This document shows positions 1 through 42,706 of a stretch of 42,706 nt of DNA, piece after piece. The stretch spans positions 1 to 42,706 of the IMG/VR virus record IMGVR_UViG_3300025138_000087; one strand, written 5' to 3'. The stretch's first letter is position 1. Every line of letters starts with the position of its first letter. The position numbers were made by a program, and so were the translations under genes. Source of the DNA: a virus. A model generated the notes under the pieces. It had not been told where the DNA came from and did no database searches. It was given only the letters and a program-made list of their open reading frames with translations.

Positions 1-894
1 GTTACTACAGAAATTATAGATGTTGTAGAAACTATATTTGAATTTAATGAACCTGTAGAAGATGCTCCAGTATTTACATTTGAACCAATAGAAGAACCTA
101 TGGAAGAGTTTACATATGAATCTGTAGAAATGGAAGTAGACTTTGAAGTAGACTTTGGTATGGAAATAGAAATGCCTGAGTTTGATATGCCTATAACTAC
201 AGACATGGATATGGAAATGCCTATGGACATAGAAATAGTAAACATTGAAATGGAAATGGAATTAGAAATGCCTATGGATATGGAAATGGAAGAAGCACCT
301 CCACCGATGGTAGTAGCTAAAATGGAAGAACCAGAGGTAGAAGTAGATGTTGAACCACAAACAGAAAAACCAACTATGGATATGCAGGAACCAACAGACG
401 AAGAACCTGTTATGGAAAATGACATGGATAGTGGACCAGATGAAACAGAAGAAGTTGAACAACCCGATAGCGAGGCTACTGAAGAATCCACTGTGGAAGA
501 TGAAAGTAGTGATGAGCAAGAAGATGTACAACAGGAAGAAGTTGAAGAACCTACTGAAGAGCCTGTAGAAGAGACAAAAGAAACTACAGAAGAACCTAAA
601 CAAGAAACAAAACAAGAACAGAAACAAAAGGCAGCTACAAAGATTGTTAAGAAGATGGGTGATAAAGGTAGATATGAAACAAGCAATCAAATAAAAACTT
701 TAATAGTAATGCAAGTATTAGCAGATAGTAAGAGTTTTTTTGTAGATACACAGTTATCTGAGGTACAAGGATTTTTTACAGATGTAAAATTACCTGATAC
801 AGAATTATCGGATAATAATATTGCTAACTATTTTATGACAGTAGATAGTGATAATACATTTAATCAAATAGTAGATAGTCAATATAATAGATAG
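1..894 (+). CDS. Acidic, Met-rich low-complexity late protein (5' end outside window)
   Basis: The frame is open to base 1, so the true start lies upstream; the first in-window ATG is at 100. The visible 297 codons fall into three parts. The first part, to about residue 100, alternates a hydrophobic residue (often Met) with Asp or Glu, as in MDMEMPMDIEI. A Glu/Thr/Pro-rich spacer follows, then a short basic stretch (KKMGDKGRYE), and the last 70 residues look folded. No known domain is recognised. It is followed after 7 nt by a membrane protein gene, inside the tail/ejection part of the late operon. It could be a virion or assembly protein, but the function is unknown. Confidence 0.8.
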   Translation, partial: VTTEIIDVVETIFEFNEPVEDAPVFTFEPIEEPMEEFTYESVEMEVDFEVDFGMEIEMPEFDMPITTDMDMEMPMDIEIVNIEMEMELEMPMDMEMEEAPPPMVVAKMEEPEVEVDVEPQTEKPTMDMQEPTDEEPVMENDMDSGPDETEEVEQPDSEATEESTVEDESSDEQEDVQQEEVEEPTEEPVEETKETTEEPKQETKQEQKQKAATKIVKKMGDKGRYETSNQIKTLIVMQVLADSKSFFVDTQLSEVQGFFTDVKLPDTELSDNNIANYFMTVDSDNTFNQIVDSQYNR

Positions 895-901
895 GAGACA
901 A

Positions 902-1384
902 ATGGCAGAAATAGAATATAAAGGAATTAAAGTAGGTGGCTCAAAGCTACTACTTATTCTACCTCTTATAGGTACACTTATTGGTGGACTGTGGGGAGGT
1001 TTTGAAGTGTATCAACGATACATTATAATGGAAAAAAAGATAAACTCATTTGTAAGCCCTGACCTTTCTGGCTATGATAAAAGAATAGAATTAATACAAC
1101 AACAATTAAATATGTTACAAAATGAAATACCAATGATATTAGATGAAGTAAACCTAGTGGCCTCTGTTGCCAAAGAATTAAAAAATGACCTTAAGAGTGA
1201 CGTAAGAAGAATTGAAACAATCGTAGAAGACGTAGAAACTAGAGTTAAAGAAGATTCTAGAACTAATGAAAAAGAATTAAAAGAACTTGTAAAAGAAATA
1301 GAACAGGATATGACTGATTTAGAAACAAAAGTAGCAGACACTATACAGAAAACTTTAGCTAATCCTTTAGCAGGTATGAAATAA
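902..1384 (+). CDS. Membrane-anchored coiled-coil protein
   Basis: A 160-aa protein with one hydrophobic segment near residues 15-35 (LLLILPLIGTLIGGLWGGF), then about 110 residues of charged heptad-like helix rich in Glu, Lys and Val/Leu. This is a single membrane anchor with a long coiled coil. The gene follows the acidic protein after a good ribosome site (ATAGGAGACAAATG), and its stop overlaps the next start (TAATG-type coupling). Its position between structural genes suggests a virion, spanin-like or ejection-related role, but no family is recognised. Confidence 0.75.
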   Translation: MAEIEYKGIKVGGSKLLLILPLIGTLIGGLWGGFEVYQRYIIMEKKINSFVSPDLSGYDKRIELIQQQLNMLQNEIPMILDEVNLVASVAKELKNDLKSDVRRIETIVEDVETRVKEDSRTNEKELKELVKEIEQDMTDLETKVADTIQKTLANPLAGMK

Positions 1385-1578
1385 TGAAAATAGATTTAAA
1401 AATAGTATTACCATACATCGCTATATTAATAAGTCTTGGAATGACATGGGGCATGTGGAGTGAGAGACTAGAAGCAGTTGAAGCAAAAGCAGATTCCGTT
1501 ACTCAAATGCAACAAGATATAGCAGTAATAAAAGAAAAAATTATGTGGATGGAATCTTATTTAATGGGAGATAACTAA
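1384..1578 (+). CDS. Small single-span membrane protein
   Basis: A 64-aa protein with one transmembrane segment near residues 8-26 (IVLPYIAILISLGMTWGMW) and a short amphipathic helix afterwards. It overlaps both neighbours by one base, so translation is probably coupled. Its organisation is a miniature of the preceding 160-aa protein, anchor followed by coiled coil, so the two may act as a pair. A pinholin or spanin-like role is possible, but a better holin candidate lies at 8872-9309. Confidence 0.7.
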   Translation: MKIDLKIVLPYIAILISLGMTWGMWSERLEAVEAKADSVTQMQQDIAVIKEKIMWMESYLMGDN

Positions 1579-3140
1579 TGGAACAAGAATATTATTACAA
1601 TCCACAAACTAATGAAACTTTTGCAAAACAAGCAGCATCAAAGATAGCTGTACCTGATAACTTTAGTAAAATAGAAAAAAGTATTTATGATAGTTTTACA
1701 ACTAAAGGTGCAAAAGGATATGACAATATGATGCCTAATTTGTCAGATGGAGGTAATTTGCCATCACCCACACCACAACCTACACTAACAGACCCATCAC
1801 AATTTGCACAAGCACAAGTGGGTGCAGCAGTTAGACAACCTACACTTCCTCAAGGTGGACAAGTTCTACCTAATCTTGCACTACAATCCGTAACACCTAA
1901 TCAATTACAAACAACACCCGGACTTCAAGGTACAGTAGCAGCAGCTACACCAACAGCTACAGTTGCACCTACAATAGAAGCGGCAACAGTACCCGGTGCT
2001 TCACAGGTATCACAGGCAACTACACCTACGGCAAATACTTATGATTATACTGCAGCAACAACAGCCGGTGCAATACCACAAGCTATGGCAGCACAAGGTA
2101 CAGTCAGTCAACCTATGGTTGCAGCACAAGAAGATTTAACTTCACTACCACCCGCAGCTACAGTACAGGGACAATTAGCTAACATATCTGAATCAATTAA
2201 CAATGCAGTTAATCAAGGTACATCTTTACCGGCATTTGCTTCAGGGGCTAAAAGATTAGTAGATGCAGCTATGCAACAAAGAGGATTAGGTGCTTCTAGT
2301 ATTGCAGCAGAAGCTTTAGCACAAGGTATCATAACAGCTTCTATTCCTATAGCACAACAAGATGCAGCAACATATAAAGAAGCAATCTTTGCTAATTTAA
2401 ATAATAGACAACAAGCTGCTTTAACAAATGCTAGTGCCTATCTACAAATGGATATGGCTAACCTCAGTAATAATCAACAAACAAGTTTAGCAAATTTACA
2501 AGTTAGACAACAATCTCTATTCTCAGACCAATCAGCAACAAATGCTTCATTACAATTTAATTCACAAAGTCAAGCACAAACAGACCAATTCTTTTCTAAC
2601 TTAAATACATCTGTTAGAACAGCTAATGCTCAAAGAACAGATGCTATGAATCAATACTCTGTAGCAGAAACAAATAAGATATCTGCACAAAATGCACAGA
2701 ATCAATTAGCAGTAGATGAATCAGATGCACAAAGAGAAGCTGCTATCAATCAATTTAATTCTCAACTACAGGACCAAAGACAAAGATTTAATGTAGAAAA
2801 TCAAAGAGTTATTGACCAATCAAATGTATTGTGGAGAAGACAAGTTAACACAGCTAATACTGCAGCAATTAATGCAGCTAATCAAACAGATGCACAGAAT
2901 CTTTTACAGATATCTAACTTTGCATTATCATCTTTATGGCAACAATGGAGAGATGAAGCATCATGGGTAAATACTGCATCAGAAAATAATAAGAATAGAC
3001 AGCACAATATAGCTATGGCCGCATTAGATAGAGAAACAACAATGGCTTTATATGATGAAGAGAGTAAAGCTAAGTTTAATACTTTCTTAGGTAGCATAGG
3101 GTTAGATATATTTGAGTCAATATTAACAGGAGATAATTAA
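1578..3140 (+). CDS. Ala/Gln/Asn-rich probable internal virion protein
   Basis: A 520-aa protein of strongly biased composition. Residues 60-190 are Pro/Thr/Ala/Gln-rich and probably disordered. Residues 210-290 contain Gly/Ala helices (AMQQRGLGASSIAAEALAQG). Residues 290-470 form a long Gln/Asn/Ala-rich helical rod with regularly placed hydrophobics, and the C-terminus is folded with Trp residues. Such rods are common in podovirus ejection or tail-associated proteins. The position after the tail genes and before the 1225-aa protein fits, but the assignment is inference from composition and context. Confidence 0.6.
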   Translation: MEQEYYYNPQTNETFAKQAASKIAVPDNFSKIEKSIYDSFTTKGAKGYDNMMPNLSDGGNLPSPTPQPTLTDPSQFAQAQVGAAVRQPTLPQGGQVLPNLALQSVTPNQLQTTPGLQGTVAAATPTATVAPTIEAATVPGASQVSQATTPTANTYDYTAATTAGAIPQAMAAQGTVSQPMVAAQEDLTSLPPAATVQGQLANISESINNAVNQGTSLPAFASGAKRLVDAAMQQRGLGASSIAAEALAQGIITASIPIAQQDAATYKEAIFANLNNRQQAALTNASAYLQMDMANLSNNQQTSLANLQVRQQSLFSDQSATNASLQFNSQSQAQTDQFFSNLNTSVRTANAQRTDAMNQYSVAETNKISAQNAQNQLAVDESDAQREAAINQFNSQLQDQRQRFNVENQRVIDQSNVLWRRQVNTANTAAINAANQTDAQNLLQISNFALSSLWQQWRDEASWVNTASENNKNRQHNIAMAALDRETTMALYDEESKAKFNTFLGSIGLDIFESILTGDN

Positions 3141-3391
3141 TGGATATAGGAACAATAGTAAGTATAATAGGAGCAGGTAAAAGTTTTCTAGATGGAGGAG
3201 ACTCCGGTGGACAAGAAAAAGGTACTTCTTTATTAGATATTTATTCCGATGTTAAATCTAGAAGTTATGATATGCCTTTACAACAAAAAGAAATGGATGC
3301 TCCGGGACAAGCACAAGGAATACAACAAATAGATTATGCTAGTACAAGACAGTTTTGGGATAATCTTTTAAGAGAGTACACAAGGAAATAA
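3140..3391 (+). CDS. Small hypothetical late protein
   Basis: An 83-aa protein beginning with a Gly/Ile-rich hydrophobic helix (MDIGTIVSIIGAGKSFLDGG), then a polar middle and a charged C-terminus. The stop of the preceding gene overlaps its ATG, so it belongs to the same translated string. N-terminal helices of this kind occur in small virion proteins made next to ejection proteins. No family is recognised. Confidence 0.6.
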   Translation: MDIGTIVSIIGAGKSFLDGGDSGGQEKGTSLLDIYSDVKSRSYDMPLQQKEMDAPGQAQGIQQIDYASTRQFWDNLLREYTRK

Positions 3392-3392
3392 T

Positions 3393-3875
3393 ATGGCAAT
3401 AAGAGAAACAAATCCATTTGATGCACCTGTAGCAGGTCAATCATTAACAGATACACCTAAGAATTATCCTTGGGAACATGCACCACAATATGCTACAGTA
3501 GAAGATGCATCTATGCAAGTATGGGATGGTTTACATAATGAATCAACCATGCAAAAGGTTCTTGTTTTATTAGAAGCAGGATTAACTGTAGAAGAAATAA
3601 CTAAAGTAATTGTGTTTGCAGGTTTTGTAGAAGGTAAGTTTACTCCTGATACAGGATTATTATTAACACCTATTGTTGCAAAAATGATAATGGCTATTGG
3701 TAAAAGTGCAGGTATAGAAAAAATAAATATTAATAAACCAAAACAAGATGATACAAAAGAATTAATTAGAACAGTTATAAAATCTACACCTAAAGAAGTA
3801 GATGAGAAGAAAGAAATGAAAGATGAAACACCTGATACAGGTTTAATGGGTAAACCTAAGAAGGAGGAGAAGTAA
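3393..3875 (+). CDS. Hypothetical structural-operon protein
   Basis: A 160-aa protein with an extended Pro/Asn-rich N-terminus (about residues 1-35) and a central helical domain (about 40-110) with a hydrophobic core (VLVLLEAGLTVEEITKVIVF). The last 45 residues are Lys/Glu-rich. It is tightly packed between neighbours, with one base before it and a one-base overlap after it. The middle part resembles small helical phage virion or connector-associated proteins only in general shape, so no function is proposed. Confidence 0.6.
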   Translation: MAIRETNPFDAPVAGQSLTDTPKNYPWEHAPQYATVEDASMQVWDGLHNESTMQKVLVLLEAGLTVEEITKVIVFAGFVEGKFTPDTGLLLTPIVAKMIMAIGKSAGIEKININKPKQDDTKELIRTVIKSTPKEVDEKKEMKDETPDTGLMGKPKKEEK

Positions 3876-5179
3876 TGGGATTATTAAGTTCAAGAACTTT
3901 TAGACAAGTAGCCCTTGGTGCTGCCGGAAGATATCAAGAGAAAAGACAAACTATGAGAGATAGGATTGATGAGTATCGAGAAAGAGCATTGACAGAAAAA
4001 GAGAAAATACAAACAAAGTATAATGAATCTTATGATGAAGAAAAAAGTAAAGTAAATGCTTTTAAATTTATAGCTACAAAAGTTGGACAATCTTATTTAC
4101 CACAGCTTAATAGTTTTGCATCTTCTGGTGGAAACTTAGTGGGTTTAGAAAGTATGAATATAGATGAAGTTAGAAATACTTTAGACAGTTATAAACCTAT
4201 GGAAGATAATTATTTAGGGGGTAGCGAAGACAGATTAAAACTTAAATCAGACGAACTGAATCAAGACTTACAGGACCAAGTTGGATTGTTTAAAGGTACA
4301 TCCACTTTGTTTACAAGGGACCTAGAAAAACAAGGAATGAAAGATATTCAAGCTACAGCAGGGACTATTGATACAGGAACTCCTATCGACACTAGAGTTA
4401 GTGTAGGAGAAGGTATGACTGGTACAAGGAGTGCTAGTGCTATAGACCTTTCTAAAAATACAGATTATTTTTACACAAATCTAAAAATTGCACAAATAGA
4501 CCCAAATACTAAAATGCCAGTGTTAGATAAAGATGGCAATCAAGTATATAAAGTGTCAAAAGGGCAAGAAGGATTTGTATCTAAAATAGAAAGCAACGCA
4601 GAAAAAATTATACTGAATGGTTTTCAAGGAGATTTAGGACAAGCAATAGGTGCTGTTATGCAAAAAGAAAGTAATCCTGATTATGATTTACCTTTTTTGA
4701 CTGAAGCAGTAGAAGGTTCCCCTATAGATGCAGAATTAACAGGTTACTTTAATCAATTTAAAGAAAGAGAAGATACAAAACAAATGCAAGATACCATAGA
4801 TGAATTTAGAGAAAGAGGATTAATAGCTAAAGCGGACAATCTCCAACAAGAATTAGATGATATCATTACTGAAAAAACAGATAAACCAGAAACTATTGAA
4901 GAAACTACTACAACTACAGAGCAACCTACAGGCGATACTCCCGGAACAAAAACTGAAAGAAAAGGTAAAGGGGTATCGGTGACTACAGAAGATTATATAT
5001 CTCCCGAACAAAAAGATATCAATAGTAAAAAAGAAGTAGCAGAAGATTTTATTAAAGAAGTCATGGAAAAAAATGATGTCAATAGAAGCAGAGCAATAGA
5101 TATCTTAAAACTGTATGGCTATACACAATTTCCAAAAATAGAACGTACAGGACCTACATTTTTAAAAGGCAATAAGTAA
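3875..5179 (+). CDS. Probable internal virion/ejection protein, 434 aa
   Basis: A 434-aa, mostly helical protein. It starts with a charged coiled-coil region (residues 15-75), has a mixed domain at about 150-310, a Thr/Glu-rich linker near 345-370 (EETTTTTEQPTGD), and a small basic helical end. A clear ribosome site (AAGGAGGAGAAGTAATG) precedes it. It sits directly before the 1225-aa protein, the usual place for the smaller partner of a podovirus ejection pair such as T7 gp15. That role is inferred from order, size and composition, not from a recognised domain. Confidence 0.55.
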   Translation: MGLLSSRTFRQVALGAAGRYQEKRQTMRDRIDEYRERALTEKEKIQTKYNESYDEEKSKVNAFKFIATKVGQSYLPQLNSFASSGGNLVGLESMNIDEVRNTLDSYKPMEDNYLGGSEDRLKLKSDELNQDLQDQVGLFKGTSTLFTRDLEKQGMKDIQATAGTIDTGTPIDTRVSVGEGMTGTRSASAIDLSKNTDYFYTNLKIAQIDPNTKMPVLDKDGNQVYKVSKGQEGFVSKIESNAEKIILNGFQGDLGQAIGAVMQKESNPDYDLPFLTEAVEGSPIDAELTGYFNQFKEREDTKQMQDTIDEFRERGLIAKADNLQQELDDIITEKTDKPETIEETTTTTEQPTGDTPGTKTERKGKGVSVTTEDYISPEQKDINSKKEVAEDFIKEVMEKNDVNRSRAIDILKLYGYTQFPKIERTGPTFLKGNK

Positions 5180-5181
5180 AC

Positions 5182-8100
5182 ATGGGTCAAGAAAGACTTA
5201 ATGCCTTACGAGAAGAGTTAGGTGTAAAAAAAGAACAACCTTCTCTATCTCAGCAAAGTAGTATTCCTACATCAACAAGCACTACCATAACTACATCAAA
5301 ACCTAAATCTAGGTTAGACTCTTTAAGAGAAGAAGCAAATAAAACTACAATCACAGATACAATCTCCCAAAACCCCACATTTAAAGATGACTTTGTAAAC
5401 GACATGAACCCCTCTACTCCAGAGGAGGTTAATAATAAATATGCCTATGCTTTTAAGTTAGGACTTGCTGATACCTTTAGAGGTATAAAACAAATTGCAG
5501 GTAAAGACAAAAAAGAGATGAAAGCAGAACAAAGAAAACTTAATGAATTAATGCGAGGTGAAGATGGTGGGTTGGTAACTGCAGCTTATTTTGGTGGTGC
5601 ATTATTAGACCCTGCAGGATGGCTAATACCTTTTGGTAAAGCAAAGACACTTTACACAATGGGTAAATATGGATTAGTATCAGGGGCTGTAGCCGGAGCC
5701 ACAGGTTATGTAGACGATGAATCTATTATAGATACTAGAGGTAAACAGCTATTAGCAGGTGCTGTTGGTGGGGGGATAATTTCTCCCGCAATTGGAGGTT
5801 TAAGAAATCTTGGTGTAAAGATTACAGGTAAAGGTGAAGTAACTCCTGTAGGATTTAAAAGAGCAGACTTAACCCCATCAGAAATGATTGAAAGAGGTGG
5901 TAGTACAGTACAAGTAAAAGGTAAAGCTACAGAAGAAGATTTAGGTAAAGGTAAAGTATATGCAGAGGGTGAAAGAACTTTAGGTGTAAGGCCCGAAGGA
6001 GAAATAGGTAGAGAACCTACATCTATATTTGATACGTTAGTAAAAATATTTACAAAGAAAGATGTAACAGTTCCTTTTCCAAAAACGCAAAAAGTTTTAG
6101 ATGCTCCTAAACAAGGAGAGTTATCTGCTAAACCGCAGTGGTGGTTGAATAAAGTATTAAAAGGTTATGAAGAAAATTATGGTAAAAGATTTTTAAAAGT
6201 AGCAACTACAGGTGAAGGAGGAACTTCTCTTGTAGGAGGTTTAGTTGGATTTAATGCGGACCCTGAAGCATCTTTATTTGATGCTAATGCACCTTTAAGT
6301 TCCAGATTCGGTAGGGCATTTTTAGGTGCGGCAGGAGGATATGGATTAATTAAAGGTTTAAAAAAAGGTAAAAGAAAAACTGTATATGGTGCTGACACAG
6401 ATGAACCTGTAGAAATATCTGAATCTTATGCAGAAGTATTAGGTAGACAAATTATAGATAAGTATGGTTTAACTAAAGATTACAAACAATTATTACAAAA
6501 ATATGATGGTACTAAAAACGATATAGCCTCTGCCTTTGTACGTATTGCAAAACAAATGCAAAAACTTACTACAGACGAAAGAAAGATTCTATATAATATG
6601 TTAGAAGGTGATGTTAAGTATAAAGTAGCATCAAAAAAATTACAAGAGTTAAGTAAAAATTCTAGAGATTTGATTACACAAACAGGCCAAATATATAAAG
6701 ACTTAGGTTTAATAGGAGAGGAAACTTTTCAGAAAAATAGAAATAGATATATAGGAAGACTATATAAAAAAGGAGATGAACCTTTACAGCTAAAACAGAT
6801 AGGTGATGATTTAAAACCTAGAGGTACACTACATGAGACTACAGTAGGGGATTGGTTTAGAACATACAAAAATCAAAAGCCAACTGTTAATGATATAGTA
6901 GAACCGGGCCACAAAGGTTGGGAATTATTAGGTGACTTTGAAGAGATAGGTGGACAGTTATATAAAGTCACTAAAAGACAGAAGCCTACAATTACAGATG
7001 AAAGAATAGGAAGCAAAGGAAATATATTAGAAAAAGAATTATTAGGTAGAGATGAATTTGTTCCTATTCGTTGGGAACTAACAAAAGAACAAAGATTAGC
7101 TAAAGGTGAAATAGAAGATGCCGCAATCTCTATGGAATACACAGGAATGTTGATGGCTAACACTGTAGCTAAATATCAATTCTATGCAGATGTTGCTGCA
7201 CAATTTGCAGAAAAAGCAAAGGGAAGAACAGCACAACAAATGTTAAAACTACCACAAAGATATAGAAAGATACCTGATAATAAAATAGAAGGTACAGTAT
7301 CTAAAAGATATGGAGCATTGGCAGGTAAGTATGTACCGGAAGATGTTTATAAAGATATCATGGGTACAAAAAGATATCAAGAAAAATCTTCTAATGCCTT
7401 TTATAAAAATTATAAAAAGTTAAATAGTTTATGGAAAGTATCTAAGACTGCATGGAATCCAACAGTGCATGTCAATAATGTTTTTGGTAATATTGTTTTA
7501 ACTGATTTAGCAGATGTTCCTTTAAGGACTTTACCTAAAGCACTTAGGGCATTAAGGACGCATGGTAAAGACGGGTATCGTTCTGAATCAGTTTTACTAG
7601 CCATTAAACATGGAGTATTTGATGCAGACTTTGTTAATAAAGAAATAAAAAATTTTAAAACAGGTGAACTAGCAGGTATATACAAATCAAAATCTAATGC
7701 AGATGAATGGGACAATGCTGTTAGCTTTGCTTCAAACATATATGCTAAAGTTAGAAACAATTCTATTACAAGTAAATTAGAAGACTGGTATAGAATAGAA
7801 GACCATGTGTTTAGATTAAATGCTTTTATGCATAGAATGAAAATAGGGGATAGTGCAGAAGATGCTGCTATGTTTGCAAGAAGACAGTTTATAGATTATG
7901 ATATAGACGCACCTTTAATTAATCATTTAAGAAATACAGCAACACCATTCTTATCTTTTACTTATAGATTAGTTCCTTTACTAGCTGAATCAGCAATACT
8001 AAGACCTACAAAATATGCTAAGTATATAGCGGCAGGGTATGGATTAAATAAAATGTCAGAGTTATATGGTGGTGAAGATGCTAAAGTAGAAAGAGCATTA

Positions 8101-8859
8101 TTGCCAGATTATGAAGCAGGTAATATTTTAGACTTACCTTTAATGCCTAAAAAAGTAATTAGATTACCTATTAAATCAAAGGATGGAGTATCTAAATATT
8201 TAAACATTAGTAGATTTTATCCGGGTGGTGATATATTAAGCTTTGAAGGAGACAATGTTGTACCTATTTTACCGGAACCTTTACAGCCTTCTTTTGGTGT
8301 AGGTGGTGATTTTTTATTTTCCATGATAGGTTATGATATATTTAGAAAACAAAAAGAATTTGGTAGAGGCGGAGGAACTGCACTTGAAGAAACAACAAAG
8401 GCTTTAGGTAGTTTTAGTAAAAAGCTTATACCAAACTTCCCTTTTATTCCGGGTTCTTATTCTACAAAAAGATTAGAAAGAGCATTGAAAGGCGATGTTT
8501 CTAAATTTAGAGAACCACAAACAGAACTTGAAGCTTTACTTACTTCTTTTGGATTTAAAGTTAGTAATAAAAGTATTAGGACTTTAGGTGCAAGTCAAAG
8601 ACTAGAGTACGAAAGACAAGTGAGGGTACAAAAAAGTAAACTCAATCAGCTAAAAAATAGAGTAGCTACAAATCAAATAAACATGGCTGATTATGACAGA
8701 CAAGTAGGAAAAATATTAGCTAAAATAAATAAATTAACAAATAAATTTGTTGGAAGATTTGATGGAATAGACCCTTACTCTATGACATTTGATTTTGATA
8801 TGACAAAGTTTATGGGTAGAGGGGATAAAGCAACTATCCCTGATAAGGATTATGATTAA
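5182..8859 (+). CDS. Giant internal virion / ejected protein, 1225 aa
   Basis: This 1225-aa protein is the largest in the window. Its N-terminus repeats a short motif (RLNALREELG, later RLDSLREEAN). Glycine/alanine-rich hydrophobic stretches follow at about 130-205 and 345-400, then long helical regions. Around residues 750-800 lies a block with AWNPTVHVNNVFGN, similar to a motif I associate with large polyvalent or ejected phage proteins. The size, hydrophobic Gly-rich stretches and place just before the lysis genes fit a T7 gp16-type core protein that enters the host with the DNA. I see no transglycosylase motif in it. Confidence 0.6.
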   Translation: MGQERLNALREELGVKKEQPSLSQQSSIPTSTSTTITTSKPKSRLDSLREEANKTTITDTISQNPTFKDDFVNDMNPSTPEEVNNKYAYAFKLGLADTFRGIKQIAGKDKKEMKAEQRKLNELMRGEDGGLVTAAYFGGALLDPAGWLIPFGKAKTLYTMGKYGLVSGAVAGATGYVDDESIIDTRGKQLLAGAVGGGIISPAIGGLRNLGVKITGKGEVTPVGFKRADLTPSEMIERGGSTVQVKGKATEEDLGKGKVYAEGERTLGVRPEGEIGREPTSIFDTLVKIFTKKDVTVPFPKTQKVLDAPKQGELSAKPQWWLNKVLKGYEENYGKRFLKVATTGEGGTSLVGGLVGFNADPEASLFDANAPLSSRFGRAFLGAAGGYGLIKGLKKGKRKTVYGADTDEPVEISESYAEVLGRQIIDKYGLTKDYKQLLQKYDGTKNDIASAFVRIAKQMQKLTTDERKILYNMLEGDVKYKVASKKLQELSKNSRDLITQTGQIYKDLGLIGEETFQKNRNRYIGRLYKKGDEPLQLKQIGDDLKPRGTLHETTVGDWFRTYKNQKPTVNDIVEPGHKGWELLGDFEEIGGQLYKVTKRQKPTITDERIGSKGNILEKELLGRDEFVPIRWELTKEQRLAKGEIEDAAISMEYTGMLMANTVAKYQFYADVAAQFAEKAKGRTAQQMLKLPQRYRKIPDNKIEGTVSKRYGALAGKYVPEDVYKDIMGTKRYQEKSSNAFYKNYKKLNSLWKVSKTAWNPTVHVNNVFGNIVLTDLADVPLRTLPKALRALRTHGKDGYRSESVLLAIKHGVFDADFVNKEIKNFKTGELAGIYKSKSNADEWDNAVSFASNIYAKVRNNSITSKLEDWYRIEDHVFRLNAFMHRMKIGDSAEDAAMFARRQFIDYDIDAPLINHLRNTATPFLSFTYRLVPLLAESAILRPTKYAKYIAAGYGLNKMSELYGGEDAKVERALLPDYEAGNILDLPLMPKKVIRLPIKSKDGVSKYLNISRFYPGGDILSFEGDNVVPILPEPLQPSFGVGGDFLFSMIGYDIFRKQKEFGRGGGTALEETTKALGSFSKKLIPNFPFIPGSYSTKRLERALKGDVSKFREPQTELEALLTSFGFKVSNKSIRTLGASQRLEYERQVRVQKSKLNQLKNRVATNQINMADYDRQVGKILAKINKLTNKFVGRFDGIDPYSMTFDFDMTKFMGRGDKATIPDKDYD

Positions 8860-8871
8860 GGAGGATAAATA

Positions 8872-9309
8872 ATGTTAGGTGGATTACCAGTAGAAATGAT
8901 TACAATGCTAGGCTCTAGCTTACTAGGTGGAGTAATGTCCATATGGGGCCAGAGTATTAAAGCAAAACAAGAAGAACAAAAAATGTTATTAGCAAGAGCA
9001 GAAACTCAAATGTCTTTTGTGGACAAAGCAAGAACATATGAGAACAAAGGCTTTCAATGGACAAGAAGAATTATAGCTTTAACTGCTGTCTTCTTTGTTA
9101 TTGCATGGCCTAAGATAGTTCCTGTGCTTTTAGATATACCTGTTATATTAACATGGACAGAATTTAAACCGGGTTTTTTGTTTCTGATAGAGAAGAAAGA
9201 AATACTAATGGACAGAGCATTTGCAGGTGTAGTAATTACTCCTTTAGATACTCACCTTATGTCATCAATAGTGGGACTTTACTTCGGGGGAAGTTTGGTG
9301 AAGAAATAA
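8872..9309 (+). CDS. Holin-like membrane protein
   Basis: A 145-aa protein with a hydrophobic N-terminal segment (about residues 5-25), a charged cytosolic-looking loop, a second segment near 65-90 (IIALTAVFFVIAWPKIVPVLL) and a hydrophobic C-terminal end. Such two- to three-span proteins next to an endolysin are usual phage holins. It has a strong ribosome site (AAGGAGGATAAATAATG) and overlaps the lysozyme-like gene by one base. Holin is inferred from topology and this pairing. Confidence 0.65.
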   Translation: MLGGLPVEMITMLGSSLLGGVMSIWGQSIKAKQEEQKMLLARAETQMSFVDKARTYENKGFQWTRRIIALTAVFFVIAWPKIVPVLLDIPVILTWTEFKPGFLFLIEKKEILMDRAFAGVVITPLDTHLMSSIVGLYFGGSLVKK

Positions 9310-9881
9310 TGTCTATCAAAGAAGAAAAGTTAAAAACAAAAGAAACAGATATAGTATTAAAAAGTATAGATAACTTAAAAGATTCTTCTGCACAAACAGA
9401 TTTTTCTATGAATCAAAGTAAAAAGAAGGTTATTAATGAAACATTTGATAAGATAGCTGAGATAGAAAGTGACTTCGATAAAAATGCAAGTAATCCTGAT
9501 TCTACTGCAAAAGGATATTTTCAATTTATAGATGCGGGTTTAGAGACTGCAGCAAATAGATATGAAAACTTAACAGGGTCTAAACCACAATGGTTACAAA
9601 ATGCTTTAGATAATAAAGACCCCAGACTTTTAGACTATGACCAATCAAAAGCTTTAGCGATAGCAAATATTGCAATGGCTAGTGGTCCCACTATAGCTGA
9701 TATGAATAGAATAGCTGAGTCAGGTGAAGTTATAGGTAATATGGATGTCTATAATCTATACAAAGATTATCATCATACTGAGACAAAAGATAGACCTATG
9801 CCTAGTAATGCAATAAATAATGCTTTTATAAAATTAGGTATTAATATGACTTCAACGGATTTATTGAATAGAGGAAGATAA
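9309..9881 (+). CDS. Lysozyme/transglycosylase-like endolysin
   Basis: A 190-aa protein with the signature of the lysozyme-like SLT fold. An E-S pair near residue 53 (AEIESDFDKNA) is the likely catalytic glutamate, followed by STAKGYFQF, which matches the G-x-x-Q-F segment after the active site. There is no signal peptide, so export would need the holin encoded just upstream. It is the last plus-strand gene before the convergent early block and is followed by an intrinsic terminator. The role in murein cleavage is well supported by motif and context; the exact bond cleaved is not clear. Confidence 0.75.
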   Translation: MSIKEEKLKTKETDIVLKSIDNLKDSSAQTDFSMNQSKKKVINETFDKIAEIESDFDKNASNPDSTAKGYFQFIDAGLETAANRYENLTGSKPQWLQNALDNKDPRLLDYDQSKALAIANIAMASGPTIADMNRIAESGEVIGNMDVYNLYKDYHHTETKDRPMPSNAINNAFIKLGINMTSTDLLNRGR

Positions 9882-9917
9882 CTAATTCATACCATTAACA
9901 AATTTAGTTATCTTTTT
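9875..9917 (+). terminator. Intrinsic terminator of the late operon
   Basis: An 11-bp perfect stem (AAGATAACTAA paired with TTAGTTATCTT), an 18-nt loop and a T run at 913-917 lie exactly at the stop codon of the endolysin gene. The downstream arm lies within the 3' end of the convergent minus-strand gene. It would end late transcription before it runs antisense into the replication genes. Confidence 0.7.
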
Positions 9918-10205
9918 ATTTAGTTCATCTATCTCATAGACACAATAGTCTATTAAGGAACACATAGTATGTGTGTATTCATATTCTTTAACACTAAAGC
10001 TACCACCTTTGTCATACTTTCTTAAATTGTTTTTTGAAAAGTGGGAGTCTTCTTTATATTCATTTAGTGATTTTTTTAAATCTTGGGGCTTTATAAAAGA
10101 GTAATCTATTTGAACATTATTATCTCTGTTCAAACTAATAGAATAGTCAATTAAGTTTGCAACGTAATCAAACTTTCTTCGTTTCTTGTTTCTGTCCTGA
10201 TTCAT
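9882..10205 (-). CDS. Hypothetical early protein, 107 aa
   Basis: The last gene of the leftward early operon, with its stop immediately beside the endolysin stop. The 107 residues are basic at the N-terminus (QDRNKKRRKFD) and helical elsewhere, with two Cys near the C-terminus (MCSLIDYCVYEID). Its start overlaps the end of the 52-aa gene upstream. No family is recognised. Confidence 0.6.
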   Translation of the reverse strand: MNQDRNKKRRKFDYVANLIDYSISLNRDNNVQIDYSFIKPQDLKKSLNEYKEDSHFSKNNLRKYDKGGSFSVKEYEYTHTMCSLIDYCVYEIDELNKKITKFVNGMN

Positions 10206-10326
10206 TTTTAGATTCCTGTAATGTAGCTAATGCTTGAATAAGTGTGTGTACTTCACCATAAGGTCTAGTAAACATATACTTAAGTAAGCTTTGGACTGCC
10301 TCACTATTTATTAAGTAGTTTTTCAT
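10168..10326 (-). CDS. Small conserved phage protein, 52 aa
   Basis: Begins MKNYLINSEAVQSLLKYM and continues with TRPYGEVHTLIQALATL. From memory this matches small phage proteins of the form LI..V...YL..RPY.EV..LI..L, which are common in podoviruses and of unknown function. It overlaps genes on both sides in other frames, as expected for a packed early operon. Confidence 0.65.
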   Translation of the reverse strand: MKNYLINSEAVQSLLKYMFTRPYGEVHTLIQALATLQESKNESGQKQETKKV

Positions 10327-10531
10327 GTCTTTTTTTCTCCTGTTTTATTTGTATAGTTCTTAATTCTTCTGTTAATATTGTAGATAAATCTTCATACAAT
10401 AATCTCAAAGAACCAAAATAATTATTAGTAGTAGATATTTTTACATATCCTTTCTCCTTTACTTGCTTTGATTCAAATGAATCTAAAGACAATAGCAATT
10501 CCCCTGTGAAGGGGTCCTTAATTATTCTCAT
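10304..10531 (-). CDS. Hypothetical early protein, 75 aa
   Basis: A 75-aa protein, extended at the N-terminus (MRIIKDPFTGELLLSLDSF), with a helical, Lys/Glu-rich C-terminal third. It overlaps the DUF3310 gene at its start and the 52-aa gene at its end. No family is recognised. Confidence 0.55.
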   Translation of the reverse strand: MRIIKDPFTGELLLSLDSFESKQVKEKGYVKISTTNNYFGSLRLLYEDLSTILTEELRTIQIKQEKKRHEKLLNK

Positions 10532-10712
10532 ATTTCTTAATCAACCTTTGCAGATACCATTCTGCTTTCTTTAAATCCTCTAAACCATTCTTCATTTTAT
10601 ATCTAGTAACATACTTAATAATATTTCCTTGCATATAATCCATGCCATGAGATTCTATGTAGTCGGCAGTCTCTATGCCTTCTTTGTAGTAATTAGGATT
10701 TATTCTGTCCAT
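10518..10712 (-). CDS. DUF3310-type small phage protein
   Basis: The sequence INPNYYKEGIETADYIESHG followed by NIIKYVTRYKMKNGLEDLKK and AEWYLQRL is the DUF3310 signature found in many phages, sometimes annotated as nucleotide-kinase-like. The ATG at 10712 is preferred because the longer form starts at TTG (10727) and the domain begins just after this ATG. It sits with the nucleases at the end of the replication operon. Biochemical role is not established. Confidence 0.75.
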   Translation of the reverse strand: MDRINPNYYKEGIETADYIESHGMDYMQGNIIKYVTRYKMKNGLEDLKKAEWYLQRLIKKYENN

Positions 10713-11079
10713 AGTTATTAAAATCAATTAGTTTTATAATAGGAACTAAATATCCCCATGAAGTATTATTATCCCCACCGGGGACTTTATTAAAGTTATT
10801 TTTATTAATAATACTTTTCAAATCTTTTGTCTTTAATGTTATATTAAAACAAAATCTATCTCCACTGTAGAAATTAATTGTCCACCATTCTGCTTGTGTC
10901 TTTTTAATCCCACTTTCTTTTCCTCTACTTTGGTATTCACAATAGTGATTACCTGTCTTAATCCACTTATCTCTCTCTGACTTTACCTCAGTCTTTTCCC
11001 CTTGTTGTATTTCAGCAACAACAGTTTCCCCTTGTTTACCCCACTCTAAATCATACTTAAAGTTTGCGTTATGTTTCAT
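10693..11079 (-). CDS. PD-(D/E)XK-type endonuclease
   Basis: Starting at the ATG at 11079, the 128-aa protein shows GKQGE near residue 18, then TEVKSERDKW with the E-x-K pair at about residues 31-33, followed by a conserved-looking YCEYQSRGKESGI block and a Trp pair (AEWW). This pattern belongs to small phage PD-(D/E)XK endonucleases of the resolvase type. The longer reading from 11121 adds an unlikely N-terminus inside the upstream gene. It probably acts on branched or recombining phage DNA with the Cas4-like nuclease upstream; that role is inferred. Confidence 0.6.
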   Translation of the reverse strand: MKHNANFKYDLEWGKQGETVVAEIQQGEKTEVKSERDKWIKTGNHYCEYQSRGKESGIKKTQAEWWTINFYSGDRFCFNITLKTKDLKSIINKNNFNKVPGGDNNTSWGYLVPIIKLIDFNNYGQNKS

Positions 11080-11272
11080 TTTTCGTTTCTCCAAAATAAA
11101 AATTATCCCATAGCCCATCAAAAATCTCCAAAAATCTATCAGGATTTTTTAAATAAGCATCTTCTTCATTCATAGCATCATAAACTCTAGTTTGATTATC
11201 GTAGTAATATTCATTATTTATTTTCTTATAAAATTTATGCACTTCATTTTTAATGTTTTCATCATGCTTCAT
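11069..11272 (-). CDS. Hypothetical early protein, 67 aa
   Basis: A 67-aa acidic protein rich in Tyr, Asn and Glu (KINNEYYYDNQTRVYD) with an aromatic end. It overlaps the upstream 123-aa gene and the downstream endonuclease by about ten bases each, so coupling is likely. No motif is recognised. Confidence 0.55.
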   Translation of the reverse strand: MKHDENIKNEVHKFYKKINNEYYYDNQTRVYDAMNEEDAYLKNPDRFLEIFDGLWDNFYFGETKNET

Positions 11273-11633
11273 CTTCTACCCAACTCCTTATTTCATATTT
11301 ATTAAGGGATTTTTTTCCAAGACCATATCCATCAACTAACTGTTTATTGTATTTATCAATGAAAATTTCAGTTTCATTTTTGTGACCTTTAATTTCTATC
11401 CCTAATTTTCTTATAAAAATTGTTGCTTTAGCTTCTGTGTAAATGTCTGCCCATGATTTATCTCTACTAGTTTTATGTATTAAGTTATTTACTTTAAGTT
11501 CAAATAAATTTAACTCTTTACGTGTACGTATATCTTTTAATGTGTCCCAAATTTTTCTGTTGCTAATAATTCCCATATCCTTATAGAAATATTTATTTAT
11601 AATTTCAGCTTTTCTTTCAAGCAGTAAGTTCAA
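11262..11633 (-). CDS. Hypothetical replication-operon protein, 123 aa
   Basis: A helical, Lys-rich 123-aa protein with no cysteine. Its start lies within the 3' end of the exonuclease gene (17-nt overlap), so the two are likely made together. It contains KLGIEIKGHKNETEIFIDKY but no catalytic motif that I recognise. A DNA-associated helper of the nuclease is possible by position only. Confidence 0.55.
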   Translation of the reverse strand: MNLLLERKAEIINKYFYKDMGIISNRKIWDTLKDIRTRKELNLFELKVNNLIHKTSRDKSWADIYTEAKATIFIRKLGIEIKGHKNETEIFIDKYNKQLVDGYGLGKKSLNKYEIRSWVEDEA

Positions 11634-12522
11634 TTTCTTGTCTCGGATTATTTATTTCTGCGTACCAAGCAAACTTAGGATTGGATGCCTTCGATTGTTG
11701 TTGAGGTAAGTATTGTATGTCTTCACCCCAACACTTATGTTTGAAAGAGCAGTAAGAACATATTGTTCCTAATACTTTATTACCTGTAGGTTTTTTGTAA
11801 AACATTTCTTCTTGTAAATCAAAACATTTTTCAAAAGGTTTATCTTCCATTAATGCTTTAGTATTATCTAAAGCTTTTTGTATTGCTTCTTTTCTGTATT
11901 CAGAATCATCTTGTGGAGGTTCACTCAATAATAGTTCCCCTGTGGATTTATTAATAACAATCCACCCACCAAAAGGTTTCTTTGTTGCTTCAGAATATAA
12001 ATATCCCTGTGTTAAATATCCAAAGACATCATCCTTGGCAACCTTTCCAAACCCACCACCACTCTCCCCAAACTTTTTATCGAAAGCAAAAGGTGATGCA
12101 GTTTTAATATCATAAACTTTATCATCTATTATTATATCATATGTTCCTTTCATGTCAAACCATTTGGTTTTGTACTTGACATTACCTTGAACACCTTGTA
12201 TATTAGCTTTGGTAGTTCTTAAAAGCATAATCACAACTGCCTCTAATAAATCCCCAAATAAAAATCTCAACTTATTATTATAATTTTCATAAGACTGTAT
12301 AGCATTACCACCGGAATATTTCTTTTCCATTTGTAATTGACATAAAGGTTTGCCGATGCTAGACATTCTAATTCTAAATTCTGATTCTCTCTTCTGTGTA
12401 AACTGTTTTTCTACGGCCTGTTTGCAGTCTTTTAAAAACTGCTTTAGTATCTCTTTAGGTATTGCCACAGGCTTGTGTTGAGCCTGTGACAATAATGATT
12501 TTACTTCTTCTAAGAAAGTCAA
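11617..12522 (-). CDS. Cas4/RecB-like PD-(D/E)XK exonuclease with Fe-S cysteines
   Basis: A 301-aa nuclease. The active-site pattern is visible as KGTYDIII (Asp about 129) and VYDIKTA (Asp about 138, Lys about 140). One cysteine near residue 61 and three near the C-terminus (C255, C258, C264 in ICSYCSFKHKCW) form the one-plus-three arrangement that holds a 4Fe-4S cluster in Cas4 and AddB/Dna2-type nucleases. It follows the SSB-like gene with a four-base overlap. In related phages such enzymes act in recombination or end resection during replication. Confidence 0.8.
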   Translation of the reverse strand: MTFLEEVKSLLSQAQHKPVAIPKEILKQFLKDCKQAVEKQFTQKRESEFRIRMSSIGKPLCQLQMEKKYSGGNAIQSYENYNNKLRFLFGDLLEAVVIMLLRTTKANIQGVQGNVKYKTKWFDMKGTYDIIIDDKVYDIKTASPFAFDKKFGESGGGFGKVAKDDVFGYLTQGYLYSEATKKPFGGWIVINKSTGELLLSEPPQDDSEYRKEAIQKALDNTKALMEDKPFEKCFDLQEEMFYKKPTGNKVLGTICSYCSFKHKCWGEDIQYLPQQQSKASNPKFAWYAEINNPRQEIELTA

Positions 12523-13337
12523 GCAGTTACTTCTTTCAAAAGTTTTCCGTCTTCTATATCCTGAGAAGATACTTTACCCTTGACTGCTTTCGCATATTCT
12601 TGTGCTACATAATCATTTTCAGATTTAAATATTTCTAAAAAAGTATTTAGTGTTTCCTTATTGGATTCCGTAAACTCTACATGTTTATTAGCGTCTTTAA
12701 TATTAGCAGTAAACCAAGTTACTGTACCTCTGGAATGCTTTTCTGTACCTGAAAATTTAAGTACAGTATTATACATAATCTTATTTCTTGCAGAAAGACT
12801 CTGTAAAACATCACCTATAGGCATATAGTTCACACCTTTTACACTATATAATGCAGGTTCATCCGTTATGATTACTTCTTTACCTTTGGAGGTTTTGCCT
12901 TTTAAAGACACAACACCAAATACATGCCTATGACATTTAACTTTATCCTGTTCTATCTTACCAACAGGGTCTAGCTTTTCTCGTTCTGCTCTAGGTACGC
13001 TTCCACATGATTGAGTTCCATTAGTGTCCATCTTAGAATCCGACCAACTCCTAAACATAACTGATTTGTAAGTGTTGTCTTCATTTTCCTCATCATACTT
13101 CTTATATTGAAAGGCATTAAGGAATGGTCTAAATTCTACATTCTCTGCAAAAACATCCACACCTTTAACATCTATTTTATATAGGCCTCTTTTAATAGCA
13201 TTACCTTCGCTATCCTCTGCTTCGTAATTAATCACTAATCTAGGTAGTGACTTCTTTTCTATGTTTGCATCTTGTCCAACCATAGCCATGATTTTATCAT
13301 TGGATAGATTGTCAAGATTACTTAGTTCGTTTGACAT
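12519..13337 (-). CDS. Probable single-stranded DNA-binding protein
   Basis: A 272-aa protein between the DNA polymerase and the exonuclease. The middle is beta-rich with aromatic and basic residues (FQYKKYDEE, KVKCHRHVFGVV, RGTVTWFTANI), the tail is acidic and helical, and two cysteines lie near residues 111 and 135. Phages of this type usually encode an SSB at this position, and the length and strand pattern fit. A strong promoter (13361-13389) and a ribosome site (AAGGAGACAAATATG) precede it, which fits the high expression an SSB needs. No OB-fold motif can be proved by eye. Confidence 0.6.
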   Translation of the reverse strand: MSNELSNLDNLSNDKIMAMVGQDANIEKKSLPRLVINYEAEDSEGNAIKRGLYKIDVKGVDVFAENVEFRPFLNAFQYKKYDEENEDNTYKSVMFRSWSDSKMDTNGTQSCGSVPRAEREKLDPVGKIEQDKVKCHRHVFGVVSLKGKTSKGKEVIITDEPALYSVKGVNYMPIGDVLQSLSARNKIMYNTVLKFSGTEKHSRGTVTWFTANIKDANKHVEFTESNKETLNTFLEIFKSENDYVAQEYAKAVKGKVSSQDIEDGKLLKEVTA

Positions 13338-13360
13338 ATTTGTCTCCTTATATACTATAT

Positions 13361-13389
13361 ATTATATCACAATTCTGTGGATAAGTCAA
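13361..13389 (-). promoter_or_regulatory. Early promoter with a DnaA box in the spacer
   Basis: On the minus strand TTGACT and TATAAT are separated by 17 nt, with an extended -10 (TGATATAAT). The spacer contains TTATCCACA, an exact DnaA-box consensus. It lies in the 3' end of the polymerase gene and points to the SSB-like/exonuclease unit. Confidence 0.65.
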
Positions 13390-15415
13390 GCCAATTCTTT
13401 CCACTTTTTATTTCAAAGTCTAAAGGTACATTAAGTTCACAATCAAATCTATCCTTTAGTGATTCTTTTATACTAGAAAAACCTTTGTTAAGGACCTCTA
13501 TGGCTTGATTATATTCATCTGGATGAACATCTAGTATCACAGAATCATGTACAGTATTAATTAATAGTGTCTTCATATTGTTTTCTTTCAATATCTTCCA
13601 TACATTAATACAGGCTATAGGAACTATATCTGCGGTGGCAAATCCTTGAACAGGATAGTTCTTAATCTCAGTAGATTGACTATAGAAGTACTCCTTAATA
13701 GTACCATTCCAACTCCTTCTTATATGAGGAAAATAATATTCTCTACCACTAGGTAGTTTTACTATTTTACTTTTAAATGCTCTCTCTAGTAGATAACGAT
13801 GCCACTCTGCAATTCCTTGATACTTTTCTAAGAACTTTTTATAATACTCTACCTCTTTTTCCTTTCCCATCATCCCTCCATAAAGAGGTTTAAATGTGTG
13901 AGCCTTTGCCTCTTGTCTTGAACACCCAATAATATCCGCAGTATATTGGTGAACATCAACTCCGTTTTCAATATCTTTCATGCCCTGTTTGTCTTGGGCC
14001 AAGAATACTGCAGTTCTAAATTCTAATTGTGCAAAGTCTACTTCGACTATGCTACCCTTATAAAATCTAGAAGTGACGGCTCTCTTAATAGGAAACTTAT
14101 CACCTCTTGGCATATTTTGGAAGTTAGGTTTGGAACTAGATAGTCTTCCTGTAGTAGTTACATGCTGATTAAATGAGGGATGAAGTATATTATCTCCCCT
14201 TGTATTATCTTTAATACCTGTTATAAAAGTATTAAGATAAGTTGATACTGCACTATATCTTATAATAGAATCTACAAATTCTTTTAACAGACCCTCTGAA
14301 AGCATAGATATCTTTTCTAGTGTACCTCTATCTGTTTTAAATCCACCTTGAGAAACATCTTGTACACGTTTAGTTTTGTAACCGAATCCGGCCTTGGCTT
14401 CTGTTTCTGTATATACTACACCTTCTTTATTACATTTATGACATATATTAAGCCTCTTAGAAATCGTACCATCACTATTATTTTTTCTAATATACCCTAG
14501 TCCTTTACAGGAACTACACTGCTCTGCTATAGTTTTATATATAACATCTGTATACTTAAGAACATAATGTTCAAATTGTTTTTCAGTAAGTATGGGTCTC
14601 CTCTTTTTTTTATGTGTTTCTTTATTTAAACCTATATTAAATAGTTCTACCCAAAAGGATTTGTCTTGCACCTTTCTAGAATAAATTACTTTAGATAAGT
14701 CTTCAGTAGATGACAGATTAATTTTGGTGTCACCCATAACAATGGCTACAATCTTATCTACTTTGTTTTTAATCCTGTAGTATTCTGCCTCCAATTCTTT
14801 TTCTACAACACCTAATTCTTCAAGGTCCACATAGTTTCCATTGGATTCCATATCAATGAGAACTTTTAAAAATTCATTCATTAAATCCCTAGTAGGAATT
14901 AGTTTACTATTGGCATGGTTATCAAAAGATTCCATTTGTGAATCATATAATTCTTTAGTTATCTTAACATCTTGTATACCATAATCTCTTAACTGCTCAA
15001 AAGGAATCTCATCTATGTTATACCCTTTGTTCATATAAGTTTCTAATACATCAAACTTTGAACTTATGTTTCTTCTTTGACAACACGCTTTTAAAGATAC
15101 AGATTTCTTCTCACCCCTTTTAATAATGTATTCCCCTATCATTGTATCATATAAATTACCACCATAAGTAAACCCACATTGATAAAGCCATGACATATCA
15201 AACTTTAAATTGTGGCCTATAACTAACTCTGATTTATCTAGTATCTCTTGAACTGCTTTTCTATTAGCTATGGTATCTATATCCTGTAAATCTTTATGAT
15301 GAAAGAAATAGTATTCGTCATTGATACCCACACTTACTAATCTATTATCCGGATTAAAAGGTGAAGGGTCTCCTTCTTTTGAAAATGTTGTTTCTACATC
15401 TAATACTGTTATCAT
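13367..15415 (-). CDS. Family-A DNA polymerase with DnaJ-type zinc module
   Basis: A 682-aa replicative polymerase. The 3'-5' exonuclease is seen as DVETT (residues 6-10), GHNLKFD (67-73) and YGIQDV (145-150). The polymerase part shows motif A VEVDFAQLEFR (Asp 460), motif B around QEAKAHTFKPLYG (501-513) and motif C TVHDS (His 623, Asp 624). Between them, at residues 300-328, stands a four-cysteine zinc module, CSSCKGLGYI and CHKCNKEG, like the CxxCxGxG repeats of DnaJ. A partial DnaJ domain at this place was reported for the polymerase of SAR116 phage HMO-2011. The gene is joined directly to the helicase gene upstream. Confidence 0.93.
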   Translation of the reverse strand: MITVLDVETTFSKEGDPSPFNPDNRLVSVGINDEYYFFHHKDLQDIDTIANRKAVQEILDKSELVIGHNLKFDMSWLYQCGFTYGGNLYDTMIGEYIIKRGEKKSVSLKACCQRRNISSKFDVLETYMNKGYNIDEIPFEQLRDYGIQDVKITKELYDSQMESFDNHANSKLIPTRDLMNEFLKVLIDMESNGNYVDLEELGVVEKELEAEYYRIKNKVDKIVAIVMGDTKINLSSTEDLSKVIYSRKVQDKSFWVELFNIGLNKETHKKKRRPILTEKQFEHYVLKYTDVIYKTIAEQCSSCKGLGYIRKNNSDGTISKRLNICHKCNKEGVVYTETEAKAGFGYKTKRVQDVSQGGFKTDRGTLEKISMLSEGLLKEFVDSIIRYSAVSTYLNTFITGIKDNTRGDNILHPSFNQHVTTTGRLSSSKPNFQNMPRGDKFPIKRAVTSRFYKGSIVEVDFAQLEFRTAVFLAQDKQGMKDIENGVDVHQYTADIIGCSRQEAKAHTFKPLYGGMMGKEKEVEYYKKFLEKYQGIAEWHRYLLERAFKSKIVKLPSGREYYFPHIRRSWNGTIKEYFYSQSTEIKNYPVQGFATADIVPIACINVWKILKENNMKTLLINTVHDSVILDVHPDEYNQAIEVLNKGFSSIKESLKDRFDCELNVPLDFEIKSGKNWLDLSTEL

Positions 15416-16666
15416 CTATTTCCTTTCTGCAAATCTTGATATTGTAGGTCTTAGTATTACTTCAAACTCTTTATGGTTTCCTGTTAGTTTATTTTTAGAC
15501 AGTGTAACAAATCTAACACAATCATCCATAAAGTTTTCTTCTTCATCCTCTTTACCTATACCTAAAATGATATCAGCTTCCGCAGCTTTACCTGTCTTAG
15601 AATTTTCCATTGTACTAAACGTCACCCTTGACCTACCCTGTGCCTCTGCTGAAGCTTGAGACATTCCAATCACTAGTATGTTATGACGTTTGGCCAACTC
15701 TCTTGATTGGGTGTAGACTTCTCTTAGCTTTTCATGGGTAGCATTGTATTTACCTGCCACATTTATCTTATCTAATTGGTCGATGATTAGTATATCTACA
15801 TCATTAGTAGAACAATACTCATCTAAATCATCCATAGTTTTTCCCACACAATCAAAGTTATCTATATAGGTACTGATTGTGGCCCATTTTTCTTTAGCAA
15901 TATCTCTACTACCATTAAGAATACTACTTCTCTCTAAACCAGTAGATGAATTTAATAATCTCATCTGAGTTCTGATAGCAGGTTCTTCATTGGCAAAGAT
16001 AGAAACTTTCTTTTGTTGCCATGCAAAGCCTCCAGTAGATGCCACTAAGCTAACCCAAAACGCAGTCTTACCTGTTTCGGGCCTAGCAATAATCACCATA
16101 AAGTTACCCCGACCAATACCATTAGTAGCAGTCTGTAAAGAAGGAAGGTTAAATTTAAACTCTCCCTGCTCTTGTAATGCTTCTATAATCTTATCTACAT
16201 CTTTAGTGACTGCTTCGCTTTCTTGTTGTGTCTGTTCTTCATCTATATTGGCCATAAACTTTTCTACTTGTTTAAGACTAGTGCTACTAGGATTATTAGA
16301 TATATCTAAACATATTCTTGCTAACTCATCTGCTTTTTTGATTCTATACATAGACTTCAAAGCGGTAGCAACAACATCATCACTAGGTTCTTCTTGTCTT
16401 TCTACGCTATCTATTAGTTCATGTATACTCTTTTGAGAAGCATAGCTAGTATTAGGATAGTAAGTATTAAAGTAAGCCAACTTTAAATCACTAAAGTTTA
16501 TTTGTGTAATATTAGGATTGTCTCTATATGTATTACTTATTGTTTTATATATTTCTCTAGCACCATTTTGAAATATAGATATATCTATTTCTGATTTTAG
16601 TTTATCATATTTTTCTTTTGTTAATAGTGTTCTAAGTATATATAATCTTAGGTTGCCTGTTTCCAT
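15416..16666 (-). CDS. DnaB-like replicative helicase (RecA fold)
   Basis: A 416-aa helicase. The C-terminal RecA-like motor shows Walker A RPETGKTAF (Lys 200), a catalytic acid in FANEEP (about 227), Walker B DILIIDQLD (Asp 296) and a motif-III-like GMSQAS (Gln 337). Residues 1-150 form an alpha-helical N-terminal part like the primase-interaction domain of DnaB/T4 gp41-type helicases. It lies directly upstream of the polymerase with no gap and in the same operon as the primase, so it is the likely fork helicase. Confidence 0.88.
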   Translation of the reverse strand: METGNLRLYILRTLLTKEKYDKLKSEIDISIFQNGAREIYKTISNTYRDNPNITQINFSDLKLAYFNTYYPNTSYASQKSIHELIDSVERQEEPSDDVVATALKSMYRIKKADELARICLDISNNPSSTSLKQVEKFMANIDEEQTQQESEAVTKDVDKIIEALQEQGEFKFNLPSLQTATNGIGRGNFMVIIARPETGKTAFWVSLVASTGGFAWQQKKVSIFANEEPAIRTQMRLLNSSTGLERSSILNGSRDIAKEKWATISTYIDNFDCVGKTMDDLDEYCSTNDVDILIIDQLDKINVAGKYNATHEKLREVYTQSRELAKRHNILVIGMSQASAEAQGRSRVTFSTMENSKTGKAAEADIILGIGKEDEEENFMDDCVRFVTLSKNKLTGNHKEFEVILRPTISRFAERK

Positions 16667-16900
16667 TCATTGACTTTCTGTGTTAATTTCCACTTGTAGT
16701 TCCAAAAGTTTTAGTTCCATTCTTCTTTTAGCGTCTTCTAAGGGCGTCAACTCTTGCTCATCTTCTAAATCTTTTACTACTATCTTCTCATTACTTAAAG
16801 TCACAGGGTTATCTACAATACCGCTTTCTATTTTTTTATCTTGTGTGACCTTAAATGAACAACTCGATAATAATAATAGTATAATAATTTTATTCAACAT
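16667..16900 (-). CDS. Small lipoprotein
   Basis: A 77-aa protein with a typical lipoprotein signal: a Lys after the start, a Leu/Ile-rich core (IIILLLLSSCSF) and Cys 14 in the lipobox position. The mature part is polar and ends in a charged helix. It is the gene just before the helicase in the replication operon, so it should be made early. Early exported lipoproteins in phages often act at the cell envelope, for instance in superinfection exclusion, but that is inference. Confidence 0.65.
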   Translation of the reverse strand: MLNKIIILLLLSSCSFKVTQDKKIESGIVDNPVTLSNEKIVVKDLEDEQELTPLEDAKRRMELKLLELQVEINTESQ

Positions 16901-17081
16901 AATCTTCTTCTTCTATTCTAACATACATTCTCTCAATGTCAAGGGGTATTCCAAATTCTTTTTGAAAAGATTCAGATACTCTTTTATTACAAGTTTCATC
17001 TATATCAGATACATTTCCGGCCACCTCAATTTCATAAGGTACCTCTACAGTCACAGTCATTAAGTGTTTCTTGCCAAACAT
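16890..17081 (-). CDS. Hypothetical early protein, 63 aa
   Basis: A 63-aa protein with an alternating N-terminal strand pair (LMTVTVEVPYEIEVAG), one Cys, and a Glu-rich end. It overlaps the lipoprotein gene by 11 nt. The layout, beta strands then a helix, resembles other short early proteins in this window (18571-18774, 19290-19472) but without clear identity. Confidence 0.55.
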   Translation of the reverse strand: MFGKKHLMTVTVEVPYEIEVAGNVSDIDETCNKRVSESFQKEFGIPLDIERMYVRIEEEDYVE

Positions 17082-17092
17082 ATTGTCCCTTT

Positions 17093-17593
17093 CTATGTGT
17101 ATTTATTTGTCTTAAAGTATTCTTCATACTGGTTCTTAGTGTAGTCTACATGCTGTTTTTCTAAGTTAACAGCATATTTTTTTGCCAATGCAAAACTATC
17201 AAATATTCTTTTTCTTTCTTTGAAGTATAAAATAGCACCTGTATTAGAACGTACATATCTAGGTATTTTCATTTTATACTTTAGTCTATTACTAGTTCTT
17301 GGCATAAAAGATTTTATCTTTATGAAATCCTGTGTGTATATTGGCATAACATAAATCTTAGAATCAATAGTTTCTGTTATAGTATTTAGTTTATTTATTA
17401 ATCTAACTCCGTCTCTTAAACCTAAGATATTATTCTTGGAAGCTTTAGGATTTTCTTTATCAGAATAATTATCTCTATTCTTGGCCCAAAAAGCTTTTAT
17501 CTTATCACTTTGAGCAAATCTACCCTTAATACTTTTTCTAGTATTACCTTTTCTTTGGTATTCAAAATTATATATGAGTGGCTGTGTTCTCAT
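17093..17593 (-). CDS. Basic hypothetical protein, 166 aa
   Basis: A strongly basic 166-aa protein with Lys/Arg runs throughout (YQRKGNTRKSIKGRF, SNRLKYKMKIPRYVRS). It lies between the primase unit and the helicase, so a nucleic-acid-binding role is plausible. No recognised domain; the C-terminal half is helical with several Tyr residues. Its start codon overlaps the stop of the 30-aa membrane ORF. Confidence 0.6.
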   Translation of the reverse strand: MRTQPLIYNFEYQRKGNTRKSIKGRFAQSDKIKAFWAKNRDNYSDKENPKASKNNILGLRDGVRLINKLNTITETIDSKIYVMPIYTQDFIKIKSFMPRTSNRLKYKMKIPRYVRSNTGAILYFKERKRIFDSFALAKKYAVNLEKQHVDYTKNQYEEYFKTNKYT

Positions 17594-17685
17594 TATAAAT
17601 ATGGATTAGGTAAGTTTGCTACTAAATAAATTAGAAACGCAACCACAATAGTTATTGATATAATTAAGGCCGTAAAGTCTCGCAT
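17593..17685 (-). CDS. 30-aa single-span membrane microprotein
   Basis: The ORF reads MRDFTALIISITIVVAFLIY and ends in a short polar tail. It starts inside the 3' end of the primase gene (22-nt overlap), and its stop overlaps the next start (17593). The overlap on both sides and the clean transmembrane segment argue that it is a real gene. Function unknown. Confidence 0.55.
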   Translation of the reverse strand: MRDFTALIISITIVVAFLIYLVANLPNPYL

Positions 17686-18455
17686 AATTTATTCCCCCAT
17701 TCTTTTAATTCTTCTACTGTTAACCATTTTAAATCTTTGTCTATCATTTTAATTTGTGTAGGAATGATATGTGATAAACAATCTCTTAACTTAAAACTTT
17801 TATCTGTTGCGTCTCTATCTAAACAGATATACGCACTATCTATTCTATCAACTATCGGTGACACAAAGTTATTGGGTATACTTGTACCCATAAGTGCCAC
17901 CCCTGTAAATCCGGCAAGTGCAACCTTACATGCTGATATAGAATCTTCTACTATAAGACCTATATATTTATTTGTACCTACAATAAATGGGACAGGGGGA
18001 GTGCCATACTTATACCACTTAGGCGTAGAATTAGATAATGCTCTACCTACTGCACCCACCACCTGTCCGTCTTCCTCTATCAAGAATACTAATCTATTTT
18101 GTTTTACATCATACATTAATCTTGCTTCAGTATCTTGTATACCGAAACTCTCTATATAATCTCTTGCTTTATTATTACCAAACACAGTCACAAAATGTTT
18201 CGGTATGACAAACTCTTTAGAAGGTTCATCGTATGAAGGGCTTAAAAATTTATCCAAATCTTCTGCTCGAAGTTCAGAATCTGTCATACCTTTTGCCGTA
18301 CAATTAGCATGAAAACAATTCCATACCAATCTCCCATTCTCATGTCTTACAGATAAAGTATTTCTATTCAAACAAAACACACAGTCCCCTCGATAGGATT
18401 GACCACTTCCTATGTTGAGGTCTTTGATTTTGTCTAATTGATATCTATAATCCAT
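17664..18455 (-). CDS. DNA primase with zinc ribbon and TOPRIM domain
   Basis: A 263-aa primase. An N-terminal four-cysteine zinc ribbon (C25, C28, C47, C52) recognises template DNA in DnaG- and T7-type primases. The TOPRIM core follows, with GLIVEDSISACK (Glu 170) and CLDRDATDKS (Asp 213, Asp 215), the metal-binding acids of the active site. The helicase is a separate downstream gene, unlike the fused T7 gp4. The promoter at 18463-18490 would start transcription almost on its ATG, so the mRNA may be leaderless. Confidence 0.85.
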   Translation of the reverse strand: MDYRYQLDKIKDLNIGSGQSYRGDCVFCLNRNTLSVRHENGRLVWNCFHANCTAKGMTDSELRAEDLDKFLSPSYDEPSKEFVIPKHFVTVFGNNKARDYIESFGIQDTEARLMYDVKQNRLVFLIEEDGQVVGAVGRALSNSTPKWYKYGTPPVPFIVGTNKYIGLIVEDSISACKVALAGFTGVALMGTSIPNNFVSPIVDRIDSAYICLDRDATDKSFKLRDCLSHIIPTQIKMIDKDLKWLTVEELKEWGNKLCETLRP

Positions 18456-18462
18456 ACTTAAC

Positions 18463-18490
18463 AGTATACACTAATTAATTCTATTGTCAA
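18463..18490 (-). promoter_or_regulatory. Sigma70-like promoter of the primase operon
   Basis: On the minus strand TTGACA and TATACT stand 16 nt apart. Only 7 nt separate the -10 from the primase ATG, which places the predicted start of transcription at the start codon. Confidence 0.65.
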
Positions 18491-18504
18491 GAAAAAAATA
18501 GTTA

Positions 18505-18535
18505 TTGACAAATTGAAAAAAATATGTTAACATAT
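18505..18535 (+). promoter_or_regulatory. Divergent promoter-like site with 14-bp palindrome
   Basis: On the plus strand TTGACA is followed after 17 nt by TAACAT. The -10 lies in a perfect palindrome, ATATGTTAACATAT (18522-18535), typical of an operator. A transcript from here would run antisense to the small leftward genes at 18571-19142. It may instead be an operator for the primase promoter next to it. Confidence 0.4.
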
Positions 18536-18570
18536 AATTGTCTACGGGGGTTATATATACCTGTAGAAAT

Positions 18571-18774
18571 CTATTCATCATCTAATTTCTTAGTAGGTTC
18601 TGCACTAAGAATCATTCTATCAAAGTCTGTATCATACAAATCAGAAGTTAAACCCTCTAATAAATAGTTCTCTTGTGCTTCTAGTTCTGTATTGGCTCTG
18701 ACATAATACTTTCTAGTTCTGTTTTCTTTGACTATTACTGTCCACATTTTAGGCATATCTATAATTTTTGTCAT
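18571..18774 (-). CDS. Small early protein, DpnD/PcfM-like pattern
   Basis: A 67-aa protein with a beta strand (MWTVIVKENRTRKYYVRA) followed by a helix (TELEAQENYLLEG) and a polar end. The strand-strand-helix order resembles small DpnD/PcfM-like proteins, and the 60-aa protein at 19290-19472 has the same layout. It is the last gene of this small unit before the primase promoter region. Function unknown. Confidence 0.55.
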   Translation of the reverse strand: MTKIIDMPKMWTVIVKENRTRKYYVRANTELEAQENYLLEGLTSDLYDTDFDRMILSAEPTKKLDDE

Positions 18775-19009
18775 TTCTTTTGTATTCCTCCACTGCGTCT
18801 ATTACCCCATGAAAATCCTCGTACATAACTTCTATCTCATCATCTGTTATTTGTGGGTATATCTTATCCATTTCTTCTTCATCTTCTAACCATTCTCCAT
18901 GGCCTTCGCATACTTCGCATTCATCTATCTCATCATTCTTATTCCCCCAAGGTATATAACCTTTACCTTCACATTCGGGACAGTTAATCGTTTTTTTCAT
19001 CTTCACCAT
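18749..19009 (-). CDS. Free-standing DnaJ-type zinc-finger protein
   Basis: An 86-aa protein with two CxxCxGxG motifs near its start (CPECEGKGYI with C10, C13; CEVCEGHGEW with C31, C34), followed by an acidic helical half. This is the zinc module of DnaJ/Hsp40 without the J domain. The window also holds the same kind of module inside the DNA polymerase. A strong ribosome site (GAGGAGGAGC) supports the ATG at 19009. It may bind zinc and a protein or DNA partner; the partner is unknown. Confidence 0.7.
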   Translation of the reverse strand: MVKMKKTINCPECEGKGYIPWGNKNDEIDECEVCEGHGEWLEDEEEMDKIYPQITDDEIEVMYEDFHGVIDAVEEYKRNDKNYRYA

Positions 19010-19142
19010 GCTCCTCCTCTATACTGTCTAAATAATTATCTACATCTTTAAAATAGTAATCCTCTAATTCAGATAACCATTCTTTATCACCATTATTCCA
19101 AGTTATTCTAATATCATAACCTGTTATATTTGTCTTTTTCAT
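18984..19142 (-). CDS. Small acidic early protein, 52 aa
   Basis: The ORF begins MKKTNITGYDIRITWNNGDK and ends in a run of Glu/Asp. It overlaps the zinc-ribbon gene upstream and the DnaJ-zinc gene downstream by 26-29 nt in different frames. The composition resembles small DNA-mimic or inhibitor proteins, but nothing specific supports this. Confidence 0.5.
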   Translation of the reverse strand: MKKTNITGYDIRITWNNGDKEWLSELEDYYFKDVDNYLDSIEEEHGEDEKND

Positions 19143-19293
19143 TCTCTACTTCCTTTCTTTCATGATAACATTCTACCATACTTTCACACTTAGGGCAAGT
19201 TAATATTGTTAATATTTTAAAGTATTCGTTTTCATCTTCTAAATCATAATCATTACTCCATATTAACTCATTGCCACAACTCCAACAATTCAT
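19114..19293 (-). CDS. Small zinc-ribbon protein, 59 aa
   Basis: Two CxxC pairs (C3/C6 in NCWSCGNELIW and C33/C36 in TCPKCES) with an acidic spacer form a typical zinc ribbon; one more Cys is at 42. Similar small CWxCGxELIW proteins are common in phages, function unknown. Its start overlaps the stop of the 60-aa gene at 19290-19472. Confidence 0.65.
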   Translation of the reverse strand: MNCWSCGNELIWSNDYDLEDENEYFKILTILTCPKCESMVECYHERKEVENEKDKYNRL

Positions 19294-19472
19294 ATTAATT
19301 CCTTCACCTTCTTTATTCTAACATATTTCCTACTAAAGTCAATAGTATATATCTGATTAGTCTTGCCTTTCATAGCTTTTTTTATACTATCTATTGCCTC
19401 ATCTTGTGTGGGGGCATTGATTATATAGTGATTCACTTCTAACCTATGCCCATATACTTTATACTTTGCCAT
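19290..19472 (-). CDS. Small early protein, DpnD/PcfM-like pattern
   Basis: A 60-aa basic protein: two strands (YKVYGHRLEVNHYIINAP) then a helix (TQDEAIDSIKKAM) and a final strand. It is the first gene of a leftward unit. A consensus promoter at 19479-19507 would start transcription on its ATG, with no room for a ribosome site. It looks like a distant relative of the protein at 18571-18774. Confidence 0.6.
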   Translation of the reverse strand: MAKYKVYGHRLEVNHYIINAPTQDEAIDSIKKAMKGKTNQIYTIDFSRKYVRIKKVKELI

Positions 19473-19478
19473 ACTTCT

Positions 19479-19507
19479 ATTATCTCAAATTAGTATGCCC
19501 ATGTCAA
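19479..19507 (-). promoter_or_regulatory. Sigma70-like early promoter
   Basis: TTGACA and GATAAT on the minus strand, 17 nt apart. Six nt separate the -10 from the ATG at 19472, so a leaderless transcript is predicted. Confidence 0.65.
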
Positions 19508-19575
19508 CAACTATTTTAAACTAATTGGTAATAAATTATTACTTAAAATGCATATCTGTTACTCAATCTTAGCAC

Positions 19576-19603
19576 TTGTAAAAACCCTGTAATCCTTTAC
19601 AAT
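19576..19603 (+). promoter_or_regulatory. Rightward promoter, copy 1 of a duplicated element
   Basis: On the plus strand TTGTAA and TACAAT are 16 nt apart. The whole element, including the spacer, repeats at 25296-25323; 19 bases (AAAACCCTGTAATCCTTTA) are identical. It drives the two small plus-strand ORFs inside the leftward early block. Confidence 0.6.
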
Positions 19604-19626
19604 AGAGGGTATATGGAGGTGAAATT

Positions 19627-19803
19627 ATGAATGTTTTTGGTGTTACTAAAAAATCTATCAACTTTTTTGTTAATATGTTTGATAGGCATATTACTAATGA
19701 GGATAATGTCAACAGATATGTCGAAGTCGAATACCCACAAAATGATTGGGAGTGGATTAAAGATAAACTTAAAGATGAAAAACAACTTAAAAAAATCGTA
19801 TAG
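19627..19803 (+). CDS. 58-aa protein of the embedded plus-strand unit
   Basis: The ORF starts MNVFGVTKKSINFFVNMFDR and ends with a charged helix after VEVEYPQNDWEW. It has a strong ribosome site (GGAGGTGAAATTATG) and a promoter 24 nt upstream. No minus-strand ORF opposite it has a comparable ribosome site. It is one of the first genes that would be expressed rightward, so it may be a regulator or host-takeover protein; no family is recognised. Confidence 0.65.
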   Translation: MNVFGVTKKSINFFVNMFDRHITNEDNVNRYVEVEYPQNDWEWIKDKLKDEKQLKKIV

Positions 19804-19818
19804 TACGGAGGTATAATT

Positions 19819-19881
19819 ATGAGAAAACCTATATTCGCAGGGCATATAAAACCGAACAATATAAGTAGAAAACCTAGATAA
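19819..19881 (+). CDS. 20-aa basic microprotein
   Basis: MRKPIFAGHIKP and eight more residues, ending in RKPR. The ORF is preceded by an excellent ribosome site (CGGAGGTATAATTATG), almost the same spacing and sequence as that of the 58-aa gene just before it. Its length makes it uncertain, but the ribosome site and the structured RNA directly after it suggest translation, perhaps as a leader-type peptide. Confidence 0.45.
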   Translation: MRKPIFAGHIKPNNISRKPR

Positions 19882-19955
19882 ACCGGTTTTAAGAGGCATA
19901 CAGGGGGTAGTTATTACCCCTCATGTATGTTGTGTCTAGTGTAAAGTCCGGTTAA
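19880..19955 (+). ncRNA. Nested-stem RNA structure after the plus-strand mini-operon
   Basis: Three nested pairings are visible: AACCGG (19880-19885) with CCGGTT (19947-19952), CATAC with GTATG, and an inner hairpin GGGGTA-GTTAT-TACCCC. No T run follows. It can fold from either strand and may be a bidirectional terminator between the convergent units, or a small structured RNA. Confidence 0.45.
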
Positions 19956-20151
19956 TCATTTCTTCCGGCTCAAATTCAATCTCTAGTTCGTCTTCTTCAA
20001 TAGCAAACATTTTCATAGCTTTCTCTTTACCATGTTTTTCTATCATTTTCTTGGCTCTGTCTGTTATCTCCCAACCACCCCAATCAGTTTTTTTAGCCCA
20101 ACCTTTTTTTTCTAAGTCCATTAATAACTTAATTAATTCTTCATCATCCAT
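19936..20151 (-). CDS. Small acidic early protein, winged-helix-like
   Basis: A 71-aa protein with a helix-strand layout: KLLMDLEKKGWAKKTDWGGW, then EITDRAKKMIEKHG and a Glu-rich end. The LLxxLEKxGWA...GGWEITDRA pattern resembles the wing of small winged-helix proteins. It is the last gene of a packed leftward string and overlaps the 100-aa gene by one base. Function unknown. Confidence 0.55.
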   Translation of the reverse strand: MDDEELIKLLMDLEKKGWAKKTDWGGWEITDRAKKMIEKHGKEKAMKMFAIEEDELEIEFEPEEMINRTLH

Positions 20152-20453
20152 TATTCCTTACTACCTATTGTGTCAAGCTTTACTTGTGATTGTTTGTCGA
20201 AAGCTTCTGCCATTTCTACATCTTTTGTATACTTATCCACATATTCTGCTTTAGCTTTTTGCATATGTGCTACTTCATCCATTGTCATATTAGATATTTT
20301 ATTATTTAAATATTGATTTTTCTCCGCCCAATTATCTAATCTTTCTAAATATAATTGTTCCCTAATTCTTAGTTCCTTAGACTCTTCTCTTGCTTCTCGT
20401 AATTCTTGTTTAGCTTTTCTTAATTGTTGTTTTGCTTCTTCTATTGTGCTCAT
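20151..20453 (-). CDS. Coiled-coil early protein, 100 aa
   Basis: Almost entirely helical. Heptad-rich N-terminus (EEAKQQLRKAKQELREAREE), then KNQYLNNKISNMTMDEVAHM and a polar end. No Cys, no enzymatic motif. The 3' part of its reading frame contains TTATCCACA, an exact DnaA-box sequence (20233-20241). It overlaps the 82-aa gene by 44 nt. Confidence 0.6.
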   Translation of the reverse strand: MSTIEEAKQQLRKAKQELREAREESKELRIREQLYLERLDNWAEKNQYLNNKISNMTMDEVAHMQKAKAEYVDKYTKDVEMAEAFDKQSQVKLDTIGSKE

Positions 20454-20658
20454 CTTCTATGCTCCCTTTTAGTTCATCTATTATTTTACTTAACTCATCT
20501 TGTTTTTTCATTAGTATATTAATTATATCTTTTAAGACTTGCTTATCATTATACATAAAATGCGGATGGTCTTTCATCCATTTATTTTTTATAATGCCAT
20601 ACAAATATTTTTCTGTATCTCTTAAATTATACTGTATTAATTTTAGTTTGTCAATCAT
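20410..20658 (-). CDS. Hypothetical early protein, 82 aa
   Basis: A Lys-rich 82-aa helical protein (LIQYNLRDTEKYLYGIIKNK near the start), with an acidic stretch near the end. It overlaps the next gene for 44 nt, longer than the usual overlaps here, so its 3' end may be the less certain part. No family is recognised. Confidence 0.5.
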   Translation of the reverse strand: MIDKLKLIQYNLRDTEKYLYGIIKNKWMKDHPHFMYNDKQVLKDIINILMKKQDELSKIIDELKGSIEDEHNRRSKTTIKKS

Positions 20659-20834
20659 TATTCTGTCCTCTCTTCAAATAGAACATTCAATAATTCATCA
20701 ATGATTCTATCTAATTCGTCTACTTGTACATCTAATTTTTTATTGTCTAAGATATTTTGAAAATCGTGAACTGTCATTGATTCAATTTCTTCCATGATAC
20801 TTTCTTTTAGTTCTTCGTTTTGTTGATTGCTCAT
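20658..20834 (-). CDS. Acidic helical early protein, 58 aa
   Basis: Begins MSNQQNEELKESIMEEIESM and continues with two more acidic helices. It overlaps its neighbours by one and four bases, so it is surely part of the translated string. A small acidic helical protein made early could be an inhibitor of a host protein, but nothing specific is seen. Confidence 0.55.
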   Translation of the reverse strand: MSNQQNEELKESIMEEIESMTVHDFQNILDNKKLDVQVDELDRIIDELLNVLFEERTE

Positions 20835-21019
20835 AGTGTTCCTTTCACAAATGATTCTATCTCATTAAATAGTTCCCGCCCTCTCTCTGTGTTCTTTGTC
20901 CCTTGTGGATTGTCGGGGTCTTCTTCTATATAGCCATTGAGATAACTTGGATGTGTATTTTCTATAAATATCCAATACAATCTATCAGCTATCCTATAGG
21001 CTCTGTCATCTTTTGTCAT
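20831..21019 (-). CDS. Hypothetical early protein, 62 aa
   Basis: A 62-aa acidic protein: helix (DDRAYRIADRLYWIFIE), a loop with EEDPDNPQGTKN, and a second helix. ATGA overlap with the 33-aa membrane ORF upstream and with the 58-aa gene downstream. No family is recognised. Confidence 0.55.
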   Translation of the reverse strand: MTKDDRAYRIADRLYWIFIENTHPSYLNGYIEEDPDNPQGTKNTERGRELFNEIESFVKGTL

Positions 21020-21117
21020 TGATAAAACCTCATGTATATAAATATTAATAGTACATATGCAATTGGTATAGAGAGAAACGCAAATATAATTAAATATTCT
21101 TTTATATTTTTATTCAT
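21016..21117 (-). CDS. 33-aa single-span membrane microprotein
   Basis: MNKNIKEYLIIFAFLSIPIA followed by a second hydrophobic half and ending RFYQ: a single transmembrane helix. It overlaps the upstream gene by 8 nt and the downstream gene by an ATGA junction. These overlaps on both sides support it as a real gene. Confidence 0.55.
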   Translation of the reverse strand: MNKNIKEYLIIFAFLSIPIAYVLLIFIYMRFYQ

Positions 21118-21415
21118 TTAAATGTTTCCTTTCTGATTCTGATAATATGTCATCATCCTTTAACTCCCTTACATCTTCTAATATTTGATTCAATGAATAT
21201 TGTATCTCTTCTAATCTCTCTCTTTTTGTGCCATTGTTATACTCTTCTACTTGATTCAAAAAGATTCTTATAAAATGTATTAAATCTAAATCTAATAATT
21301 TTATATCTATATCTTTACTTTTTGAGTAATACTCATATTCATTTTCTAATATATCTATGGGTACTGCCCTTTTTTCTGCTATCGCTTGGATTGTTAGTAA
21401 GTCATCTAGTTTCAT
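21110..21415 (-). CDS. Helical early protein, 101 aa
   Basis: A 101-aa acidic, helical protein with heptads (DLIHFIRIFLNQVEEYNNG and LEEIQYSLNQILEDVRELKD). Overlaps its upstream neighbour by four bases. No recognised family. Confidence 0.55.
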   Translation of the reverse strand: MKLDDLLTIQAIAEKRAVPIDILENEYEYYSKSKDIDIKLLDLDLIHFIRIFLNQVEEYNNGTKRERLEEIQYSLNQILEDVRELKDDDILSESERKHLNE

Positions 21416-21594
21416 CTTTCAATCCTTCCGTTAATTACTGTTAATGTTCTTTCTATTCTAGAAACTGCTGAATCTAGTTCCTTTTTTAATTTACTAGTAT
21501 TTACAACTATTTTATTTCCTTTAAGTTTGTAGTATATTGGAACCCTAGTTTCACAAATAAATCTACTATCGTTCACGTTGTTATATGCTTTCAT
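21412..21594 (-). CDS. Small basic early protein, 60 aa
   Basis: A 60-aa basic protein with a beta N-terminal half (FICETRVPIYYKLKGNKIVV) and a helical end. It is the first gene of a leftward unit, with a promoter and a clean ribosome site (GAAAGGACTAACAATG) in the 54-bp repeat just upstream. The same start module precedes the 54-aa gene at 21988-22152. Confidence 0.6.
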   Translation of the reverse strand: MKAYNNVNDSRFICETRVPIYYKLKGNKIVVNTSKLKKELDSAVSRIERTLTVINGRIER

Positions 21595-21645
21595 TGTTAG
21601 TCCTTTCTATTATTTAATAATAACATATTATTTTGATTAGTCAAG
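21592..21645 (-). repeat. 54-bp promoter/ribosome-site repeat, copy 1
   Basis: Carries, on the minus strand, TTGACT (at 21639-21644), a 16-nt spacer, TGTTATTAT with extended -10 (TATTAT at 21617-21622), then GAAAGGACTAACAATG. Copy 2 at 22150-22203 differs at two positions only. Each copy starts a different small gene. Confidence 0.65.
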
Positions 21646-21646
21646 T

Positions 21647-21671
21647 AAAAAAAAGGGGCTATGAAACCCCC
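21647..21671 (-). terminator. Intrinsic terminator, leftward
   Basis: On the minus strand GGGGTTTCATAGCCCC forms a hairpin directly followed by eight T. It ends the unit of the 40-aa membrane protein at 21702-21824. Confidence 0.8.
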
Positions 21672-21701
21672 TAATTAAATTGTAATAAGTCATTGAATTA
21701 A

Positions 21702-21824
21702 CTAACTTATTGTATCTGTTGTTGTCTGTTCAATCGGGATTTCTGTCTCTGATTTAAATAAAAACATACTTCCAACTGCTACAACTAATAGCACGGCTAG
21801 TCCACTTACAAGTTTTATATTCAT
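21702..21824 (-). CDS. 40-aa membrane microprotein under a consensus promoter
   Basis: A short polar start, one transmembrane segment (LVSGLAVLLVVAVGSMFLF) and a Glu/Thr-rich tail. Ribosome site GAAAGGAATTGTTATG. It lies alone between the best promoter of the window (TTGACA-17-TATAAT with extended -10) and the strong terminator at 21647-21671. Such a single-gene unit implies high early expression. Candidate roles are envelope takeover, superinfection exclusion or antiholin; none can be shown from sequence. Confidence 0.65.
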   Translation of the reverse strand: MNIKLVSGLAVLLVVAVGSMFLFKSETEIPIEQTTTDTIS

Positions 21825-21854
21825 AACAATTCCTTTCTTTGTTTTTTAACTTCT

Positions 21855-21883
21855 ATTATACCATACATTTTAATTGTTGTCAA
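21855..21883 (-). promoter_or_regulatory. Full-consensus sigma70 promoter
   Basis: Minus strand TTGACA, 17-nt spacer, TGGTATAAT (consensus -10 with extended TG). The -35 overlaps the end of the 42-aa gene at 21870-21998. It drives the 40-aa membrane protein. Confidence 0.8.
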
Positions 21884-21998
21884 GTTCTTTGTAATATTCT
21901 TGTAATTTTTTTATTGCCAATTCACTTGCTTCAATATAAGTATACCCCTCTGACAAATAGTCATCTAAAAATTCTTGATACTTTTTACTATTCGTCAT
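21870..21998 (-). CDS. Small acidic helical protein, 42 aa
   Basis: MTNSKKYQEFLDDYLSEGYT, then EASELAIKKLQEYYKEL to the end. An amphipathic two-helix protein. It starts 11 nt inside the upstream 54-aa gene. No family is recognised. Confidence 0.5.
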   Translation of the reverse strand: MTNSKKYQEFLDDYLSEGYTYIEASELAIKKLQEYYKELDNN

Positions 21999-22152
21999 CA
22001 TAATTAGACCACTCGCAATCATAGTTTTCTATAAAATATTCTTCTATATCGCCCATTAAATTACTATAGGAATCATCCCACTCATCCACCCAATTCCCAT
22101 TGTCTGTTTGATATTGTAGTCTCCATTGTTTTATTTTAGTTTTATCTTCCAT
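21988..22152 (-). CDS. Small acidic early protein, 54 aa
   Basis: Starts MEDKTKIKQWRLQYQTDNGN and is rich in Trp, Asp and Glu, with the C-terminus very acidic. First gene of a unit driven from the second 54-bp promoter repeat (22150-22203), whose ribosome site GAAAGGACTAACAATG precedes the ATG. High Trp/acid content resembles small inhibitor proteins, but there is no recognised family. Confidence 0.6.
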   Translation of the reverse strand: MEDKTKIKQWRLQYQTDNGNWVDEWDDSYSNLMGDIEEYFIENYDCEWSNYDDE

Positions 22153-22203
22153 TGTTAGTCCTTTCTATTATTTAATAATAACATATTATTCTTATTAGTC
22201 AAG
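22150..22203 (-). repeat. 54-bp promoter/ribosome-site repeat, copy 2
   Basis: 52 of 54 bases match copy 1 (21592-21645). The -35 TTGACT (22197-22202) overlaps the last codons and stop of the GP88-type gene, and the -10 TATTAT is at 22175-22180, so the promoter is built into the end of the upstream gene. Confidence 0.65.
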
Positions 22204-22902
22204 AACGAAACCGCTATAATCTTTTTTAGCTTGTCCCTTGGCTACCAATCCGCATATAACATTGTTATCGTCTGTAAATCTTAAATCTGTTTCATCAGCA
22301 TTAATAACCTTATAACCCTTATATGTTTGTGGTAAGTCTTTTCTAAATACTGCGGATATATTGCCACCCCTTAACAAGATGTCAAATGCTTCCTTGTAAT
22401 TATCCTCATTAAGACTATAAGTTAAATGATAATTACTAGGATATTGGCCATTGACATATTTTAAGGCCCTTTTATATATCTTGGTGTAGTCGTAAAATTG
22501 TACGTTTGGGAACTCTTCAAATATTCCCGTATTCTCAAATGATATATCGCTTGTGCCATTTAATCGAATGCAAGGTATAAAACCCTTATTGCTACAATTT
22601 TTTATATGATTAGATATTTCTTTTCTTAATTGTATCATAAAGGTATTACGTTCTTGAATATACCACCTTGTTTTATTGATACGGCCTTGCTGTACGTTAT
22701 TAAATGCACCATGCCCCGCAGTATATAAACAGGCTTTTTTACAACCTAATGAGGCTTGAGGGCATACATTAAACCCCGATTGTGTACTAGGGGCAAGATA
22801 TAAGATAGCGGTCTTATAGCCTTTCTTCTGCCCTTTAATAGTCTTAGCATTGTTATCAATGTTTAATAACTTCTTTGATTTAATATAAGGTAATGTTCTC
22901 AT
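22195..22902 (-). CDS. GP88-type phage protein with three conserved cysteines
   Basis: A 235-aa protein of the mycobacteriophage gp88-type family, recognised by the block FNVCPQASLGCKKACLYTAG, the later RLNGTSDI, and a regular strand-helix alternation. The cysteines (C-x6-C-x3-C) near residue 50 could hold a metal or Fe-S cluster, and the alternation would fit a barrel fold; both are inferences. The family is common in actinobacterial, alphaproteobacterial and marine phages, function unknown. It is the largest gene of the small-gene early block and overlaps a 47-aa membrane protein by four bases. Confidence 0.75.
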   Translation of the reverse strand: MRTLPYIKSKKLLNIDNNAKTIKGQKKGYKTAILYLAPSTQSGFNVCPQASLGCKKACLYTAGHGAFNNVQQGRINKTRWYIQERNTFMIQLRKEISNHIKNCSNKGFIPCIRLNGTSDISFENTGIFEEFPNVQFYDYTKIYKRALKYVNGQYPSNYHLTYSLNEDNYKEAFDILLRGGNISAVFRKDLPQTYKGYKVINADETDLRFTDDNNVICGLVAKGQAKKDYSGFVLD

Positions 22903-23042
22903 GTTATATACCCCTTAAAATCTAGTATTAATAATACTTGCCATGCTATCATAAGTATAAGCATAGGGGCAAGAAAACCATAAATTATATCATTGTTTTT
23001 AATATGATTTAAGATTCTTTTTATTGTATTTATTATTGTCAT
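22899..23042 (-). CDS. 47-aa membrane microprotein
   Basis: Starts MTIINTIKRILNHIKNND, then a hydrophobic span (FLAPMLILMIAWQVLLIL) and a short tail. Its stop overlaps the GP88 start as ATGA. The promoter at 23049-23077 puts the transcript start on its ATG. The basic N-terminus suggests a cytosolic amino end. Confidence 0.6.
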   Translation of the reverse strand: MTIINTIKRILNHIKNNDIIYGFLAPMLILMIAWQVLLILDFKGYIT

Positions 23043-23048
23043 AATATA

Positions 23049-23077
23049 ATTATAACCCTTTCTACTTGATAAATCAA
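23049..23077 (-). promoter_or_regulatory. Early promoter with palindromic -35 region
   Basis: Minus strand TTGATT, 17-nt spacer, TATAAT. The -35 is the left arm of CTTGATTTATCAAG. Six nt after the -10 comes the ATG of the 47-aa gene. A near copy lies at 23603-23631. Confidence 0.7.
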
Positions 23078-23119
23078 GTTTATATTTTTATTATAGTATT
23101 TTTATTTAACCTTGTCAAA

Positions 23120-23419
23120 TTAAAAATTTTGAATTATAAATTTATTATTATCAATCTTAATTAATAATGTATCATCTACAATATCATCAATGCTATCATA
23201 TGCTCTATTATAATCTTTATTGAATTGTCGTAGACTATCATATTCAGTAAATTCGCAACAGATTGCAATAACATCTAATTTATAATCCTTGTCCGCTTCT
23301 TCATAGTATTCATCCAACCAATCATAAAGGGCATTTAAGCCCTCATATGAAAAATTATCTTTTCTAATGCTATTAAATTCATTTCTAAATTCATTTTTAT
23401 TTAATGTTTGTACAATCAT
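23120..23419 (-). CDS. Conserved phage hypothetical protein, 99 aa
   Basis: Contains FSYEGLNALYDWLDEYYEE and LDVIAICCEFTEYDSL. I recall this FSYEGLxALYDYLE...LDVIAICCEFTEY pattern from many unrelated phages; the function is unknown. It lies one base after the 57-aa gene, with ribosome site AGGGAGTTATAACATG. Confidence 0.7.
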   Translation of the reverse strand: MIVQTLNKNEFRNEFNSIRKDNFSYEGLNALYDWLDEYYEEADKDYKLDVIAICCEFTEYDSLRQFNKDYNRAYDSIDDIVDDTLLIKIDNNKFIIQNF

Positions 23420-23420
23420 G

Positions 23421-23594
23421 TTATAACTCCCTTTGTACTACTTTGAATTTGTAGCCTAGTGTCTTTATCCATTTTACATCATTATTGGTTAATGTTCGTC
23501 TACCCGCTATTATTGCGAATATTTCCGCCTTTTCGCAGTAAGGATAAATAAAATCCTTGCCGTAGTGGTTTTTAATTGTTACTTGTAATTCCAT
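23421..23594 (-). CDS. Conserved small phage protein, 57 aa
   Basis: MELQVTIKNHYGKDFIYPYC leads into FAIIAGRRTLTNNDVKWIK and LGYKF. The combination of NHYGKxxIYP, AGRRTLT and KxLGYxF matches a small protein seen in many phages, often next to the FSYEGL protein as here. Function unknown. The promoter at 23603-23631 predicts a leaderless or nearly leaderless message. Confidence 0.65.
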   Translation of the reverse strand: MELQVTIKNHYGKDFIYPYCEKAEIFAIIAGRRTLTNNDVKWIKTLGYKFKVVQREL

Positions 23595-23602
23595 GTTATT
23601 TA

Positions 23603-23631
23603 ATTATAACCTTTCTACTTGAATAAATCAA
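23603..23631 (-). promoter_or_regulatory. Early promoter with palindromic -35 region, second copy
   Basis: Minus strand TTGATT, 17-nt spacer (with AAGTAGAAAGGT), TATAAT; eight nt further comes the ATG at 23594. The element from the -35 through the -10 is nearly identical to that at 23049-23077. Confidence 0.7.
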
Positions 23632-23634
23632 GTT

Positions 23635-23661
23635 AAAAAGGGGATATAAAACCCCCCTTTT
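23635..23661. terminator. Bidirectional intrinsic terminator
   Basis: GGGG-ATATAAAA-CCCC hairpin with A-tract on the left and T-tract on the right, so it works on either strand. It closes the 45-aa gene unit upstream (minus strand) just before the next promoter. Confidence 0.7.
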
Positions 23662-23673
23662 AAATTAATTTAT

Positions 23674-23811
23674 TTATTCTATATATTCCCAATCTATATT
23701 GCCGTTTTCGTCTATAACTTCAATATACTTTGGCAATCCGTAGCCGTCTTTATTTTCAAGTTTTTCTTGTAAATCGTGTATTTCTTCAAGTGTTGTTTCT
23801 TTATTTTCCAT
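23674..23811 (-). CDS. Small acidic early protein, 45 aa
   Basis: MENKETTLEEIHDLQEKLEN followed by a strand-rich end (LPKYIEVIDENGNIDW). A single gene between a duplicated hairpin module (23831-23867) and the terminator at 23635-23661. No family is recognised. Confidence 0.5.
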   Translation of the reverse strand: MENKETTLEEIHDLQEKLENKDGYGLPKYIEVIDENGNIDWEYIE

Positions 23812-23828
23812 TATTATCTCTTTTCTCT

Positions 23829-23867
23829 TAGGTTATAACCCTAAGCAATAACCCTAATTAAAGGGCT
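23829..23867 (-). promoter_or_regulatory. Duplicated intergenic hairpin module, copy 1
   Basis: Contains the palindrome GGTTATAACC (23831-23840) and the hairpin CCCTAATTAAAGGG (within 23852-23867). The 16-bp CCCTAATTAAAGGGCT recurs exactly at 24275-24290, again next to a second small palindrome and followed by TATATTA. On the minus strand it also has TTAGGGTTAT twice. It probably combines the end of one unit with the start of the next. Confidence 0.45.
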
Positions 23868-23883
23868 ATTGTTTAGATTTATA

Positions 23884-24045
23884 TTATAATTGTCCCGTTT
23901 CTGATATCCTTTCATTTTCTACTTCTTCAATGTGCCTTTCGTGTTCGGGGTCTTTATTGTTGTTTGGTCTTTGGTCAATGACCTTATCACCCTTTTTGAT
24001 TTTTAGTAGGTCTTTATCGTCTTTTATTATTATTGTATTAGTCAT
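23884..24045 (-). CDS. Small charged early protein, 53 aa
   Basis: MTNTIIIKDDKDLLKIKKGD, then KVIDQRPNNNKDPEHERHIE and a short end. Start module GAAAGGACTAAAAATG matches those of other early genes here. Overlaps the 65-aa gene by 8 nt. No family is recognised. Confidence 0.5.
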   Translation of the reverse strand: MTNTIIIKDDKDLLKIKKGDKVIDQRPNNNKDPEHERHIEEVENERISETGQL

Positions 24046-24235
24046 TTTTAGTCCTTTCTTTTATTATGTAGTTAACAATAATCTCTTTTTCATTAGATGT
24101 CATCTTAGAAGTATCCCAATATGTGGATAAACTGTTAATAATTCTACCCCTTTCACCCTCAAGATAGTCTTTTAACATCTGATTTAATACTGTTTTTGTA
24201 GGTCTTAATTTTATATTATCGTAAGTAGTTATCAT
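24038..24235 (-). CDS. Small basic early protein, 65 aa
   Basis: A helical 65-aa protein (TKTVLNQMLKDYLEGERGR) with ribosome site GAAAAGGACTAAAAATG. An exact DnaA-box sequence (TTATCCACA on the minus strand, 24122-24130) lies inside it. No family is recognised. Confidence 0.55.
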   Translation of the reverse strand: MITTYDNIKLRPTKTVLNQMLKDYLEGERGRIINSLSTYWDTSKMTSNEKEIIVNYIIKERTKND

Positions 24236-24251
24236 TTTTAGTCCTTTTCTT

Positions 24252-24291
24252 CTATACTTAGGTATAGAGCAAAGCCCTAATTAAAGGGCTT
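24252..24291 (-). promoter_or_regulatory. Duplicated intergenic hairpin module, copy 2
   Basis: Two hairpins: CTATAC-TTAG-GTATAG (24252-24267) and AAGCCCT-AATTAA-AGGGCTT (24272-24291). The second shares CCCTAATTAAAGGGCT with copy 1 at 23852-23867. Confidence 0.45.
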
Positions 24292-24301
24292 AACTATATA
24301 T

Positions 24302-24559
24302 CTATATTAATTTATATTTATCATCAAATATATGCGGATAACCTACATATTTTTTGATGATACCTTTTTCTTCAAGACTATCAATATAATTACAAAAGTC
24401 TTGATTGCTTATATTAATTCCTTTTTCTTTTAAGGTATCTAAAACATCACTAGCAAAAAATACTTTTAATTTTATTATCTTTTGTTTATGTTCTTCTGAA
24501 GCTTGAGAATTACCCATTAATGTTAATTCTCTAGCATTTTCTATTATTATTTTTTCCAT
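24302..24559 (-). CDS. Winged-helix-like early protein (first leftward gene)
   Basis: From the ATG at 24559 the 85-aa protein has three helices and a possible wing: LKVFFASDVLDTLKEKGINI, then FCNYIDSLEEKGIIKKY and a final strand pair. The layout resembles a small winged-helix DNA-binding domain; an in-frame ATG at 24577 would add six hydrophobic residues and has no ribosome site. As the first leftward gene beside the control region it is a candidate early regulator. Confidence 0.5.
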   Translation of the reverse strand: MEKIIIENARELTLMGNSQASEEHKQKIIKLKVFFASDVLDTLKEKGINISNQDFCNYIDSLEEKGIIKKYVGYPHIFDDKYKLI

Positions 24560-24643
24560 GTAGATAATAATAACCATTTATGAAAATAATTATATAGCCA
24601 AAGTGTCGCACATAAAATGGTGATATACTTCAATAATAATGAG

Positions 24644-24652
24644 TTATCCACA
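24644..24652 (+). promoter_or_regulatory. Exact DnaA-box sequence
   Basis: TTATCCACA, the E. coli consensus 9-mer, in the non-coding region 53 bases before the palindromic repeats. Other exact copies are at 13376-13384, 20233-20241 and 24122-24130. Confidence 0.5.
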
Positions 24653-24704
24653 ACCCCTATATTTTCCACCACCCGCAAAGGTAGGGGGAATATATGCAGA
24701 TATA

Positions 24705-24796
24705 TGAAACTTAGCCAAGGCTAAACTTTTTATACTATGCAAACATCCTAGCTTGAAACTTAGCCAAGGCTAAACTTTTAACATGGGTGCAAACAT
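24705..24796 (+). repeat. Two 26-bp iteron-like repeats with palindromes
   Basis: The 26-bp unit at 24705-24730 recurs exactly at 24754-24779 (49-bp spacing). Each contains the perfect inverted repeat TTAGCC-AA-GGCTAA and is followed 7-8 nt later by TGCAAACAT. The arrangement fits binding sites for a phage initiator or regulator. Confidence 0.7.
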
Positions 24797-25074
24797 ATTA
24801 GAATAGGCTAATCGGATAGGGGGGGTATATTTATTTGAAAGTCTATAAGCTATTTGTAACAGGTCTATGCTTATATTCTCAGATTGTGAAAGTAATATTT
24901 TATTATTATTCTATACTATGAACAAAATATGAACATATATATAAATTATATTTGTAATATATTATTACCATAGATATAAGCTAATAGTACAAGGGGGCAT
25001 GCATGTGCCATGGGGGGGTGTGTGTGTATATATATACAAGGATAAGCTAAAATATTGAAATAAGGATTGAAAGT

Positions 25075-25131
25075 ACATCTTCTACATATAGCACATCTTC
25101 TACAATATGCCATATATGGATTCTACATATA
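25075..25131 (+). repeat. Short direct repeats ACATCTTCTACA
   Basis: ACATCTTCTACA occurs at 25075-25086 and 25093-25104 (18-bp step). A related TTCTACATATA is at 25121-25131, matching the end of the first copy and its flank. They stand directly before a G7 run. Confidence 0.5.
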
Positions 25132-25295
25132 AGGGGGGGCTACGCCTACACTATATATTGTACAGGATTGGGTGGAATTGTCAACACTAATCATCATATA
25201 GTATCTAAATAAATGTAACATAATGTAAACATATAGTAATATTGTTTTAACTGCACAATTTGTTGGAAAAAAATAAAAAAAACATTAAAAAGTAC

Positions 25296-25323
25296 TTGAC
25301 AAAACCCTGTAATCCTTTATAAT
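25296..25323 (+). promoter_or_regulatory. Main rightward promoter, copy 2 of a duplicated element
   Basis: TTGACA, 16-nt spacer, TATAAT. The spacer AAACCCTGTAATCCTT is identical to that of the promoter at 19576-19603. It would start the rightward operon beginning at 25409. Confidence 0.75.
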
Positions 25324-25408
25324 AGAAGGTATAGGCTGTAAAAATCAATAAGCCACACTCATATACATACATAAACAGGGCATTACGATGAATAGCCTAT
25401 AAAAATTA

Positions 25409-25585
25409 ATGAAATCAAAGTCAACAGTCAACAAAGCAGGGAACTATACAAAGCCTACCATGCGTAAGGCTATCTTTAATCGTATTAAATCTGGTTCAAA
25501 GGGTGGAAAGCCCGGCCAGTGGAGTGCGAGGAAAGCCCAAATGACAGCATTAGCCTATAAAAAGGCGGGTGGCGGGTACAAGTAA
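25409..25585 (+). CDS. Conserved small basic phage protein, 58 aa
   Basis: MKSKSTVNKAGNYTKPTMRK, then IFNRIKSGSKGGKPGQWSAR and LAYKKAGGGYK at the end. I recall this pattern (STVNKAGNYTKP, GGKPGQWSARKAQ, KAGGGYK) from marine phages and from large algal viruses; function unknown, DNA binding likely from its charge. First gene after the main rightward promoter. Its end overlaps, in the -1 frame, the GIY-YIG-like ORF that has no start codon. Confidence 0.75.
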   Translation: MKSKSTVNKAGNYTKPTMRKAIFNRIKSGSKGGKPGQWSARKAQMTALAYKKAGGGYK

Positions 25586-25905
25586 TCCCTAAGAAGCCCT
25601 TATACAAAGTTTATAAGACCAATTATGAAACAGGGGAGTTCTACATAGGTGTTACCTCCAAGTCAGGGGTACACTTTGATAACTATTTTGGTTCTAATAC
25701 TACTGATTTAAAGATTATTAATAAAGATATTTTGTTTATCAGCCACAATAAGTCTGATGCAAAGCTTATGGAGTTAATATATCAGCTTCAAAACTTCTAT
25801 GAAAAGAAATGTTTGAATAAAATGCTGAATATTAGACTCAGAAGAGATTTTATAAAAAAGATTCCTAAATTTAAGATAAAAATAAATGGCATATCTAAAT
25901 CATAA
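25561..25905 (+). CDS. GIY-YIG-like nuclease ORF without a standard start codon
   Basis: This frame opens after the stop at 25558-25560 and ends at 25903-25905. It reads KKPLYKVYKTNYETGEFYIG and continues with VHFDNYFGSNTTDLKI, matching the GIY (here YKVY) and YIG (here FYIG) strands and the Y-x-GS step of GIY-YIG endonucleases, then a helical basic end. No ATG, GTG or TTG occurs before residue 57 of the open frame, too late for the domain. It lies in the -1 frame relative to the 58-aa gene that it overlaps, and its end overlaps the next gene by 20 nt. A -1 frameshift or an unusual start (ATC/ATA) is needed; otherwise it is a remnant. Confidence 0.55.
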   Translation, partial: KGGWRVQVIPKKPLYKVYKTNYETGEFYIGVTSKSGVHFDNYFGSNTTDLKIINKDILFISHNKSDAKLMELIYQLQNFYEKKCLNKMLNIRLRRDFIKKIPKFKIKINGISKS

Positions 25906-26524
25906 CCTACCACCCTTTAGTGCCTACATTAGAAATGAATATCTATACGACCACGAAAAGGGTCATAGTGAATATACGTTTGCTGATGTACACACAGTAA
26001 ACAGTTTAGAGAGAAGAGCGTTATTATTTGAATGTTTACTACCCAATGGAGTAAACTGGACCAGAAGACCTATCCATGCTTTCTGTTGGAAGAAAGATGC
26101 ACCGAAACATAATCTAAATATACATCAATACTGGGATTGTTTTTCACCTTACGTTGATGTACAAAGAAGAAATAGATTAGCAAACTGTAGAGCAGAACTT
26201 GTAGACTATAAAGGTGTTAAAAGAAAAGGAACATACATGTTTACAATAGACTGGGCATGGGAAAATAAAGCAGGTATGTTAGATACAAACTTTAGTGAAG
26301 ACCCTGAACACAAATGTGCCCATATGTTTAGAATGGATGATGGTAATTTTTTTGCATACCCCAACAATAGAACTATCTGGTACGATGATGCCTATATGGA
26401 TAAAAGACTAACAGAAAATCCGGGATATAAGATAGACCAAAACTTTTATACAGTAGAAAATACTAGAGAAGAAGATACGACAACTGATGATTCTTACATG
26501 ACTCAGTTTGAACGTCCTGAGTGA
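25886..26524 (+). CDS. Conserved marine-phage hypothetical protein, 212 aa
   Basis: Begins MAYLNHNLPPFSAYIRNEYL and has many Trp, Tyr and His residues; a Glu-rich tail follows. I recall the LNHNLPPFxAYIRNEYLYD start from uncultured marine phages and pelagiphages, without a known role. The beta-rich, aromatic middle suggests a compact domain of unknown function. It overlaps the GIY-YIG frame before it and the GTG of the transferase-like gene after it, so the three are translated as a group. Confidence 0.7.
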   Translation: MAYLNHNLPPFSAYIRNEYLYDHEKGHSEYTFADVHTVNSLERRALLFECLLPNGVNWTRRPIHAFCWKKDAPKHNLNIHQYWDCFSPYVDVQRRNRLANCRAELVDYKGVKRKGTYMFTIDWAWENKAGMLDTNFSEDPEHKCAHMFRMDDGNFFAYPNNRTIWYDDAYMDKRLTENPGYKIDQNFYTVENTREEDTTTDDSYMTQFERPE

Positions 26525-27276
26525 GATTATTCTTTGACCACATTACAGGAAAGCTAACGAACTACGATTTAATTTACTCTCTACCCCTAGCAGAGTTTGA
26601 AGATAGTGAATATGATTATGCTTTTGAAAACGGATGGATTCCTTTATCATGGTATTACACAGAATTAAAAAACTTAACTTGGATAAATGCTAGGAACACA
26701 AGATTAGTTTTAGACAAAGTAAAGTTTAGTAAAAAACAAAAGTATGTTCTTCGTAAAAAAGATATTGAAGTTAAAATACTAAATAGTTTTGATTATGATT
26801 TATTATCCACCATATATAAAAAATATATTAAGTATAGAAATTTTTATGAAGAAGGTTTTGAAAGTGATAGTGAAGTATTTGAAAAGAAAGATTATATAGA
26901 TTGGAAATATTTTATTTACTATTACAAAAATACTCCTGTTGCTTTTACAGAGTTTAAAGTTTTTGATAACAAGCATGTACTATCAGGACAGTTTGCATGG
27001 GATTATGAAAATCCAAAACTAGGATTAGGAACATACGCAACACTTTATGAAATTAATTGGTCATATAAAAATAAATATAAAAATTATTACTTGTCTTATG
27101 GTTATGAAACAACTAGTAAATACAAATCTAAATATAAAGGTTTTGAATTTTGGAACGGCAAAGAATGGATAAACAATAAATCTATGTATAATAAATTATG
27201 TGATAACGATTCTAGTATAGAATCTCTAAAAGATTTAAATACATATCAAAGAAAATATTTTAAATTAAATGCCTAG
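26521..27276 (+). CDS. Arginyl/leucyl-tRNA-protein transferase-like (ATE/Bpt C-domain) protein
   Basis: A 251-aa protein with GTG start (overlap GTGA with the previous gene). It matches the C-terminal domain of N-end-rule aminoacyl-tRNA-protein transferases (ATE1/Bpt, GNAT fold): RNTRLVLDKVKFSKKQKYVL (like the SRxxRRxLRRN start), YKKYIKYRNFYEEG (LYxRYxxxRH), LSGQFAWDY (LSSVYxYYDP), LGTYATLYEI (LGTYxxLxEI), YYLSYGYETTSKYKSKYKG (YYLGYYI...KMRYKxxY). The N-terminal cysteine-rich ATE domain is absent, so the metal/heme part is missing. It may add an amino acid from a charged tRNA to a protein end, marking host proteins for degradation; this is inference. An alternative is a related FemABX/GNAT peptidyl acyltransferase. 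Confidence 0.65.
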   Translation: MRLFFDHITGKLTNYDLIYSLPLAEFEDSEYDYAFENGWIPLSWYYTELKNLTWINARNTRLVLDKVKFSKKQKYVLRKKDIEVKILNSFDYDLLSTIYKKYIKYRNFYEEGFESDSEVFEKKDYIDWKYFIYYYKNTPVAFTEFKVFDNKHVLSGQFAWDYENPKLGLGTYATLYEINWSYKNKYKNYYLSYGYETTSKYKSKYKGFEFWNGKEWINNKSMYNKLCDNDSSIESLKDLNTYQRKYFKLNA

Positions 27277-27409
27277 AAGACAAACAGAAGTTACGAATAT
27301 TAATTTTATTCCTAAAAGAACAAGTATAGGTAATGGCAAAGTAAAGATGTCATCCATGAATAAACATAAACGTAGAAGTTATAAAAAATACAGAGGTCAA
27401 GGAAAATAG
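27269..27409 (+). CDS. Small Arg/Lys-rich phage protein, 46 aa
   Basis: MPRRQTEVTNINFIPKRTSI is followed by KHKRRSYKKYRGQGK. The RTSIG...NKHKRRSYKKYRGQG ending is a pattern I recall from many phage genomes, role unknown; nucleic-acid binding is likely. It overlaps the end of the transferase-like gene and shares a base with the next GTG start. Confidence 0.65.
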   Translation: MPRRQTEVTNINFIPKRTSIGNGKVKMSSMNKHKRRSYKKYRGQGK

Positions 27410-27801
27410 TGTCGGATAAAAAATATTCTAATAATGTAAAGGTGTATAATGAACTTAAAAAAGTATCAGATGCACCCAATCAAAAAAAACAAGCAATTAA
27501 ATCTTCCAAGAAAGCAGCTACTGCTGCACTAGGAAGTGTAGTGTTAAATACACCTATTGCAAAAAATGTTAAAAACAAAATAGAAAATGCTATTGGAAAA
27601 ATACCTTTTAGTGATAGTATGTTAGTAGGTACAAATAAAGTAGGATTAAAGATTGGCGGTAAAACATACAACAGTTCTTTTACAGTTAATAACAAAGGAC
27701 AAGCTAGTTTAAATTTATCAAAGTCATTTACAAAAAATTTAAAAACAGAATTATCTGCAGACAAAAATAAAGTTAAAGTAGGATTAAAATTAACCTTTTA
27801 G
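27409..27801 (+). CDS. Basic hypothetical protein, 130 aa
   Basis: Starts at GTG, sharing a base with the stop before it. The N-terminal half is Lys/Ala-rich and helical, with KQAIKSSKKAATAALGS. The C-terminal half alternates strands rich in Lys/Asn/Thr and ends KVKVGLKLTF, like a small outer-membrane-type hairpin or a beta fold. No family is recognised. Confidence 0.55.
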   Translation: MSDKKYSNNVKVYNELKKVSDAPNQKKQAIKSSKKAATAALGSVVLNTPIAKNVKNKIENAIGKIPFSDSMLVGTNKVGLKIGGKTYNSSFTVNNKGQASLNLSKSFTKNLKTELSADKNKVKVGLKLTF

Positions 27802-27810
27802 GAGTATACA

Positions 27811-27945
27811 ATGAAACCAAAAGCAAAAGCAAACGTAAGAAAGGTAGCTGCAGGATTAGGCAAAGCAGTACAAGCACACACAGCACAAAGAAAACTTTTA
27901 AAGGCAGCACTTAAGAATGGCGGACCCAAGAAAAGGAACGGGTAA
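27811..27945 (+). CDS. Small Lys-rich helical protein, 44 aa
   Basis: MKPKAKANVRKVAAGLGKAV leads into a helix and a GGPKKRNG end. Ribosome site AGGAGTATACAATG. It overlaps the following 95-aa gene by 29 nt in another frame. Its charge and helix resemble DNA-condensing peptides; role not known. Confidence 0.6.
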   Translation: MKPKAKANVRKVAAGLGKAVQAHTAQRKLLKAALKNGGPKKRNG

Positions 27946-28204
27946 AAAACCCAAGGGTTCTGGTAGAAGATTATACACAGATGAAAATCCTAGAGACACA
28001 GTGGGAATCAAATACGCCACAACTGCGGATGCGAAGAATACTGTTCGTAAAGTTCGCAAGATTAATAAGCCGTATGCTAGGAAAGTTCAGATTCTTACTG
28101 TTATGGAACAACGAAGTAAGTTTGGTGGTAAACCGCAACAAGCAGCAATAGCAAAGAAAGCAAAAATACAATTAAAGAAAAAACAAAATAAAGGAAAAAA
28201 TTAA
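27917..28204 (+). CDS. Conserved small basic phage protein, 95 aa
   Basis: MADPRKGTGKKPKGSGRRLY followed by TDENPRDTVGIKYATTADA and a basic helical end. The KPKGSGRRLYTDENPxDTVxIKF pattern recurs in marine phages (family recalled, function unknown). Codon use here is less AT-rich than in its neighbours (for example CGTAAAGTTCGC), which hints at a distinct history. Confidence 0.7.
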   Translation: MADPRKGTGKKPKGSGRRLYTDENPRDTVGIKYATTADAKNTVRKVRKINKPYARKVQILTVMEQRSKFGGKPQQAAIAKKAKIQLKKKQNKGKN

Positions 28205-28663
28205 ATGGCAACCTATATTAAAAAAGAAGAAATGTATAAACAAGGAAAAGCTGTCATATCTGACAAGCAAAGAAAAAGTATTAAAAAAGATATATCTAAT
28301 CTTTACGATGCGGGGTTTACTAAGTCAAGAATTGGAAGCGAAGCAGAAATATTTAAAAGAATAGCTAAGTCAGATTTAAAACCTTCAGTTGTAAAAAAAT
28401 ATATTAATTACTTTATTACGTCATCTTCTGAAAAAGGCACTAAATATACAAAAGATGGAAAAACATATTATAAGTATGGATATGATAAAAGAGGAGATTC
28501 TATAAAAGGCCAGTTAAGAAAAAGTAGAGAAATAGGATTAAAATTAGGATTAATAAAAGACCCTAAGAAAAATCCAAGTCCGCCACAGATGGATAAAAAT
28601 AAAAGAAAAAATGAATCTAAATCTAAAGGAAGTCCTAATCAAAGGAACAAAAAAAAGTCTTAA
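28205..28663 (+). CDS. Basic hypothetical protein, 152 aa
   Basis: A strongly basic, Ser-rich protein. The middle has TKYTKDGKTYYKYGYDKRGD, then a Lys-rich helix, and the C-terminus is a low-complexity Lys/Asn/Ser tail. It sits inside the basic-protein cluster. No catalytic motif is seen. Confidence 0.6.
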   Translation: MATYIKKEEMYKQGKAVISDKQRKSIKKDISNLYDAGFTKSRIGSEAEIFKRIAKSDLKPSVVKKYINYFITSSSEKGTKYTKDGKTYYKYGYDKRGDSIKGQLRKSREIGLKLGLIKDPKKNPSPPQMDKNKRKNESKSKGSPNQRNKKKS

Positions 28664-28668
28664 AAAAT

Positions 28669-28917
28669 ATGGCACTAGCCAAATCACAAAGAAGTCTTAA
28701 GTCATGGTCAAAACAAAAGTGGCGAACCAAGTCTGGGAAACCCTCTTCAAAGACAGGAGAAAGGTATCTACCAGAGAAAGCCATCAAGAGCCTGACATCT
28801 GCGGAATATGCGGCCACGACAAAAGCAAAACGCCAAGGAACAAAGCAGGGCAAACAGTTTGTGAAGCAACCGAAAAGCATTGCAAAAAAAACTAGAGCAT
28901 ACAGGAGGGTATCATAA
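28669..28917 (+). CDS. Conserved small basic phage protein, 82 aa
   Basis: KSWSKQKWRTKSGKPSSKTG and RYLPEKAIKSLTSAEYAATT are the telling blocks, followed by KQFVKQPKSIAKKTRAYR. I recall the same KSWxKQKWRTKSGKPS...GERYLPEKAI pattern in phages and in giant algal viruses; role unknown. The reading frame is clearly richer in GC than the surroundings. It shares a base with the next start. Confidence 0.75.
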   Translation: MALAKSQRSLKSWSKQKWRTKSGKPSSKTGERYLPEKAIKSLTSAEYAATTKAKRQGTKQGKQFVKQPKSIAKKTRAYRRVS

Positions 28918-29018
28918 TGATTGATAAGGTATGGAGTAAATGGACTGGTCTTAAAAAGAATGTTAAGATTGGTATCATTATAGTAGCAATAGTAGTAGTC
29001 TACTGGTTTATAAAATGA
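28917..29018 (+). CDS. 33-aa membrane microprotein
   Basis: MIDKVWSKWTGLKKNVKIGI and then a hydrophobic run to WFIK. One transmembrane helix. It has a ribosome site AGGAGGGTATCATAATG and an ATGA-type overlap with the EF-hand ORF. Similar microproteins stand in the same neighbourhood in other marine phages (recalled). Confidence 0.6.
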   Translation: MIDKVWSKWTGLKKNVKIGIIIVAIVVVYWFIK

Positions 29019-29188
29019 ACAATAACAAAATGAAATTTAATGATAAGTCCGATAACCGAAACAATCGGACTTACGACTTTGATGTTAAAAAAGCAGACAG
29101 AGATAACGATGGTAAAGTATCATCTTATGAAGCAACTGTAGCTAAAGCTATTAGTAAGTCTATGAAAAAACAAAAAAGCAAAGCATAA
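29015..29188 (+). CDS. EF-hand microprotein, 57 aa
   Basis: A 57-aa protein with one canonical 12-residue EF-hand loop, DRDNDGKVSSYE, with Asp/Asp/Asp at 1, 3 and 5, Gly at 6, Val at 8 and Glu at 12. The N-terminal part is polar and Asn-rich and the C-terminus a Lys-rich helix. Calcium binding is predicted from the loop. A single EF-hand normally pairs, so a homodimer is likely. It overlaps both neighbours and sits among basic proteins before the packaging genes. Confidence 0.7.
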   Translation: MNNNKMKFNDKSDNRNNRTYDFDVKKADRDNDGKVSSYEATVAKAISKSMKKQKSKA

Positions 29189-29466
29189 TGGTAGCACCTA
29201 TAATAGCAGCAGTAGCAGTAGTATCAAGATTTCTATTGACAAACAGTATGAAAAAAGCCATAAAAAAATATGGTAGAGAAGCTGTTGATAAAACATTAAA
29301 ATCTAAAACATATAAAAATATATTAAAAAAATCGGGAGCGAGTAAAGAAGCTAAAGATACACAAAAAAGTATGTTAAAATTTTATGGAGGAGCTGCTACA
29401 GCAGCAACTGCTGCAACTGGATATGCAGGATATAGAGAAAAAAATATGAAAAATAAAAAATCATAA
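29188..29466 (+). CDS. Small membrane/basic protein, 92 aa
   Basis: The N-terminus is hydrophobic (VAPIIAAVAVVSRFLL), the middle is Lys-rich (KKAIKKYGREAVDKTLKSK), and an Ala/Gly-rich second hydrophobic segment (GGAATAATAATGYAGY) lies near the end. It could insert in a membrane or belong to the virion. It shares one base with each neighbour. Confidence 0.6.
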   Translation: MVAPIIAAVAVVSRFLLTNSMKKAIKKYGREAVDKTLKSKTYKNILKKSGASKEAKDTQKSMLKFYGGAATAATAATGYAGYREKNMKNKKS

Positions 29467-29588
29467 TGTCATACGGAACAAAAACAAAAAAACCAAAAGA
29501 TAAAACAGTAGTAATGATTGCTGTAGGGAAACTAAAGGCTAAAAAAAATGGCACTAAGCGAAACGGAAAAAAGAAAAAACTTTCTTAA
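29466..29588 (+). CDS. Small Lys-rich protein, 40 aa
   Basis: MSYGTKTKKPKDKTVVMIAV followed by a Lys/Asn/Gly-rich end. The MSYG...KTKKxKxKxxVMIAVGKxK form recurs in phages (recalled). Its last 41 bases overlap the next gene in another frame. Confidence 0.55.
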   Translation: MSYGTKTKKPKDKTVVMIAVGKLKAKKNGTKRNGKKKKLS

Positions 29589-29886
29589 AAAGCATGGACT
29601 TAAAAAATTCAATAATGCAGTTAGGACCACTGAAGGTGGTAAGAAAGGTAAAGTCGGTATACTCGAGGGTGGGAAGCCCCGACTTATTCGCTTCGGTGAC
29701 TCTTCTATGGGTCACAACTATTCCCCAGAAGCTAGGAAATCTTTTAAAGCTAGGCATGGGAAAAATATTGCAAAAGGTCCAACGAGTGCTGCGTACTGGG
29801 CTAACAAAGTTTTATGGGCAGGTAAGTCGGGTTCGAAGAAGTCTCCGCCAAAAAGCCAACGTGTTGTTAAAGGAGCCAGAGGTTAA
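29548..29886 (+). CDS. Conserved basic phage protein, 112 aa
   Basis: KPRLIRFGDSSMGHNYSPEA is followed by KSFKARHGKNIAKGPTSAAY and WANKVLWAGKSG. I recall the IRFGxxGx...RKxFKxRHxKNIAKGKxSAAYWAxKVxW pattern from phages and large DNA viruses; function unknown, often grouped with the other basic proteins of this cluster. The GC content is higher than that of the neighbours. Confidence 0.75.
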   Translation: MALSETEKRKNFLKKHGLKKFNNAVRTTEGGKKGKVGILEGGKPRLIRFGDSSMGHNYSPEARKSFKARHGKNIAKGPTSAAYWANKVLWAGKSGSKKSPPKSQRVVKGARG

Positions 29887-29966
29887 ACTATCTGGCAATG
29901 TTTTTAAAGCAAACAAAAACGAAGAAACAGTAACACAAATAAAGTTTAAAGAAAATTAAAAAGTTT

Positions 29967-29991
29967 GACGATGCCTTCGGGGTCGTTGATA
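29967..29991 (+). other. UUCG-tetraloop hairpin before hsp20
   Basis: ACGATGCC-TTCG-GGGTCGT can fold into an imperfect hairpin closed by C-UUCG-G. It lies 26 nt before the hsp20 ATG, with no T run after it. It may be a processing or stability element; TTGACG just before it could also be part of a promoter. Confidence 0.35.
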
Positions 29992-30016
29992 TCTAGCTTA
30001 AAGCAAGGAGGTATAT

Positions 30017-30421
30017 ATGACTTTTACACTAGATAAATACATGCCCTACACAGTAGGGTTTGATAGATTCTTTGATACATTAGATATTGTAAGTAATACT
30101 GATGCCAAAGGATATCCACACTACAACATTAAAAAGATAGATGATGGAGAATGGAAAATAGATTTTGCACTAGCAGGGTTTTCTAAAAAAGATATTAGCA
30201 TAAATGTTAAAGAAAACAAAATGACTGTTGATGGCGAAATAGAATCAAACAATGAAGATTATCTGTACAAAGGTATTTCTACTAAAAAGTTTTCTAAGAC
30301 TTTTTCACTAGCAGAATATACAGAACCAACAGATGCAACTATGGAAAATGGTATTTTGACAATTACTTTAAAACAAGAATTGCCAGAAGAAAAAAAACCA
30401 AAGACAATAAAAATAAAATAG
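30017..30421 (+). CDS. Hsp20/alpha-crystallin small heat-shock protein
   Basis: A 134-aa protein with the alpha-crystallin domain: YPHYNIKKIDDGEWKIDFAL, the GFSKKDISINVKENKMTVDG strand block, and FSKTFSLAEY with ENGILTITLKQE near the end. The order and the NGILTI motif are diagnostic of IbpA-type chaperones. Phages with such genes, for example cyanophages, place them near head genes, so a role in capsid assembly or in protecting phage proteins is likely. Strong ribosome site AAGGAGGTATATATG. Start of the packaging/head gene string. Confidence 0.9.
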   Translation: MTFTLDKYMPYTVGFDRFFDTLDIVSNTDAKGYPHYNIKKIDDGEWKIDFALAGFSKKDISINVKENKMTVDGEIESNNEDYLYKGISTKKFSKTFSLAEYTEPTDATMENGILTITLKQELPEEKKPKTIKIK

Positions 30422-30705
30422 TGCCAATTTATTCTTATAAAAATAAGAAGACTGGAAAAGTCTGGGATGAGTATCTATCTTTTAATGATAGGACAAAGCC
30501 ACTACGAAATAAAAATGTAGAGATGGTGATAACTGCACCCAGACTTTCTTTTATAGAAAGAAGTGAGCATGGTGCTAGAGACAGAATGATTCATACTGCC
30601 AGACAGGGTATGAAAGAAAGACAAATTGAAGACCAACTAGGTATCAGAAAAACACCAGAGTGGTTACAGGAAAGAACAGAAAAACATTTACAAAAGGTTA
30701 AATAA
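30421..30705 (+). CDS. FmdB-like small protein without zinc cysteines
   Basis: GTG start that shares a base with the hsp20 stop. MPIYSYKNKKTGKVWDEYLS aligns with the start of FmdB-type zinc ribbons (MPIYEYxCxxCGxxFExxxS), but the cysteines are replaced by Asn/Thr. The rest is charged and helical. Cysteine-free members are common in marine phages (recalled). The position before TerS suggests a late role. Confidence 0.6.
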   Translation: MPIYSYKNKKTGKVWDEYLSFNDRTKPLRNKNVEMVITAPRLSFIERSEHGARDRMIHTARQGMKERQIEDQLGIRKTPEWLQERTEKHLQKVK

Positions 30706-31091
30706 TGCTAGTCCCTCAAAATGATAAAAAAGAATTAGCTTTAACAGAAAAACAAGAAACTTTTCTTACAGCATTATTTGGTGAAGCAAAAGGTAATCCT
30801 AGAGCAGCAGGTGATATAGCAGGGTATGCAGATTATCATCAACCACTAAGAGCCTTAAAAGAAGAAATTATTACAAGAGCAGAAGAACAACTAGCTGCTT
30901 TTGCACCTAGAGCAAGTATGGGAATGATAAATGCTTTAGATGAAGACGGAAGCCTACCCGGTGCTAATATTAGAATGGAAGCAGCCAAACAAATATTAGA
31001 TAGAGTAGGATTATCTAAAAGAGAAAAATTAGATATAACTGCTAAAGTACAACACGGAGTTTTTATTTTACCACCTAAAGATAATGAGTGA
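30705..31091 (+). CDS. Small terminase subunit (TerS) candidate
   Basis: A 128-aa protein with an N-terminal helix-turn-helix-like part (LTEKQETFLTALFGEAKGNP, RAAGDIAGYADY) and helices after it, ending in a short beta tail. The LTEKQxxFLxAL..AxGNxxxAAxxAGY pattern is typical of small terminase subunits, which bind the packaging site. It stands two genes before TerL. The following small gene also has a helix-turn-helix and may help. Confidence 0.65.
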   Translation: MLVPQNDKKELALTEKQETFLTALFGEAKGNPRAAGDIAGYADYHQPLRALKEEIITRAEEQLAAFAPRASMGMINALDEDGSLPGANIRMEAAKQILDRVGLSKREKLDITAKVQHGVFILPPKDNE

Positions 31092-31344
31092 AGAAAAAAT
31101 TAAAATAGCAAGAAGAAAAAATGCTAGAGTAATTCCTTATGGTTATGAAATATCAGATGATGACCCAGAGTTTTTAATACAAAACGAAGACCATATGGAA
31201 CTTATTAAAAAAGCAAAAAAGTTTATAGAAAATAATTGTTCATACAGAGAAACTGCAGAATGGTTATCCCACAATACAGGTAGAAAGCTGACAGGTATGG
31301 GGTTAAGAGAAGTGCTAAAGAGGGTTATACATAAAGGTTGGTAA
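31084..31344 (+). CDS. Small helix-turn-helix protein before TerL
   Basis: An 86-aa protein with a resolvase-like helix-turn-helix: CSYRETAEWLSHNTGRKLTG followed by MGLREVLKR. Only the DNA-binding part is there; no recombinase catalytic domain. It overlaps TerS and TerL on both sides (8 and 7 nt), so it is probably a packaging accessory protein. Confidence 0.6.
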   Translation: MSEEKIKIARRKNARVIPYGYEISDDDPEFLIQNEDHMELIKKAKKFIENNCSYRETAEWLSHNTGRKLTGMGLREVLKRVIHKGW

Positions 31345-32966
31345 GCGAACCTAAACCAAAAAAATCTGGTAGAAGAAGAGTAAAAGATTTAAATACTCCT
31401 TTAACTATTAAAGAAAAAAAAGCACGTAAGTCTGCACAAGATTTATTACGTGAAAGAAAACAAGATTTAAAAAAAGCCCAAGATAATTACTGGTCTACAA
31501 AAAGTAAAATAAAAGATATAGACAATGTGCTTGAAGGTAAACAACAAGTCATTGAACAAAATAAGATTGATGAAGCTACTCCTAATATTCGAGAAGCTAT
31601 TAAAGATAGAGAAGTTATCTTTGAAGCAAACGAAGGACCACAAACAGAATTTTTAGCAGCTTCAGAAAGAGAAGTATTTTATGGTGGAGCAAGAGGCGGT
31701 GGTAAATCATACGCAATGTTGGTTGACCCACTACGTTATTGTCACAAACAAAAACACAGAGCATTATTAATTAGACGTACAATGCCTGAGTTAAGAGATT
31801 TAATTAATCACTCACAACAATTATATTCAAAAGCTTATCCCGGTGCTAAATGGAGAGAGCAAGAAAAAGAATGGAAGTTTCCTTCAGGTGCTAGAATAGA
31901 ATTTGGATATGCGGAAAACTTAACTGATGCTCTTCGCTACCAAGGACAATCATATACTTGGATAGGCATAGACGAATTACCGCAATACCCTACCGAAGAT
32001 ATCTATAATTTTCTTCGGTCCTCTTTACGAAGTGTAGACCCAAGTATTCCTGTTTACATGAGAGCAACAGGTAATCCGGGAAACGTAGGTTCGATGTGGG
32101 TTAAGAATATGTTTGTTGACCCTGCAGTACCTAATACAAAGTTTGATATAGATATTAAAACTCCTAATGGTGTTAAACAAATATCTAGAAGATTTATTCC
32201 TGCTAAACTAGAAGATAATCCTTATCTTATGCAGACTGATGATTATTATGCTATGTTAGCATCTTTACCTGAAGTACAAAGAAAACAATTCTTAGAAGGT
32301 AACTGGGAAGCATTTGAAGATTCATCTTTTCCAGAGTTTAATAAAGAGGTACATGTTATTAAACCTTTTGATATTCCTAGAAACTGGATGAGATTTAGAG
32401 CATGTGACTGGGGTTATAGTTCACCGGCTTGTTGTTTATGGATAGCAATAGACTTTGATAATAATTTATTTGTTTACAGAGAATTATATACACAAAAAGT
32501 TACAGCAGATTTATTTGCTAGAAAAGTTTTAGAAGCAGAACAAGGTGAGTATATTAGATATGGTGTACTTGATAGTTCTACTTGGGCAAGACGAGGTGAT
32601 ATAGGACCGAGTATTGCAGAGACTATGATACTAGAGGGTTGTCGTTGGAGGCCATCCGATAGAAGTCCTAGAAGTAGAGTAGCCGGTAAATTAGAAATAC
32701 ATAAAAGATTAAGACCAGATGAAGAGACAGGATATCCTTCATTATTTATTTTAGATAATTGTATTAATTTAATTAGAACATTACCTATGTTACCAGTAGA
32801 TAAAAATAATCCTGAAGATGTAAATACACACGCAGAAGACCATGCTTATGATGCACTAAGATATGGTTGTATGAGTAGACCAATACATCCTATTAAACAA
32901 GATTTTATAGATAAAGTAAACGAACCTAAAAGAGCAGCACCTGCAGATAGTGTGTTTGGATATTGA
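31338..32966 (+). CDS. Large terminase subunit (TerL)
   Basis: A 542-aa packaging ATPase-nuclease. Walker A GGARGGGKS (Lys 123), Walker B WIGIDELPQ (Asp 212, Glu 213) and a coupling-like ATGNPGN follow. The C-terminal nuclease shows RACDWGYSSP, YGVLDSSTW and HAEDHAYDALRYG, the usual metal-binding acids of terminase nucleases. About 85 residues of basic helical sequence precede the ATPase. No ATG is suitable; TTG at 31338 overlaps the previous stop and is the likely start. Confidence 0.93.
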   Translation: MVSEPKPKKSGRRRVKDLNTPLTIKEKKARKSAQDLLRERKQDLKKAQDNYWSTKSKIKDIDNVLEGKQQVIEQNKIDEATPNIREAIKDREVIFEANEGPQTEFLAASEREVFYGGARGGGKSYAMLVDPLRYCHKQKHRALLIRRTMPELRDLINHSQQLYSKAYPGAKWREQEKEWKFPSGARIEFGYAENLTDALRYQGQSYTWIGIDELPQYPTEDIYNFLRSSLRSVDPSIPVYMRATGNPGNVGSMWVKNMFVDPAVPNTKFDIDIKTPNGVKQISRRFIPAKLEDNPYLMQTDDYYAMLASLPEVQRKQFLEGNWEAFEDSSFPEFNKEVHVIKPFDIPRNWMRFRACDWGYSSPACCLWIAIDFDNNLFVYRELYTQKVTADLFARKVLEAEQGEYIRYGVLDSSTWARRGDIGPSIAETMILEGCRWRPSDRSPRSRVAGKLEIHKRLRPDEETGYPSLFILDNCINLIRTLPMLPVDKNNPEDVNTHAEDHAYDALRYGCMSRPIHPIKQDFIDKVNEPKRAAPADSVFGY

Positions 32967-33286
32967 GTTGTTTATCTTTATTAGTAGCTTTATCAATGCA
33001 TGTTGGTTTAGAAAATGAATATAACTATGTACATCCACATGCTAGATGTACAATAGACAATACTATACTAGGAGTTTATTATAATAGTGAATATAATATA
33101 AGTTCTTATATAGGAAAAATACATAACTACAATAATTTAGAAATAGAGTATGGTTTAGTTACTGGATATACAGGAAGTAATATTGCACCAATGTTAAGAA
33201 TTAAAAAAGATAATTTTTTTATAGCCCCTGCATATGAAGTAAAAGGTAATGTTGGAGTAGTTATAGGTTTTGAATTTAGATTATAA
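32963..33286 (+). CDS. Beta-rich secreted or membrane-barrel-like protein, 107 aa
   Basis: A TTG start overlaps the TerL stop (TTGA). A hydrophobic start (LSLLVALSMHVG) could be a short signal peptide. The rest alternates strands rich in Tyr, Asn and Ile (YNVH-like turns, YYNSEYNISSYIGKI) and ends in VGVVIGFEFRL, an aromatic end as in outer-membrane barrels. The first ATG is at codon 12. No function is known; small barrels of this kind occur in marine phage late operons (recalled). Confidence 0.55.
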   Translation: MSCLSLLVALSMHVGLENEYNYVHPHARCTIDNTILGVYYNSEYNISSYIGKIHNYNNLEIEYGLVTGYTGSNIAPMLRIKKDNFFIAPAYEVKGNVGVVIGFEFRL

Positions 33287-33606
33287 TGAAAGATATTAAA
33301 ATAGGATATAGAAACTATAAGATAAAAACTTTAGATTCTATCGTATCGAAGTGCAATGAAATAAATGGACAGTTTCTTGCATCCGATGGAATGATAGCTT
33401 TATCATCAACAGAAGATGACATATCTCATACTAATACTTTAATACATGAAATACTTCATGCTATAGTATATCAATGGGGAATAGAATTAGATGATAAAGA
33501 AGAAGAAAAAATTTGCAATATTCTTGCGAATGGACTAACAACTGTATATGTAGACAACCCTTGGTTACTACCTTATATACAGAAACAACTAAAAGGAGAC
33601 AAATAA
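33286..33606 (+). CDS. Zinc metallopeptidase-like protein (HExxH)
   Basis: A 106-aa protein with the gluzincin-type motif HEILHAIVYQWG (His 54, Glu 55, His 58). The motif and length resemble small SprT- or ImmA-like phage metalloproteases. The third zinc ligand may be in EEEKICN further on. It sits between TerL and portal, so processing of a head protein is possible but unproven. Confidence 0.6.
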   Translation: MKDIKIGYRNYKIKTLDSIVSKCNEINGQFLASDGMIALSSTEDDISHTNTLIHEILHAIVYQWGIELDDKEEEKICNILANGLTTVYVDNPWLLPYIQKQLKGDK

Positions 33607-33607
33607 A

Positions 33608-33823
33608 ATGGCAATAATGAAACAATACAAGCAAGGAGAACTTCCTGAAAACATGTATGGAAACGAAGCCTCAAAGCAGGGCGATTCCAAAACTAATGTT
33701 GTAAAGAGTGCTACAGCTTTACCTGCAGATGATTACAGTGAAACAGATGTAGCAGCAGGTAGAAAAGTAAAAAATACTGTAGACAAAAAAGTTTTCTCAA
33801 TGGCGGACGAAAGAGATTACTAA
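33608..33823 (+). CDS. Small polar late protein, 71 aa
   Basis: MAIMKQYKQGELPENMYGNE begins a short, polar, probably disordered protein with no Cys or Trp. It directly precedes the portal gene. Similar short proteins in front of the portal are seen in related marine podoviruses (recalled). Function unknown. Confidence 0.55.
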   Translation: MAIMKQYKQGELPENMYGNEASKQGDSKTNVVKSATALPADDYSETDVAAGRKVKNTVDKKVFSMADERDY

Positions 33824-33833
33824 GGAAATATAA

Positions 33834-35966
33834 ATGCCGCATAGTAATATAGGCAGTAGTGGCTTATCTGAAACTGATGAAGTAAAATCATTAGATGATG
33901 CTAAAGATGATTCTTATAGTAATCTAGGTTCTTTAATTGAATCTAGATTAAAAGAAGCAGAACAGGCACGTCTATATGATGAAAAAAGATGGTTAAGGTC
34001 TTACAGAAACTATAGAGGAATCTATGGTTCTGATATGGCTTTTCGTGATTCAGAAAAGTCTAAAGTATTTGTTAAGGTAACAAAGACTAAAGTATTAGCT
34101 TCTTATGGACAGCTTATCGAAGTGTTATTTTCACAAGGTAAGTTTCCTATTGGAATACAACCTACTTCAGACCCTTTAGGTGTAGCTAAATACGCACACA
34201 TAAAACCCGACAACTTAAAACAACAAGATAAAAGAATGGAAGATATCTATGGTTTTGAGGGTGATGGTAGAGAAATATCTCCGGGTGCTACTGCAGATGA
34301 AATACTAAATGGTTTAAAAAGTAAATACGAAAAAGCAGGATTTGAAGAAGGTGCAGCACCTGATTTAAAATCAATGCCTCAAATAGAACCTGCAAATGAG
34401 GCAGCTAAAAACATGGAGACTTTAATCCATGACCAGTTAGAAGAGTCACATGCAATATCTGTAATGAGACATGTTTTATTTGAAATGTGTTTATTAGGTA
34501 CAGGTATTCTTAAAGGACCTTTTAACTATGAACAAGCAGAACATAAATGGGAACTAAACGAAGAAGGTGAAAGAGAATATAAACCTATTAATAAATTAGT
34601 TCCAAGAGTAGAAGCAGTCAGTTGTTGGGATTTTTATCCTGACCCAGATGCTGTTACTATTGATGATGCAGACTATGTTATACAAAGACACGTATATAAT
34701 AGAACACAACTTAGAGATTTAGCTAATAGACCTTTCTTTAGAGAAAGTGCAATTAAAGATTGTTTAGCAGTAGGTTCTAATTATGAAACAAGAAGTTATG
34801 AAACAGCATTATATGATAGAGAAAATCAAGAAGAGTTTAGTAAGAATAGATACGAAGTCCTAGAGTATTGGGGTACAATGGACAAAGACTTTGTAGAAGA
34901 AACGGGTATTGATATCCCTACGGATATAAAAACAGAATTAGACGAAGTGCAAATTAATGCATGGATATGTAATGGACATATACTAAGATTAGTATTAAAT
35001 CCTTTTACTCCTGCAAGAATACCTTTTATGATTGCGCCTTATGAAATTAATCCATATCAATTCTTTGGAGTAGGTATTCCAGAAAATATGGATGATGCAC
35101 AAACAATTATGAATGGTCATGCACGAATGGCTATTGATAATTTAGCACTAGCAGGAAATTTAGTATTTGATGTAGATGAAACTATGTTAGTACCCGGTCA
35201 GGACATGTCAGTTTATCCGGGAAAAATTTTTAGAAGACAGAGTGGACAAACAGGACAAGCTATACATGGTTTAAGATTTCCAAACACTGCACCAGAAAAT
35301 ATGCAGATGTTTGATAGATTTAGACAACTAGCAGATGAATCCACAGGTATACCTTCTTATTCACATGGACAAACAGGTATACAATCTACAACAAGAACAG
35401 CATCAGGTATGTCTATGTTAATGGGTGCTGCAGCTTTAAATATTAAAACAGTAATTAAAAACATAGATGATTATTTATTAAAGCCATTAGGTGAATCTTT
35501 CTATCAATGGAATATGCAATTCAATAAAGATATTCCAGAAATACAAGGCGACTTAGGAGTTAAGGCAAGAGGTACATCTTCTTTAATGATGAAAGAAGTA
35601 AGGTCACAAAGATTAATGACATTTATGCAAGTAGCATCAAATCAGTTCTTAGCACCTTTTGTAAAATGGCATAGTATTATTAAAGAGATTGCAAAGTCGT
35701 TAGATGTAGACCCTGACCAAGTTGTTAATGACCCAGAACAAGCAGCAATATTTATGAAACTCATGGGAGAAGCAAATGGAAATCAACAAACTCAAGGCCC
35801 TAACCCACAACAAGGTGGCATGGGACCTACTAACGGAGTACCTGCAGGAGCAAATGTCTCAGACACACAAGGGTCTGGAGGTGGCAACATCGGAGTCGGA
35901 ACTCCACAAGTTGCAGGGGAAGGCGGCTTTACTGCACCAGATAATGAACCTCAAGGAACAGCTTAA
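33834..35966 (+). CDS. Portal (head-tail connector) protein
   Basis: A 710-aa podovirus-type portal. The N-terminal region (residues 25-120) has the WLRSYRNYRGIYGSD block and helices; the core includes PRVEAVSCWDFYPDPDA, typical of this portal type, and a long helical stem. The C-terminal 65 residues are Gly/Gln/Pro-rich and probably disordered. The last 191 bases overlap a separate ORF in the +1 frame (35776-35970). The size agrees with T7/HMO-2011-type portals. It lies after TerL and before the scaffold. Confidence 0.88.
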   Translation: MPHSNIGSSGLSETDEVKSLDDAKDDSYSNLGSLIESRLKEAEQARLYDEKRWLRSYRNYRGIYGSDMAFRDSEKSKVFVKVTKTKVLASYGQLIEVLFSQGKFPIGIQPTSDPLGVAKYAHIKPDNLKQQDKRMEDIYGFEGDGREISPGATADEILNGLKSKYEKAGFEEGAAPDLKSMPQIEPANEAAKNMETLIHDQLEESHAISVMRHVLFEMCLLGTGILKGPFNYEQAEHKWELNEEGEREYKPINKLVPRVEAVSCWDFYPDPDAVTIDDADYVIQRHVYNRTQLRDLANRPFFRESAIKDCLAVGSNYETRSYETALYDRENQEEFSKNRYEVLEYWGTMDKDFVEETGIDIPTDIKTELDEVQINAWICNGHILRLVLNPFTPARIPFMIAPYEINPYQFFGVGIPENMDDAQTIMNGHARMAIDNLALAGNLVFDVDETMLVPGQDMSVYPGKIFRRQSGQTGQAIHGLRFPNTAPENMQMFDRFRQLADESTGIPSYSHGQTGIQSTTRTASGMSMLMGAAALNIKTVIKNIDDYLLKPLGESFYQWNMQFNKDIPEIQGDLGVKARGTSSLMMKEVRSQRLMTFMQVASNQFLAPFVKWHSIIKEIAKSLDVDPDQVVNDPEQAAIFMKLMGEANGNQQTQGPNPQQGGMGPTNGVPAGANVSDTQGSGGGNIGVGTPQVAGEGGFTAPDNEPQGTA

Positions 35967-35970
35967 ATAA
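35776..35970 (+). CDS. Overprinted helical protein in the 3' end of the portal gene
   Basis: A 64-aa ORF in another frame inside the portal gene. It reads as compact helices: VAWDLLTEYLQEQMSQTHKG, then LEVATSESELHKLQGKAALL and an MNLKEQLK end. Small phage proteins with a WxxLxEYL...LExATxxxExxxLQGxxxxL arrangement stand directly after portal genes in other phages (recalled). A ribosome site (GGGAGAAGCAA) precedes the ATG, and it stops at the base before the next ATG. In the same stretch the portal frame codes a low-complexity Gly/Gln tail, so both frames seem to be used. Confidence 0.7.
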   Translation: MEINKLKALTHNKVAWDLLTEYLQEQMSQTHKGLEVATSESELHKLQGKAALLHQIMNLKEQLK

Positions 35971-37725
35971 ATGTCAGCACTATCAGACTTACAAAAAAAA
36001 TTAGAAAAAGAATCACAGGGAATTATGTTTCCTTTTAGTGCTAAAACACCTACAGTAGATACAACACAACAAGTATATAATTCTGCCACTGATGGTATTA
36101 TGAATATGCAAGGTAAAAAATATGTAGGTCCTGATTCTGTTGTACAATACGGAGCAGAAGGACAAAGAAATTTAAAACAAATAGAAGCACCAATGCTTCC
36201 ACAGTTTGATGCAACACAATTTCCAAAAGCAGGTGAAGGTATTGTACAAACACCTACTCCTATAAACCCACCTACAATAGGTCCTATACAACCTCTTGAA
36301 CCTGACCAACCTGCTGTAGACCCATGCCCATCCGGATTTAAATTCGACCCACAACTACAAAGATGTGTTCCAATAGAAAGACAACAAGGTGATAGACGTG
36401 ATAGACAAGTTGTAGTCGATGGACGAAGAAATATAGGAGATACTGCACAAGCTTTAGGACAAGTATTTAATAGAAAAATATTAGAAAACCAAGGAATTAC
36501 TCAAGATGGAACATATAAAGATGATGTAACATATATAATAGATAATAACATACCTTGGCTCTCTTTAATTCCTGTTATTGGAACACCTCTTAATATATTT
36601 CAAAAAAATAAAGCAGATAAACAATTACAAACTTTAAATAATTTAGATGGAGTTTCTGTTACTCAAAACAAAAAGGGTAAAAATATTGTAAAAGTTAATA
36701 ATGAATATGGAAAAATAAGTGTTCAAAGAGCAATGACTGAAGAATCTTTAAAAGGTAATTTAGCATCAACACAAAAAACAAATCCTGATGGAAGTCTTAT
36801 AAGAGATGAGTTTGGTAGAATACAAATAATAGGCCCTATATCACAACAAACTTTTGGTAAAATAGATGAGGCATTTTATGAGAGAGATAAAGATTTTAAA
36901 ACTTCTATTAAAACTCCTATTAGACAAACAGGAGGAGATGCTTCTGTTATGGAAGAAGTTCAACGTAGACAAGCATCTACAACTACTGCAGCACCTACTA
37001 TAGGAAGTCAAGCAGCTTCGGGTGCAGATGCACAAAAAGGTTTAATGACAGATAATAGAAAATTTGATACAATATCAGAACCTGCAGGACAACAACCTGA
37101 TTTTTTAGGGCAACAGCCTGAAAGAGGACTTAGTACTTCAGAAAGAAAAAAAGAAGAAAAAAGACAAAAAGATAGATTAGGGTCTGGTGAAAATATAGAC
37201 CAAAGTATTATTGATGCCAATAAAAAAGATTCTGATAGAGAAGCCCAAAAACAAACAGGCGACCCTACTATGAGAGCAGTCACAGATAGATATGGAAATC
37301 CAGTTAGAGATAGTAATGGTAAAGTTGTTCTTAATCCTGACCCAGATGCTGGTAGAAGTGGAGGAGGTTCTGGAGGAGGTTCTGGGGGAGGAAAACCTAA
37401 AAGTATAGTATGTACTGCTATGTACCAAAGCACAGGGCTACAAGATTGGGCTAAAGCTATGAAAATATGGCACATATATCAAAAAAGATATTTAACTATG
37501 CAACATCAAGAGGGTTATCATAAATTGTTTAAACCTTTTGTAAAAGGTATGCATATAAATAAAAGTATAAAAGCATTAGGTTCTCATGTAGCTAAACATA
37601 GAACACAACATTTAAAACACATAATGTTTAATAGTAAGCCTTCATTATTAGGTAAAATTTATAATAATCTACTAGAACCAATATGTTATATAACAGGAGT
37701 AATTAAAACATGGAAGAAGAAATGA
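35971..37725 (+). CDS. Modular structural protein with Gly-Ser linker and C-terminal module
   Basis: A 584-aa protein. Near residues 115-130 is the disulfide-like motif PCPSGFKFDPQLQRCVP. The middle (about 180-300) is folded with KIxKVNNEYGKI-type strands. Then comes a long disordered Gln/Ser/Asp-rich region. A Gly-Ser linker (GGGSGGGSGGG, about 464-475) leads to a separate C-terminal module of 110 residues, which starts IVCTAMYQSTGLQDWAKAM. I recall this module at the ends of different marine phage proteins. It lies between portal and scaffold; a virion role is likely. Confidence 0.6.
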   Translation: MSALSDLQKKLEKESQGIMFPFSAKTPTVDTTQQVYNSATDGIMNMQGKKYVGPDSVVQYGAEGQRNLKQIEAPMLPQFDATQFPKAGEGIVQTPTPINPPTIGPIQPLEPDQPAVDPCPSGFKFDPQLQRCVPIERQQGDRRDRQVVVDGRRNIGDTAQALGQVFNRKILENQGITQDGTYKDDVTYIIDNNIPWLSLIPVIGTPLNIFQKNKADKQLQTLNNLDGVSVTQNKKGKNIVKVNNEYGKISVQRAMTEESLKGNLASTQKTNPDGSLIRDEFGRIQIIGPISQQTFGKIDEAFYERDKDFKTSIKTPIRQTGGDASVMEEVQRRQASTTTAAPTIGSQAASGADAQKGLMTDNRKFDTISEPAGQQPDFLGQQPERGLSTSERKKEEKRQKDRLGSGENIDQSIIDANKKDSDREAQKQTGDPTMRAVTDRYGNPVRDSNGKVVLNPDPDAGRSGGGSGGGSGGGKPKSIVCTAMYQSTGLQDWAKAMKIWHIYQKRYLTMQHQEGYHKLFKPFVKGMHINKSIKALGSHVAKHRTQHLKHIMFNSKPSLLGKIYNNLLEPICYITGVIKTWKKK

Positions 37726-38039
37726 GACAAGGTATGATGGGTGCAGATGTTCAAACAACTCCTGCTCCTGTTGATGATAAAGATAATCCATTAATAAATG
37801 TAATAGGAGATAAAGTTTCAGACAATTTAAAAAATTTAAATGAACAAGAAATGGAACTAATTACACAATTAAACGTGCCACAGTTTAGAGATTTTATGTC
37901 TAAAGTATTTGGACAAGAGTTTAGTATAATCATGGAAACAAGAATACCTAAACCACAACAACAAGTTTCACCGCAAGGAGAAAGCCCTGCACCTGCACAA
38001 GGTCAGGGAATGATGACGCAGCCACCCGTTACAGCGTAA
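37710..38039 (+). CDS. Small late protein between connector and scaffold, 109 aa
   Basis: Residues 25-80 form two helices (DNLKNLNEQEMELITQLNVP, then FRDFMSKVFGQEF); both ends are disordered and rich in Pro, Gln and Met. It starts inside the end of the previous gene (16-nt overlap). Its stop codon lies in the hairpin at 38026-38042. A head-assembly accessory role is possible. Confidence 0.55.
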   Translation: MEEEMRQGMMGADVQTTPAPVDDKDNPLINVIGDKVSDNLKNLNEQEMELITQLNVPQFRDFMSKVFGQEFSIIMETRIPKPQQQVSPQGESPAPAQGQGMMTQPPVTA

Positions 38040-38042
38040 CGG
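38026..38042 (+). other. Perfect hairpin over the stop codon before the scaffold gene
   Basis: CCGTTAC-AGC-GTAACGG: a 7-bp perfect stem with a 3-nt loop. It includes the stop TAA of the 109-aa gene. No T run follows. A GC-rich untranslated stretch of 54 nt then leads to the scaffold gene. It may protect or process the capsid message. Confidence 0.4.
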
Positions 38043-38093
38043 CCCTGCATATAGGGGGCGACCTGAATCCAACAGCACCCCAAAGGAGAATAA

Positions 38094-38942
38094 ATGGAAA
38101 AAAACGAACAAGACTCTACTGTTGTAGAAGAACAAAATTCCCAAGCAACAGAAGAACTCGCAACTCCAAGTCCGTATAAGCATCCGAGTAGGAACTTAAT
38201 GGGCAAGGAAGTCGAAACAACAGCTACCGAGGAATCTAAGGAAGAAACTGACGAGAAGAAACCTAAAGAGGACCGCCCTGTAGGAGTAGAAGATGCCGCT
38301 TTTAAGAAGCGATATGACGATTTAAAACGGCATTATGATGAGACAATATCTAAGCACAAAGATGAAGTTTTTAAACTTAAGAAAGAAAAGGAAGCAGTTG
38401 CTTCTCAACCTATTTTTAAATCTAAAGAAGATTTAGAAGAGTGGAGAAAAGACTATCCTGATATGTATGATTCTGTTATGCAATTAACTACAGAAGCTAC
38501 TATGAAATCTCAACAAGAAATGGAAGAACAACTGTTGGAAATAAAAAAACAACAATCTTCTTTATCTAGAGATAGAGCAGAAGTAGAACTTGCTAAGAAG
38601 CATCCAGACTTTAAAGATATTCGTGAAAGCGGAGATTTTCATGACTGGGCTTCTGTACAGGATAATACAGTACAATCTTGGCTTTATGATAATAGTGACA
38701 ATCCAAAATCTGCAGCACGTGCAATTGATTTGTACAAGTATGACAGAGGACTTTCTAATAAGAAGGTAAACTATGATGCAAAGAAAGAAGCAGCGAAAGC
38801 AGTTTCTAAAACTAAAGTATCTGAAACACCAACTGATAAGAAACAATGGACTTGGGCAGCTATTAAATCCATGAAACCAGATGAGTACTCTAAGTTTGAA
38901 GCTGACATTGATAAGGCTCATAGAGAAGGTCGCATCGTATAA
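38094..38942 (+). CDS. Scaffold protein
   Basis: A 282-aa, very charged protein: acidic disordered start (EQDSTVVEEQNSQATEELA), a long coiled coil at about 75-165 (DDLKRHYDETISKHKDEVFK and others), then a helical end with basic residues. A coiled-coil acidic protein directly before the major capsid gene is the typical scaffold. Ribosome site AAAGGAGAATAAATG. Confidence 0.8.
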   Translation: MEKNEQDSTVVEEQNSQATEELATPSPYKHPSRNLMGKEVETTATEESKEETDEKKPKEDRPVGVEDAAFKKRYDDLKRHYDETISKHKDEVFKLKKEKEAVASQPIFKSKEDLEEWRKDYPDMYDSVMQLTTEATMKSQQEMEEQLLEIKKQQSSLSRDRAEVELAKKHPDFKDIRESGDFHDWASVQDNTVQSWLYDNSDNPKSAARAIDLYKYDRGLSNKKVNYDAKKEAAKAVSKTKVSETPTDKKQWTWAAIKSMKPDEYSKFEADIDKAHREGRIV

Positions 38943-38996
38943 ACAGTTAACTCATATCAATTTTAATAATAACTAATAAATAATAGGAGAAAAAAG

Positions 38997-39914
38997 ATGG
39001 CTTTTGATAAAGTATCAGGTAATAATAATCTAGCTAACGGAAACTTTAGCCCGATTATCTATTCCCAAAAAGTCCAGAAGTTCTTTCGTACCGCATCAGT
39101 AATAGAAGCAATTACTAATACTGACTATGCAGGTGAGATTGAAGCTTATGGAGACACAGTAAACATCATAAAAGAACCTACTATTTCTGTTAGTGCGTAC
39201 TCAAGAGGAGCAGTTGTTGATGCACAAGATATCACCGATGACCAAATCCAATTGACTGTCGACCAAGCAAACGCATTTTCTTTTAAAGTTGATGACATTG
39301 AGGAAAGACATTCCCATGTTAACTTTGAAAGTGTTGCAACTTCTTCTGGTGCTTATGCACTTAAGAACGCTTATGACAAAAACGTAATCGCAGCAATGGT
39401 AGCAGGTGTAAGTTCAGCTTCACCTGACCACTTACTAGGAGCAGACTCAGGCTCTGGAGAAGACCAAGATGTAGGTTTTGCTTCAGGCGAAATTGACCCA
39501 GTTGACACAATCTCTAAAGTAAATAGATTGTTAAACGCATCTGATGTACCAGAAGAGAACCGATGGTTCTTAGGTGGTCCAGAATTTGTGGAGCAATTAG
39601 GTCAAGCATCTAGCAAACTAATGAGTGACACTACAGGTAACGCAACACCATTAAGAAATGGTAAAGTTATCGGTGGTAAGATTATGAACATGGACGTATA
39701 TATGACAAACAACTTTGCTACAAGCTCAACTGCGAGTTTTTTCAAAGTATTAGGTGGTCATATGTCATCTACAGCGACAGCTAATCACATCGCAAAGATT
39801 GAAGTTATCAGACACCCTGAAACTTTTTCTGATGTAGTTAGAGGTCTTCATGTATTTGGAAGAAAAGTATTAAGAGACAATGCTCTCGTTCTTTCACATA
39901 TCAAAATAGACTAA
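38997..39914 (+). CDS. Major capsid protein
   Basis: A 305-aa protein with the HK97/P22-like coat pattern of this phage group: FSPIIYSQKVQKFFRTASVI at the start, EAYGDTVNIIKEP, DQIQLTVDQANAFSFKVDDI, and a hydrophobic end with HVFGRKVLRDNAL. It stands directly after the scaffold and has a strong ribosome site (AATAGGAGAAAAAAGATG). The reading frame uses more C/G third positions than its neighbours, as expected for a highly expressed gene. Confidence 0.9.
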   Translation: MAFDKVSGNNNLANGNFSPIIYSQKVQKFFRTASVIEAITNTDYAGEIEAYGDTVNIIKEPTISVSAYSRGAVVDAQDITDDQIQLTVDQANAFSFKVDDIEERHSHVNFESVATSSGAYALKNAYDKNVIAAMVAGVSSASPDHLLGADSGSGEDQDVGFASGEIDPVDTISKVNRLLNASDVPEENRWFLGGPEFVEQLGQASSKLMSDTTGNATPLRNGKVIGGKIMNMDVYMTNNFATSSTASFFKVLGGHMSSTATANHIAKIEVIRHPETFSDVVRGLHVFGRKVLRDNALVLSHIKID

Positions 39915-39931
39915 TAGGAGGAAATGATTAA

Positions 39932-40405
39932 ATGGGAACTTTAACAGTATCAGGTAATACAGGAACTCCTGTAGCTTTACCCGTAGGTAAGAATGTCAGA
40001 AGTGTAACACAAATAGTAGACTTTTCTAAGATTACTAACGCAACTGGCGATGTTATCCAAGTATTCGAAGTACCGGCAAATACATTATGTATGTATGCAG
40101 GACTAGATGTACTTACTGCAGATGGTGCAGGTAACTCTGGAACATTATCACTTGGTGATGGTGCGGATGTGGATGCTTTTGTAACAGCATCGACACCAAC
40201 AGCAGGTATGGAAGTAACACGAGCTCAAGCAGGTGATAGTTCATTAGGAACAACATCTATTGGCTATCGTTACTATGCAGCAGCAGACACTATTGACTTA
40301 GTGATTGCCACCGGAGCAATTGATGCAAGAGTGCGTGTATTCGCAATTCTAGCTGATTGTGATGGCGAAGGCGATGCAGAAGCAATGAAGGTATCAATCT
40401 CATAA
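39932..40405 (+). CDS. Capsid decoration-like protein, 157 aa
   Basis: A beta-rich 157-aa protein: TLTVSGNTGTPVALPVGKNV, several Gly/Thr/Asp-rich strands, and VRVFAILADCDGEG near the end. Small Gly-rich beta proteins directly after the capsid gene are usually head decoration or head-tail proteins. It has a good ribosome site (AATAGGAGGAAATGATTAAATG). It is followed by a terminator-like hairpin. Confidence 0.6.
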   Translation: MGTLTVSGNTGTPVALPVGKNVRSVTQIVDFSKITNATGDVIQVFEVPANTLCMYAGLDVLTADGAGNSGTLSLGDGADVDAFVTASTPTAGMEVTRAQAGDSSLGTTSIGYRYYAAADTIDLVIATGAIDARVRVFAILADCDGEGDAEAMKVSIS

Positions 40406-40419
40406 TATGAGGTTATGTA

Positions 40420-40443
40420 GGGAGGGGTTTTATAGCCCCTCTC
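40420..40443 (+). terminator. Terminator-like hairpin after the capsid genes
   Basis: GGGAGGGG-loop-CCCCTCTC with G-U/G-C extension, followed by TTAAAAA rather than a clean T run. It would limit readthrough from the capsid genes to the tail genes and so give more capsid message. Confidence 0.55.
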
Positions 40444-40449
40444 TTAAAA

Positions 40450-40716
40450 ATGAAATTTTTTATAACTTTAATTATACTTTTTAATGGAGAAGTAACTCCT
40501 AAAATATTTACATATCAATTTATAGATTTTACAGAATACAAAGTTTGTGAAGTTTTTATAAATGAAAAAAAGAATTTACTAAAACAAACAATAGAACATC
40601 AATTTTCTAATGATAAAGTACATAGCAGTATGGTAGCATGTATGACAGATAAAGAGGTTGAAAATCTTAGACAACAAACTCAGGGTAAAAAATGGCAACA
40701 ACAAGAACATATTTAG
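40450..40716 (+). CDS. Small secreted protein, 88 aa
   Basis: A hydrophobic start (MKFFITLIILFNG) looks like a signal peptide; the mature part is charged and has two Cys (KVCEVF, VACMTD), which could form a disulfide. It lies between the capsid and tail genes and overlaps the tail adaptor start by 25 nt. An exported phage protein at this place may be an inserted accessory gene. No family is recognised. Confidence 0.55.
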   Translation: MKFFITLIILFNGEVTPKIFTYQFIDFTEYKVCEVFINEKKNLLKQTIEHQFSNDKVHSSMVACMTDKEVENLRQQTQGKKWQQQEHI

Positions 40717-41825
40717 AATTAACTAACTTTGTATTAAATGAATTGAATGAAGTGGAACTTACAAGTTCTAACTTTAGTTCAAGCAGAGGTGTACAAACTT
40801 CTACTAAAAATTTTATTAATAAAGCTATTAATGATTTATATATGGCAGAAATTGAGTGGCCTTGGTTACATACAGATGGTACTCAAGTTGCAGTAACCGG
40901 ACAACAAGAATATGATTTCCCCACAGCATTTAGAAAAGCAAACTTTGATTCTTTTAGAATAGCACCTACTAATTTAATTACTAATGGTGAATTTACATCT
41001 AATATAAATAGTTGGACTACAATAGCAGGGGATGGCAGTGCAGCTTATAATTCCACAGGTAATGGTAGATTAAGATTAAATGATTATGCAGCACATCAAT
41101 CTATATCAACTATTGTAGGAGAAACATATAGTATATCCGTTAGAGCCTTAGACACAAATTCTACAGGACAAGCTTTTAAAGTACAAGTAGGAACTGCAGC
41201 AGAAGGAACACAAAATTTAAATACTACTATTACAGTAACAGATTTTGGTAATGGTAAAATATTATCAACAACATTTACAGCAACTGCAGCTACAACTTTT
41301 ATAACTTTAAATAATCCAAGCACAGCCACTAATATGGATGTAGATTATGTAAGAGTTAAAAGACAAGAAGAAGCAATTAAATTAAAACCCATGACTTATG
41401 ATGGATTTTTACAAGGTGCATTTAGAAAAGATGTAGCAGCTAATGATTCACAATATGGAAAACCCTTATTTGTATATAGAACACCTGACCATAAAAGTTT
41501 TGGATTATCACCAATACCTAAGTTTGATGATTACACAGTATTTTATGAATATTATAAAACACATACAGAGTTATCAGCACATGGTGATACAATGGATTTA
41601 CCAGATATCTATGCAGATGTAATAGTTAATAGAGCAAAATATTATTTATATAAATTAAGAAATGATGTACCTATGGCTAATATATCTAATGCAGAATATG
41701 AAGAAGGTGTTAGAAGAATTAGAACTGAAATGTTAAATCATATTGAATATATGAAAGATACTAGAGTTAATCTTAATACTTCTAATAGAACAACAAGCAA
41801 CACTTCAGTATTAACTGTAACATAA
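40692..41825 (+). CDS. Tail tubular A-like adaptor (gp11-type) with carbohydrate-binding-like insert
   Basis: A 377-aa adaptor. The N-terminal part (LELTNFVLNELNEVELTSSN; INDLYMAEIEWPWLHTDG) and the C-terminal part (PLFVYRTPDHKSFGLSPIPK; ADVIVNRAKYYLYKLRND) match the T7 gp11-type tail adaptor. Residues about 93-224 form an insert that starts NLITNGEFTSNINSWT, contains VGETYSISVRA, and ends MDVDYVRVKR. This is the jelly-roll pattern of CBM4/9-like carbohydrate-binding domains. The insert may decorate the tail neck or bind host polysaccharide. Confidence 0.8.
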   Translation: MATTRTYLELTNFVLNELNEVELTSSNFSSSRGVQTSTKNFINKAINDLYMAEIEWPWLHTDGTQVAVTGQQEYDFPTAFRKANFDSFRIAPTNLITNGEFTSNINSWTTIAGDGSAAYNSTGNGRLRLNDYAAHQSISTIVGETYSISVRALDTNSTGQAFKVQVGTAAEGTQNLNTTITVTDFGNGKILSTTFTATAATTFITLNNPSTATNMDVDYVRVKRQEEAIKLKPMTYDGFLQGAFRKDVAANDSQYGKPLFVYRTPDHKSFGLSPIPKFDDYTVFYEYYKTHTELSAHGDTMDLPDIYADVIVNRAKYYLYKLRNDVPMANISNAEYEEGVRRIRTEMLNHIEYMKDTRVNLNTSNRTTSNTSVLTVT

Positions 41826-41826
41826 T

Positions 41827-42706
41827 ATGGCAGCAACACAACCTTCAGTAGTAAGTTTAGGCGGAGGATTAATCTTAAACAAAGATGTGTTCTCTATGTC
41901 TCCGGGAGAAGCTTTACAATTAAGTAATTTTGAACCAGACATTGAAGGCGGTTATAAAAAAATATTAGGCACTACAAAATATAATACTAACATAGTTCCT
42001 CAAGTATCAGTTTCATCAGAAAGAGTTGTTATGTCTGCTATTTTTAATGATGTAGTATTAGCAGCTAGAGGTGGTAGTATTCATAGAGGAAGTTCAGGTA
42101 GTGGTAGTTGGACATCTACTATTACAAGTTTAGGAACACCTACTAGAGATTATGAATTTAGAGAGTTTAATTTTGATGGTACTGATAATATTATTATTAC
42201 CACAGGAACTTCTAATCCACAAATATTAAATAGTTCTTTTAGTGCTAGTGTAGTTAATGCGACAGGTACAGCAAGTTTTAAATTTGTAGAAGTATTTAAA
42301 AATCATATATTTTTTGCAGGTGATGCTAGTAATAAACAACAACTTAGTTTTATGGGGCCTACACAAACTAATGACTTTACAGCAAATAATGGCGGTGGAG
42401 TAATTAAAGTAGATACAGAAATTGTAGGTATTAAAACATTTCGTGATACTTTATTTATATTTGGTAAAGATAAAATATTTAAATTAACTGGTACAAGTTT
42501 GGCCAACTTTGCAATACAAGCAGTTACAAGAAAAATAGGTTGTATAGATGGTGGAAGTATTCAAGAATTTGCAGGTGATATTATATTCTTAGCACCTGAT
42601 GGATTAAGAACTATTGCAGGTACAGATAGAATTGATGATATAGAATTAGGTACTGTATCAAAACAAATACAAACAAGAATTTCTGATATAACAACACACA
42701 ATATTA
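41827..42706 (+). CDS. Tail tubular B-like (gp12-type) protein, 3' end outside window
   Basis: The first 293 residues are visible and the frame is still open at the window end. The start SLGGGLILNKDVFSMSPGEA, then LSNFEPDIEGGYKKILGT, is the usual beginning of gp12-type nozzle proteins of podoviruses. Beta-propeller-like repeats follow (FVEVFKNHIFFAGD; KTFRDTLFIFGKDKIFKLTG). It follows the adaptor after one base. Family members usually have 700 or more residues, so more than half may be missing. Confidence 0.8.
   Translation, partial: MAATQPSVVSLGGGLILNKDVFSMSPGEALQLSNFEPDIEGGYKKILGTTKYNTNIVPQVSVSSERVVMSAIFNDVVLAARGGSIHRGSSGSGSWTSTITSLGTPTRDYEFREFNFDGTDNIIITTGTSNPQILNSSFSASVVNATGTASFKFVEVFKNHIFFAGDASNKQQLSFMGPTQTNDFTANNGGGVIKVDTEIVGIKTFRDTLFIFGKDKIFKLTGTSLANFAIQAVTRKIGCIDGGSIQEFAGDIIFLAPDGLRTIAGTDRIDDIELGTVSKQIQTRISDITTHNI

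Follow-up and report, generated by a model that had tools for sequence, protein, structure and literature searches.

Can one stretch of DNA at the 3' end of a phage portal gene encode two selected proteins, and can such an overlap later be undone? Each viral overlap is thought to join one ancestral and one de novo frame, which constrain each other (PMC8227390). We addressed this question in the window, that is, the whole stretch of 42,706 nucleotides analyzed here (IMG/VR virus record IMGVR_UViG_3300025138_000087, positions 1 to 42,706). The original prediction was that the same 191 bases at the end of the portal gene carry two protein-like frames. We proposed that the portal gene ends in a dual-coding segment, that the nested gene (S) is older than the portal tail that runs across it, that the overlap was undone by duplication in sister phages, and that S has a role in assembly. 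To this explanation as a whole we assigned a probability of roughly 0.78; its parts differ in strength.

The portal gene and the nested gene S

The portal gene lies on the plus strand at positions 33834–35966 and encodes a 710-aa SU10-type protein with matches to PF23899, phrog_332, and phrog_1216; its PF23899 score of 105 bits, compared with a curated cut-off of 30, places it in the SU10 type. The protein shared 63% identity with its counterpart in Pelagibacter phage HTVC033P and 50–55% with those in HTVC103P, HTVC104P, HTVC115P, HMO-2011, and most CRP roseophages. With homologous portal, terminase, and capsid genes (the latter two by PHROG matches) in the same order, the virus is of the HMO-2011 type. 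Of the pelagiphages known, those resembling HTVC033P rank among the most abundant (PMC9038755). The window also encodes a SU10-type adaptor (PF24175) at 40692–41825. Thus, both the portal family PF23899 and the adaptor are shared with SU10 (Kuravirus); however, unlike that of SU10, the portal of the window has a C-terminal tail rich in Gly, Pro, and Gln whose coding sequence is shared with another gene. Two further genes of the window were recorded: an Hsp20/alpha-crystallin small heat-shock gene (30017–30421; PF00011, 68 bits) just 5' of the packaging genes, and a gene at 33286–33606 for a 106-aa protein with no Pfam match, in which HEILHA resembles the HExxH motif of metallopeptidases.

The nested gene S occupies positions 35776–35970 on the plus strand, in the +1 frame relative to the portal gene, and encodes a 64-aa predicted helical hairpin. 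As the original prediction had stated, a ribosome site precedes its ATG and its stop codon abuts the next gene: a GGGAG motif (35765–35769, plus strand) stands 6 nt upstream of the start, the TAA stop covers 35968–35970, and the ATG of a 584-aa gene (35971–37725, plus strand) follows directly at 35971. The product of this next gene had no family match; it contains long Gly/Gln-rich stretches that look disordered, and its C-terminal region is basic. Portal residues 648–710 and S residues 1–63 share a 191-nt segment (35776–35966, plus strand), which substitution classes, stop avoidance, and a codon-choice test mark as dual-coding. Within it, on the same strand, lies the portal tail motif T (DTQGSGGGNIGVGTPQVAGEGGFT, 35862–35933), part of a Gly/Pro/Gln-rich C-terminus bearing the pattern D-x-TG-x-GGGNIG-x-G-x2-P-x-PGE-x-GF. 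HMM and profile-profile matches relate motif T to the portal tails of phages with S downstream, and in phages where it stands free of S it is under purifying selection. In the computed register, CAGGGG at 35914–35919 (plus strand) specifies the invariant Gln-Gly of S and, in the portal frame, Ala-Gly(-Glu) of the PGE/AGE element. Translation of the segment in the portal frame would give a flexible C-terminal tail rich in Gly, Pro, and Gln; from a second start codon, served by a ribosome site of its own within the portal gene, S would be made as a separate 64-residue protein.

The length of the S frame is weak evidence in itself, because a further off-frame ORF that begins with ATG and spans 64 codons or more is found in 5.8% of these portal genes. 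It is conservation that decides the matter. This was followed through eight scans of viral contigs, one scan of genome contigs, and named phages, which provided 610 loci with a portal stop. S was present in 592 of them, and the remainder were mostly early-ending contigs or distant relatives. The Gln-Gly pair (Gln47-Gly48 in the window S) was kept in 591 of the 592 S proteins. Among the nearest relatives with a complete portal, the S frame was open in 78/78, and the portal stop shifted independently of the S stop. Across the sampled overlap clade as a whole, S was open in 399 overlap-type loci, with an overlap of 158–218 nt that was always in the +1 frame; both frames are conserved throughout the SAR11-type branch of HMO-2011-like phages. 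A Shine–Dalgarno-like motif preceded 88% of the S ATGs, compared with 11% of the remaining ATGs in the +1 frame of these genes. Recurrent stops or frameshifts in that frame, named beforehand as evidence that would count against S, were not encountered: the one exception in about 400 loci was L440, the sole overlap-clade locus without an intact S, in which a frameshift or misassembly joins the C-terminal half of S onto the portal linker.

A chance ORF was rejected on the combined basis of conservation, selection classes, ribosome sites, and codon tuning. As judged from comparative sequence data, the nested S is a real gene with a predicted product, and together with the portal gene it forms an overprinted pair, that is, two long frames on the same bases, conserved in relatives. 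The expectation of two protein-like frames was thus confirmed by conservation, substitution classes, ribosome sites, and stop avoidance.

The portals of HTVC033P, HTVC115P, HTVC103P, and HTVC104P show the full overlap as in the window (~190–200 nt, +1 frame), and S is unannotated in all four deposited records. A gene conserved across the group is missing from pelagiphage records because it lies inside the portal gene. S was also unannotated in the separate-gene phages CRP-345 (L085), CRP-1 (L088), and Aeromonas phage 1233 (L632). In a survey of HMO-2011-type phages, the word overlap does not occur and the portal is named solely among the core genes (PMC9038755), and in the open-access literature we found no paper on the portal/S overlap or on the natural undoing of an overlap by duplication.

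The S protein and its family

Structure prediction with 46 homologs gave a confident model of S (mean pLDDT 95, pTM 0.76), in which a short helix is followed by a hairpin of helices 13–36 and 40–57, in agreement with the compact helical 64-aa protein originally envisaged. Its supposed likeness to small proteins encoded after portals also held. By HMM, S is homologous to small genes directly 3' of the portal in HMO-2011, CRP phages, phiM6, and RHph_N3_13, and further matches were obtained in CHOED, MQM1, Slicky01, Rollin, and the gammaproteobacterial prophages L620 and L622. In HMO-2011 gene 50 (AFV50589.1), CRP-13 gp56, CRP-2 gp59, phiM6 gp11, and CHOED_090, the homologous S proteins share a gapless W..L..YL...QG pattern and occupy the same position in the gene order; these genes stand after the portal gene, which they overlap by 0 to ~80 nt, whereas the window S lies almost wholly inside it. 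On this profile homology, S belongs to a family of small post-portal proteins. A small ORF resembling S occurs at the same place in Marinomonas prophages L623 and L624 and in Stenotrophomonas phage StenR_269; since these ORFs fell below the HMM threshold, we did not claim them as members. L622–L624 are SU10-type portals in long Marinomonas contigs, apparently prophages, in which S or the look-alike ORF overlaps the portal end by ~20–90 nt.

Searches for a function returned little. No PHROG or Pfam family describes S, and its matches by Pfam, PHROG, and PDB sequence were weak, scattered, or to designed repeat proteins. A PDB fold search gave no significant match, only generic hairpins, among them the chaperones EscE, PscE, and AscE of type III secretion (all E >=1); the best viral fold matches were unnamed small phage proteins (E 0.007 and 0.02). 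The S gene nearly always stands after the portal gene and before the scaffold and capsid genes. Because of this position, the small helical-hairpin fold (a generic one for binding), and the near-universal retention of the gene, our best guess, a tentative one, is that S may act at the portal-scaffold stage, as a small factor in assembly or as an internal protein of the head.

Overlapped and separate arrangements of the two genes

In HMO-2011, the roseophage CRP phages, and the Rhizobium phages, S follows the portal gene on consecutive DNA with an overlap of a few nt or ~70 nt. The portals of these separate-gene phages end in DPTGAGGGNIGTGQAPVPGEQGFSGN, the same motif that the overlap phages encode atop S. 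At E<1e-3, a tail-only HMM of one group recovered 99 of the other group's 119 representatives, and hhalign of the two tail groups gave E 1.6e-13 over 34 columns; the S proteins of the two groups matched in 119/119, with an hhalign value of 99.4% over 76 columns. These profile comparisons indicated that the two arrangements carry a homologous tail and a homologous S. The distance from the end of the portal core to the portal stop was 84–91 codons in both groups; S started 25 codons past the core when overlapped, compared with 67–87 when separate, a displacement by roughly the length of S itself. Should common ancestry account for both similarities, then in the separate-gene phages the DNA of the tail and that of S would both descend from a single dual-coding segment, and a duplication, or a recombination to the same effect, must have taken place.

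We proposed, as the simplest account, that the overlapped segment was duplicated in the HMO-2011, CRP, and Rhizobium lineages, and perhaps in the CHOED/MQM1/Slicky01 group, whereupon the first copy would have retained only the portal tail and the second only S, relieving the conflict between the frames. That the overlap was undone in this way, each copy keeping one frame, appears reasonably probable from the shared tail, the shared S, and their spacing. Within the separate-gene phages, the tail DNA and the S gene, compared in register and by an offset scan, showed a similarity of 0.290 versus a background of 0.254 (sd 0.030); synonymous shuffles detected no codon-level memory of the overlap in either frame (z about -0.3), and no second S copy or recent tandem repeat was found in >500 loci. 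Loss of such traces is expected, because portal identity is ~50% and silent sites are saturated. Given the missing nucleotide trace and the unsettled polarity of the tree, the duplication is a step that we infer. Recombination could have reached the same end without tandem duplication in any one genome, by joining an overlap-type portal with its tail upstream of another phage's resident S. It would give an identical end structure, with an equal portal length and S displaced by one S length, and phage genomes are commonly mosaic; the two routes are alike on the present data, and S is too short for a reliable tree of its own. We regard recombination as conceivable but rather unlikely.

The direction of change was approached through the outgroups. 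S homologs occurred without the portal tail motif in L622, L620, and Rollin; in L622, a Marinomonas prophage, the S start lies 16 codons beyond the core, and the portal, which S overlaps, stops 30 codons later. By its narrower distribution, among the few outgroups sampled, the tail frame is probably the newer one: S is likely older than the portal tail, with the portal having extended through S. An ancestral portal may have ended shortly past the S start, as in the Marinomonas prophage, and a later extension through S would have created the tail. In the original prediction, either the portal had grown over a gene already there or the reverse had happened; the former fits these distributions better.

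The order of the two arrangements is less clear from the portal trees. Four topologies were indistinguishable (AU p 0.27–0.61), with a single separation neither supported nor excluded, and the overlap clade was weakly supported, with a UFBoot value of 43 and an SH value of 0.82. The CHOED/MQM1/Slicky01 group has a separate S and a related, shorter tail element, P-x-PG-x2-GFTGN (MQM1 E 2e-5 at Z=100), and therefore requires a second separation or a different root. In short- and mid-overlap phages (L090, L091, and others), the S start codon falls on the Asn codon (AATG) of a portal GFSGN element, and the final residues of L090- and L091-like portals are the other-frame reading of the S N-terminus.

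In the opposite course, the separate arrangement would be ancestral and, in the SAR11 type, the tail would have been deleted, the portal would have run out of frame into S, and a similar tail would have re-evolved. Parsimony on the best portal tree slightly favors a separate ancestor, because the nearest tailed outgroup (CHOED, MQM1, and Slicky01) is separate, and duplication traces are absent from the separate-gene phages. However, a motif of 25–35 residues (VPAGANPNDPTGSGGGNIGTGSVPQAGE compared with APAGANPMDPTGAGGGNIGMGQAPVPGE) would have had to re-evolve at the same place, with the same spacing, in a constrained frame. S does not dictate such a tail, because separate-gene S genes read in the portal frame show no tail resemblance. 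Deep-branching overlap phages that share the ancestral tail motif, seen in part, also speak against this course, which we judge improbable.

Selection on the two frames and the cost of the overlap

Substitutions were counted by parsimony in three groups (78, 86, and 77 unique sequences), so that the values below are counting estimates, not likelihood models. From the upstream region to the overlap, the portal-synonymous rate fell from 0.49 to 0.135, from 0.41 to 0.139, and from 0.35 to 0.103 in the three groups, a decrease of ~3.5-fold. Within the overlap, substitutions that alter the portal but not S had rates of 0.26, 0.25, and 0.32, compared with 0.10, 0.10, and 0.14 when S was also altered; the S-silent changes were thus 2.3–2.6 times faster, and the upstream rates were equal. 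The omega of S was 0.38 (0.29–0.49), 0.39 (0.26–0.60), and 0.44 (0.32–0.62), with all confidence intervals below 1. Purifying selection acts on the nested S frame. Analysis of synonymous rates in both frames, suggested beforehand as a check, came out in favor of the overlap, with the portal-synonymous drop and an S omega of 0.38–0.44.

For the portal tail in the overlap, omega was 0.72, 0.71, and 1.35, with intervals that include 1. Portal-frame stop gains numbered 0, 2, and 2, compared with 23.7, 34.3, and 28.2 expected (total 4 versus ~86). Relative to synonymous shuffles, the real overlap DNA reached z = 6.8 for the encoding of S and z = 7.5 for that of the tail motif. Selection on the overlapping portal frame is evident from stop avoidance and the codon test, amino-acid constraint in itself being weak. 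Taken together, the rates, omega values, stop avoidance, and codon tests identify S as the more constrained product and the tail as maintained but permissive. In separate-gene phages, the motif had an omega of 0.13 and 0.21, compared with 0.12–0.13 for the portal core; there it is constrained like the core, or nearly so. The tail had been described as simple, and it is Gly/Gln/Pro-rich, but in view of these values it is not merely simple.

It is quite improbable that only S matters and that the overlapped tail is a tolerated, functionless read-through. The tail omega is indeed not significantly below 1, and in the HTVC104P group S-silent tail changes proceed at 0.9–1.1 of the neutral rate; however, portal stops are strongly avoided, tail length is fixed, codon choice preserves the motif, and the motif is strongly selected where it stands alone. 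That S is untranslated, its open +1 frame a by-product of Gly/Pro/Gln-rich tail codons, is very improbable: comparable off-frame ORFs are not rare in these portal genes and S is known from sequence alone, but S is the more constrained frame, with ribosome sites, codon tuning, and a confident fold, and its homologs are annotated as separate genes in relatives.

Like phiX174 D/E and tombusvirus p19/p22, the window pair represents two selected frames on one DNA stretch; unlike them, its products also exist as separate genes in sister viruses. For an overlapped pair, the freed form of either protein is usually hard to know, and the mutual constraint is usually taken as permanent. Here, hundreds of genomes encode the two proteins in overlapped form, and close to two hundred sister loci encode the same two separately. 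Because packed and unpacked versions both exist, the cost of the overlap can be measured directly: the portal motif has an omega of ~0.13–0.2 alone, compared with roughly 0.4–1 when overlapped. The route by which an overlap is undone also becomes testable. If our explanation is true, the same two proteins would exist today in both forms, packed in the SAR11-type phages and unpacked in those of the HMO-2011, CRP, and Rhizobium type.
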